DNA of 40,403 bases, taken from assembly GCA_944323705.1 (NCBI GenBank), contig CALUTM010000013.1:1-40403 (forward strand), given 5' to 3'. Made by a program: the position numbers and the translations under genes. The number at the start of each line of letters is the position of its first letter. Within the stretch, counting starts at the first letter, position 1. Of this stretch, positions 1-40,403 are shown one piece after another. This stretch comes from Candidatus Gastranaerophilales bacterium (GTDB lineage: Bacteria; Cyanobacteriota; Vampirovibrionia; Gastranaerophilales; Gastranaerophilaceae). The notes under the pieces were generated by a model. The model did not search any database. It saw nothing but the letters and a program-made list of their open reading frames with translations, and had not been told where the DNA came from.

Positions 1-577
1 TTTCGACGGCTATGAGATTTTCTTGCAAGTTCTTTTGTATATCTGCTTCCTGCCTCTTAACCCAAACATCTTTAAACCCGTCAATAAAAATTTTACCCGT
101 AAAAGCCATTGCACCTAGGGTTATAACACCAAGCGAAGCCAATATGGTTTTTCTGTTCGGCGATTGTATCATACTGAAAATACTCTGGTGGATTTCGTTG
201 TTAATACAGTGGTTTCGCGTTATTCCAGGCAAAAGGTATTCCTTTGTACTTTCCAATCTTCCTTTAGAGAACTTTCTCATCATAGCGGTAAACCCGCCAA
301 ACAGAGCCATCACTCCAACCGTTACGGCACATATCGGAATCAGGGGATTTGTTTTCTTTTCTTCTTTTTCATAAATTTTCTCGGGCAAATCTATATTCCT
401 GTTAGAAATAACAAGTGTATCACAGGTTTCATCAAGAGATTCCTGGGGAGTAAATGTATTTGTTACACTGTCGTAACTTCCCGCTTTAACCCCCTCCAAA
501 AGCGGGTCTTTAACAAACGAGTTTACGATAACACCTTCTTTCACAAAAGTGTCGTTTCTTTTTTGTGTATTTGTCAT
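1..577 (-). CDS. Unknown membrane protein, 3' end off the window
   Basis: An open frame starts at the ATG at 577 (reading leftwards) and runs about 192 codons without a stop to the window edge, so only the N-terminal part is visible. It opens MTNTQKRNDTFVKEG, continues with a polar, acidic stretch, and then has two hydrophobic segments: one around residues 80-103 (NPLIPICAVTVGVMALFGG) and one around residues 147-165 (TILASLGVITLGAMAF). A basic stretch lies between them, so a two-helix membrane protein is likely. It starts 22 bases after the stop of the upstream minus-strand gene, with a weak AAAGA ribosome site, so both are probably one transcript under the cobalamin riboswitch at about 1440-1535. 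I recognise no family. Plus-strand open frames over this stretch are antisense shadows. Confidence 0.72.
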   Translation of the reverse strand, partial: MTNTQKRNDTFVKEGVIVNSFVKDPLLEGVKAGSYDSVTNTFTPQESLDETCDTLVISNRNIDLPEKIYEKEEKKTNPLIPICAVTVGVMALFGGFTAMMRKFSKGRLESTKEYLLPGITRNHCINNEIHQSIFSMIQSPNRKTILASLGVITLGAMAFTGKIFIDGFKDVWVKRQEADIQKNLQENLIAVE

Positions 578-599
578 ATTTCTTTGATGTCTTGAAGAT

Positions 600-1376
600 T
601 CAAGATCCTGATTTATCTTTGGTATCATCTTTTTTCTTTTCCCTAATCTTTTGAATAAATTTTTTCAAATTAAATATTTTCTTATCTTCATCAATTTTGC
701 TGTCATCATCTCTCGTATTGTTTCTTTTGAAGATTTTAAACAACCCGTCGAACTTGGACTTTATGCTCCCGATAAACTCTGTAACCTTTTTTTCGACAAA
801 AGCCTTTGCCTCTCCGAAAATTGCATTTAATTTATCTTGAATATCAACAAATTTCTGCTTTATCTGAGACAGTTTATCCGCAATATTTGATATTGTTGAG
901 AGGATAGCACTTCCTATATTTTTAATTATGTTGACAGCCGGAACCAAAATATTAGTAATTACAAGAGCTGCGGGTTTAAAGATAAAGTTTTTGGAAATAA
1001 TGTTCGCAAAATCAATCAATTTCTGAGCCATTTTTTCAAGATTTTGCTGAAATTCCAATACAGCTTCCGCATGCAGTTTAAGATTTTTTTCATGGGCTTC
1101 AATCCTTTGTGCTCGAGCTTTCATCATTGCTCCAACCATCGCACATTGATGATAACTCCACTCACCTGCCTTTTGAGGACGCTCTCCGACTCTGGTGCTG
1201 CCGCCTCCGCCCATACCCGAGCAGATGGGACACGCTCCCGGAGACATCCCGTGGGGACATAGCCCGCTTTTAACATTATTTACATTTGGTGTTACGCCTG
1301 CCAATAAAAAACTTCCTTTACTGCATACGTGCCGCAAAGAAAGCTTTATGCAATCCTGTGACTCGCAGTCTTGCAT
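600..1376 (-). CDS. Cobalamin-riboswitch-linked unknown protein with CPHG..CPIC motif
   Basis: A 258-residue protein that I do not recognise. The N-terminus is Cys-rich (Cys4, Cys9, Cys18) and leads into a compact motif near residues 40-58, LCPHGMSPGACPICSGMGGG, with three Cys and one His that could bind a metal or cofactor. A Trp-Ser-Tyr-His segment and a basic helix follow. Residues of about 90-220 are long amphipathic helices rich in Ile, Lys and Phe (apolipoprotein- or phasin-like texture) with no clear transmembrane helix, and the tail is highly charged (Lys/Asp). No signal peptide is evident. The ATG at 1376 lacks a good Shine-Dalgarno sequence. The leader carries a cobalamin riboswitch about 65 bases upstream, so expression should respond to B12. 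It is followed at 22 bases by a membrane-protein gene. A role in B12 handling is inference only. Confidence 0.75.
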   Translation of the reverse strand: MQDCESQDCIKLSLRHVCSKGSFLLAGVTPNVNNVKSGLCPHGMSPGACPICSGMGGGGSTRVGERPQKAGEWSYHQCAMVGAMMKARAQRIEAHEKNLKLHAEAVLEFQQNLEKMAQKLIDFANIISKNFIFKPAALVITNILVPAVNIIKNIGSAILSTISNIADKLSQIKQKFVDIQDKLNAIFGEAKAFVEKKVTEFIGSIKSKFDGLFKIFKRNNTRDDDSKIDEDKKIFNLKKFIQKIREKKKDDTKDKSGS

Positions 1377-1439
1377 GATTTTGTAGTTTATACAGCAGAG
1401 ACAGACCTGAAGAAAAATTTTTTATAAAGAAATTTCACC

Positions 1440-1535
1440 AATGTCTGCAGACCATATTCCTACGTATGTAGTATTCCGGCTTTAACGGTTGCGGCACAGT
1501 CACGGATTTCCACCGTAGTTTCCTCGTATTTAGTT
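1440..1535 (-). promoter_or_regulatory. Cobalamin riboswitch
   Basis: Read on the minus strand, the leader contains the conserved cobalamin-aptamer core in the right order: GAGGAAACTACGGTGGAAAT, then CCGTGACTGTGCCGCAACCG, then the B12-box-like AAGCCGGAATACTAC. These match the family landmarks GGAA..GGTGnAAATCC, GACTGnnCCGCAACnGT and AGCCnGGAnAC. The aptamer is compact, with little between GCAACCGT and the B12 box. The palindrome GTCTGCAGAC (1443-1452) can fold on itself or pair with GGTCTGTC around 1399-1408, a plausible switch helix before the ATG at 1376. It controls the two minus-strand unknown genes, not the divergent MATE gene. Confidence 0.88.
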
Positions 1536-1544
1536 TTATTTAAT

Positions 1545-1572
1545 TTATAACATAATAACTTTTATAGTACAA
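1545..1572 (-). promoter_or_regulatory. Promoter of the riboswitch operon
   Basis: On the minus strand, TTGTAC (1572-1567) and TTATAA (1550-1545) are separated by 16 bases. This would start transcription near 1537, just before the riboswitch aptamer. The -35 overlaps the TACAAT -10 candidate (1568-1573) of the divergent MATE gene. Confidence 0.5.
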
Positions 1573-1579
1573 TGTTCTT

Positions 1580-2896
1580 ATGCTGGTCCGAAATTTTTAT
1601 ATAAAAGACATTACCAATATAGCAGGCCCCATAATTTTAGGAAATCTGGGCTTTATTATGATTGGCGTCGGAGACGTAATTGTTGCGGGCAGACACTCCA
1701 CCGATACATTGGCTGCCGTAAGCCTTGCTACCGCAATTATAAACTGTATTATGATTTTCGGAATAGGAATTCTGGGGAGCATATCTCCGATTCTTTCAAA
1801 CTACAGGGGGGCGGGAAAGGAAGCCGAAAAATATTTTTATCCGTCACTAAAATTCGCAGCTTTACTGTCTGCCTTAATGTCAATACTAATCATCATGTTT
1901 ATCCCGCTAATCGACAAATTGGGGTTTGAAGCAAGACTTGTTCCGATGATAAAAGATTACTTCTGGATTACAGCATTTTCAACATTCGGAGCATATTTGC
2001 ATACGATGACAAAAGAGTTTTTACAGGCTTTTGAAATTGTTTTACTTCCCAACATCCTGACGGTTATATGCATATTTGTAAACCTGTTTTTAAACATAAT
2101 TTTTTGTTTCGGAACAGGTCCCATCCCGGAATACGGAGCGGGAGGGCTTGCTATTGCGAGTTTATTAACCAGATATATTATGGGATTTGTATTGTTTTTC
2201 TACTGTTTTAAAAAAGTAAATATCAAACACCACAAAGATAAAAATTATTACAAAGACCTGCTAAGAGTCGGTGTCCCCGCATCTTTAGCAGTTATGATAG
2301 AATTTATAGGGTTTAATGCTATAACAATAATTATGGGTCGTGTTGCGGGAATTTATGCAGCTGCACAGAATATTGTCTGCACTCTGACAAGCGTATCTTT
2401 TATGGTTCCGCTTGCAATCTCCAATGCCACAGCGGTCAAGGTCGGCTTCGCAAACGGAGCCAAATATTATAAATCTTTGAAAACATACGCATACACAGGA
2501 ATCGCACTGTGCGTAGCATTTATGAGTTGTTCCGCAATTGTCGTGGGACTATTCCCCGAATTTTTGGTCAAATTATTTACGGAGGATGCCGAATTGATAA
2601 AGGTTTGCATTCCTGTTGCTTATGTTTTGTGCTTCTTCCAAATTTTTGACGGGCTTCAGGTTGCACTTGCGGGAATTTTTAAAGGAATAAAACAGACAGG
2701 TATTGTTATGATATCAAACCTCATTGCGTACTGGTTCGTCTCTATCCCCTTGGGGTGTGTTCTTGCCCTGCATTACAAATTAAATCTCTTGGGTTTCTGG
2801 TACAGTTTAGGCGTATCTGCCATAATTTTATGTACGATAATGCTTACAACACTTATTAAAAAATTCAAAGCAGACTATAAGGAAACCCGCGTTTAA
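1580..2896 (+). CDS. MATE-family multidrug/toxin efflux transporter
   Basis: A 438-residue integral membrane protein with about twelve hydrophobic segments in two related halves, the usual length for MATE antiporters. These export cationic drugs or metabolites using a Na+ or H+ gradient. Family-like features are the N-terminal IAGPIILGNLGFIMIGVGDV helix followed by LAAVSLATAI, and the second-half counterpart GRVAGIYAAAQNIVCTLTSV with FFQIFDGLQVALAGIFKG near residues 350-370. The chosen ATG at 1580 has no Shine-Dalgarno sequence. TACAAT lies six bases before it, so the message may be leaderless. The gene is divergent from the cobalamin-riboswitch operon. The substrate cannot be told from sequence. 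Confidence 0.93.
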   Translation: MLVRNFYIKDITNIAGPIILGNLGFIMIGVGDVIVAGRHSTDTLAAVSLATAIINCIMIFGIGILGSISPILSNYRGAGKEAEKYFYPSLKFAALLSALMSILIIMFIPLIDKLGFEARLVPMIKDYFWITAFSTFGAYLHTMTKEFLQAFEIVLLPNILTVICIFVNLFLNIIFCFGTGPIPEYGAGGLAIASLLTRYIMGFVLFFYCFKKVNIKHHKDKNYYKDLLRVGVPASLAVMIEFIGFNAITIIMGRVAGIYAAAQNIVCTLTSVSFMVPLAISNATAVKVGFANGAKYYKSLKTYAYTGIALCVAFMSCSAIVVGLFPEFLVKLFTEDAELIKVCIPVAYVLCFFQIFDGLQVALAGIFKGIKQTGIVMISNLIAYWFVSIPLGCVLALHYKLNLLGFWYSLGVSAIILCTIMLTTLIKKFKADYKETRV

Positions 2897-2968
2897 TTAT
2901 AGGACGGGCAATGACTAACCTACGTTTTTATATATTTTTATATTAGAATATAACTATAAGGAGACCTC

Positions 2969-3760
2969 ATGCCACACTTCTTTATAGGAGGGGTAAATGT
3001 AGGGGAAGGGGTAAATTCAGGAACAAATACAGGCGTAGGACGCACAAATGAAACAGCCCTTTCAAATACAATAGCTCCACCGCTGATTATAATAAAAGAT
3101 GCCGATAATTACCGTCATATTGCCCGCTCACTAAGGGCAAGGACGGGAGAAAAACTTTTGCTGATTGACGAAAACCAAATTCAGTATGAAACTGTTATAA
3201 AAAAAATTAATTCCAAAGAAATTATTTGTGAAATAGAAAAATCATACCTCTCAAAAAGAGATTTGGATTTTGATTTATTCCTTGCACAAAGCCCTTTACG
3301 CAGCGATTCACAGCTTACGATAATGGAAAAAGCAACGGAGCTCGGAGTCAGGGCAGTGTATCCGGTGTTTACGGACAATTGTGCCCTGAAGGTCAACAAG
3401 CGTGAAAAATGGCAAAAAGTTATGTATGAAGCTTCAAAGCAGTGCGAAAGAGCCAAAATTCCGACTTGCTTTGAGCCGCAAACGTTTGATGAAATACTCA
3501 AAAATAAGTTTGATAAAATTATAGTATTTGCAGAACGCTCAACAGAAAAAAACTTGAAACAATATCTGAAAGAAAATCCGATTTACAAAGGCGAAAAAGT
3601 TTTGGTTATTATAGGACCGGAAGGCGGATTTTCGCAAAGAGAGTTTGATTATTTTAAGGCAAAAAACCTTCCGCTTATATCACTCGGCGATTTGATTTTA
3701 AAAGCCGATACAGCAGTCATTACCGCACTTGGAGATATTATTTATGAATATCAGGGATGA
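2969..3760 (+). CDS. rsmE: 16S rRNA (uracil-1498-N3)-methyltransferase RsmE
   Basis: RsmE methylates N3 of U1498 in 16S rRNA using SAM. The protein has the N-terminal PUA-like part (MPHFFI, then IIIKDADNYRHIARSLR) and a C-terminal SPOUT/trefoil-knot domain with LAQSPLRSDSQLTIMEKATE, the SAM-loop VLVIIGPEGGFSQREFDYF and LGDLILKADTAVITALGDII. At 263 residues it is slightly long because about 30 Gly/Asn/Thr-rich residues (about 8-38) sit between the first strand and the rest of the PUA domain. That insert is encoded partly by GGGGTAAAT repeats. The ATG at 2969 has the ribosome site AAGGAG. The 3' end overlaps cca by 17 bases, so the two are co-transcribed. Confidence 0.95.
   Translation: MPHFFIGGVNVGEGVNSGTNTGVGRTNETALSNTIAPPLIIIKDADNYRHIARSLRARTGEKLLLIDENQIQYETVIKKINSKEIICEIEKSYLSKRDLDFDLFLAQSPLRSDSQLTIMEKATELGVRAVYPVFTDNCALKVNKREKWQKVMYEASKQCERAKIPTCFEPQTFDEILKNKFDKIIVFAERSTEKNLKQYLKENPIYKGEKVLVIIGPEGGFSQREFDYFKAKNLPLISLGDLILKADTAVITALGDIIYEYQG
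2987..3018 (+). repeat. GGGGTAAAT repeat inside rsmE
   Basis: Two copies of GGGGTAAAT (within GGAGGGGTAAAT at 2987-2998, and again near 3008-3018) lie inside the coding sequence, in the part encoding the atypical Gly-rich insert. The 12-mer GGAGGGGTAAAT recurs exactly at 40122-40133, and GGGGTAAAT recurs in the non-coding spacers near 20979, 21100 and 21425 (reverse) and in the 109-bp repeats at the window end. Confidence 0.65.
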
Positions 3761-5162
3761 TTTTATTCTTAAAGAGTTGAAAGAAGGTTTTTTGGTCGGC
3801 GGCTCAGTCAGAGATTTTTTGCGAGGGAAAGAAAATACGGACAGAGACATTACTGTTAAGGGTGCCGAAAACTTTGCAAAAAAAATCGCCCAAAAACTTA
3901 ATGCAACCTTTATTACGCTTGACAACGAAAACAAAATTTACCGCGTTGTTTTAAAAGACAAAACCAACTACCTTGATATTTCGGAACTCCAAGGCGAAAG
4001 TATAGAAGAGGACCTGAAAAGACGTGATTTTACGATTAATGCGATTGCTTACGACTTAAGCTCGGATAAGTTTATTGATGTAACGGGCGGACTAAACGAC
4101 TTAAAAAACGGGGTTTTGCAAAGTATAAGAGAGGGGAATTTTCAAGATGATCCGCTTAGAATCTTAAGAGCATTCAGGTTTTATGCCCTGACGGGGTTTG
4201 AATTTACGCCGGAATTAAATGCCGCAATCAAAAAATACTTACCGCTTGCACTCAACCCCGCAAAAGAGAGAATAGCGTATGAAATTATGAAACTTTTCGG
4301 CGGAAAATATGCAGATAAAGCTCTCCTTAAAATGGATGAAGCAGGGCTTCTGGAAAAGATTTTTCCCTGCATTATTGATACAAAAAAAGTTCCTCCAAAT
4401 ACGCATCACCACCTTGACTTGTTTCATCACACGGTTGAAACGGTAAGGCAAATAGAAATAATTTATGAAACGTCTCCCGAGACAGTTCAAGAACACTTAA
4501 ACTCTGTTGACTTCGGAGGCTTTCCGAGAATTAACCACCTTAAACTTGCGGGCTTTTTACACGATATCGGAAAATTTTCTACCTGGACACTTGAGGGGGG
4601 AAAATGCAAAAAAGAAGAATGCCTGTATAATAAGCCCGAATGCAGCGTATGCAATGCTCGCCATCGTTTTATTAAGCACGATGATGTAGGTGCAAAAGCG
4701 GTTGTCCCGCTTCTTAAGGATTTAAAATTCTCTAAAAAACAAATAGAATATATCTCAAGTATGATAAAAAACCATATTTATCCCTCGGGTGTAATCGCAG
4801 CACCTGATTTGAGCGAAAAAGTCATGATGAGATATATAAGAAAAATGGGAAATAACGTTATTGACAATATTACTCTTGCAAAAGCAGACAGGCTCTCCGC
4901 AAGAGGTGTTGATGTTACGGACGGGATGGTCGAGGCAAATCTTAACGGACTCAACAAATTATTAAATTTCTACCTCCAAAAAAGGGAAACACTAAAACCG
5001 CTCCCAAAATTGCTTGACGGCAGAGAAATAATGGAAATTTTAAATATAGGACAGTCGCCGATGCTCGGAAAGATAATAAAAAACCTTCACGAAGCACAAC
5101 TAAACGGTGATGTTACGACAAAAGAAGAAGCCGTAAATTTCATTATCACGCATAAAGATTAA
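3744..5162 (+). CDS. cca: CCA-adding tRNA nucleotidyltransferase with HD domain
   Basis: This enzyme builds or repairs the 3'-terminal CCA of tRNAs (class II nucleotidyltransferase); a poly(A)-polymerase relative is the alternative. Visible are the nucleotide-binding GGSVRD (residues 19-24), the metal-binding pair in TDRDIT (32-37), RRDFTINAIAYD (93-104), the DDPLRILRAFRF helix, and a C-terminal HD-type domain with HDIGK (273-277) and a later KHDD. An unusual Cys-rich insert follows HDIGK: CKKEECLYNKPECSVC has four Cys and could bind zinc. The start is ATG 3744, with GGAG nine bases upstream, rather than the in-frame TTG at 3729. It overlaps the end of rsmE. At 472 residues it is a normal length for the HD-containing form. 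Confidence 0.93.
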   Translation: MNIRDDFILKELKEGFLVGGSVRDFLRGKENTDRDITVKGAENFAKKIAQKLNATFITLDNENKIYRVVLKDKTNYLDISELQGESIEEDLKRRDFTINAIAYDLSSDKFIDVTGGLNDLKNGVLQSIREGNFQDDPLRILRAFRFYALTGFEFTPELNAAIKKYLPLALNPAKERIAYEIMKLFGGKYADKALLKMDEAGLLEKIFPCIIDTKKVPPNTHHHLDLFHHTVETVRQIEIIYETSPETVQEHLNSVDFGGFPRINHLKLAGFLHDIGKFSTWTLEGGKCKKEECLYNKPECSVCNARHRFIKHDDVGAKAVVPLLKDLKFSKKQIEYISSMIKNHIYPSGVIAAPDLSEKVMMRYIRKMGNNVIDNITLAKADRLSARGVDVTDGMVEANLNGLNKLLNFYLQKRETLKPLPKLLDGREIMEILNIGQSPMLGKIIKNLHEAQLNGDVTTKEEAVNFIITHKD

Positions 5163-5186
5163 CTTTCCGAAACCGATAATACCTAA

Positions 5187-5354
5187 AAACTCATCGTTTC
5201 TCCGTCAAGCGGAACCAAGACAGAATACTCTCTTACTGAAAGAGGGAAAAACCTAATACCTGCTATTATTGAGCTAAACCGTTGGGGGATGTATTACCTG
5301 AAAGAAGAAAATATACTCTGTGCTTACAAAGGGGAAATTTGTCTGCCCGAATAA
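5187..5354 (+). pseudogene. Fragment of an HxlR-type transcriptional regulator
   Basis: Just after cca, a frame without a start codon reads LIVSPSSGTKTEYSLTERGK, then NLIPAIIELNRWGMYYLKEE, and ends at a TAA at 5352. This matches the C-terminal wing and last helix of HxlR-family winged-helix regulators (the VEYSLTxxGxxLxPILxxLxxWG signature). The N-terminal two thirds are missing: an in-frame stop at 5184 and the end of cca lie immediately upstream. I read it as a decayed remnant left by a deletion. Confidence 0.72.
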
Positions 5355-5400
5355 AATACCATCCGGCTTGTCTAAATATCACCTGAAAAAATACTAAAAA

Positions 5401-5428
5401 ACGGGACTTGATATAAATCAAGTCCCGT
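5401..5428 (-). terminator. Rho-independent terminator of rpsP
   Basis: A perfect 12-bp stem (ACGGGACTTGAT with ATCAAGTCCCGT) and a 4-base loop are followed by a T-run on the minus strand, 20 bases after the rpsP stop. The plus-strand side has only a short T-run, so weaker bidirectional action is possible. Confidence 0.9.
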
Positions 5429-5449
5429 TTGATTAATCCTATATTTTGA

Positions 5450-5857
5450 CTAAGCTTCAGGAGTTTCCTCAGCAGAAGCTTCCTCTGCGGGAGCCTCTTC
5501 TGCAGCTGCTGCTTCAGCCGCTTTTGCAGCCTCTTCAGCTTTTCTTGCTTCTTCTTCAGCTGCCTTTTTAGCCTGAGCCTTTTTAGACAATTTAACAACT
5601 TCTTTCTTTTTATAGTTCAAAGTACCGTCATCATTACAATTTGCTATCAAATACTTAACCGTATCCGTAGGTTGTGCACCTTTGGAAATCCACGCAAGTG
5701 CCGAAGCCTTGTTAAGTTTCATTTCTTTTGTTTTAGGATTGTAATGACCCAATTCTTCAATCGGTTTACCTTCTCTTTTTGTCGTTGAGTTAATTACGAT
5801 AACTCTGTATGAAGGAGATTTTTTTGCTCCTAATCTTTTTAATCTGATTTTTAACAT
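5450..5857 (-). CDS. rpsP: 30S ribosomal protein S16
   Basis: Residues 1-85 are the complete small-subunit protein S16, which binds 16S rRNA and supports 30S assembly. They include MLKIRLKRLGAKKSPSYRVI, the GKPIEELGHYNPKTKE loop, and WISKGAQPTDTVKYLI. The usual length is about 80-90 residues, whereas this one has 135. The extra C-terminal tail of about 45 residues begins with a KKAQAKKAAEEE helix and becomes almost purely Ala/Glu/Pro. It is low-complexity, acidic and probably disordered or helical. AAAGGAAT is the ribosome site before ATG 5857. The gene stands alone, with its own terminator and a structured leader, rather than beside rimM/trmD as in many bacteria. Confidence 0.96.
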   Translation of the reverse strand: MLKIRLKRLGAKKSPSYRVIVINSTTKREGKPIEELGHYNPKTKEMKLNKASALAWISKGAQPTDTVKYLIANCNDDGTLNYKKKEVVKLSKKAQAKKAAEEEARKAEEAAKAAEAAAAEEAPAEEASAEETPEA

Positions 5858-6009
5858 TTTTTATTCCTTTTTTGTACTAACACTGACGGAGTATCTGAAC
5901 TTGATACATTTACTCCAAGCCGCTATTTACATTAAACAGACTTAAGAGGATACAGTCTGTCCATGTATAAGAAACCACAAAAAAGAAGAATAATCAAGTA
6001 ATTGTAAAG
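5858..6009 (-). promoter_or_regulatory. rpsP leader with two hairpins
   Basis: This 152-base spacer holds no gene. On the minus strand, ACAGACT/AGTCTGT (5960-5936) can form a stem followed by TTTAA, which may be the terminator of the upstream unknown gene. Closer to rpsP, GGAGTA...GATACTCC (about 5916-5887) can pair around a 17-base loop. The latter could be a leader structure for ribosomal-protein feedback, but nothing proves it. Confidence 0.35.
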
Positions 6010-6654
6010 TTATATATTAAAACTTTTTCTGGAGCCTTCTTCGTGGTACAAACCTCCGCCGCATATTGTTTCGATGACCTTTAATACAAATTCTCTGGAG
6101 GCATCGGAAGAATTGAGGAAAAACTCCCTGTTTGCAAGGTGTCTTATTTTAAATATGGAATTTTGTACCTTATCGGCAGGTACGTAAAGTGAAGCTACCT
6201 CTTTATCCAAGAGCACCTGCATCATCTCGCTTCTTGAAGTGATACCCTCCGTTAAGTCGTTATAATTGCCGTTAATCGCCATTATACGACCGGAAAACAT
6301 CGGAGGTGCTGATTCCCGAAACAAAGCCTGAGGCTCATAGTTACAACGGGTAGTAAGGCTTATTGTATGCCACAGGATATTTATTATAGCAACGGTTTTG
6401 TCCTTATCGTGCTCTACGTATATATTCTCCGTCGTTACTCCCCTTGAGGCAAAAGACTGCTTTAGAGAATCCGCCGTTGCCTTTAAATTCTCTATCATCT
6501 CCGCAAAAATCTCCGTTGTATTCAGGGTTGCATGTTGATAGTCCAAAAATTGCTTATACATGTGAGTAGAAACAAGTCCTATACGTTCCTGGATAAGTGT
6601 GGATTTTCTGAAAGATGTCTCGGAATTATTAAAATTTTCGTAGCCTTTACTCAA
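6010..6654 (-). CDS. Unknown soluble protein, 214 aa
   Basis: I do not recognise this family. The protein is soluble-looking, with no signal peptide or membrane helix. Residues of about 20-70 are predicted helical (HMYKQFLDYQHATLNTTEIF, then a MIENLKATADSLKQSF amphipathic helix). The middle looks like beta strands (KTVAIINILWHTISLTTRCN) and the C-terminal third is mixed (FLNSSDASREFVLKVIETIC). It starts at TTG 6654, supported by a strong AAGGAGG ten bases upstream and by a promoter with a perfect TTGACA. The tight promoter/SD combination argues for real expression. It is probably monocistronic, with rpsP downstream after a spacer containing a weak hairpin. Confidence 0.75.
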   Translation of the reverse strand: MSKGYENFNNSETSFRKSTLIQERIGLVSTHMYKQFLDYQHATLNTTEIFAEMIENLKATADSLKQSFASRGVTTENIYVEHDKDKTVAIINILWHTISLTTRCNYEPQALFRESAPPMFSGRIMAINGNYNDLTEGITSRSEMMQVLLDKEVASLYVPADKVQNSIFKIRHLANREFFLNSSDASREFVLKVIETICGGGLYHEEGSRKSFNI

Positions 6655-6670
6655 AGTTATAAAGCCTCCT

Positions 6671-6700
6671 TATATAATTTTACACTCAAACTTATGTCAA
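6671..6700 (-). promoter_or_regulatory. Promoter of the 214-aa unknown gene
   Basis: On the minus strand, TTGACA (6700-6695) and TATATA (6676-6671) are 18 bases apart, just upstream of AAGGAGG and the TTG start at 6654. Confidence 0.62.
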
Positions 6701-6723
6701 TGTAAACATAAATTTATTAACTT

Positions 6724-6753
6724 TTGTAACGATTTTTTTAAAAAGTGTTATAA
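6724..6753 (+). promoter_or_regulatory. Promoter of the 28-aa membrane peptide
   Basis: TTGTAA (6724-6729) and TTATAA (6748-6753) are separated by 18 bases. The predicted start lies about 40 bases before the ATG at 6801, leaving room for the strong ribosome site AAAGGAGAT. Confidence 0.55.
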
Positions 6754-6800
6754 AAGTTCAAAAATGTGGAATAGGAATAACAGAAAGGAGATAGAAAGTT

Positions 6801-6887
6801 ATGGAAGTTTTAAATTTAGTTTTATTCGGTTGTATCTTCTACATTGCATTAATAGGAATACCAAGCCTCTGTGAGAAAAAACATTAA
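6801..6887 (+). CDS. 28-residue putative membrane peptide
   Basis: A very short frame, MEVLNLVLFGCIFYIALIGI followed by PSLCEKKH, preceded by an excellent Shine-Dalgarno sequence (AGAAAGGAGATAG, nine bases spacing) and a recognisable promoter. Almost all of it is one hydrophobic helix with a charged C-terminal end, like known single-pass small membrane proteins. The stop codon overlaps the stop of the convergent 1094-residue gene by four bases. No homologue is known to me. The translation signals are the main support, and a toxin, regulator of a transporter or chance frame remain possible. Confidence 0.55.
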   Translation: MEVLNLVLFGCIFYIALIGIPSLCEKKH

Positions 6888-9800
6888 TCGATGATGAGTC
6901 CGACAAGCTTGCCGTTTGCGGTTGCAAGTGCAAGTTTTTGTTCTTCGGATTCAATATTCACGGAGGATATTCCTTCATTTTTCACTGTGTCTACAAAGAG
7001 TTTCTCAAACAAAACGTAGATTATTTTAGAGCGGTTATTATATTTCTGCAGTAAGGCAAGTGTGTCATTAATTATCAACAGAGCTCCTTCAATCTCCGAT
7101 TCGGAGAGTTTTAACAGTGCAATAAAATACTTGGCAAGAGCCGCTATGTTAAATATTGCGGATTTTTCAGCCTTGTCCAAAACATCATTATATATAAATT
7201 CCGCTTTTTTTGTTAAACCTATATTTGCGTATGAATACGCGATTAATAAGTCGCAAAACTTTTCCAATTGATATTGATGCAAATCGGCTGCCAAAAGCTT
7301 TGCCTGATAAATGTTTTGTGCAAAAGTTTTGTAATCCTTTGCATGCTCGGCAAATTCTTGCAAGATAAGGTATATGACTTTAGAAAAAGCCGTAGCATCC
7401 TCTATTTTTGAAGGAGCATACCCCTTACCGTTAAGAAAATCTCTGATTGCAATAACCGCATCCTTGTCAGGAAGCTCATCGCCGAAAGAAACACGTATTG
7501 CATCAAAGAAATCTTCCAAATCATCATCCATTAAGAATAACTTGGCAAAACTAGCAAGTCTGAAGGTTTCCATCATGTGTTCCACAAAAAGATTTATTGA
7601 AAATCCCGCAGGTTTTATCTTGTCAAGAATATCCGGCTGCAGCACGGCAAGCAAATCTTTTGCCACATCAACACACTGTGCAAAATCACCTATATTAAAC
7701 AATATTTCTATATTTACCAGTGACAACAGCAAAAATCTCGTATTAACCGCTCCGTCCACAAGCAGCGTAGGATGGGGCATTCTGGTCAATATATTATGTA
7801 AAAGAGTAATCGCATCCGTATAGTTGGAGGAAATAAGTGCCCCCTGAAGCATAAGATTTGAAAGTTTTACAATGCGTTCGTTATCATTTTCTTTTATTGC
7901 ATCAACCAGCAGAACATTTTCGATTGAATATATTTTTTCGGGCGAATAACCGTAAAGACTCATCAGAATATTTTGGAAAACCGTTTTTTTATGCTTTTCA
8001 ATATCTTCAACAGGAATATCTGTCTGCTCAATAAGAGAAAGAAATCCCAAACAATTTTTCAAATACGCGTCAAAATCCCCCGTATTCATCGCAAATTCTG
8101 AATTTTGCAACAATAATATATATTCTTGCTTAAACATCGAGAGCTTACCTGCAATAAGCAATGTGGAAGCGGCATCCAAACCTTGCCCGATTTTGGAAAG
8201 GAGGTTTTTACACAAAAATTCTACAACTTCCTTTTTCAAAGAATTTTGAATAATCGGTTTGATTATATTATAGTTATTGATGTAAATTACGCCGTTATTT
8301 ACGTGTACAAAGCCTTTTTCCTCAAGAAATTCAGCCTGTTTATTAATCTCCTTAATTCCAAGCTTCGATAATACTTCAAAATCCAAACGGGCACCCAAGA
8401 ATGTTGAATACGCCAGAATCATTGAGGCATCCGTTTGCTTACTCAAAGTCTTTAAGCGTGATTTTAACAAACCCTCCAATGAAGCAGGTAATATAACGGA
8501 ATTATTACTTTTAATTAAGAGCTTATTGTCAAAACTTATAAGCACATCCTTTTCTGCAAGATATGTTAAGGCATTTTCAAAATATAGTAAAGATCCGTCA
8601 TAATTTTCTTTTATCTTCTCAAAATAAAAAGACTGAATAAAATCGGAAGCATCATCCTTTATAGAAGCCAAAAGAGAATCCATATCAGTTTTCTTAAGTA
8701 CAAATTCCGAATACAGAGGTGTCCTTAAAAGCCCTTTAATTATTGAATGAAGAGACGTTTCACTATCCGTTACAAAAACAAAATTCACGTTTATATTTTG
8801 GAATCTGTCAAAATACAATTCCAGAGTTTGAACGGAAGTATCATCAATAAACTCAAATCCCTCTATTAAAACTACACAATTTTTCAAAGAAGCCAAAAAG
8901 CTTCCAAAATCCTCTATATATGCAAACCTTGCATCCTCCGGCGTTGCTGCCTTCCTTGGATGTCCTTTTATTAACTCTAACAACTGCTTGAAGCGTTTTA
9001 GTTCAAAATCCGGCTTTATCAGTGAATTATGTATGGAAAGTCCGTAGTAATCTCTTACAAGCTGTTCAAAAACTCCCCAAGGTCTATAGTTGGTTTCTTC
9101 GGTACAAACGGCTCGAATAACTCTAAGCCCCTGACTTTCGTAATATTTTACAAGCTCTGATGTATTTATTTGCAGATTCTGTTCGGAGCGTATGGAAATG
9201 ATTTTGTTTCCGTCAAGAGATGATATAAGATTCTGCGTCGAAACCTTCTTAAAGTTACACTTTGCATTTATGTCAAACACTTTGAAAGAATACATATCTT
9301 CAGGATTTTGCATATTATTTTTCTTAATATCAACAGGTTTAACATTTACCGTATTGTTTTCGGTTTTTTCAGCGGGTGGAAGTATATAGTTTTCAAGAAT
9401 AATTTCATAAAACATTACGGTCTTTCCATCTTGCTCTACAGAATAGAGAGAGTCCGTCTTATAATCCTTATTTATATTATCCCATACATACTGATCAAGA
9501 ATAATCTGCATGCCTTTCAAATATTTTTTATCCTGTTTTTTTACATTCAACAGTTTTACGTTATTTTCAATAACCGTCTCTTCAAGCAGCTCCTCTGCGG
9601 TCTTTCTCACAATTGTAATATTAAGTTTCAACGGAGTTGCCAATTCGTCAATAACATTGGAGTTAAGAGTCGAGAAACCGTTAAGTATCTTTAATGCAAG
9701 TCTGACAGCTTTGTTTACGGAAGTCGGGAAGGAAAGCTCTTTATTAAAATTAACAACAAAAGCGTCATTATATGCAATAATTTTCCCTTCAATCCCTTTT

Positions 9801-10168
9801 AATTGTGCAGTCAAAAGATTTCTCAGGCGAAAATTGAATTTTGAAAACAATTCACTGGATGCCAGAACTCTCCTGATATTTTTTAGTGCCGAAAAACGGA
9901 TAATCAATGCCGCAAATTCGTCCGATTCACACTCCTGATACGCAATACTCTTGTTAACGGGAAAACCGCACCTACATGCTTCATCTGATGTGGAAACCGT
10001 TTTTGAGCACTTTGCACACTTTACAAGTAGGGTATATCCGCACTTTTCACATACGGATGTCGTATTCAGGGTGCGGCAATTAGGACATTCCAAAGCCAAA
10101 ACTTTATGGCAGTGAGGACATACAGTCTGGTTATCGGATATATTTTTATGACATTTAGGACATTCCAT
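6884..10168 (-). CDS. Zinc-ribbon / cyclase-like / STAND-like repeat protein, probable pseudoenzyme
   Basis: A 1094-residue soluble protein. Residues 1-70 hold six CxxC-type pairs (Cys3/6, 17/20, 28/31, 40/43, 51/54, 65/67), forming zinc ribbons. Residues of about 82-270 resemble a class III nucleotide-cyclase fold (FAALIIRFSALKNI, GKIIAYNDAFVVNF, AVRLALKILNGF, LKLNITIVRKT). The first metal-binding Asp of the family's F-D-GFT motif is absent, though an Asp in the YNDAF strand remains. Residues of about 320-620 resemble the ATPase of cyclase-linked STAND/AAA proteins: IISIRSEQNLQINTSEL stands where GxxGxGKS would be, then VVLIEGFEFIDD is Walker-B-like, then a winged-helix-like LKSRLKTLSKQTDASMILAY. 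The remainder is helical, TPR-like. TATAAT lies seven bases before ATG. It is divergent from the stator operon. Confidence 0.72.
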   Translation of the reverse strand: MECPKCHKNISDNQTVCPHCHKVLALECPNCRTLNTTSVCEKCGYTLLVKCAKCSKTVSTSDEACRCGFPVNKSIAYQECESDEFAALIIRFSALKNIRRVLASSELFSKFNFRLRNLLTAQLKGIEGKIIAYNDAFVVNFNKELSFPTSVNKAVRLALKILNGFSTLNSNVIDELATPLKLNITIVRKTAEELLEETVIENNVKLLNVKKQDKKYLKGMQIILDQYVWDNINKDYKTDSLYSVEQDGKTVMFYEIILENYILPPAEKTENNTVNVKPVDIKKNNMQNPEDMYSFKVFDINAKCNFKKVSTQNLISSLDGNKIISIRSEQNLQINTSELVKYYESQGLRVIRAVCTEETNYRPWGVFEQLVRDYYGLSIHNSLIKPDFELKRFKQLLELIKGHPRKAATPEDARFAYIEDFGSFLASLKNCVVLIEGFEFIDDTSVQTLELYFDRFQNINVNFVFVTDSETSLHSIIKGLLRTPLYSEFVLKKTDMDSLLASIKDDASDFIQSFYFEKIKENYDGSLLYFENALTYLAEKDVLISFDNKLLIKSNNSVILPASLEGLLKSRLKTLSKQTDASMILAYSTFLGARLDFEVLSKLGIKEINKQAEFLEEKGFVHVNNGVIYINNYNIIKPIIQNSLKKEVVEFLCKNLLSKIGQGLDAASTLLIAGKLSMFKQEYILLLQNSEFAMNTGDFDAYLKNCLGFLSLIEQTDIPVEDIEKHKKTVFQNILMSLYGYSPEKIYSIENVLLVDAIKENDNERIVKLSNLMLQGALISSNYTDAITLLHNILTRMPHPTLLVDGAVNTRFLLLSLVNIEILFNIGDFAQCVDVAKDLLAVLQPDILDKIKPAGFSINLFVEHMMETFRLASFAKLFLMDDDLEDFFDAIRVSFGDELPDKDAVIAIRDFLNGKGYAPSKIEDATAFSKVIYLILQEFAEHAKDYKTFAQNIYQAKLLAADLHQYQLEKFCDLLIAYSYANIGLTKKAEFIYNDVLDKAEKSAIFNIAALAKYFIALLKLSESEIEGALLIINDTLALLQKYNNRSKIIYVLFEKLFVDTVKNEGISSVNIESEEQKLALATANGKLVGLIID

Positions 10169-10235
10169 ATTTAAAATTATAGTCTAAAATAAGAGTTTAT
10201 GCTATAATTTACAATAATTTAAGAGGACAGAGAGT

Positions 10236-11120
10236 ATGACATTAATAAAAATACTTACGGAACCCGCTATATTAATCATTACAATATTCTTTTTGTTTTT
10301 TATAATGACGGTACTGAAGAATTATGCAAGGGTTGAACAGAATTTAAAAGCTGTTGACACATTTTTAAAATCTCTCAACAAAAAGGAACTCTCATACAGA
10401 TTTCAAGAACTTGACAACTTTATGAATACAAACAGTTTTACCGCAACGGCCTGGGAAGACTTCAAAAAAGCATTAATATTCCCTGAAAAGCTTTATGTTG
10501 CATCACAAAATGCAAAAACTACAGGTGACTTTAATCCTGATATATATCTGACAATTGATGCTTCTTACTTTTTTAACGAGGAATCACTTGTATATTCAAA
10601 AATTAATCATAAGTTTATCCAGACAATGCCAACACTGCTGACAGGGCTTGGTCCGTTTTTCACATTTTTAAAAATGGCAATAGCATTTACGGAAGTAAAC
10701 TTTACCATGAATTCCGAAGTAGATAATACTTTAAACGGCTTAATAGCCAATATACAAATAGCGGCTTTGTGTTCAGTCTTTGCCGTCGGTTTTTCATTGT
10801 TATTTATGTTTATAGAAAAAATCATGTACAACCGTATGTGTAAAAAATACTACCTTGCTATTCAAAAAGAATTAATCCGCCTGTTTGATGTTGTAACGAG
10901 CGAAAAATTCCTGATAGATTTAGTAAAAGAATCCAAAATACAAAATGTTACCAATGAAAAGCTTTTGAAAGCTCTGCCTGCAGATTTTGCCAAGGCTCTT
11001 TCAGCCAGTATCGGAGAAACCACTATACCATATCTTGAAAACATATTGTACAGTTTAAATAAGTTAAATGAAACTCTGGGCAAAAACTCAGGCGGCGATG
11101 TCATAGATAAGCTTTTTTAG
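10236..11120 (+). CDS. MotA/TolQ/ExbB-type proton channel subunit (ZorA-like)
   Basis: A 294-residue inner-membrane protein with an N-terminal helix (residues 8-27), a cytoplasmic region, and two further helices: TMPTLLTGLGPFFTFLKMAI (about 129-150) and IQIAALCSVFAVGFSLLFMF (about 173-194). The PTLLTGLGPFFTF helix and the layout match the MotA/TolQ/ExbB family that forms the pentameric ring of proton-driven stators, and the TGLG..GTF-like motif recalls ZorA of the Zorya anti-phage system. The cytoplasmic tail after helix 3 (about 95 residues) is much shorter than the long ZorA tail. AGAGGACAG precedes ATG 10236, with TATAAT upstream at 10203. The next gene, 8 bases downstream, is the MotB/ZorB-like partner, so they form one operon. 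Confidence 0.8.
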   Translation: MTLIKILTEPAILIITIFFLFFIMTVLKNYARVEQNLKAVDTFLKSLNKKELSYRFQELDNFMNTNSFTATAWEDFKKALIFPEKLYVASQNAKTTGDFNPDIYLTIDASYFFNEESLVYSKINHKFIQTMPTLLTGLGPFFTFLKMAIAFTEVNFTMNSEVDNTLNGLIANIQIAALCSVFAVGFSLLFMFIEKIMYNRMCKKYYLAIQKELIRLFDVVTSEKFLIDLVKESKIQNVTNEKLLKALPADFAKALSASIGETTIPYLENILYSLNKLNETLGKNSGGDVIDKLF

Positions 11121-11128
11121 GAGCAGTA

Positions 11129-11779
11129 ATGAGAATAAAGCCAAAAAAAGACGAAAACAGTCAGGATAATATTTTTTGGGTAACAATGACCGACTTAATG
11201 ACAGCACTGGTTCTTGTTTTTATAGTATTGTTTTTCTATACGTATATGACAAGCTCTTATGACAAAATACAAGGTCGGGTAGAGCAAAAGAAAGCTTCAC
11301 AAGCTCTTGAAGAAAGCTTAAAAGAACAGAATATAAAAGCAAATATCGATGAAGTAACCGGAGTTGTTAAAATCTCGAATTTGGAACTGTTTGATGTCAA
11401 CAGCTACGAACTCTCTGCAAAAGGGAAAAAATATTTGGATAAATTCGCTCCGGCATACCTAAATTCAATATTTTCCAACAATTACCTTAACAAAAACGTA
11501 GAAAAAATAATCATTCAAGGGCACACAGATTCTCAAACTTTCAGAGGAAAATATTCTGATGACGAGCAATACATGAAGAATATGGAACTAAGCCTTAAAA
11601 GAGCATATACGGTTGCAAACTATATGACTAACACGCCCTACAACAAGGCTAACGGTAACCGTTTACGTAAAATGATTATTGTGGAAGGAGCAAGCTTCTC
11701 TACTCCGGTTTTAGTAAACGGAAAAGAAGATTTTGACAAAAGCCGCAGAGTAGAATTAAAAGTAATTATGAAAAAATAA
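11129..11779 (+). CDS. MotB/ZorB-like OmpA-domain stator protein
   Basis: A 216-residue protein with a single membrane helix and a periplasmic OmpA/MotB peptidoglycan-binding domain. The helix begins VTMTDLMTALVLVFIVLFFY. Asp22 aligns with the proton-carrying Asp of MotB/ExbD/ZorB (compare A-DFMTA in MotB). A charged linker leads to the OmpA-like domain (about 80-216) with IIIQGHTDSQTF, LSLKRAYTVANYM, VEGASFSTPV and a terminal SRRVELKVIMKK. Together with the upstream three-helix subunit it should form a 5:2 proton-driven stator anchored to the cell wall. No flagellar, Tol/Ton or zorC/D/E gene is visible nearby, so its effector is unknown. A terminator follows. Confidence 0.85.
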   Translation: MRIKPKKDENSQDNIFWVTMTDLMTALVLVFIVLFFYTYMTSSYDKIQGRVEQKKASQALEESLKEQNIKANIDEVTGVVKISNLELFDVNSYELSAKGKKYLDKFAPAYLNSIFSNNYLNKNVEKIIIQGHTDSQTFRGKYSDDEQYMKNMELSLKRAYTVANYMTNTPYNKANGNRLRKMIIVEGASFSTPVLVNGKEDFDKSRRVELKVIMKK

Positions 11780-11788
11780 TACGCTATA

Positions 11789-11822
11789 AATATTGAGTCG
11801 CAAAAATTTGCGACCCAATATT
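11789..11822 (+). terminator. Terminator of the stator operon
   Basis: The hairpin AATATTG-a-GTCGCAAA / TTTGCGAC-c-CAATATT, with a short loop and one mismatch, is followed by TTTGCTC. It lies ten bases after the stop of the MotB/ZorB-like gene. Confidence 0.75.
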
Positions 11823-11827
11823 TTGCT

Positions 11828-12237
11828 CTAATGTAACAGAATGTATATTGTGTTACATTAGTATAAAGTTTATTAAGCAAAAAAAATTGCTTTTTGAAAG
11901 TTAAATTGTTAAAAATTTGTTACAAATAAACACATATAACACTACTGACTTGCGAGATTTCAAAATAGCTATAGTAACTAAAAGCGTTCTATAAAGCCTA
12001 TTACGGCTACTTGATTTGAAACCTGTATGGATGAGTAAAAATTTTGTATATCTATTTATTTTAGTCCCGCACTTTTTTATTTTTTGTTACAAGCAAAAAA
12101 TAAAAAAGTATACAAAAATATCGGACAAAAACTCTCTAAAGGCTTGATATACCTGTGTTTTAGCCATCTTTATTTAAAAATATCTGCCATATATTAAGTT
12201 ACATCTAATGTAACACAATATACATTCTGTTACATTA
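11828..12237. repeat. 410-bp stretch bounded by 33-bp inverted repeats
   Basis: CTAATGTAACAGAATGTATA... at 11828-11861 is the exact reverse complement of the 33 bases at 12205-12237. Each copy is itself an imperfect palindrome (TAATGTAACA ... TGTTACATTA). The 343 bases between hold no gene, but contain a perfect 15-bp A/T stem at 12072-12108. This could be a MITE-like non-autonomous element or two operator palindromes in opposite orientation. No target-site duplication was obvious. Confidence 0.7.
12072..12108. repeat. Perfect 15-bp A/T-rich hairpin
   Basis: CTTTTTTATTTTTTG (12072-12086) and CAAAAAATAAAAAAG (12094-12108) pair perfectly around TTACAAG. It is symmetrical in both directions. 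A terminator-like or repeat-associated structure is likely; no gene ends beside it. Confidence 0.6.
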
Positions 12238-12296
12238 AGGAGAATTTGTTTATCCAAAAGCACGGAGAAAAGAGAAAAACACGAAAAGGAGAAATT

Positions 12297-13985
12297 ATGG
12301 GAGTCGAGATTGCAAAAATTACTGATACTACATTAAACAGTATCGCAAAACTGGCAGATGCAAACAAAGACAACAAGCTATCAGGAGACGAATATCAAAT
12401 ATTTGCTCAGGAAGCTACAAGACAAGGGTATGATTACAAAACCATCGGCGACACGCTTGATATGAACGCATTTGAGCGTTGGTGGTTTGATGTAGACAAG
12501 GTATGCACGGACGGCAAAGATGATGGTAAACTTTCTTTCGGCGAAAGAATGGAATATCTTGGCAAGGGGTTTGCCGGTGAATTAGTAAAACAAGCAGCAA
12601 AACATCCTATAGCAACTGCGGTAACAGTAGCAGCAGGCATAGGACTAACTGTTATAACTGGTGGGGCAGCACTTCCTGTAATGGCTGCGGCAGGTGCAGC
12701 AATAGGTGCCGGAACAATCGGTTATGGTACTTATATGACAGCAACCGCCGAAAACGATACGGAAGCCAAAGAGGGCATGATAAAAATAGGACAAGGGCTA
12801 TTTGCATTAGGTGCGTCAGCTGTAAGTGCAAAACCGGCTCTTAATGCGGCTTCAAAAGCAGGGGTTACTTCTGCTAAAATCGCAAAAGATACAAATATTG
12901 CAAAAGCTACTATCCAGACTTTTAAAACGATTCCGGAAGCTTTGAAAATGAGTGCTGTTAATACTAAAGGCAATGTTTTAACCTGGACAACAGGTACAGT
13001 TCATGCTCATTCCAATGCTTTACAATATGGTGCAGAAGCTTATATGAGTAGGGCAAATGATGTTCAGGCATACAGGTTTAACCCGAACGGTACACCGGAA
13101 GAAATTCTTGCTAACAATCCGGGAGTATTCAGAGGTGCTGACGGTAAATATTATCTTCCGAACAAATGGAATCCTAATGAGCCGTATTTAATTGATACAT
13201 CAAAAGAACAGATGATTATGCTCTATGGCGGTGATGATATGGCAGTATGTGACGGTGCAATCTTCAAGGGCTCTTATGTAAACACATCTGAATTTAAGTC
13301 CAGTGGTGCATTGAATTATCAAGATCCTGCTAAACTTCAATACGGACAAGTAGTTGATGTAACAAAACAGGCACCCGGAGCATTCAAGGTATTACCTGAA
13401 GGAACAAAAATCCAGACTCTGGAAGGTACAAGAACTATTCAGAAAGGCGAAGTTGTTGCTCTTGACCATGCAGGCAACCCTTATGCAACAACACCGGCTA
13501 ATGTTCTTAAACGTAATACAAACTTTACTGACAGAGGACTTTATGAGTTAGCACAAGTTGATTATGATGCGGCTTCTCTTGTAAAAGTTAAAGAAACAAT
13601 GAAGAGTGACTTATCTTTCTTGCCGGAAGAATTAAGACCTGAAGCTGCAAAGTTAATAGATAAAAACACAAAATTAATACATAAAAATTTCAGATATTAT
13701 GATAAATTTGTAAACAAACAGATTAATACAGAAGGCATCATGGAGAATTACACACCCGAAGCATACGTAAGTCCTGACGCTATGTCATATTACTGGGGTG
13801 ATTATAAATCTTTATTAAAATTCGATTTATTAAAAAATAAAGGAATTGATGTTAAAGTAATTGGGGCTGACTATCACGTACCATTCCTTACAGAAATCAG
13901 AATAACAGAAAATGGTGTTACAAAGAGTTTTGCACCAAAAGAAGGTCTGGCTTGGATTGATAAAAAACTCGGGATAATAGAATAA
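12297..13985 (+). CDS. EF-hand protein with Gly/Ala-rich hydrophobic segment, unknown
   Basis: A 562-residue protein of unknown function. The N-terminal 90 residues carry two calcium-binding EF-hand-like loops: DANKDNKLSGDE (about residues 24-35) and DGKDDGKLSFGE (about 76-87). A very hydrophobic Gly/Ala-rich stretch follows at about residues 104-145 (TAVTVAAGIGLTVITGGAAL, then MAAAGAAIGAG), able to cross or insert into a membrane, then an Ala/Lys-rich region. The C-terminal 300 residues look globular and mixed (FRGADGKYYLPNKWNPNEPY; KVLPEGTKIQTLEGTRTIQK). ATG 12297 is chosen because AAGGAG lies six bases upstream; the frame is open 17 codons further up. The upstream palindrome at 12205-12237 may regulate it. 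A secreted or surface calcium-responsive role is conceivable but unproven. Confidence 0.75.
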   Translation: MGVEIAKITDTTLNSIAKLADANKDNKLSGDEYQIFAQEATRQGYDYKTIGDTLDMNAFERWWFDVDKVCTDGKDDGKLSFGERMEYLGKGFAGELVKQAAKHPIATAVTVAAGIGLTVITGGAALPVMAAAGAAIGAGTIGYGTYMTATAENDTEAKEGMIKIGQGLFALGASAVSAKPALNAASKAGVTSAKIAKDTNIAKATIQTFKTIPEALKMSAVNTKGNVLTWTTGTVHAHSNALQYGAEAYMSRANDVQAYRFNPNGTPEEILANNPGVFRGADGKYYLPNKWNPNEPYLIDTSKEQMIMLYGGDDMAVCDGAIFKGSYVNTSEFKSSGALNYQDPAKLQYGQVVDVTKQAPGAFKVLPEGTKIQTLEGTRTIQKGEVVALDHAGNPYATTPANVLKRNTNFTDRGLYELAQVDYDAASLVKVKETMKSDLSFLPEELRPEAAKLIDKNTKLIHKNFRYYDKFVNKQINTEGIMENYTPEAYVSPDAMSYYWGDYKSLLKFDLLKNKGIDVKVIGADYHVPFLTEIRITENGVTKSFAPKEGLAWIDKKLGIIE

Positions 13986-14006
13986 CAACACAAATAAATA
14001 TTCTAC

Positions 14007-14044
14007 ATAAGCGGAAAAATCTAAACAGAGATTCTTCCGCTTAT
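14007..14044. terminator. Bidirectional terminator between convergent genes
   Basis: A 16-base stem with one mismatch (ATAAGCGGAAAAATCT / AGATTCTTCCGCTTAT) and a 6-base loop lie between the EF-hand gene and the minus-strand chromate-transporter operon. The right arm overlaps the last codons of the latter. Confidence 0.8.
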
Positions 14045-14568
14045 TTATTTAAAAATACCAATACAACCCCGACAACGGCAGCTATTAAAATATAAAACAG
14101 AGGGTCACGCTTTGATTTCCAACTAAAAATCAAAAGAGCCCCTATTAGAATTAAAGCTTTTAAATCATGGATTTCAGGCTTTAACAACCCAATTGAAACA
14201 GAGGTTAAAAGTCCGCAGCTTATCGGTTTAAGAGTTTGAATAAGGGATTTTACATAAAAATTGTCACTGAATTTTTTTAAGAGTTTGGAAACAATAATAA
14301 CCAAAAACATCGAGGGCAGCATCTCTGCAATTGTCGCAAGGGCAGACCCGAAAATTCCCGCACTCTTCAGTCCGGCATACGTTGCAACATTTATACCGAC
14401 AGGACCCGGGGTAATCGATGCTACGGCAACCATTTGAGTTAATTCCTCCAACGAATACCAGTTATAAACCTGAGATATATGATACAAAAACGGGATGGTT
14501 GCATATCCGCCGCCAAAGGAAAATAACCCGATTTTAAAAAATTCCAAAAACAGATGGAGGTATATCAC
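14041..14568 (-). CDS. ChrA-type chromate/anion transporter, half-size subunit B
   Basis: A 175-residue single CHR-domain membrane protein with about five or six helices. Signature elements are FFKIGLFSFGGGYATIPFLY at residues 10-29 and SITPGPVGINVATYAGLKSA near 51-70. The CHR superfamily exports chromate or takes up or exports other oxyanions. Bacteria often encode two half-size CHR proteins that work as a heterodimer, as seen here with the upstream gene. The ATG overlaps the previous stop by four bases (ATGA), so the pair is translationally coupled. The physiological substrate cannot be read from sequence; in a gut-like anaerobe it may not be chromate. Confidence 0.9.
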   Translation of the reverse strand: MIYLHLFLEFFKIGLFSFGGGYATIPFLYHISQVYNWYSLEELTQMVAVASITPGPVGINVATYAGLKSAGIFGSALATIAEMLPSMFLVIIVSKLLKKFSDNFYVKSLIQTLKPISCGLLTSVSIGLLKPEIHDLKALILIGALLIFSWKSKRDPLFYILIAAVVGVVLVFLNK

Positions 14569-15119
14569 TTTTTACCCTCCGCTATTCTTTTATAGACAAT
14601 TCCTATTACGGAAAAAATAAGTATCGTCTGAATCGGCGAAAGCTTTACAACTAAAAGTGTTATGAGGGTTAAAACAAAAATAATATAGAAAAACAAATCG
14701 CGATGTGATTTTTGCCACATCTCTCTTACCGTAAGAACAATAAGTGCAATAACAGCACCCCCTACCCCCCATAATGCACCCTGAACAATATTGTTTTCCG
14801 TCAAAGAACCTATTGCGGAAGCCAAAAGTACAATACACCAAAATGGCACAAACGTTACCCCGAGCATTGCAATTAATGCCCCGAACTTACCGCGTAATTT
14901 ATACCCTATAAACATAGACATATTGGCAGCTATTATGCCGGGAAGCGATTGTGCCAAAGCAAAATAATCAACTACTTCATCATGTGAAACAAGCTTCCTC
15001 TTATCAACAAATTCACTTGTCATAATCGGCAAAATTACATATCCGCCCCCGAGCAGTATGGCACCTATCTTTGTAAAAATTAAAAATAATTTATATAGCG
15101 GCAAGTTTTCTTTTTCCAC
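14565..15119 (-). CDS. ChrA-type chromate/anion transporter, half-size subunit A
   Basis: A 184-residue single CHR domain, partner of the following gene. It carries LFLIFTKIGAILLGGGYVIL near the N-terminus and FALAQSLPGIIAANMSMFIG near residues 67-86, the first-half versions of the GGG and TPGP signatures (here SLPG). About five hydrophobic helices follow. Its start lies 29 bases inside the end of bioB and its end overlaps the next chrA by four bases, so all three are in one transcript. Confidence 0.9.
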   Translation of the reverse strand: MEKENLPLYKLFLIFTKIGAILLGGGYVILPIMTSEFVDKRKLVSHDEVVDYFALAQSLPGIIAANMSMFIGYKLRGKFGALIAMLGVTFVPFWCIVLLASAIGSLTENNIVQGALWGVGGAVIALIVLTVREMWQKSHRDLFFYIIFVLTLITLLVVKLSPIQTILIFSVIGIVYKRIAEGKK

Positions 15120-16023
15120 TTAATTTTCTCCCTGCCTTCCTAACCAATAATTCATCTTCTGCCGGACTAAAGCCTGTTGTTGTAAGGTAATTACCCACAA
15201 TAGCGGAATCTACGCAGTATTTAAAAGCCTTTTCTATAACTTCCGTCGACAAACGAGCCTTTTTACCTCCTGCAAGCCTTATTGATGCGGAAGGACAAGC
15301 TATTTTAAAGATTGCAAGTGTCCTTAGCACATTCTCTTCATCAATTTTGTCCCAATAATCTTCAAACGGAGTATTTTTAATCGGAGTCAAAATATTTACG
15401 GGAATACTGTCAGGACATATCTCCGCTAATTCAAGAGCCATTTCAATCCTCTGTTCAACGGTTTCGCCCATACCTATAATCACGCCGCAACAAAGTTCCA
15501 TGCCGTATTTTTTTACAAGTTTAACTGTATTAATCCTGTCATCATAGCTGTGTGTTGTACAAATCTGCGGATGATAAGACTTGCAGGTATTAATATTATG
15601 ATGAAACCTGACCAGCCCCGATTCCGAAAGCTTTTTTGCCTGCTCTTCGTTTAAAATACCGATACTTGCACAACTCTTTATTCCATGTGAATTTAAGGCT
15701 TTTATCATCTCCAACATTGTATCAAAATCGCTTTCATCTGGTGTTTTACCCGAAGTTACTATTGCGACTCTGTCAGCACCGTTTTTTACACTATCCTCAC
15801 CCGCCCTAACAACGGTTTCAACATCCATCAACGGATAAGTCTCGACATCGGTATTATAATGCGAGCTCTGGGCACAATATTTGCAATTTTGAGAACATTT
15901 TCCCGAACGTGCATTTATTATTGAACAAAATTCAACCTCATCTTTTAAATATTTTTTTGACTCGTTTAATAAATCATCTAGATTCATGTTATACAATTTT
16001 AATAATTCATCTTTGTTTTTCAT
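15091..16023 (-). CDS. bioB: Biotin synthase BioB
   Basis: A radical-SAM enzyme that inserts sulfur into dethiobiotin to form biotin. The 4Fe-4S motif is CSQNCKYC, with Cys43, Cys47 and Cys50, preceded by FCSIINARSGKCSQNC as usual for BioB. RFHHNINTCKSYHP and CCGVIIGMGET follow, then SIPVNILTPIKNTPF and RLAGGK near the C-terminus. At 310 residues it is of normal length. ATG 16023 is chosen; an in-frame GTG at 16038 is possible. The start overlaps the region just after the SDR stop, and the end overlaps chrA. No other biotin gene lies in the window, so the cell may import dethiobiotin or keep the rest elsewhere. Confidence 0.96.
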   Translation of the reverse strand: MKNKDELLKLYNMNLDDLLNESKKYLKDEVEFCSIINARSGKCSQNCKYCAQSSHYNTDVETYPLMDVETVVRAGEDSVKNGADRVAIVTSGKTPDESDFDTMLEMIKALNSHGIKSCASIGILNEEQAKKLSESGLVRFHHNINTCKSYHPQICTTHSYDDRINTVKLVKKYGMELCCGVIIGMGETVEQRIEMALELAEICPDSIPVNILTPIKNTPFEDYWDKIDEENVLRTLAIFKIACPSASIRLAGGKKARLSTEVIEKAFKYCVDSAIVGNYLTTTGFSPAEDELLVRKAGRKLSGKRKLAAI

Positions 16024-16024
16024 T

Positions 16025-16717
16025 TCAATACCCCACACTCAATCCCGCACACATATTTATCGACTGTCCCGTGACCCCTCTTGCATCATCAGAGATTAAA
16101 TATGAGACCATGCCTGCTATTTCTTCGGGCGTAATAAATCTTTTCTGAGGAATACAACTTATAATTTCTTCCTTTGAAAAATCTCCCTCCTGAGCAGAAG
16201 AATTACCCATCTCTGTTTCAACCCAACCCGGATTTATGGTATTAACTGTTATACCATATTCCGCAAGTTCCAATGCAAGAGCCTTTGAAGCTCCTATCAA
16301 TCCCGCCTTGGAGGCAGAATATAAGCTTGCTCCCGCTTCGCCCATAACTCCGCTTATTGAACCTATATTAATTATACGTCCCCATTTTTGCTTTTTCATA
16401 TAAGGAACCGCTCTGGATATCAAATACAGAGGTGCTTCCAGATTAACCTTCATTATGTGCCCTATTTGAGAACGGTTTACTTCATCTATCAAAGAATAAA
16501 TATACTCCCCCGCATTGTTAATCAAAACATCTATTTCATTCTCTTCGATATAATCGCCCAACCCCTCAATATCACGGGTCAAATCACAAACATAGTATCT
16601 CTTATACCCTCTGAGCAATTCTTCATTCCTTGCCGTGGCAAAAACATTATATCCGGCTAATCTTTGAGCGATTGCCGCACCGATTCCGCGGCTTGCTCCA
16701 GTTACAAGTATATTCAT
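16025..16717 (-). CDS. Short-chain dehydrogenase/reductase (FabG-like)
   Basis: An NAD(P)-dependent SDR of 230 residues from the ATG at 16717. Cofactor motif TGASRGIG (about residues 6-13), NNAG (about 76-79), catalytic Ser of the NIGSISG strand, the Tyr-x-x-x-Lys pair in LYSASKAG, and the C-terminal NTINPGWVETEM and GVTGQSINMCAGLSVGY are all present. Length and sequence resemble 3-oxoacyl-ACP reductase FabG. Being first in the operon with bioB suggests an acyl-chain role linked to pimeloyl/biotin precursor or fatty-acid metabolism, which is inference. TATAAT lies six bases before ATG, with no Shine-Dalgarno sequence, so a leaderless mRNA is likely. Confidence 0.9.
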   Translation of the reverse strand: MNILVTGASRGIGAAIAQRLAGYNVFATARNEELLRGYKRYYVCDLTRDIEGLGDYIEENEIDVLINNAGEYIYSLIDEVNRSQIGHIMKVNLEAPLYLISRAVPYMKKQKWGRIINIGSISGVMGEAGASLYSASKAGLIGASKALALELAEYGITVNTINPGWVETEMGNSSAQEGDFSKEEIISCIPQKRFITPEEIAGMVSYLISDDARGVTGQSINMCAGLSVGY

Positions 16718-16723
16718 AAGATG

Positions 16724-16729
16724 ATTATA
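16724..16729 (-). promoter_or_regulatory. -10 box of the SDR-bioB-chrA operon
   Basis: TATAAT on the minus strand ends six bases before the ATG at 16717, which would put the transcription start at or next to the start codon. The -35 is poor. The promoter is divergent from the NifX-type gene. Confidence 0.55.
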
Positions 16730-16775
16730 CAACAAATAAAACTGCAAAAATTTAAATCTTAAATTTGATTATGTA

Positions 16776-16804
16776 TTGATAAATTCAAGATAAAAATGTA
16801 TAAT
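16776..16804 (+). promoter_or_regulatory. Strong promoter giving a leaderless NifX-type mRNA
   Basis: TTGATA (16776-16781), a 17-base spacer and TATAAT (16799-16804) are followed by seven bases and then the ATG at 16812. A normal start site would fall on the start codon, and there is no ribosome site before it. Confidence 0.72.
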
Positions 16805-16811
16805 AAACATT

Positions 16812-17435
16812 ATGGAGATAAAAGAAAATTTATCATGCAATAAAATAAAATGGGGTGGGCAAAGGGCTAATGCAGGAAGAAAACGCACATGCCTCAAAAA
16901 AATTCCGTTTAACAGGAGAATTAATGAAAACATTCTAAATATTTTAAAAAATTACGCTCTTAAACATAATATAACAGAGACCGAAGCACTCGAAAGTGCT
17001 ATTATGCTTCAAAACAATATCGACAAATTAAAAGGAGATAAAATTATGAAAATTGCAATACCTACGGAAGATGAAAAACTATGCCCTCATTTCGGACACT
17101 CAGAGACTTTTACGTTTGTTGAAGTTAACCCGCAAACAAAAGAAATCTTGAGCCTGGAAACTAAAGCCCCCGAAGAAGGAATAAGCTGCCAAAGTGCAGG
17201 ATGGATATCCGAACAAGGAGTTAATGTAGTGCTTGCAGGCGGAATCGGTGCCAGACCGCAAGAAATTTTAAGCAAAAACGGAGTTCTACTTATCTCCGGC
17301 TGCCCGACTTTGCCCATAAAAGAACTTGTTGAAGTATATTTAAATTCTAAACTTGTTACAGGCGAAAATACTTGCGAAAGTGACCATACTAACTGTCACG
17401 GACATAATCACCATTGTCACAAACACGGTAATTAG
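16812..17435 (+). CDS. NifX/NifB-type Fe-Mo cofactor-binding domain protein with N-terminal DNA-binding-like segment
   Basis: A 207-residue two-part protein. Residues of about 79-185 form a dinitrogenase iron-molybdenum cofactor-binding (NifX/NafY-like) domain: MKIAIPTEDEKLCPHFGHSE, then FTFVEV, then VNVVLAGGIGARPQEILSKN and LLISGC. Such domains also occur in non-nitrogen-fixers, where they bind metal clusters. The N-terminus (WGGQRANAGRK, then LNILKNYALKHNITETEALE) resembles the GGxRxxAGRK segment plus a ribbon-helix-helix-like stretch of small DNA-binding proteins. The C-terminus is a Cys/His metal tail (CESDHTNCHGHNHHCHKHGN). An in-frame ATG at 17046 has a near-perfect AAAGGAGAT site, so the cofactor domain may also be made alone. 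A terminator follows. Confidence 0.85.
   Translation: MEIKENLSCNKIKWGGQRANAGRKRTCLKKIPFNRRINENILNILKNYALKHNITETEALESAIMLQNNIDKLKGDKIMKIAIPTEDEKLCPHFGHSETFTFVEVNPQTKEILSLETKAPEEGISCQSAGWISEQGVNVVLAGGIGARPQEILSKNGVLLISGCPTLPIKELVEVYLNSKLVTGENTCESDHTNCHGHNHHCHKHGN
17036..17046 (+). promoter_or_regulatory. Internal ribosome site before the NifX domain
   Basis: AAAGGAGATAAAATT directly precedes an in-frame ATG at 17046, inside the longer gene. It would start translation exactly at MKIAIPTEDE, the natural N-terminus of stand-alone NifX-type domains. Confidence 0.55.
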
Positions 17436-17450
17436 CTATATAAACAAAAA

Positions 17451-17471
17451 GGCACAGTCTGCGACTGTGCC
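17451..17471. terminator. Bidirectional terminator
   Basis: A 9-bp stem GGCACAGTC / GACTGTGCC with loop TGC is flanked by AAAAA on the left and AAAAAC on the right. It serves the convergent minus-strand gene (T-run on its side) and probably the NifX-type gene. Confidence 0.85.
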
Positions 17472-17492
17472 AAAAACTGAGTAATATCGATA

Positions 17493-17963
17493 TCATCGCA
17501 TGAACTGTGCCTGATAGGCACGATAGGATATTGGTGCTTCCTGAGCTTCCGGTTTATTGGATAAACCAAACGCCCTTGATGCTTCCGACCTCAGCCCTGC
17601 AAAATAAGTCATTGCCTGACCATCGATAGCACTCTGGCTCAATAACTGAATAGCATTGTTAAATTCAGCATAGTCTTTGTCATAATCACCCGTTGCCTGA
17701 ATACCTATCTGGGCACATATACTTGCCCAGGGGATGACCTGTTGATTGTTCTGGTTGTCAATCTGCTGCTGAACCTGCTGCGAGTATTCTTCATACATCG
17801 CCTTATTCAGTTTTTTTAAATCATCGGTTGTACCTGTAGGAGTAATATCAAAGTCATCAAATGCACGCTCTAACGCCCTTGAATTGACCGGTACTCTGCC
17901 AAGGTATGAATAGATGTTTGCACTTGTGTAGGTATATACTCCGTTGACTGTGAAATTTGACAT
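17493..17963 (-). CDS. Unknown protein, 156 aa
   Basis: I do not recognise the family. From the ATG at 17963 (AGAGGTG at six bases) it reads MSNFTVNGVYTYTSANIYSY, a polar start with many Tyr, Ser and Asn. A Gln-rich helix follows (EYSQQVQQQIDNQNNQQVIP, about residues 61-80), then a soluble helical region (DKDYAEFNNAIQLLSQSAID) and the end RAYQAQFMR. It has no signal peptide or membrane helix. The Gln/Asn-rich linker and the filament-like N-terminus hint at a structural or assembly role, but that is a guess. It has its own AT-rich promoter (ATATATTATATATC) and a terminator, so it is monocistronic. Confidence 0.7.
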   Translation of the reverse strand: MSNFTVNGVYTYTSANIYSYLGRVPVNSRALERAFDDFDITPTGTTDDLKKLNKAMYEEYSQQVQQQIDNQNNQQVIPWASICAQIGIQATGDYDKDYAEFNNAIQLLSQSAIDGQAMTYFAGLRSEASRAFGLSNKPEAQEAPISYRAYQAQFMR

Positions 17964-18111
17964 GATACACACCTCTTTTATGATATATAATATATATCGG
18001 CATTTTTTCTAAAAACTTTAGGGTTTTTGGCGAAATATTTACAAAACTTTACAATTTATACCTGTATTTAGCTAATAGCTTAAAAACTATTCCTGGACTA
18101 ACCTTGGAATA

Positions 18112-18174
18112 TTAAGAAATGTAACAAAACTCTGCCCGATTGAAATTTGAAAATTTTTATATACTTTATATATA
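18112..18174 (+). promoter_or_regulatory. Promoter and upstream AATGTAACA motif of the 57-aa gene
   Basis: TTAAGAAATGTAACA (18112-18126) lies 20 bases before TTGAAA (18147-18152), which is 16 bases from TATATA (18169-18174). The same 15-mer in reverse orientation, and the same TTGAAA-N16-TATATA with shared ATACTTTATATATA, precede the small gene at 23700. A second -10, TGTATAAT, is at 18219-18226. Confidence 0.6.
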
Positions 18175-18253
18175 CGTAAGACAAATATAAGAGTTTAAAA
18201 TCTCAACCCCAGGTAAGATGTATAATCGGGTTGAATAAATACGAGGTAATAAA

Positions 18254-18427
18254 ATGGCATTACTGCAAAGCTATGACATCAACGCTATGGCTACAAATAT
18301 TTCGCGTGAATTTTACATAAATGAAAATCCAACAGAGGATAAGTCCTATGTCTTGATGGATGAAATGAGACTTTTCGCGATGGATATGAAATCAAGAGTT
18401 ACATTTATTTCAAGAACAAAACAATAA
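18254..18427 (+). CDS. 57-residue unknown small protein
   Basis: A compact frame, MALLQSYDINAMATNISREF, continuing YINENPTEDKSYVLMDEMRL and ending ISRTKQ. It is soluble and mixed, without Cys or a hydrophobic helix. A CGAGGTAA ribosome site lies six bases before the ATG. It is preceded by a promoter nearly identical to that of the 92-residue gene at 23700, and is followed by a clear terminator at 18486. These signals make it a convincing expressed gene. No homologue is known to me. Confidence 0.68.
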   Translation: MALLQSYDINAMATNISREFYINENPTEDKSYVLMDEMRLFAMDMKSRVTFISRTKQ

Positions 18428-18485
18428 TACCTATAATAATACCTATCTTACTTACTAATTTAATTCCCCAAACTAATTTACGAGT

Positions 18486-18515
18486 GCCTGATAAATTCAA
18501 ATCAGGCTTTTTTTT
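18486..18515 (+). terminator. Rho-independent terminator of the 57-aa gene
   Basis: GCCTGAT / ATCAGGC with an 8-base loop is followed by eight T residues. Confidence 0.9.
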
Positions 18516-18591
18516 ATATTAAAATATAGTATAAGGGTTTCTTGAAAGAAACATTACGGTGAAAACAGGGGAAAAGCTTAGGAGAAAAGGT

Positions 18592-19143
18592 TTGAGTATT
18601 TGTATTTTTCCGGGGACATTTAATCCTATACACAGGGCACATCTTAAGATGGCAGAATTTGCACTTGAATACTACGGTTTTGAAAAAATTATTTTCATTC
18701 CCTCTTACCTTCCACCGCATAAAAACGTTGATAAAGAATTGGCAGAGCACCGATATAACATGGTCCAAGCGGCAATTAAAAATATCCCCGGGTTTGAAAT
18801 TTCAGATATTGAATACAAATCTGAGGGGAAATCTTACTCATTAATTACCGTAAAGAAAATCATAGAAATGTATAATATAAAAGGGAAATTAAATTTTATA
18901 ATAGGGACCGACGCTTTTGATAAAATTGATTCCTGGTACAAGAGTGATGAATTAAAGAAACTCGTACACTTTATAGTTTTCCCGCGTGGAGTAGAAATTC
19001 GTCAGAAGGCGGGATTTGACTATGAGCTTGCTCCGATGGATTATATAAATATTTCTTCGACGGATGTAAGAAAAAATCATTCAGATGGTACAATAAAGGA
19101 AGTAAAGGAATATATAGAGGAAAATGGATTATACAGAGATTAA
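18592..19143 (+). CDS. nadD: Nicotinate-nucleotide adenylyltransferase NadD
   Basis: Adenylates nicotinate mononucleotide to deamido-NAD in NAD synthesis. The nucleotidyltransferase motif GTFNPIHRAH is at residues 8-17, with FIPSYLPPHK following, then NFIIGTDAFDKIDSWYKSDE and the C-terminal ISSTDVRKN. I prefer the TTG at 18592: AGGAG is seven bases upstream and it places GTFNPIH at the usual distance from the N-terminus. An in-frame GTG at 18559 would add 11 residues with a weaker site. At 183 residues it is of normal length. It overlaps yqeK by 20 bases, a common pairing. Confidence 0.95.
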   Translation: MSICIFPGTFNPIHRAHLKMAEFALEYYGFEKIIFIPSYLPPHKNVDKELAEHRYNMVQAAIKNIPGFEISDIEYKSEGKSYSLITVKKIIEMYNIKGKLNFIIGTDAFDKIDSWYKSDELKKLVHFIVFPRGVEIRQKAGFDYELAPMDYINISSTDVRKNHSDGTIKEVKEYIEENGLYRD

Positions 19144-19675
19144 GAATTGGCTGAAAAAAAACTTAACGGAAGAGAGGTATGAGCATTCTCTTGGTACAGC
19201 GGAGTGTGCTTCAGAACTTGCCGAAAAATACGGTTTAGACAAGGACAAGGCTTATTTTACGGGGTTGATTCATGATTGTGCAAAATGTCTGCCAAAATCT
19301 GAAACACTCGAAATTCTTAAAAGTTTAGAACTTGAAGACGGAGAATTATGCAATCCTAAAACGCACCATGCTCCCGCAGGGGCGTATGTTGCCCAAAAGG
19401 AGTTCGGGGTCAGGGATGATGAAATTTTATCCGCTATAAGATGGCATACGCTTGGCAAGGTCAATATGAGTATGTTTGAAAAAATAATTTTCATAGCGGA
19501 TAAAATTGAACCAAGAACAAGACCTTGTGAGATTTGTACCCCTATAAGAGAGGCCCTTGAGGAGAGTTTGGATAAGGCTCTTTTGGTATGTTATAAAAAT
19601 ACTATAAAGAGTCTTGTGGACAGAAATTTGGGAATTTGTAAAGTTACAATCGATATATACAACAGTCTTTTGTAA
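19124..19675 (+). CDS. yqeK: YqeK-type HD hydrolase (symmetrical Ap4A hydrolase)
   Basis: A 183-residue HD-domain protein. His21 in YEHSLGTAEC, HDCAK (residues 50-54), His72/73 in KTHHAPAG and RWHTLGK complete the metal site. IIFIADKIEPRTRP near residue 125 is characteristic of YqeK. YqeK enzymes cleave diadenosine tetraphosphate symmetrically to two ADP and are almost always linked to nadD, as here (20-base overlap). The rsfS gene that commonly follows is not present. Confidence 0.93.
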   Translation: MDYTEIKNWLKKNLTEERYEHSLGTAECASELAEKYGLDKDKAYFTGLIHDCAKCLPKSETLEILKSLELEDGELCNPKTHHAPAGAYVAQKEFGVRDDEILSAIRWHTLGKVNMSMFEKIIFIADKIEPRTRPCEICTPIREALEESLDKALLVCYKNTIKSLVDRNLGICKVTIDIYNSLL

Positions 19676-19678
19676 CAT

Positions 19679-19707
19679 TTGGATAAAAGAGGATATCATA
19701 GTATAAT
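19679..19707 (+). promoter_or_regulatory. Promoter giving a probable leaderless mRNA
   Basis: TTGGAT (19679-19684), a 17-base spacer and TATAAT (19702-19707) are followed by six bases and the ATG at 19714. There is no useful ribosome site. TGTAACATTT overlaps the upstream side. Confidence 0.62.
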
Positions 19708-19713
19708 TTAGGT

Positions 19714-20862
19714 ATGAGGAAGAGGATAGCTGTATTTTTATTAAGTATATTCCTGATGAACACGGCAGTTCTTGCAGATGTCCCGTTTCAAGGGCATGCA
19801 GAATTTGACGACGAATATACGGAACTTGATAAAAAGCTTTTTACGGGTAAAAAAGAGGTTCTGGAGAAAAGAGACGTCATAGAGATGACAGTATCTCAGG
19901 TGTTGGACGGTTCTTTCTCTCTGGAGGGAGACGAATTTTTTGCGGAAGTAACCTCTGACGTAATCGGAGATAAAGGGGTCATAATCCCCAAAGGAACGGT
20001 TGCTCACGGTACAATCACTCAGACCAGTGAAGCAAAGCGTTTGGGCAGAGACGGGCATTTGAGCTTAAGTTTTGACTACCTTGTAACTCCCGACGGACGA
20101 GAGATTCCGATAGAGGGAAAAATGTCTACAAAACTGCATCCTCTGAAAGCAGCCACAAAAATTGTGGCAACAGATGTCGGATATACTGCTGTCGGCGGGC
20201 TTGCAGGAGGATTATTTGCACTTCAGGCTTTGGGAATAGAGGCAGCAATTGCTTCACAAGGCTATACACTTGCAGGCGGTGCTGCTCTTGGCGGAACCAT
20301 CGGGCTTGGAATGGCTTTATACAGAAAAGGTAAAAATGTTTTGATTGCACCCGGAGACGAGATTAAAGTCAAAATTTTATCGGATGTTGAACTTCCGGTA
20401 TACAGAGAAGAAGCTTTAAAACAGGAAGAAATAAAATTCCCCGGTTTGGATATCAGAATAGTTAATATTTTGTACGAAAAAGATCCCTTCGGAGAAGTTA
20501 ATACAATAACGCTCTCACTTTCTATTTCCAATATGTCAAAAAAGGCTTTTTCCGGCATGGATTTAGCACTGGTTAACGATTATAACGCAGTTTTTAATCC
20601 GTCTATTTTCGGTGACACCAAGCTTCTTTTTTCACAATTAAAACCCGGTGACAGGTTTGCGGGAAAAATTTCATTTGCCGTGAATAATGTTAAGCAATCT
20701 TATTGGCTTGTGGTAAACGACAGGGCGACAAATAAACCGATTGCCAAAGTATCGCTTGATAATGCATACAAAAAAGTTTCCAAAGACGTAAAAAAACGCA
20801 ACGCAAAAATGCGTAAAGCAAAAAAGAATTATTATAAAGAAGAGTCACCGTTTGATTTGTAG
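19714..20862 (+). CDS. Secreted/envelope protein of unknown function
   Basis: A 382-residue protein with a clear signal peptide (MRKRIAVFLLSIFLMNTAVL, then A-D cleavage). The first mature half contains an EGDEFFAEVTSDV strand and VIIPKGTVAHGTITQTSEAK with LSLSFDYLVTPDGREIPIEG, a pattern also seen in VirB10/TrbI-like and envelope beta-barrel-associated proteins. A Gly/Ala-rich hydrophobic stretch (about residues 150-205, GLAGGLFALQALGIEAAIAS) follows. The last third looks like an immunoglobulin-type beta sandwich (DIRIVNILYEKDPFGEVNTI, WLVVNDRATNKPIAKV) ending in a Lys-rich tail. A cell-envelope role is likely, but no family is assigned. No terminator is obvious downstream; a repeat-rich spacer begins at once. 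Confidence 0.8.
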   Translation: MRKRIAVFLLSIFLMNTAVLADVPFQGHAEFDDEYTELDKKLFTGKKEVLEKRDVIEMTVSQVLDGSFSLEGDEFFAEVTSDVIGDKGVIIPKGTVAHGTITQTSEAKRLGRDGHLSLSFDYLVTPDGREIPIEGKMSTKLHPLKAATKIVATDVGYTAVGGLAGGLFALQALGIEAAIASQGYTLAGGAALGGTIGLGMALYRKGKNVLIAPGDEIKVKILSDVELPVYREEALKQEEIKFPGLDIRIVNILYEKDPFGEVNTITLSLSISNMSKKAFSGMDLALVNDYNAVFNPSIFGDTKLLFSQLKPGDRFAGKISFAVNNVKQSYWLVVNDRATNKPIAKVSLDNAYKKVSKDVKKRNAKMRKAKKNYYKEESPFDL

Positions 20863-21590
20863 CTCAAATTGCAGTCTCGCTGCACGTTCACCTTTGAAAG
20901 CTAATGTCTAATATACCAAGAAATTCCCTCTCCTAACAGGAGAGGGTTAGGGTGAGGTGTCAATCTTCTACAGAAGATTGGGGTAAATGCCGTTGATATA
21001 CAATATAAAAAGTTATTGTCGGGCAATGCCACGACCTACAAGCTAGTGAATAGTGACTAGTGAGGAGATTTTTGTCGGGCTAGTTTTACGTCATTCAGAG
21101 GGGTAAATGTAATCAGTCTAGGGTTATATTTACTAATCCTACGTCTTTCAGAGGGCGGGAGAAATAAAAACGGTTGGACGTTAAAGTATCATATCAAGCC
21201 CGATGAATCTCTATTTCTGTCATTGCGAGACTGATTAAGTCGAAGCAATCCAGCTTTTTATAAACTTTGATTTTTGTAATTCGTGAGTAGTAAAGAAGTG
21301 ACTAAGTGACGGAGTGATTAAGTGAATAAGAAGTTAACACTTAAGAGATTCTTCAGTCGTTTCGCTTCTTCTGAATAACGAGAAAATAGAGAGATGATTC
21401 TTCTGTTACATTTACCTCATTCACCCCCATTTACCCCCTGAATTCCGACAAATTCGCAATAGTAATTTTATCCGTCCTGCGACGGCTTTTATAAGACTTT
21501 TCAAACACTTCACACATGTTGCATAGCAAAATACTACTGAATAGTTTGATACAATCTCTGCCGCAACATGCCGACAAAAGCCTCTCAATA
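20863..21590. repeat. Repeat-rich 728-base non-coding spacer
   Basis: No gene is seen. Recognisable pieces, left to right: a REP-like hairpin CCCTCTCCT/AGGAGAGGG with TTAGGGTGAGG (20926-20957); a hairpin CAATCTTCT/AGAAGATTG directly followed by GGGTAAATG (20961-20988); direct repeats TACGTC-TTCAGAGGG (21087-21103 and 21140-21155); GGGGTAAATG near 21100; the widespread TCATTGCGAG...GAAGCAATCCAG element (21220-21253); degenerate AGTGANTAA heptads (about 21291-21325); and inverted CATTTACCCC near 21428. It looks like a graveyard of small mobile repeats. Confidence 0.65.
21220..21253. repeat. TCATTGCGAG...GAAGCAATCC REP-like element
   Basis: ATTGC and GCAAT arms enclose GAGACTGATTAAGTCGAA. This type of TCATTGCGAG-(n)-GAAGCAATCCAG hairpin is a commonly seen dispersed intergenic repeat in many bacterial genomes. 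Confidence 0.6.
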
Positions 21591-22133
21591 CTAATCTAAA
21601 TCATAATCCAACATTGAGACCACTTTTACACCGTCAGCTTCTATCTTCGCTCTGCCTTTAAGCGGATTTAATTCGATTATAAAAGCCGCAGCAACAACAT
21701 CTCCGCCTGCTCGTCCTACCAATTTGCAAGCCGCAAGAGAAGTTCCGCCGGTTGCCAGTAAATCGTCCAAAACAAGCACTCTATCCCCGGGTTTAAGAGC
21801 ATCTTCATGCATCTCTATAGTATCCGTACCGTACTCCAACGAGTATGTTTCCTTGATAGTTTTTGCAGGGAGTTTATTTGGCTTTCTTATCGGAATAAAC
21901 CCCGCATTTAACCTATACGCCAAAGCTGCCCCAAATATAAAGCCTCTTGACTCAATTCCCGCAACATAATCTACTCTTTCATCTTTGAATTTTTCATACA
22001 AAAAATCCACCATAATCCGCATTGCTTTTGCATCTTTTGTTGCGGTCGTTATATCCAAGAATAAAATACCCTCCTTAGGAAAATCAGGCACCATTCTTAC
22101 GTGTTCTCTTACATACTCAAAATCTGTTGTCAT
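21591..22133 (-). CDS. apt: Adenine phosphoribosyltransferase
   Basis: Salvages adenine with PRPP to make AMP. The 180-residue protein has the family N-terminus (VREHVRMVPDFPKEGILFLD), VAGIESRGFIFGAALAYRL, and the PRPP-binding motif VLVLDDLLATGGTS (residues 119-132), followed by AFIIELNPLKGR. The length is typical. It begins six bases after the stop of the glycosyltransferase gene, so the two are co-transcribed, although no functional tie is apparent. Confidence 0.97.
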   Translation of the reverse strand: MTTDFEYVREHVRMVPDFPKEGILFLDITTATKDAKAMRIMVDFLYEKFKDERVDYVAGIESRGFIFGAALAYRLNAGFIPIRKPNKLPAKTIKETYSLEYGTDTIEMHEDALKPGDRVLVLDDLLATGGTSLAACKLVGRAGGDVVAAAFIIELNPLKGRAKIEADGVKVVSMLDYDLD

Positions 22134-22139
22134 TACTAT

Positions 22140-23486
22140 TTATACCTCTTGTAGTTCTAATTCCTGACGGGTTTTCTCTTCTCTAACAAGTCCGTGAGCA
22201 GTTTTACCCCAGTTCATATCCTTCTTACAGAATAATATTTTACCACAAATAAATAACTCCATTGGAAACCATATTATAAAGAAATAAATCGTCGTTTCCA
22301 AAGCCTGCCGGAATGCCTTAAGTCTCGACAAATTTCCGTAACGACGCAAGCTGTATCTTATCGCTAAGAAAAATCCAAATCCAACAACCGCGGAAACTAT
22401 TAAAGACGACCATAAAACATTATGAAGGCTATACGGATCAATTTTATCCGTCAAAAATTTTACAACCCTGAATGCAACCTCCATCATAAACCATAGCGGC
22501 ATTATAAACTGAGTAATATAAACTGCCATATCAAATCTTGCCCTCAAAGACATTTTCCTGGACTTCATTGCCTCTGCAAAGTACTCCAAATATCGTCTTA
22601 TTGTCCCCTCGAGCCAACGCCTGCGTTGTCTGAAAAGCGGCAGAAGGTATACAATACCCTCCTCATAAACACAAGCCTCAGGGCAAAAACGAACGTCCCA
22701 ACCTTTTATATGAAGCCTTGTGGACATATCCAAATCATCAGTAATCGTATAATTATTCCAACCGTTTATATCCTCAAGAGCAGCACGCTTAATCAGCTCA
22801 CCGTTCCCCCTGAGTTCAACAGCACCCTTAACGGCATCTCTCCCCACCTGAAGATAAGTGTCAAAGGTGTATTCGTTATTCTGACACCTGGTGAGAAAGT
22901 TAATATCCTTATTCCTTATAATTTTTCTTGCTTGAACTGCACCCACGTCAGACGGTTCCAGATTAGGCATAAGCTTATTTAAAAAATCGGGTTCCACCGT
23001 CGCATCAGCATCAAAAACCAAAACAGCATCCCCTTTGGCTATTTTAAAAGCATCGTTAAGAACTGCTGATTTCCCCGGAAAAGCACCCTTCTCTCTTATT
23101 AAAGCCTTAACCTTGTCATGACGTGACTCCAAATCTTTTATCACCGAAGCTGTATTATCGCTGCTTCTGTCATCTATTACTATGACCTCAAATGAAGGAT
23201 AGTCCAAACAGAGAATATTTTCTACCGTGTTTGCAATTACGGTTTCCTCGTTATGTGCAGGTATCATAATTGATACAAACGGTTTGTAATTCTCGTTAAC
23301 CACCGGAGGAAATTTCTTAAGCTTACGTTTCTGATACTTTGTAGCAGCAATGGAATAAAGCCCGTATATTACCATACACACACATAAAATAACGAAACCT
23401 GCTACTGTATTTACATGGTTTTGGAATATGTACAAAAATACTCCCAAACACGATAAAATTACAAATAAAAGAATTCTTTCCCTCAT
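22140..23486 (-). CDS. Processive family-2 glycosyltransferase, membrane-bound
   Basis: A 448-residue GT2 enzyme of the BcsA/NodC/PgaC type. Two N-terminal helices precede the catalytic domain starting FVSIMIPAHNEE (about residues 70-81). Catalytic elements are DDRSSD (105-110), DADA (159-162), TDDLD (249-253) and QRRRW (287-291), the D,D,D,Q(Q/R)xRW signature of processive enzymes that extrude a polysaccharide. Three or four C-terminal helices follow. Such enzymes polymerise poly-N-acetylglucosamine, hyaluronan-like or cellulose-like chains; the product is not decidable here. GGAAG precedes ATG 23486 and TATAAT lies near 23551. apt follows after six bases. Confidence 0.92.
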   Translation of the reverse strand: MRERILLFVILSCLGVFLYIFQNHVNTVAGFVILCVCMVIYGLYSIAATKYQKRKLKKFPPVVNENYKPFVSIMIPAHNEETVIANTVENILCLDYPSFEVIVIDDRSSDNTASVIKDLESRHDKVKALIREKGAFPGKSAVLNDAFKIAKGDAVLVFDADATVEPDFLNKLMPNLEPSDVGAVQARKIIRNKDINFLTRCQNNEYTFDTYLQVGRDAVKGAVELRGNGELIKRAALEDINGWNNYTITDDLDMSTRLHIKGWDVRFCPEACVYEEGIVYLLPLFRQRRRWLEGTIRRYLEYFAEAMKSRKMSLRARFDMAVYITQFIMPLWFMMEVAFRVVKFLTDKIDPYSLHNVLWSSLIVSAVVGFGFFLAIRYSLRRYGNLSRLKAFRQALETTIYFFIIWFPMELFICGKILFCKKDMNWGKTAHGLVREEKTRQELELQEV

Positions 23487-23602
23487 AAACTTCCAGTACT
23501 CATCATCTTTTAGAATAATACGGGCTTAATCCATTATTACTTAACTAAATTATATCAAAAACATTAAGCTTTTTTACGAAAATTCGCAAAAAATAAATTC
23601 AA

Positions 23603-23670
23603 TGTTACATTTCTTAACATTTGGACTCAAAAAAGGCAATTTTTGAAAACTTAAATACTTTATATATATA
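23603..23670 (+). promoter_or_regulatory. Promoter and inverted AATGTAACA motif of the 92-aa gene
   Basis: TGTTACATTTCTTAA (23603-23617), the reverse complement of the 15-mer at 18112-18126, lies 25 bases before TTGAAA (23643-23648), which is 16 bases from TATATA (23665-23670). Confidence 0.6.
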
Positions 23671-23699
23671 CAAGAGATATTTAAGGAGAGTTCAAAAAA

Positions 23700-23978
23700 A
23701 TGTTATTCACTACAGCTAACAACGTTACAGATAATGATATTAAAGATATTAACAACTTCTTCGATGAATTCGAAAACACACAAGCTCCCGTCGTTGAAGA
23801 AAGCAACGTGAATAAATACATTAACTCTCTTGTTACATCTTGCTACCAAAAATCCGTTGAAGATATCGCTAATACTAAAGTCGGAAACAGAATCGTCAGA
23901 AAAAGAAACCTACAACAAGTTATGAGAGAATCGTTCTTCTACGGGGCTAACAGATTCGGTACTAATTTTATCGCTTAA
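23700..23978 (+). CDS. 92-residue unknown protein
   Basis: An unfamiliar small soluble protein: an acidic N-terminal half (NDIKDINNFFDEFENTQAPV) and a basic, helical C-terminal half (VGNRIVRKRNLQQVMRESFF, ending NRFGTNFIA). It has an outstanding ribosome site (TTTAAGGAGAG, eleven bases spacing) and a promoter shared in architecture with the 57-residue gene at 18254, plus a strong terminator. It is monocistronic and very likely well expressed. The acidic-plus-basic layout could suit a nucleic-acid- or partner-binding factor, but no function is assigned. Confidence 0.75.
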   Translation: MLFTTANNVTDNDIKDINNFFDEFENTQAPVVEESNVNKYINSLVTSCYQKSVEDIANTKVGNRIVRKRNLQQVMRESFFYGANRFGTNFIA

Positions 23979-24019
23979 TTAATAATAATTAAAACTCTCT
24001 TATATAATCTTACATCTTA

Positions 24020-26425
24020 CTAAGTTTTACTCCCTTTCAGGGAGTTTTTTTTGTAAGTTTTTCTTGCAATATTATATGTATAAACATTTGTACCATCTTT
24101 GCCTACTGTAAATTTGATGGAATTATTAACATCTGTACGCAGAATACAAGTATTCTTCAAAAGTTCAAGCGTGTAAATATTCGGATGCCCGAACTTATTT
24201 TCGCCAACCGATATAACGGATATTTTCGGGTTAAGATATTTGAGCATTGATTCATTCACGACACCTGCCGCACCGTGGTGTCCGACTTTTAGAACCGTGA
24301 TATCCTTCGGCAGTTCCGACTTTAGCTTATTGAAAGTTTCCGCTCCCGAATCTCCTGTAAAAAGCATTTTGAAATCCTTGTATTCTACAAGGGTGATAAC
24401 GGAAGATTCATTATCGTCATTTTCACGGGAATCATTTGCTATAAAATTAACTATTTTAGGATTATCCGATACCAATTGCCCGCTTTTTGCCAATATTAAA
24501 TTGACGTTTCTTTTCTTTGCAGTTTCATAAATTAATTTTGCCGCATTTGACGGATGATTAAGCGAATTTACATACAGATTCTTTACGCTCACTCCGTTCA
24601 TCAAGTCAACCGCCCCGCCGCAATGGTCATTATCAAAGTGGGTAACAATTATTGCTTCAATATTCTTTATACCTTTATCTCTAAAATATTTTAAAATCAT
24701 TATTTCAGCTTGAGACTTTCCGCCATTATACCCGCTTTTTCCTGTATCTATCATAAGATATTTATTATCAGGAGTCTTTATTAGAAAAGCATCGGCATTT
24801 CCTACGTCAAAAGCGGTGATTTCAAGATTTTTATTCGGAATTGAAATCTGTGATAAAAGCAAAATAAAAATTAAAACCGAAAGAGTTATTTTTAAAAGTT
24901 TTATATATTTTTCTTTTATTTCTTTACTTAAAAATGCCGTAAAGTTAAGTAAAATCGCATAGTAAATTATTATTTGGAAAACGGAAGGATGTGTTGTTTG
25001 CAAAGAAGCGTTCGGAAGCCGCCCCCAAAAATCAGAAATATTTACCAGCACAGTTATTAAGGGATTCAGGATAAAATCAAATATGCGGCATACTATCTCC
25101 GGGGTAATCGGTGCAATCAAAGAACTGACAAAACCTCCAAAACTTATAACCGATAGTATCGGCACACTCATTATATTTGCAAAAACCGAATATAGGCTTA
25201 TATTATTGAAATAAAAAATTTGAACGGGAATTACCCACAATTGGGCAATTATCGGAACGCTTACGGTACCGATAATCCAGTTTACAAACTTATTTTTACT
25301 CTTCAACATAAAAGGTGTCATTACCAAGAGTCCGAAAGTTACAATAAATGAAAGCTGAAAACCTACATCATTTATGTACATAGGATTATAAATGAGCATT
25401 AATAACGCAACAAATGCCAAAAGAGAAACACTGTGAGCATCTCTGTCAATAAGCTTCCCGACCAAAACAAATATAAGCATTGCTGCGGCTCTGACGACAG
25501 AAGCCCCGAGGCCTGTCATCAGGGAATAGACAATGACTGTCAATATACAAAAGGAAATATTTACTTTGTAATTAATTCTGAAAACGGATAGAAAAAAGTA
25601 AAAGAACGAGAAAATAAAAGCAACATTCATACCAGAAGCCGCAAGTATATGCAAAAGCCCCGAATTCACAAAGGAATTTTTTATATACTTAGGCGGAGAA
25701 ACCGCGTCATCACCGAATACAATTCCGCCCAAAATTTCAAGATTAGGGCTTTTCAGATTGCGTGAATGAATCTCAATTATTTTCTCCCTGTAATCATTAA
25801 TCTTCCGTAAACTTTTCTCCATCAAGGTAGAAGGCTGATTGAACATTTGCACGTTCTTTCCGTAAAACACGGCATAAGTTCCGAAATTTCTTAAGTAATT
25901 ACCGTAATCAAACTGAGAAGGATTTCCCGCTTTAAAAGGAGTCGAAAGTCTGCCGTCTATCTTACAACTGTCATAAATTTTAAACTTCTTATCCGAATTG
26001 ACGGTAACAAGAATCTTTTCGTCATCAAATTCTTTGACCGTCGAATCATACTCAATTTTATTAACACTAAAAAAGAAGGTTTGTTTATTACCGTCTTTGT
26101 TCTGCGGAATGGAAAGAATTTTGCCGTAAACAGTCGAATTTACCGGTGCGATATTCAATAAATCGTCTGTTTCTCTAAGCCTGAAAGATGTATTGAGTAC
26201 ACCCAAATAAAATATAATCGCCCACACAAGGACATATTTTGCGGGAAAAAGATTTTTGACCAAGAAAACAATAAGTATCAGAGTCAAAATACCTGCCGTC
26301 CAAAACTGAACTCCCCAAAATACGGAAACAAGTGCCAATATGTAAACACCAACCGTAGCAAGCATTAATATATTTTTGTTCAGGCAAACATTACTACAAA
26401 TATCTTTTAACATACCGTAATCCAT
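24020..26425 (-). CDS. comEC: DNA-uptake channel ComEC/Rec2
   Basis: An 801-residue inner-membrane protein that passes single-stranded DNA into the cytoplasm during natural transformation. The order is N-terminal helices plus a DUF4131-type beta domain, the Competence domain beginning GLLHILAASGMNVAFIFSFF (about residues 248-267) with many helices, and a C-terminal metallo-beta-lactamase-like domain (ITAFDVGNADAFLIKTPDNK; THFDNDHCGG near 596; VGHHGAAG near 716). The domain set is complete. It sits 56 bases downstream of infB, probably the last gene of the prfA-ylxR-infB transcript. Its last codons overlap a terminator used by the opposite strand. No other com genes are in view. Confidence 0.95.
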   Translation of the reverse strand: MDYGMLKDICSNVCLNKNILMLATVGVYILALVSVFWGVQFWTAGILTLILIVFLVKNLFPAKYVLVWAIIFYLGVLNTSFRLRETDDLLNIAPVNSTVYGKILSIPQNKDGNKQTFFFSVNKIEYDSTVKEFDDEKILVTVNSDKKFKIYDSCKIDGRLSTPFKAGNPSQFDYGNYLRNFGTYAVFYGKNVQMFNQPSTLMEKSLRKINDYREKIIEIHSRNLKSPNLEILGGIVFGDDAVSPPKYIKNSFVNSGLLHILAASGMNVAFIFSFFYFFLSVFRINYKVNISFCILTVIVYSLMTGLGASVVRAAAMLIFVLVGKLIDRDAHSVSLLAFVALLMLIYNPMYINDVGFQLSFIVTFGLLVMTPFMLKSKNKFVNWIIGTVSVPIIAQLWVIPVQIFYFNNISLYSVFANIMSVPILSVISFGGFVSSLIAPITPEIVCRIFDFILNPLITVLVNISDFWGRLPNASLQTTHPSVFQIIIYYAILLNFTAFLSKEIKEKYIKLLKITLSVLIFILLLSQISIPNKNLEITAFDVGNADAFLIKTPDNKYLMIDTGKSGYNGGKSQAEIMILKYFRDKGIKNIEAIIVTHFDNDHCGGAVDLMNGVSVKNLYVNSLNHPSNAAKLIYETAKKRNVNLILAKSGQLVSDNPKIVNFIANDSRENDDNESSVITLVEYKDFKMLFTGDSGAETFNKLKSELPKDITVLKVGHHGAAGVVNESMLKYLNPKISVISVGENKFGHPNIYTLELLKNTCILRTDVNNSIKFTVGKDGTNVYTYNIARKTYKKNSLKGSKT
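24029..24052 (+). terminator. Terminator inside the end of comEC
   Basis: ACTCCC / GGGAGT with loop TTTCA is followed by seven T residues. It ends the 92-residue gene's transcript, and on the other strand its bases encode the last residues of ComEC (KKNSLKGSKT). Confidence 0.88.
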
Positions 26426-26481
26426 AAATTATTTGCAAACATGCAAAGATAAACCTATAGACATCAACCTAAACAAAACGT

Positions 26482-28947
26482 CTATTCAAGTTCCGAGCGT
26501 TCGATTTCTTTTGTCGTAGTAAATTTAACGATATCACCCTCTTGTATATCATTAAACTTAACAAAAGACAGACCGCACTCAAATCCCTGTGCAACTTCCT
26601 TCACGTCATCTTTAAATCGTTTTAGCTGATCAACAGCCCCCTTAAAGATTTCCACTCCGTTTCTGTATATTGTTGCGGTATCATTTCTGTTAATCTTACC
26701 TTCTGTTACATAACAGCCGGCAATCTTTTGAACTTTACCAACGGTAAATATTTGTCTTATTTCAGCCTGCCCCGTTGCAACTTCTTTTATTTCCGGTGAA
26801 AGTAAAGATATCATTTTCTTTTCTATATCTTCAAGAACCTGATAAATAATATCATATTTCTTAATAGTGACACCTTCTTTTTCAGCAGCTGCCAATGCGT
26901 TGGAATCTTCTTTGACCGTAAATCCAAGAATTATAGCATTCGATGCGGATGCAAGCATAACATCAGCTTCCGAAATATCACCAACACCGACATGAATAAT
27001 CTTTGTAACAATTTCTTTAGATTCAAGATGAGCAATCGCTTGAGATACCGCCTCAGCAGCACCATGCGTATTTGCCTTTATAATCAAGTTCAGATGCGGA
27101 ACATCACCCTCTGCCGCACCGGATTCTCTTCTCATATGAGCAGGCAACATCGCATCAAGACGTTTGTTCCGCTCTTTTTCTTTACGTTTATCAACAATCG
27201 CCTTCATTTCTTTTTCGTTCTTAACGACTTCAAAGTAATCCCCTGCATTCGGAACTTCCGTCAAGCCCAAAACCTCAACCGGAGTAGACGGTTCAGCCTT
27301 TGTAATCCTTTCGCCTGAATCGGAAAGAAGAGCCCTTACCCTACCGCAAGCAGTACCGACAACAATACAATTTCCTGTTCTTAAAGTACCGTTTTGAACA
27401 AGAAGCGTTGCTACAGGTCCCTTTCCTTTATCAAGGTTTGCCTCAATTACTACGCCCGATGCTTCTGCTTTCGGATTAGCCTTCAAGTCCTGAATTTCCG
27501 CTACCAGTAAAATATATTCCAAAAGTTCGTCAATACCGGTCCCCTGCAAAGCGGAAACCTTAACAGTTATCGTATCACCGCCCCAAGCCTCAGGAACAAG
27601 ACCATGTTCCGTTAACTGCTGCAAAATTTTGTCAGGATCGGCTCCCGGTTTATCAATTTTATTCACTGCAACAATTATCGGCACCTCCGCTGCTTTAGCA
27701 TGGTTTATTGCCTCAATTGTCTGGGGCATTATACCGTCATCTGCAGCTACAACAAGAATTGCAATATCGGTAGCCTTTGCACCGCGTGCCCTCATCTCGG
27801 TAAAAGCTTCGTGCCCCGGAGTATCCACGAATACAATCTTCTTTTCGTGGTTATTATCAAGATATACGGTATATGCACCTATTGATTGAGTTATACCGCC
27901 CACTTCGGTTGCAACAATCTTGTGTTTCGATGCCCTAATACTGTCCAAAAGAGTTGTTTTACCGTGATCAACGTGTCCCATAATACTGACAACAGGTGCA
28001 CGTTTCTTCAATAACTTTTTATCAACCTCTGTTAAAGCCTTTTGCTTCTGTTCTTTTTCCAACTCTTCTTCCATAAAGGCTTCAAAGTCTTCTTCCAACA
28101 CTTCAAGATTGTACTCTTCACAGACCTTTTTAATGGTATCAACGTCAATAAGCTGATTTACGGTTGCCATAACTCCTTGAAACATCAAATATTTAACAAT
28201 TTCAGCAGGAGTCTTATGAATTTTGTCCGCAAGCTCACTTATTGTCATCGGAGAATTAACAACTATCTGTGTAACTTCCTCCTGAGCCTCTTCTTTATGA
28301 GATTTTTTCTTATGCTTTTGAGCCGCAGCCTTTTCCAAAGAAATCATTTCCTGATCTTCTTTTTTGGAATTAAAATCTTTATCTTTTCTTCTGGAATCGT
28401 TTTTCTTCTTAGATGAAGGCCCGCCTTTACCTTCATAAATTTCCTGAGGAATAATTCTACGCTCTACAAGCTTCTTTTCTTGCGGAGCCTTATTAACAAT
28501 CGGCTTATCTTCCTTAGGTTTTTCAGTTTTTTTAACAACATTTACTCCTTTTGCCGGAGCCTTTCTTACAATTTCGATTCTTGATTGATTTTTAGGATAT
28601 TCTATCTTAGTACGCTCTATTCTTACGGCAGGTTTTTCTTCTTGCTTAACCTCTTCCGTTTTTTCTGTTTTTGTTACGGGTTTGCTTTCTTCTTCCTGTT
28701 TAGGTTCTTCCTCTTGTTTGAGCTCTTCTGTCTGAACTTTAGCTTTTTTTACAACAAAAGCTTTAGGTTTGGCGGAAGATTTCTTAGGCATCAAACCCAA
28801 ATGCTCTTTCAGTTTTCGAATTTGCGTAGGATTGACAGTATTAGAGTGAGACTTTACGATAATATCAATTTCTCCAAACTTCTCGATGACTTCTTTGCTT
28901 GTCATACCGAGCTCACGTGCTAATTCACTAACTCTTAAACTGTCCAT
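26482..28947 (-). CDS. infB: Translation initiation factor IF-2
   Basis: An 821-residue GTPase that brings fMet-tRNA to the 30S subunit. It has an N-terminal IF2N segment (SLRVSELARELGMTSKEVIE), a long Lys/Glu/Pro low-complexity linker (about residues 50-230), a second IF2N-like segment (MTISELADKIHKTPAEIVKY), then the G domain with GHVDHGKTT (about 325-333), DTPGHEAFT, NKIDKPGAD and the SALQGTG loop, and the C-terminal beta-barrel and tRNA-binding domains. It starts at ATG 28947 with AAAGGGAAT upstream, 15 bases after the ylxR stop. Confidence 0.97.
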   Translation of the reverse strand: MDSLRVSELARELGMTSKEVIEKFGEIDIIVKSHSNTVNPTQIRKLKEHLGLMPKKSSAKPKAFVVKKAKVQTEELKQEEEPKQEEESKPVTKTEKTEEVKQEEKPAVRIERTKIEYPKNQSRIEIVRKAPAKGVNVVKKTEKPKEDKPIVNKAPQEKKLVERRIIPQEIYEGKGGPSSKKKNDSRRKDKDFNSKKEDQEMISLEKAAAQKHKKKSHKEEAQEEVTQIVVNSPMTISELADKIHKTPAEIVKYLMFQGVMATVNQLIDVDTIKKVCEEYNLEVLEEDFEAFMEEELEKEQKQKALTEVDKKLLKKRAPVVSIMGHVDHGKTTLLDSIRASKHKIVATEVGGITQSIGAYTVYLDNNHEKKIVFVDTPGHEAFTEMRARGAKATDIAILVVAADDGIMPQTIEAINHAKAAEVPIIVAVNKIDKPGADPDKILQQLTEHGLVPEAWGGDTITVKVSALQGTGIDELLEYILLVAEIQDLKANPKAEASGVVIEANLDKGKGPVATLLVQNGTLRTGNCIVVGTACGRVRALLSDSGERITKAEPSTPVEVLGLTEVPNAGDYFEVVKNEKEMKAIVDKRKEKERNKRLDAMLPAHMRRESGAAEGDVPHLNLIIKANTHGAAEAVSQAIAHLESKEIVTKIIHVGVGDISEADVMLASASNAIILGFTVKEDSNALAAAEKEGVTIKKYDIIYQVLEDIEKKMISLLSPEIKEVATGQAEIRQIFTVGKVQKIAGCYVTEGKINRNDTATIYRNGVEIFKGAVDQLKRFKDDVKEVAQGFECGLSFVKFNDIQEGDIVKFTTTKEIERSELE

Positions 28948-28962
28948 TTAATATATTCCCTT

Positions 28963-29214
28963 TCAAATTTTTTTCTTAAGCATATCTTCCAAAAGCCGCT
29001 TATCTATAGATACATTTGTTTTGAGAGCTTTATTCAATCTTAATTTTTTAAAAGCCTTATCTATACAACTTTGATTATAACAAAGATATACAGATCTGCC
29101 AAATATTTCCGAATTCGGGTTTATGACAACCTCTCCGTTCAGATGATTTTTTGTTATCTTTATAAGATTTTCTCTCGGTTTTAGTTCACCGCATCCCGCA
29201 CATTTTCTAAGCAT
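28963..29214 (-). CDS. ylxR: YlxR-family RNA-binding/nucleoid regulator
   Basis: A small YlxR (DUF448) protein: [20 protein letters not shown], then [20 protein letters not shown] and a basic C-terminus. YlxR proteins bind RNA or act as nucleoid-associated regulators and sit between nusA and infB in most bacteria. ATG 29214 overlaps the prfA stop (ATGCTTAG) and has GAGG four bases upstream; a longer frame from 29253 would overlap prfA further. Here the upstream neighbour is prfA instead of nusA. At 83 residues it is of normal length. Confidence 0.9.
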
Positions 29215-30292
29215 CTGCCTCTGCCAACTTTTCAAGCTTAAGCTTTTGATCATATTCGGTAAGCAAATCTATAAGCTCATCTAAATCCCCGTCGATTACG
29301 GTCCAGACATTCAAATTTTGTCCTATCCTGTGATCTGTCAGTCTGCCCTGCGGAAAGTTATATGTTCTTATACGTTCACTCCTGTCGCCCGTTCCTACCT
29401 GAGAGCGTCTAAGGTCCGTTATTTCCTGCATTTGCTTTTGAACTTCCATATCATAAAGCTTAGCCTTAAGAATCTGCAATGCCCGTTCTTTGTTTTGCAA
29501 TTGTGAACGTTCTTCCGTACAGAAAATCATTATTCCTGTAGGTTTATGGAAAACCCTTGCCGCAGTTTCAACCTTATTAACGTTTTGACCTCCGGCTCCG
29601 CCCGAACGTGCCGTTGTAATTTCCACATCGTTCATATTTAATTCGACTTCAACATCATCTACTTCAGGCATAACCGCGACCGTTGCGGTTGAAGTGTGCA
29701 CGCGACCTTGAGATTCCGTTGCGGGAACCCGCTGCACTCTGTGTACGCCGGATTCGTACTTTAAACGGGAATAAATACTGTCACCTTTCATTGAAATAAT
29801 TACTTCGCTTACGCCGCCCGCTTCGCAATCGGTTTTGCTGAGAATTTGTGTCTGCCAACCTTTTTTATCGGCATAACGCAAATACATTCTCATCAAATCT
29901 CCCGCAAAAATATTTGCTTCGTCACCGCCTGCACCGCCACGGATTTCTAACATAATATCTTTATCATCCATCGGGTCTCTCGGTAACAGGAGAATTTTCA
30001 TTTTTTCTTCGTATTCCGCAACTTTTTTTTCGTTTTCTTCCATATCGGATTTTAAAAACTGACGCATCTCTTCATCTTTTTCTTCGTGAATAAGTTGTTT
30101 TGCGTCCTCTATCGCTTCTGTTGCCTTTTTCCAAGCGTAATAAAGTTCAACGGTTTCTTCCATCGATTTTCTTTGCTTTGACAAATCGCGAAACTTGTTA
30201 TAATCCGCTATTACGTTCGGATCGGAAAGAGTTTCTCCCAACTCGACATATTTCTTTTCTATCCGAACTATTTTATCCAACATATCTTTCAT
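29207..30292 (-). CDS. prfA: Peptide chain release factor 1
   Basis: Recognises UAA/UAG and triggers peptide release. The codon-reading tripeptide is Pro-Ala-Thr at residues 190-192 ([15 protein letters not shown]), as in RF1 rather than the SPF of RF2. The catalytic GGQ is at 234-236 in [14 protein letters not shown]. The protein has 361 residues, full length. AGAGGTAAATC precedes ATG 30292 and a promoter is visible upstream. It is the first gene of a translation operon with ylxR and infB, an uncommon order since prfA usually pairs with prmC. Confidence 0.96.
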
Positions 30293-30314
30293 AACTGATT
30301 TACCTCTTAAGTAA

Positions 30315-30342
30315 AGTATACTCCAAAAATATCAGAATACAA
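30315..30342 (-). promoter_or_regulatory. Promoter of prfA-ylxR-infB
   Basis: On the minus strand, TTGTAT (30342-30337) and TATACT (30320-30315) are separated by 16 bases, upstream of AGAGG and the prfA ATG. Confidence 0.6.
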
Positions 30343-30422
30343 TTTGTACCGCAACGAGTAGGTTTTGGGCAATTGTAATTTAAAAATTCCTTCATTAATT
30401 TCCCGACACATTTTTTACAAAC

Positions 30423-30451
30423 TTGATTATTTGACAAATGTGTATTAGAAT
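30423..30451 (+). promoter_or_regulatory. Promoter of the TPR lipoprotein-lgt operon
   Basis: TTGATT (30423-30428), a 17-base spacer and TAGAAT (30446-30451) lie about 38 bases before the ATG at 30489. A TTGACA at 30431 is misplaced for this -10. Confidence 0.5.
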
Positions 30452-30488
30452 ACCAATTAAATATTTTCAGATTGAGGATACAGTTGAT

Positions 30489-31019
30489 ATGAAAAAAGCT
30501 TTAATGATTGTGTCAGTGCTGTTTATAGCAGTCGTCACCACAGCTTGTATTAATAATATAGCGGTACAAGAGCTTAATAATAAAGCAGCAGAATATATGG
30601 AAAAAGGTGATTATGAGTCTGCAATGAACAGGTTACAGGCAAGCCTTGATTTAGACTCCACAATGTATGAGACCTATTATAATCTGGGTATTGCGGCAAT
30701 TAATGCAAAAAAATATGAAAAAGCAATTGAAGCTTTTGAAGGCGGAATTAAGATAAAACCGGACTATGCAGATTTTTATTACTCTCTGGGTTTGGCTCAA
30801 ACCGATTTGGCAGACCAGGTACTTGAAGTAACCGATGAAAAAACAAAAATTTCGGATGAAGACAAAGCAAAAGCCGCTGAATTAAAGAAATATGCGGCAG
30901 AGAATTTATCCAAATACTTGGAAATGACGCCTGATACAGAGGACAGGAAAACTATAGAAGAGTTAATTGCCGAAATAAACTTATTCATTAACGGCGAAAC
31001 TTCGAAAGCTGAAGAATAA
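30489..31019 (+). CDS. TPR-repeat lipoprotein
   Basis: A 176-residue lipoprotein from ATG 30489 (GAGG eleven bases upstream). The signal MKKALMIVSVLFIAVVTTAC ends in Cys20, the predicted lipidation site, although the -3 residue is Thr rather than the usual Leu. Residues of about 25-100 hold two to three tetratricopeptide repeats (YESAMNRLQASLDLDSTMYE, then YYNLGIAAINAKKYEKAIEA), followed by a charged helical tail (DEDKAKAAELKKYAAENLSK). Probably an envelope scaffold. Its stop shares a base with the start of lgt (TAATG), the enzyme that would lipidate it. Confidence 0.85.
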   Translation: MKKALMIVSVLFIAVVTTACINNIAVQELNNKAAEYMEKGDYESAMNRLQASLDLDSTMYETYYNLGIAAINAKKYEKAIEAFEGGIKIKPDYADFYYSLGLAQTDLADQVLEVTDEKTKISDEDKAKAAELKKYAAENLSKYLEMTPDTEDRKTIEELIAEINLFINGETSKAEE

Positions 31020-31795
31020 TGTTTAGTTCACCATCTCAAATTTTATGTACCGTTTTCGGTGTTAATATATATTATTACGGTGTCATTATGGCATTAGCAA
31101 TTTCTGTCGGCACTCTGATATCAGATTGGTTAGGAACAAAGTATTTTAAACTTGCAAAAGAAACCGTTATTGATATGGCACCTTATTTAATTATTTTTGG
31201 AATTATTGGTGCGAGATTATATTATTGTGCATTAAATTATGATTTTTATCTGCGATTTCCGACAGAAATAATAGCAATACGTCACGGCGGAATTTCGATT
31301 CACGGAGCTATCCTTGGAGGCGGGTTGGGATTATGGCTGTTTGCAAAAAGACATAACGTTTCTGCCCTCAAGTTATGCGATGTTTGTGCATTTGGTCTGC
31401 CTATAGCACAAGCAATAGGCAGGTGGGGGAATTTTTTCAATTCCGAAGCTTTCGGTATACCCACTAACCTGCCTTGGAAACTGTATATAGCTCCCCAATA
31501 TCGTCCTGTTCCATATCAGGATTGCAACTATTTTCATCCGGCTTTTCTTTATGAAAGCATTTTAGATATTTTCATTTTCATTGTCTTATTTGCTCTCATG
31601 AAAAGCGGCAAAATAAAAAGAGAAGGACATTTTGCTTTAATATATCTTATTTTATATTCAATAGCAAGAATTGCGGTGGAAAGCATAAGATTAGACAGCG
31701 TAAGATATGTATTCGGAATGCCTGTTGCAATATTTATGTCCGTTGGTATAATAATTGTATCGACAATACTACTTCTTATAAAAAGAAAGGGCTGA
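31019..31795 (+). CDS. lgt: Prolipoprotein diacylglyceryl transferase Lgt
   Basis: Transfers diacylglycerol from phosphatidylglycerol to the lipobox Cys of preprolipoproteins. The 258-residue membrane protein has about seven helices, the HGGISIHGAILGGG motif (about residues 85-98) and the Lgt signature GRWGNFFNSEAFG (about 134-146), plus FHPAFLYESILD. It overlaps the upstream lipoprotein stop by one base and is followed three bases later by the OmpH-like gene, so translation is coupled. Confidence 0.96.
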   Translation: MFSSPSQILCTVFGVNIYYYGVIMALAISVGTLISDWLGTKYFKLAKETVIDMAPYLIIFGIIGARLYYCALNYDFYLRFPTEIIAIRHGGISIHGAILGGGLGLWLFAKRHNVSALKLCDVCAFGLPIAQAIGRWGNFFNSEAFGIPTNLPWKLYIAPQYRPVPYQDCNYFHPAFLYESILDIFIFIVLFALMKSGKIKREGHFALIYLILYSIARIAVESIRLDSVRYVFGMPVAIFMSVGIIIVSTILLLIKRKG

Positions 31796-31797
31796 TT

Positions 31798-32244
31798 ATG
31801 AAGTTAAAAAGAATTATCGCATCCGCTGTTATACTACTGTTTTGTACATCAGTTTTTGCAGCACCAACAACACCTAAAATAGCTGTCGTTGATATTCAAA
31901 AAGTTGTTGCTGCATCTTCTCAGGTAAAAACATTAAGATCATCTCAGGAAGCCAAAAATAAAGAACTGGCAAAGTTCATAAAAAATGCCCAGGCAGATGT
32001 AAATAAACAGACAGATGCTAACAAGAAAAAATCACTTGCGGCTCAGTACGAAAAACAATTGGTAGCAAAAAGAGAAGCTAATGCCAAAGAATATGCAGCC
32101 AAGCTGAAGGCAGCAGACGCAAATATAACTGCAGCAATCGGCAAAAAAGCAACAGAGATGGGATACACGATGGTATTACCCAAATCAGCGGTAGTTTATG
32201 GCGGGGATGATATAACCGCTGAAATTTTAAAGGTTATAAAATAA
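31798..32244 (+). CDS. OmpH/Skp-like periplasmic chaperone
   Basis: A 148-residue exported protein. The signal peptide MKLKRIIASAVILLFCTSVF ends at about Ala21-Ala22. The mature part starts with KIAVVDIQKVVAASSQVKTL, typical of OmpH/Skp, then a long Lys/Ala/Gln-rich coiled coil (about residues 45-110), and returns to a strand (KATEMGYTMVLPKSAVVYGG). Skp-like trimers hold unfolded outer-membrane proteins, evidence that the cell has an outer membrane. It sits between lgt and a dehydrogenase gene in a tight operon. Confidence 0.9.
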   Translation: MKLKRIIASAVILLFCTSVFAAPTTPKIAVVDIQKVVAASSQVKTLRSSQEAKNKELAKFIKNAQADVNKQTDANKKKSLAAQYEKQLVAKREANAKEYAAKLKAADANITAAIGKKATEMGYTMVLPKSAVVYGGDDITAEILKVIK

Positions 32245-33285
32245 ATGAAAGCCGTTTTATTCTACGGACCACAGGATATAAGGTACGAAGATACAATGAT
32301 TAAACCCCTTGCTAAGGGTGAGATTCTTGTAAAGATAGAAGCAGCCTTAACCTGCGGTACTGACGTAAAAACATACAGACGCGGGCATCCTGTATTAATC
32401 AAAAATATCCCCTCCGGGTTTGGACATGAATTTTCGGGAACAGTTGCAAAAATTGCACCGGATGTCAAAAATGTTAAAGTGGGTGACAGAGTCGTATGTG
32501 CAAACTCGGCACCTTGCGGAGAATGTTTTTACTGCAAAAGAGGCGAATATAATCTGTGCGAAAATTTAGATTTACTTAACGGAGCCTATGCAGAATATAT
32601 TGTTGTCCCGGAAAGAATTGTGAAAAAAAATACTTTGCTCCTGCCGCCGAGTCTTACGTTTGAAAAAGCGGCTTTTTCCGAGCCTCTTGCCAATGTTGTT
32701 CACGGGGTCGAACGTACGGGAATAAGACCCGGACAAACCGTAGGCGTAATCGGTATCGGTCCAATCGGACTTATGTTTGCAAGATTGTGTAAACTAAAAG
32801 GAGCACGGGTTATTGTTGCGGGAAGAAATCCGATAAAGTTAAAATTAGCGGATGAATTTGCCCATGCGGACGAAATTGTGGATTTGAAGAAATACTCAAA
32901 CCCTGAAAGAATATTTAAAGATTTTTCTGATGAGAAAAAAGGGCTTGATGTTGCAATAGAATGTGTCGGCATGCCGGAGATATGGGAGCTGGTATTCTCT
33001 TGTGTACGACCGGGAGGCACGGTACACTTTTTCGGAGGATGCAAATCCGGCTCTAAAGTAAGTATTGATACCACAAAAATGCACTACGGAGACATACGCC
33101 TGATGAGCGTATTTCATCATACCCCCAAATACTTCCGGCAAGCACTCGATTTAATTTCTACGGGAGAAATAGAAGTAGAAAAACTTATTACAGCGGAACT
33201 TCCGTTGGACAAAGTAGAATATGCAATGGAGCAGCACATTGCGGGAAATGCCATTAAATTTCTAATCCGCCCGTTCAACTCTTAA
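32245..33285 (+). CDS. Zinc-dependent medium-chain alcohol/polyol dehydrogenase
   Basis: A 346-residue MDR-family enzyme. Catalytic zinc ligands are Cys37 (ALTCGTDVK), His61-Glu62 (GFGHEFSG) and a later Glu; the structural zinc site is Cys91, Cys94, Cys97, Cys105 (CGECFYCKRGEYNLC). The Rossmann motif GVIGIGPIGLMFARL lies near 165-180. It resembles sorbitol/threonine/glucose dehydrogenases; the substrate cannot be fixed. The start abuts the ompH stop, so it is probably the last gene of the lgt operon. The 3' end overlaps the convergent CorC-like gene by 24 bases. Confidence 0.93.
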   Translation: MKAVLFYGPQDIRYEDTMIKPLAKGEILVKIEAALTCGTDVKTYRRGHPVLIKNIPSGFGHEFSGTVAKIAPDVKNVKVGDRVVCANSAPCGECFYCKRGEYNLCENLDLLNGAYAEYIVVPERIVKKNTLLLPPSLTFEKAAFSEPLANVVHGVERTGIRPGQTVGVIGIGPIGLMFARLCKLKGARVIVAGRNPIKLKLADEFAHADEIVDLKKYSNPERIFKDFSDEKKGLDVAIECVGMPEIWELVFSCVRPGGTVHFFGGCKSGSKVSIDTTKMHYGDIRLMSVFHHTPKYFRQALDLISTGEIEVEKLITAELPLDKVEYAMEQHIAGNAIKFLIRPFNS

Positions 33286-34554
33286 TTTTACAATCCTGCC
33301 GGAATCAGCTTTTGTTACGCAGTATTTAAAATACTCATCTTTTATTTCGTCATTTTCAGAGGCTATTCTTCCCAATTTTTTCATAAAATATCCCCCTATA
33401 GTATTTACGTCATCATCTGATAATACTACGCTAAAAAATTCACAAAACTCGTCCGTTCGCATTTTCCCGCAAACCTCATAAGCCCCGTTATTTAACGGCT
33501 TTATCTCGGGTTCTTCGTCATCAAACTCATCCCAAACTTCACCCAGAATTTCTTCCATAACATCCTCATGGGTAACCAAACCGCTTGTCCCGCCAAATTC
33601 ATCTATTACAATAGCAAGCTGAGCCCTTCTTTTTTGAAATTCTAAAGCAAGATTGTCTATAAGCATTGTCTCAGGTACAAAAAAAGCCTCCCTGAGCAAA
33701 GACGAAAGTTCAACATTTTCCTTCTTTACAATCAAAGGATATATATCCTTTATGTGCAAAAATCCCAAAATTTTATCCAAACTGCCGTCGTAAACAGGAT
33801 ATCTTGTGTATTGATTTTCAATAATTATATTATTAATTTCCTCCACGGAAGCATCCGCCGAAATACAAACCATATCGGGACGAGGCACCATAATTTCAAC
33901 AACAGTTAAATCCGAAAACTTAAACACATTCTGCAAAATTTCCGCCTCTTGTTCTTTTAATACTCCTCCCTTACAACTTGCATCAATAAGCATATTAAGT
34001 TCTTCCGTCGTATGGACCATCTGATGCGAACTTGCCGGTTCAATCCCGCATAATTTAAGCAAAACATTACCAAGCCCGTTTAATAAAAATATCATGGGAG
34101 AAAAAATCTTAGTTACGATAAACATCGGCTTTGCAACCCAAAGTGTCGTTTTTTCGGGAAACTGTAATGCTATGGATTTGGGCATTAATTCTCCAATCAC
34201 AACGTGCAATACTGTAATCAGGGCAAATGCAATCGTAACAGAGAGTGTATGCGTCGCAACCGTCTCAGCAACATTCGGAAGAAACTCAAATATTGGATGT
34301 ATGAGTTTTGCAATTGCAGATTCGCCAACCCAACCGATACCCAAACTTGCAATAGTTATACCGAGCTGTACGGCAGCAATATATTTGTCTATGTGTTTAA
34401 CAGCGTCCAAGGCAAGTTTGGCATCAAAATTTCCTTCATTTGAAAGTTGCTGTATTCTGGTCTTTCTTACACCGACCAGAGCAAACTCAGCTGCTACAAA
34501 AAAACCGTTTAAAAATAATAAGAATGCGATTACAAAAAGATTAAATAAAACCAT
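33262..34554 (-). CDS. CNNM/CorC (HlyC)-type membrane protein
   Basis: A 430-residue protein with three domains: DUF21 membrane domain (residues 1-190; LFLNGFFVAAEFALVGVRKT, HVVIGELMPKSIALQFPE), paired CBS domains (about 215-335; FKFSDLTVVEIMVPRPDMVC, IVIDEFGGTSGLVTHEDVME), and the C-terminal CorC_HlyC domain (YEVCGKMRTDEFCEFFSVVL). The family takes part in Mg2+/Co2+ or Na+ homeostasis; the old name 'hemolysin' is not meaningful. The DUF21 helices fit the CNNM fold. It converges on, and overlaps by 24 bases, the alcohol dehydrogenase. Confidence 0.93.
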   Translation of the reverse strand: MVLFNLFVIAFLLFLNGFFVAAEFALVGVRKTRIQQLSNEGNFDAKLALDAVKHIDKYIAAVQLGITIASLGIGWVGESAIAKLIHPIFEFLPNVAETVATHTLSVTIAFALITVLHVVIGELMPKSIALQFPEKTTLWVAKPMFIVTKIFSPMIFLLNGLGNVLLKLCGIEPASSHQMVHTTEELNMLIDASCKGGVLKEQEAEILQNVFKFSDLTVVEIMVPRPDMVCISADASVEEINNIIIENQYTRYPVYDGSLDKILGFLHIKDIYPLIVKKENVELSSLLREAFFVPETMLIDNLALEFQKRRAQLAIVIDEFGGTSGLVTHEDVMEEILGEVWDEFDDEEPEIKPLNNGAYEVCGKMRTDEFCEFFSVVLSDDDVNTIGGYFMKKLGRIASENDEIKDEYFKYCVTKADSGRIVKLRVERAD

Positions 34555-34591
34555 TTTTTTATACTAATATAAATTCGCATATTTATCAATA

Positions 34592-36162
34592 TTAAACATG
34601 TTTTATAGTTTTCTTCAGACCTTCAGTCAGCATTGATTTTATTTTTTCTATTTGTGAGCCGGAATATAGTGCACAAGAGGACAATAATTTTTTCTTCAAA
34701 GAATCATTCTTAACAACCTCTGCCAATTTTTTCCTTACATAAATCGCATTCTCGGATGATACATTAGAAAGCTTATATATCAACCTATCCTGCAATGCCT
34801 CATTATCAATTTCCGCAAGACGATTGTAATAATTTCTGAATTTATCCTTCGGAAGCAAATGCACAAAGCTTGCCAAATGCTCGATTGACTCGGGAAGTGC
34901 ATATTTTTCCGCTATATCATAATAACTTGCAATTCTTGCAGGCAAAATATCCGAACGAATCGTCTGTAAATCGTCTTTTATCTTATCGTCTCTATGCTTC
35001 ATACAAAGAAGAGGTATCTCATTGAACAATATCACCTGCGTAATTACATCTTTTGTTTGCACAAGTTTTTCAAAATATTTTAATGCATCGTTATAAGAAA
35101 GATATTTCAACACATACGCCAAACCCTGATTAACCTTAGGCTCTCCAAGTTTTAAACAAGTATCAATATAATAATCCTTATTGTCTAAGTGCTTTATACT
35201 CATTGCCAAACCGGCATTTTTGCTTGCATCAGCACCTGTTTTCTTTGCAAGCAGCTTGTACCATTCAAGCAGACGGTATTCTTCCGGTGTCTTTTTTATA
35301 TGTTCAGCTATCTTTCGTGCAAATTTATCACCATTTTTAAGCCTGTTAATAACCCTTACACCGCCCCAATCAAAACTGTATCCTTTGCAGACACATTATG
35401 CTTCTTAAGTGCATCTTCATCGGTACACTTCAAACCATACCTGTATGGGTTAATATTTCTCTTTGGCAGACGGACATCATCGTCTACGTATTTATTTACC
35501 ATGTATCCGCTCTTTAAACTCCCGAAAAAGAATTTTCCTCTGTTTGTGTCACTGCCGACAGTATTCATCCAATATTGAGCACTGTTAATCTCCGCATAAC
35601 ATCCATGGCTCTTATACGGCTGCCAATTCTCACCTTCTATCATGTGAAAAACTTTTATTATGAATTCATCTTCATCAGGTCCGTACATATCCCTGAGTCC
35701 TTCCAGTTTATAACCGGCACCCTTGCCGCCTTTTCCCAGATAGACAATATCAAAATCATCCCATCTTCCCAAAATATTATATTTTCGCAAGACATTCTCA
35801 AGAGTTTCTACTGTTGATTTGTTTCGTCTCTTTGTAATTTCATCTATAGTATAAACCTTTGACTCGTCAAAATCTCTCAAATCATTGCTGACAATATCAA
35901 AAGCATCATATATTTCTTTTATTGCTTCTTCCTTTTTATCCGCAGGAAGTTTAGCAAACATAAATCCGGGCAGCTTACCCACCATAAGGCTTTTATCTTT
36001 CCTTTTATCGACAAACTCCTTAATATCTTTTTGTCCGTCAATATAAGTTTTCTTTTTCATCCTTTTGGTTAAACCGACAAATGACGGGCTTGATTGTTTT
36101 TCTTTTAGAGAACCTGCATTCTGTTGTGAATACGGGAAAATAAGTAAATTATTTATTCGCAT
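34592..36162 (-). pseudogene. Frameshifted kinase-like unknown protein (about 523 residues if joined)
   Basis: Two overlapping-frame pieces belong together. The 5' piece (36162 to 35356, 268 residues) ends shortly after the -1 position at a run of four T (35372-35375). In the next frame the text continues sensibly as FDWGGVRVINRLKNGDKFAR into the 3' piece (to 34592). The 5' piece has a glycine-rich loop (YLGKGGKGAGYKLEG), a VAIK-like FIIKVFH, an alpha-C-like CYAEINSAQYW, a hinge-like GYMVNKYVDDD, and the restored FDWGG looks DFG-like, so a protein-kinase-like fold is suspected. The rest is helical. The shift may be a sequencing error, a mutation or real recoding; I saw no classical slippery heptamer. 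No known family. Confidence 0.6.
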
Positions 36163-36301
36163 GATGATATATTATAACCCCATAAAAAAAAATTTTGCTA
36201 TTTTTATAAACAAATGTTAAGCATCCTGCTCTTGCCATCTGATTAGATTTTATGTATTATTGTAAAGCATAAGTACATTATGGGATAAAGGGGATATTAA
36301 T

Positions 36302-37060
36302 ATGAGCGGACACTCGAAATGGTCAACCATAAAACATAAAAAAGCAAAAACAGACTCTTTGAGAGCAGCGGAATTTCAGAAATTTTCAAGAGAAATTATT
36401 GTAGCATCAAAGCTTGGCGGTCCCGACCCTGCGGGGAATTTCAGACTTAGAACCGCGATAGAAAAAGCAAAAGCGGCAGGACTTCCAAACGATAATATAA
36501 AAAGAGCAATAGAAAAAGGCTCCGGTGCGGGAAACAACGAAAACTACGATGAAATAGTTTACGAAGGTTATGCTGCAGGCGGAGTTGCTGTTGTTGTAGA
36601 GGCTATGACCGATAATAAAAACCGTACGGCAGGCGATGTAAGGAGTTATTTTACAAAATTTAACGGAAATCTGGGCGAAACAGGCTGTGTAGGTTGGATG
36701 TTTGACAAAAAGGGTTGTATTACGTTCAACAAAGATGATGTTGACTACGAAAAACTCTTTGAAGCAGCTATTAACCTTGATGCGGAAGATATTACGGAAG
36801 AAGAGGAAGAATACAAAGTTTATACCTCAATTCCAAACCTTCAGCCGATTACCGAAGGGTTGGAAGCCGAAGGCTTTAAAGCCGTTTCCGCGGAATTTAC
36901 CAGAGTTCCTCAAAACACAATAGAAGTTACGGACGAAAAAACTGCCATCAATATAATGAGACTGCTCGGCAAATTGGAAGAAAATGATGACGTACAAAAT
37001 GTTTATGCAAACTTTGATATTGATGACGAGTTAATGGCAAAAATTGAAAACCAGATATAA
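36302..37060 (+). CDS. yebC: YebC/PmpR-family protein
   Basis: A 252-residue TACO1/YebC protein: MSGHSKWSTIKHKKAKTDSL opening, GPDPAGNFRLRTAIEKAKAA, NIKRAIEKGSG, and ADNKNRT-like MTDNKNRTAGDVRSYFTKFN. The family was called a transcriptional regulator; recent work links YebC to resolving ribosome stalling at polyproline and similar stretches. AAAGGGGAT precedes ATG 36302. It is followed 17 bases later by ybaB and then recR, a recombination/nucleoid group. Confidence 0.96.
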   Translation: MSGHSKWSTIKHKKAKTDSLRAAEFQKFSREIIVASKLGGPDPAGNFRLRTAIEKAKAAGLPNDNIKRAIEKGSGAGNNENYDEIVYEGYAAGGVAVVVEAMTDNKNRTAGDVRSYFTKFNGNLGETGCVGWMFDKKGCITFNKDDVDYEKLFEAAINLDAEDITEEEEEYKVYTSIPNLQPITEGLEAEGFKAVSAEFTRVPQNTIEVTDEKTAINIMRLLGKLEENDDVQNVYANFDIDDELMAKIENQI

Positions 37061-37077
37061 AAGGAGGAGTAATAATT

Positions 37078-37413
37078 ATGATGAACATGATGAATATGAT
37101 GAAACAAGCTCAAAATATTCAAAAAAGATTAAAAGAAGCACAAGATGAATTGAATAAAATGGATATAGAAGGAGAAGCCGCTAACGGTTCCGTAAAAGTC
37201 ATTTGTGACGGTAAAGGTCTGTTTAAGTCTATCAAGCTTTCTGCGGAAGCTATAAACCCGGAAAACCCGTCCTCCGTTTCCGAAGATACAATCGAAATGC
37301 TTGAAGACATCATTACAACGGCAATAAACCAAACCTCCGGCAAAGCCCAAAAAGTAATGGAAGAAAAAATGAAAGCCGTAACAGGCGGGATAAGCATTCC
37401 CGGACTATTTTAG
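37078..37413 (+). CDS. ybaB: YbaB/EbfC nucleoid-associated protein
   Basis: A 111-residue DNA-binding protein: a Met-rich start (MMNMMNMMKQAQNIQKRLKE), a helix, a strand region (GSVKVICDGKGLFKSIKLSA) and a C-terminal helix ending GGISIPGLF, the standard YbaB ending. Homodimers bind DNA non-specifically and modulate nucleoid structure and repair. AAAGGAGGAGT precedes the start. It lies directly upstream of recR, the usual pairing; dnaX, normally first, is absent. Confidence 0.95.
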   Translation: MMNMMNMMKQAQNIQKRLKEAQDELNKMDIEGEAANGSVKVICDGKGLFKSIKLSAEAINPENPSSVSEDTIEMLEDIITTAINQTSGKAQKVMEEKMKAVTGGISIPGLF

Positions 37414-37466
37414 GGATAACGCCCTCTCACGGGTTAATTATTCGTCACTTTGTCGAAAAGGTTCAC

Positions 37467-38063
37467 ATGATTTATCCAAAGTCCATAGCAACACTAATCG
37501 AACAATTCCAAAAGTTTCCGTCCGTTGGTCCGAAATCAGCACAACGGATGGCTTTTCAAGTGCTTAAAATGCCTCTCGGTGAAGTTGAAAAATTTACGAA
37601 TGCTATTTTAGAAGCAAAGAAAAGTGCCAGAACTTGCGAAATTTGTTTCAATATCTCAACCCAAACACCTTGTGAAATCTGCTCTTCCACTAACAGAAAC
37701 CGCTCGGTGATTTGTGTTGTTGCGGAAACAAAGGATTTAATTGCGATTGAAAAAACAAACGAATATCGCGGACTTTACCATGTATTACAAGGGCTTATTT
37801 CTCCTATCGACGGAATCGGTGCCGAAGATATCAGAATAAAAGAGTTGTTGCAAAGGCTTACGGATGAAGAGGTCCAAGAGGTTATACTTGCACTTTCGCC
37901 ATCCGTAGAGGGAGAAGCCACAAGCCTATATCTTACAAAACTTATTAAACCGTTCGGAATAAAAATTTCCCGTATAGCATTTGGTCTACCTGTCGGAGCA
38001 GATTTGGAATATGCTGATGAAGTCACTCTGGCAAGGGCTATAGAGGGACGCCGCGAGCTTTAA
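37467..38063 (+). CDS. recR: Recombination mediator RecR
   Basis: RecR works with RecO/RecF to load RecA at gaps. The helix-hairpin-helix ([20 protein letters not shown]), the C4 zinc finger (Cys57, Cys60, Cys69, Cys72), the Toprim domain ([33 protein letters not shown]) and the Walker-B-like C-terminus ([20 protein letters not shown]) are all present in 198 residues. AAAAGG precedes ATG 37467. Its end overlaps the convergent enolase gene by 26 bases. Confidence 0.97.
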
Positions 38064-39357
38064 AAGAAGCTATACCCTGATATTTTCCCCAAGCAGCCAA
38101 GTCTTCTTCTATTCTCAAAAGTCTGTTATATTTTGCAATCCTGTCAGTTCTCGAAAGGGAGCCGGTTTTGATTAAGCCGCAATTTGAAGCAACAGCAAGA
38201 TCCGAAATAAAACTGTCTTCGGTTTCACCCGATCTGTGAGAAACTATTGCTGTATAACCGTTTTCCCGTGCCATTAAGATTGCATCCAGAGTTTCGGAAA
38301 GAGTGCCGATTTGATTTGGTTTAATAAGAATTGAATTTGCAATTCCTTTATCTATCCCCTGCTTTAATCTGGAAGTATTCGTCACAAACAAATCATCACC
38401 GACCAATTGGCACCTGTTTCCAAGCTTGTCCGTCAAATTTTGCCATCCAAGCCAATCATCCTGAGCCATACCGTCCTCAATTGATATTATAGGATAGTCG
38501 TTCACCAGTTCAGAAAGATACTCTATCATCTCCTCCGAAGTTAATTTTCTGTTTTCGCCTTTCAAAAAATATCGGCTTAGAGAACAAACTCCGCCCGAGC
38601 ACTCACCTTCTTCATATAATTCGGAAGCGGCAACATCAAGACAAAGTTTTACATTATTTGTGTTATATCCGGCTTTTTCAATCGCTGCAATAATCGTCTC
38701 GATTGCTTCTCTTGCAGACAAAAAGTCGGGTGCAAAACCACCCTCATCACCTACAGTGGTAGAAAAACCCTTTTCATTCAATATCGCTTTCAGGGTGTGA
38801 AATATCTCAGAGCCCGCCTTTAATGCCTCAGAAAATGTTGGAGCCCCGACAGGAGATATCATAAACTCCTGAAAATCAAGTTTATTATTGGCATGAGCAC
38901 CACCGTTTAAAATATTCATCATCGGAGTCGGAAGAATACGCCCACACATACCTCCCAAATATCTGTACAACGGCAATTCATAAGAAGCCGCAGCAGCCCT
39001 TGCACATGCCAGCGACACCGCTAAAATAGCATTCGCCCCCAAATTGGATTTATTAAAACTGCCATCCGTCTCTATCATAATATCGTCAATAAGTTTTTGA
39101 TTAGAAGCATCCTCCCCAAGCAAATTCGGAGTAATTACCGAATTAATATTATCAACGGCTTTTAAGACCCCTTTTCCGAAATAATCCTCACGGATTTTGT
39201 CCCTTAACTCCCTTGCCTCATAAATACCGCAAGATGCCCCGGAAGGGACGGAAGCACGCCCGATAGAACCGTCTATAAGCCTTACATCTGCTTCTACTGT
39301 CGGATTTCCTCTGGAATCAAGTATCTGTCTTGCTTTTATATCTTCAATTTCACACAT
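38038..39357 (-). CDS. eno: Enolase
   Basis: Converts 2-phosphoglycerate to phosphoenolpyruvate in glycolysis. From the ATG at 39357 (AAGGAG six bases upstream) the protein has 439 residues; an upstream in-frame start would add 13 unlikely residues. Seen are [34 protein letters not shown], the acid/base Glu in [12 protein letters not shown], metal ligands in [11 protein letters not shown] and VGDDLFVTN, the catalytic Lys in [21 protein letters not shown] and the terminal [20 protein letters not shown]. All catalytic residues are present. Confidence 0.98.
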
Positions 39358-39426
39358 AACAATCTCCTTACCGAAAAAGATTATGAAAAAATACAATAAA
39401 AAGCTATTCTACACTTAGGCAAAGTT

Positions 39427-39454
39427 TTGATTTTTATTAATATACAGTTATAAT
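39427..39454 (+). promoter_or_regulatory. Promoter giving a probable leaderless mRNA
   Basis: TTGATT (39427-39432), a 16-base spacer and TATAAT (39449-39454) are followed by six bases and the ATG at 39461. No ribosome site is present. Confidence 0.62.
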
Positions 39455-39460
39455 ATAGTT

Positions 39461-40108
39461 ATGAAAAAGTTTCTGGTCTGTTTAATACTATTGAGCATAA
39501 CCCTTCCTTCACACGCGTTTTTTTGGAATAAAAAAGACAAAGCTCTGGAAAAAGAACTGGAGGGTAAAGGTTATGCAGGAACCTTACCAAACATTAATAA
39601 TAAAATCGAAAAATCAAAAACAAAAGTAACTACACCTATTTTTGAAGCTCAAGAGGGATTTAATAATCCCGCAGAGCTCAAGCCCGTACCGAAAGATAAC
39701 CCTGCCTTCATTAATATTATTCAAAAAAAAGATAAAACCTCCGAATTTGTAAATGATGCAAACGAAGTAATCCCGATGTTGGAAAAGCTTGTTGATTGTA
39801 TAGAAGAAAATGAAAGCTTGCAATTATTTATAACAAAAGCCAATGTCCTTACCCTTAACATTGATAATTTGACCGAAAAATATGACGGAAAGCCCGAAAG
39901 TTTTTATGAAAGTTTCAGAAAGCTTCAGGAAGTAAACAGATATGTTAAATCAATAGCACTTTTAAGAAAAGAAGCCGTTACATATCAACGCTATCTTGCC
40001 TATTCGGAAAGCGGCTCGATATACAACCCCGAAAATATAAATCAACAACTTCAATACCTGTTGGAAGAGTTGAATACTGCGATTTTACTCTTACGTGAAG
40101 AGGAATAA
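39461..40108 (+). CDS. Exported protein of unknown function, 215 aa
   Basis: The signal peptide MKKFLVCLILLSITLPSHA is cleaved probably before FFWNKK. The mature protein begins charged and Lys-rich (KKDKALEKELEGKGYAGTLP), then a Pro/Lys linker, and from about residue 100 two or three long helices (VNDANEVIPMLEKLVDCIEE; YESFRKLQEVNRYVKSIALL; NINQQLQYLLEELNTAILLL). There are no Cys pairs or membrane helices after the signal. It is probably periplasmic or envelope-associated, helical, with no recognised family. Its start has a promoter immediately in front and no Shine-Dalgarno sequence. A palindromic repeat array begins right after the stop. Confidence 0.8.
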   Translation: MKKFLVCLILLSITLPSHAFFWNKKDKALEKELEGKGYAGTLPNINNKIEKSKTKVTTPIFEAQEGFNNPAELKPVPKDNPAFINIIQKKDKTSEFVNDANEVIPMLEKLVDCIEENESLQLFITKANVLTLNIDNLTEKYDGKPESFYESFRKLQEVNRYVKSIALLRKEAVTYQRYLAYSESGSIYNPENINQQLQYLLEELNTAILLLREEE

Positions 40109-40114
40109 ATCAAC

Positions 40115-40403
40115 AGAAGGTGGAGGGGTAAATATAACTGTCCGACTTGTAAGCTTACTTTTGAGGAACACTTGTGGCTTTTATTCAAGCTTGGCTTCTT
40201 ACCTATGTGTTCCGACCAAATGTCTACGTGCGGGGGTAAATATAACCTCCCAACTTGTAGACTTTACTTCGAGGAACACCTCTAATTTCTATATCTGCTA
40301 GGTATTTTACAAAATGTGTTCCGACCAAATGTCTACGTGCGGGGGTAAATATAACCTCCCAACTTGTAGACTTTACTTCGAGGAACACCTCTAATTTCTA
40401 TAT
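40115..40403. repeat. 109-bp tandem palindromic repeats (about 2.7 units, open at the edge)
   Basis: From 40206 the unit TGTGTTCCGACCAAATGTCT... repeats exactly at 40315, a period of 109 bases. Each unit has nested inverted repeats GTGTTCC/GGAACAC and GTCTAC/GTAGAC around a GGGGGTAAATATAACCTCCC core, so it can fold as a hairpin. A diverged copy (GGAGGGGTAAATATAACTG ... GGAACAC) spans about 40115-40205. The second full copy is cut by the window end. No gene is seen here. Confidence 0.85.

Follow-up and report, generated by a model that had tools for sequence, protein, structure and literature searches.

A cobalamin riboswitch conserved in front of an operon of no known protein family in Gastranaerophilales points to an undescribed B12-linked function

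The window analysed here is a stretch of 40,403 nucleotides from a Candidatus Gastranaerophilales genome, and its first base is also the first base of contig C13. Close to this end, a cobalamin riboswitch precedes two overlapping genes, here termed P1 and P2. The following features were identified:

1465-1542, minus strand: cobalamin riboswitch aptamer RF01689 (AdoCbl-II), located by cmscan, with compensatory pairs in relatives
1490-1497, minus strand: L5 loop segment GTGCCGCA, partner of L13 and perfect reverse complement of 1336-1329
1329-1336, minus strand: L13 kissing-loop segment TGCGGCAC, the 8-nt complement of L5
1308-1347, minus strand: predicted P13-like platform hairpin that pairs the Shine-Dalgarno sequence (RNA fold, z -2.74)
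1312-1319, minus strand: Shine-Dalgarno sequence AAAGGAAG of P1, assigned from the sequence and its conserved spacing to the start codon
600-1304, minus strand: P1, 234 aa from a TTG start, with a CPHG..CPIC motif and long amphipathic helices, assigned from start-codon conservation, homologues and invariant Cys and His residues
2-628, minus strand: P2, the first 209 aa of a duplicated membrane protein of about 500 aa; the ORF ends at the contig end

Scanning of the whole window with cmscan placed the aptamer at 1542-1465 over the full RF01689 model (1-81), with a score of 40.3 bits (E 2.3e-6). This is above the curated gathering score of 36.5 bits. The aptamer is the sole Rfam match in these 40 kb, and the only RF01689 match in the entire genome (1.93 Mb, 87 contigs; Gastranaerophilales, or "Melainabacteria"). 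An earlier, sequence-only reading of this DNA had recognized a cobalamin aptamer core on the minus strand; the covariance model bears this out and finds the aptamer complete. Seven of the ten consensus pairs in its stems show compensatory changes on both sides among relatives. In the copy from the window, the stem that the RF01689 model places outermost pairs poorly. We conclude that the riboswitch, of the AdoCbl-II family, is real. A promoter had also been proposed in front of it. We did not recover one: upstream of the aptamer and on its strand, the search of 1250-1700 gave neither a sigma-70-like nor any other promoter-like site. Divergent from the operon, at 1580-2896 on the plus strand, is a gene for an efflux transporter of the MATE family (TIGR00797, 206 bits), which also neighbours the operon in several relatives, in varying orientation and at varying distance.

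The Cys/His-motif protein downstream of the aptamer, carrying CPHGMSPGACPIC, was confirmed as an ORF, with a different start. It had been read as 258 aa from an ATG at 1376, a frame that encloses the platform hairpin; the true start is the conserved TTG at 1304 behind AAAGGAAG. In nearly all homologues the P1 start, almost always TTG, lies about 15 codons ahead of CPHG, and the starts in relatives have an AAAGG-type Shine-Dalgarno sequence in front. Among 42 same-family loci, TTG rather than ATG is the start in most, at a fixed distance from CPHG. Five residues of P1 are invariant (C15, H17, C24, C27 and C53), a pattern that could bind zinc and that we regard as a putative metal-binding site. 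No Pfam or NCBIfam match to P1 was above cut-off. P1 also gave weak matches to tape-measure proteins of phages (best E 0.0012), which we set aside because they seem to reflect a generic resemblance among hydrophobic helices.

The start of P2 lies within P1, with an overlap of 29 nt, and its frame is cut at window position 1; the rest of P2 is found on another contig of the same genome (G000:C58:2-1021). What had been taken for a two-helix membrane protein is thus the beginning of a larger one, which in relatives is about 500 aa long and has three to four membrane segments. In the P2 of one relative (L086), clear hydrophobic segments lie at 96-114, 159-177 and 250-268, together with a weaker fourth. 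The two halves of P2 are homologous to each other (hhalign 91.8%, E 7.5e-7), indicating an internal duplication. P2 adjoins P1 in 78 of 80 loci, and a third gene, P3, follows in 34 of the 80. One locus (L153, 5037-6916) has a rearranged form of the operon, in which two P3-like frames come after P1 and P2 went undetected.

Searches of P1, P2 and P3 against Pfam, NCBIfam, PADLOC and PHROG returned weak matches only. Sequence profiles of the PDB yielded no usable match either, the top one being to a designed helical bundle at E 0.0056. AF2 models were all-helical and of low confidence (pLDDT 60.7 and 62.6), and Foldseek found no match at E <0.1 with these poor models. Neither P1 nor P2 matched a TonB receptor, FecCD permease, ABC ATPase or periplasmic binding protein, and no match to MetE, NrdD or another isozyme was above cut-off in Pfam or NCBIfam. 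Classical targets of cobalamin riboswitches are genes for B12 synthesis, for B12 or cobalt transport, and for B12-independent isozymes (PMC3766115). By the Pfam, NCBIfam and PDB searches, the regulated genes fall outside the known B12 categories, as the sequence-only reading had stated. Its further suggestion, an undescribed B12-related function, holds as far as the targets match no known B12 class and otherwise stands as a proposal; storage, uptake and surface binding, which it named as possible forms of this function, are conjectural.

RF01689 is present in 81 of the 97 genomes searched, and P1 homologues in 71. A model that we built from 30 copies of the riboswitch detected it ahead of P1 in every one of the 80 fetched loci, at E 3e-11 or better; these are loci rather than independent events, many of them related, with P1 identity to the query ranging from 93% down to 37%. 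The motif therefore precedes the homologues elsewhere as well, the pattern on which the earlier reading depended. Within the genus, P1 was found in 56 of 58 genomes, and in 55 of the 58 the riboswitch comes first with P1 on the same contig and strand. Ten genomes from outside the family of the window share this arrangement (G061, G063, G067, G068, G069, G071, G074, G076, G077 and G079). In a phylum-wide sample P2 was identified in 162 of 386 genomes, all in one order, Gastranaerophilales. The named relatives of P1 come for the most part from gut and rumen MAGs labelled Candidatus Gastranaerophilales or Melainabacteria. The linkage of riboswitch and P1/P2 is a strong result.

The hairpin at 1347-1308 is also present in both the MFE and the centroid structure of the whole-leader fold. 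It contains the L13 segment, and the Shine-Dalgarno sequence lies within its 3' side. The Shine-Dalgarno sequence is predicted to be paired with probability >0.8 in 25 of 42 loci, as against none of 42 shuffled controls. A complement of L5 of at least 7 nt occurs in 32 of 46 same-family loci, compared with 2% of composition shuffles, and two loci (L099 and L100) carry a compensated change in the L5/L13 match. We considered the hairpin as a terminator; a terminator scan of 1250-1700 gave no terminator-like site. The switch had earlier been sought in a palindrome and its alternative pairing with GGTCTGTC, which can form; nothing marks this pairing as the platform, a role that we assign to the hairpin instead. 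Judged by complementarity, an L5-L13 kissing interaction probably forms in the window riboswitch. Kissing of L5 and L13 that promotes an RBS hairpin is an established mechanism in the E. coli btuB and env8HyCbl switches (PMC10653944), which share with the window the AdoCbl-II aptamer family, the L5-L13 complementarity and the RBS-burying hairpin. The window differs from them in that its regulated genes are of no known family, and no perfect L13 match to L5 was found in families other than the window's own. Since L5 is complementary to the loop of the hairpin that buries the Shine-Dalgarno sequence, a translational OFF switch that sequesters this sequence in the predicted platform hairpin is likely.

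In the proposed mechanism, a corrinoid in the aptamer would bring L5 (GUGCCGCA) to kiss L13 (UGCGGCAC), and the kiss would stabilize the hairpin burying the P1 Shine-Dalgarno sequence. P2, which starts inside P1, would be shut off together with P1 through translational coupling. Scarcity of corrinoid would allow both proteins to be made, together with P3 in other families.

Other RF01689 copies in the order are found in front of classical cobalamin genes. In G068 they precede btuB-btuC-btuD-btuF and nrdD-nrdG (checked with Pfam). As read from the sequence, metE lies downstream of RF01689 in G058 and G064, nrdD in G059, G061, G067, G071, G073, G074 and G075, and cobT and an OprB-like porin in G060. 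Because such classical targets stand under RF01689, the family in Gastranaerophilales most likely senses cobalamin. For the window riboswitch, known cobalamin switches and the classical targets in relatives suggest cobalamin as the ligand, and the same two sources suggest the direction of switching. Regulation by the riboswitch is well supported.

The genus itself shows little cobalamin metabolism. HMM searches of whole genomes, 46 of them from the genus (G000-G045), identified no NrdJ, QueG, PduO or CobA (both adenosyltransferases are thus absent), and also no BtuC, no TonB receptor (BtuB) and no EcfT (PF02361). The cobalamin riboswitch is retained in the genus despite the absence of all of these. 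What remains is limited to two kinds of protein: many genomes encode a radical-SAM protein that carries a B12-binding domain (checked for the window's own genome), and a MetH-type match occurs in four (G005, G018, G020 and G024, of which only that in G018 was read fully). The G018 protein (L084, 200-4703) is shortened to 893 aa, with S-methyl_trans, Pterin_bind and two B12-binding domains. It adjoins a second, methyltransferase-like protein of 611 aa, and there is no riboswitch match in front. The pairing of riboswitch and operon is kept even in these relatives with almost no known B12 use, which points to an undescribed B12-linked function.

Cobalamin use is more evident in other families. 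In families f2 to f7 we counted 16 genomes with class II NrdJ and no BtuC, of which 13 carry P1; the marginal 28-bit FecCD match of G069 is not taken as BtuC in this count, and genome counts here ignore shared ancestry among the genomes. Three genomes (G062, G067 and G069) have NrdJ, CobA and P1, and BtuC, a TonB receptor and EcfT are absent. By these signs they appear to use AdoCbl and to lack the importers tested.

We favour an account in which P2, as a duplicated membrane protein with long helices, has as its partner P1, a protein of amphipathic helices whose Cys/His site probably binds metal. The two would most likely form an envelope complex for acquisition or trafficking of cobalamin or other corrinoids in Gastranaerophilales, an order in which many members use cobalamin without having a known import system. 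The aptamer, the linkage, the Shine-Dalgarno hairpin, the operon structure and the lack of known families are read in the sequence; that P1 and P2 bind or move cobalamin we infer only from their regulation and the missing importers. Taken whole, as an OFF switch controlling an envelope complex for cobalamin or other corrinoids, the account falls somewhat short of an even chance. A role of P1/P2 in acquisition or trafficking, taken alone, fits the regulation best and is plausible without being probable. These gradings are judgements, not measurements.

Acquisition is favoured because the NrdJ- and CobA-encoding genomes without known importers carry P1. It is disfavoured because G063 and G068 have btuBCDF and P1/P2 together, which also weakens a simple replacement of Btu, and because G058, G060 and G072 use NrdJ with neither P1 nor BtuC. 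The little need for cobalamin shown by a genus in which P1 is almost universal counts against it as well, as do the lack of transporter similarity in the P1 and P2 sequences, with poor structure models, and the requirement that both an outer- and an inner-membrane step be explained. Like BtuBCDF, P1/P2 are found under the same riboswitch family (e.g., in G068), have a membrane location and are presumably repressed by cobalamin; unlike BtuBCDF, they are by sequence not a TonB receptor, permease, ATPase or binding protein.

A rival reading takes cobalamin as a cue to niche or community. The riboswitch would then have been recruited and retained as an environmental sensor, and P1/P2 would build an envelope structure, for membrane organization, adhesion or secretion, that does not handle B12. 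This is unlikely, though it deserves serious consideration. It would account for a switch and operon kept in a genus missing nearly all cobalamin enzymes, including both adenosyltransferases, and for proteins that are helical, membrane-associated and without transporter similarity. There is also a precedent in Mycobacterium tuberculosis, where ppe2, a gene of uncertain function, is under a class II B12 riboswitch that acts as a translational OFF switch, as is proposed for P1/P2 (PMC11260477). However, ppe2 is co-transcribed with cobQ, whereas P1/P2 have no adjoining cobalamin gene and are not PPE proteins by Pfam. Sensing would still require entry of cobalamin into the cell, and every other RF01689 target read in the order with a recognizable function is a classical cobalamin gene. 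Moreover, G070, the only member of the order found without NrdJ, CobA and the switch, likewise lacks P1.

P1/P2 could instead belong to a cobalamin-independent bypass that, like metE or nrdDG, is produced under cobalamin shortage. Cobalamin riboswitches commonly have B12-independent isozymes as their targets (PMC3766115), with nrdD and metE as examples in Gastranaerophilales. Yet none of P1, P2 and P3 has a match among enzyme families, P2 lies in the membrane and has long helices, and the genus has almost no cobalamin enzyme left to bypass, so that we consider this improbable. That the aptamer of the genus is an unresponsive relic of a cobalamin-using ancestor, with a constitutive operon, is very improbable: the poorly paired outer stem and the missing adenosyltransferases would suit it, but a relic would not keep a highly conserved core, persistent compensatory pairs and an L5 that still matches L13 through the compensated change in L099 and L100.

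The acquisition reading has a stronger form, in which P1/P2, with P3 in some families, would be a machine of a new kind for acquiring cobalamin, assembled from the duplicated membrane protein and its amphipathic Cys/His partner. It would have no relation to Btu, ECF or BtuM and would serve gut bacteria that are related to Cyanobacteria and have none of the known importers. We advance this form tentatively, as rather doubtful. ECF-type systems and BtuM are alternative cobalamin importers in bacteria without Btu (PMC6977713); the genus differs from these in having no EcfT, and P1/P2 match no transporter family in Pfam or NCBIfam. Among gut bacteria with a predicted need for cobamides, about one in four has no identified synthesis or import route (PMC6977713), and an order-wide, cobalamin-switched operon in such bacteria offers two or three concrete genes as candidates for testing. 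If P1/P2 are not an importer, they would represent a cobalamin-cued function outside the classical regulon classes, in a genus with hardly any cobalamin enzyme.

The literature that we searched, non-exhaustively, contains no earlier report of P1/P2 under a riboswitch, or of Q1/Q2, a second gene pair described below. Melainabacteria, cobalamin and riboswitches are joined there only in a broad cyanobacterial review, and the main text of the founding gut genome paper contains neither "cobalamin" nor "riboswitch".

Q1/Q2 were identified under RF01689 in four genomes of another order of the same class (G082, G084, G089 and G094). The loci, each with RF01689 in front, are:

L171, 804-3343: Q1(/Q2)
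L173, 750-3440: Q1(/Q2)
L174, 653-3362: Q1(/Q2)
L172, 1653-3286: Q1(/Q2)

Q1 is a hydrophobic protein of 506-591 aa with repeated HxxDSxxSxxG-like motifs. Q2, which follows it in three of the four genomes, has 226-255 aa, a poly-Gly stretch and a helical character. Neither has a Pfam match above cut-off. The arrangement resembles that of P1/P2, with a riboswitch, a large hydrophobic protein and a small helical (here Gly-rich) protein, both proteins being of no known family. It differs in that the order of the genes is reversed in size and there is no detectable homology: hhalign gave a probability of 0.6% for P2 against Q1 and an unconvincing 39% for P1 against Q2. If P1/P2 are an acquisition machine, Q1/Q2 may serve sister orders in the same way.

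An OprB-like porin is encoded directly downstream of a cobalamin riboswitch at two loci read from the sequence, L182 (G060) and L178 (G072), in the latter followed by cbiM. Such a porin could let corrinoid or cobalt cross the outer membrane independently of TonB.

Follow-up and report, generated by a model that had tools for sequence, protein, structure and literature searches.

The window analyzed here is a whole contig (C13, 40,403 bases) of a Gastranaerophilales genome of 1.93 Mb in 87 contigs. It carries rsmE, the product of which matches RsmE structures of the PDB in sequence (E = 2.8e-23) and also in fold; among named relatives, the nearest to it come from Candidatus Gastranaerophilales MAGs. 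The gene and several intergenic stretches of the window contain the 9-bp core word GGGGTAAAT:

2969 to 3760, plus strand: rsmE, 16S rRNA methyltransferase E, 263 aa, host of the insert (Pfam Methyltrans_RNA and PUA_4)
2987 to 3070, plus strand: repeat-derived loop of variable length between the first strand of the PUA domain and its remainder, with two exact and some degenerate GGGGTAAAT units
2990 to 2998, plus strand: core copy 1, translated Gly-Val-Asn
3008 to 3016, plus strand: core copy 2, translated Gly-Val-Asn
20980 to 20988, plus strand: intergenic core copy adjoining a second (palindromic) repeat family
21100 to 21108, plus strand: intergenic core copy
21409 to 21438, minus strand: short array between genes, with the core unit in about three 10-bp copies
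40120 to 40403, plus strand: tandem units of 108 to 109 bp, each starting near (G)GGGGTAAAT, which run off the contig end

The second, palindromic family (CCCTCTCCT..AGGAGAGGG, as a rule with a tail resembling GTGAGGTGTCAATC) lies at 20926-20946 and recurs in this genome at L078, L087, L109 and other loci. It was found near GGGGTAAAT sites, in stretches chosen for GGGGTAAAT. An ORF on the minus strand (600-1376) contains a CPHGMSPGACPICSGMGGGGS stretch. Another (5450-5857, minus strand), which we take to be ribosomal protein S16-like, has an Ala/Glu-rich low-complexity C-terminal tail, and tandem repeats seem abundant in the corresponding part of relatives' loci. An Rfam scan of the window returned only an AdoCbl-II riboswitch (1465-1542, minus strand) above the gathering score.

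The insert in RsmE is a loop of variable length

The original prediction held that this RsmE is split after MPHFFI by about 30 residues encoded by a small mobile repeat. A Gly/Asn/Thr-rich stretch does directly follow MPHFFI, which ends at position 2986; the net extra length is 17 to 24 residues. The loop has 39 aa in this genome as against 22 aa in the closest species with a short loop, and most of the other aligned members of the genus have 15 aa. Both predicted copies of GGGGTAAAT are present, and the 12-mer GGAGGGGTAAAT at 2987-2998 is matched exactly at 40122-40133, near the window end. In the genome this 12-mer has 9 occurrences and its reversed control none. The repeats at the window end had been described as palindromic. 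They proved to be tandem units, in which no inverted repeat of at least 12 bp was found, and short complementary arms in their predicted fold agree weakly with the description.

In the AlphaFold model of RsmE, based on a 39-sequence alignment, the mean pLDDT is 84 and residues 9-30 fall below 50. The model thus predicts disorder for the insert, which would form a loop joining the first strand to the remainder of the PUA domain. Alignment of relatives indicated that it is not specific to this strain: GGGGTAAAT arrays of varying copy number occupy the same loop in several congeners, and the relatives' loops hold 0 to 3 exact copies. Three species of another subclade have loops of 27-35 aa with 2 or 3 copies, and a sister species, the RsmE body of which is 95% identical, has a 32-aa loop with no exact copy. 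In three species (L132, L133 and L135) the rsmE bodies are nearly identical and the loop sequences differ, suggesting very fast loop turnover or recombination.

GGGGTAAAT is enriched in nearly all genomes of the genus

The window contains GGGGTAAAT eight times, a number that none of 100 shuffles reached (mean 0.49), and genome-wide there are 283 copies as compared with 22 of the reversed word. We extended the counts to fragmented assemblies, mostly MAGs, with one genome per species. The 34 genomes of the genus hold 5835 copies of GGGGTAAAT versus 402 of the reversed word, and the ratio exceeds 4 in all except G006, where it is 2.1. Another 23 genomes, from outside the genus, contain 446 and 277 in all, with a median ratio of 2.1 and values near background in most; a few have a high ratio, but on tiny counts. 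Of the 34 genus genomes, 20 have strict arrays of three GGGGTAAAT units (12-bp units, 3-bp linkers); none of the 23 others has one, and the reversed word forms no three-unit array in any of the 57.

At loci not chosen for the repeat, GGGGTAAAT was the most frequent word starting with GGGG (60 occurrences), followed by an overlapping, shifted word (24), the remainder reaching at most 17. The lack of comparable enrichment among other words with a leading GGGG speaks against the G-run as the sole cause. When 9-mers of relatives' rsmE loci were ranked by their ratio to the reversed word, GGGGTAAAT (51 versus 1) stood near the top, though not first, the top being dominated by words from the conserved genes themselves. 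Tandem Repeats Finder (TRF), used with a lenient threshold on relatives' rsmE loci, reported 144 short arrays, of which 3 contain the core. Since short tandem repeats are common at such a threshold, many of them coming from one alanine-rich tail, our case is built on word counts and three-unit arrays rather than on TRF.

Arrays in genes keep the reading frame

Among 201 of the 283 sites, those of unique context, multi-copy GGGGTAAAT clusters were found 35 times between genes and 17 times in ORFs of at least 110 aa. Core copies lie mostly 9-18 bp apart. All 27 coding core-to-core spacings are divisible by three, as are 18 of the 44 non-coding ones (p = 8e-8). The test is in part circular, since an array out of frame would disrupt the very ORF that defines it as coding. 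Spacing that keeps the frame in genes and is free outside them is what is expected of a DNA repeat filtered by translation. Neighboring linkers of an array are the same in 8 of 28 pairs, as compared with 0.9% between arrays, and in 16 of 30 when three-unit arrays are taken (30 loci, some of them with the same array twice). Such identity of neighbors points to local duplication.

The original prediction had also proposed a search for repeats of this kind inside other genes, and in-frame arrays were found in MurC-like, IlvD, NuoJ, LeuS and other proteins. In a Pfam scan, 19 of 20 proteins belonged to an ordinary family, the one without a match being an array-bearing ORF on L111; a doubtful 117-aa ORF on L114 stayed outside the scan. 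The hosts with the word in the sense direction (names beyond the Pfam family are assigned by us) include RsmE, a NIF3-family protein, a CoA-disulfide-reductase-like protein, a U32 peptidase, a phage portal protein, an acetolactate-synthase-like enzyme, a MurC-like Mur ligase, an RsmD-like Cons_hypoth95 methyltransferase, a sodium:alanine symporter, NuoJ, IlvD, an Asp/Glu racemase, leucyl-tRNA synthetase (LeuS) and an SLT protein. An Omp85 protein and a UvrD/PcrA helicase, named in the same way, carry it on the opposite strand. Depending on the gene, GGGGTAAAT is translated as Gly-Val-Asn or Gly-Gly-Lys, or from the other strand as Phe-Thr-Pro or Leu-Pro-Pro; the third sense frame holds TAA. 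The use of several reading frames indicates a DNA repeat rather than a protein motif.

Gain and growth across relatives

As far as the aligned sequences tell, relatives mostly lack each insert or carry it with other copy numbers. The 28-residue insert of MurC is missing from 15 of the 16 congener rows covering the site, and G019 has a smaller, different one. The array is found in none of 19 congener rows for NuoJ and in one of 16 (G019) for LeuS. IlvD has GVN arrays of their own in G019 and G029. The same IlvD loop shows an in-frame insert resembling the second, palindromic repeat family in G007 and G014, and still other extra residues in G008, G012 and G016. In the gene for the CCA-adding enzyme, downstream of rsmE, 79 of 81 aligned rows show no gap around KLFGGK, and it is exactly in this segment that the other two (L167 and L168) are expanded, by 9 and 21 residues.

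We also looked for GGGGTAAAT at the insert sites of rows free of the insert, leaving out those with an array or another insert (1 for MurC, 4 for IlvD, 1 for LeuS, 2 for the CCA-adding enzyme). One exact copy is present at the expansion site of the CCA-adding enzyme in 8 of 43 nearer rows and at the NuoJ site in 1 of 19. A copy with one mismatch occurs at the MurC site in 2 of 14 rows and at the IlvD site in 1 of 12, and the LeuS site has no such match in 15 rows. The best match in the insert region ranked in the top 5% of gene windows in 33 of 103 rows, which are not independent, 23 of these belonging to the CCA gene; for IlvD it did so in 1 of 12 rows and for NuoJ in 1 of 19. Near the C-terminus of LeuS, several species have a native single core that is unexpanded there. 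From these comparisons, seeding at a native word or a near match appears clear for the CCA-adding enzyme, suggestive for MurC and weak elsewhere.

Discussion

We consider it probable (about 0.72) that the RsmE insert belongs, as one locus, to a word-specific minisatellite family found across the genus, which duplicates locally and is tolerated in protein loops. The idea of a mobile repeat tolerated in frame would then stand insofar as a dispersed repeat lies in frame in RsmE and in many conserved proteins; what is dispersed looks like a tandem minisatellite and not like a discrete mobile palindrome. The invariant part of the family would be the 9-bp word GGGGTAAAT. The family would grow by local addition of tandem units some 12-15 bp long, as suggested by the linkers shared within arrays and the copy-number differences among relatives, and growth may at least sometimes start where a gene already held GGGGTAAAT or a near match. 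Spacing would be free in intergenic DNA, and the survivors inside genes would be frame-keeping units without an in-frame stop. The outcome would be flexible Gly-Val-Asn or Gly-Gly-Lys loops at permissive positions, in frame as observed, disordered as predicted for RsmE and presumably tolerated in the cell. Replication slippage is a putative route of duplication; in its simple form it does not account for the dominance of one word over other G-run words.

We considered the possibility that a G-quadruplex formed by the G-rich strand stalls replication and thereby drives expansion. A precedent is provided by the CEB1 minisatellite in yeast pif1 mutants, as described in PMC2673046, and every unit does contain a GGGG run. 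If such a run were sufficient, other GGGG-starting words should not lag so far behind GGGGTAAAT as the counts above show; many sites, moreover, have only one or two copies. We regard a quadruplex-driven expansion as a less likely alternative.

Insertion of copies by a mobile element, as with Rickettsia palindromic elements or REP/RAYT, appears unlikely. GGGGTAAAT, which would be the end of the element or its target site, does occur at many unrelated loci and in both orientations, it often stands at the start of longer units (about 54 bp and 109 bp), and the genome has two Y1-type transposase genes. Yet the 201 sites of unique context that were read, out of 283, share no conserved sequence beyond the 9-bp core and a weak 12-15-bp periodicity: alignment of their flanks gave no longer consensus, and no transposon-end-like sequence was seen. 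Neither the RsmE insert (z = -1.61) nor an array of 54-bp units (z = 1.09) folds notably better than shuffles, and the nearest exact cores are more than 400 bp from the two Y1 genes.

A word-specific process acting in trans may be imagined to attach further GGGGTAAAT-type units wherever a match already exists, turning seeds in protein genes into loops. It could take the form of templated repeat addition, for example, or of a cycle of site-specific nicking and fill-in, and would amount to telomere-like addition inside a bacterial chromosome. We give this reading a small chance.

It is quite improbable that GGGGTAAAT is a functional signal, such as an uptake sequence or a protein-binding site, accumulated by selection. 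Single copies do appear more numerous than chance would give (56 single-copy clusters in the set examined, versus 22 reversed-control matches genome-wide). However, those in genes are oriented 14 to 14, and a signal of this type is not expected to lengthen proteins or to form arrays of variable spacing.

Selection of Gly-Val-Asn repeats as protein linkers, with the DNA repeat as a by-product, would account for the preferred sense strand, the G-rich strand being coding in 14 of the 17 clusters in genes (opposite in 3) and the word being in the sense direction at 21 of 22 ORF-borne three-unit array loci. This preference may instead reflect tolerance of Gly-rich loops, or the process itself. The word is also translated as GGK, FTP and LPP, and it abounds, freely spaced, outside genes; we hold selection for linkers to be very improbable. 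Finally, an assembly artefact at repeats is hardly credible: some contigs (e.g. C6, C9 and C13) do end in GGGGTAAAT repeats, but independent assemblies of different species have in-frame, stop-free inserts at the same loops, with differing copy numbers.

If the minisatellite reading is right, one DNA repeat keeps inventing protein sequence in conserved, probably essential enzymes throughout a genus. Related species would then represent natural before-and-after pairs and a ready set of loops for studying the tolerance of proteins to insertions, and the question why a single 9-bp word can multiply would become directly testable.

Comparison with known systems

No description of this repeat family was found in open-licence papers on tandem repeats in Gastranaerophilales, on in-frame repeats in Melainabacteria or on broader subjects, nor by the word itself, where the best 20 of 207 were covered. 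The family behaves like a minisatellite or VNTR in that its head-to-tail units differ in number among relatives. The likeness to Rickettsia palindromic elements put forward in the original prediction holds for the outcome: according to PMC10969869 these are small dispersed repeats in frame inside unrelated genes and also between genes, and the presence in unrelated protein genes is found here too. Unlike those elements, which that paper gives as about 150 bp with a conserved peptide, the present units are of about 12 bp, tandem, not palindromic and read in several frames. The insert has neither a palindromic fold nor transposon-like ends, and no palindromic element some 100-150 bp long that encodes a conserved peptide was found. 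REP/RAYT, defined by a tetranucleotide-tagged palindrome and by elements flanking a Y1 gene, was discarded on account of the missing palindrome at the insert and the distance of the cores from both Y1 genes.

The STRR of filamentous cyanobacteria are likewise short tandem repeats in the genomes of a related group, but PMC2670836 describes them as usually made of 7-bp units and non-coding, whereas we find a 9-bp core with varying linkers, often in genes; the heptanucleotide class was rejected for this core and its spacing. Intragenic tandem repeats of Legionella pneumophila (VNTRs) also differ in copy number among strains. According to PMC2639597, they are 26 separate repeats, in contrast with the single word recurring here in many genes of a genus. 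Tandem repeat coding DNA is also dispersed within genomes in the family of PMC2996958, which reports a structured repeat of 25 residues in ORFs without assigned function, many of them membrane-targeted; the GGGGTAAAT family instead forms short loops in housekeeping enzymes, predicted to be disordered in RsmE.
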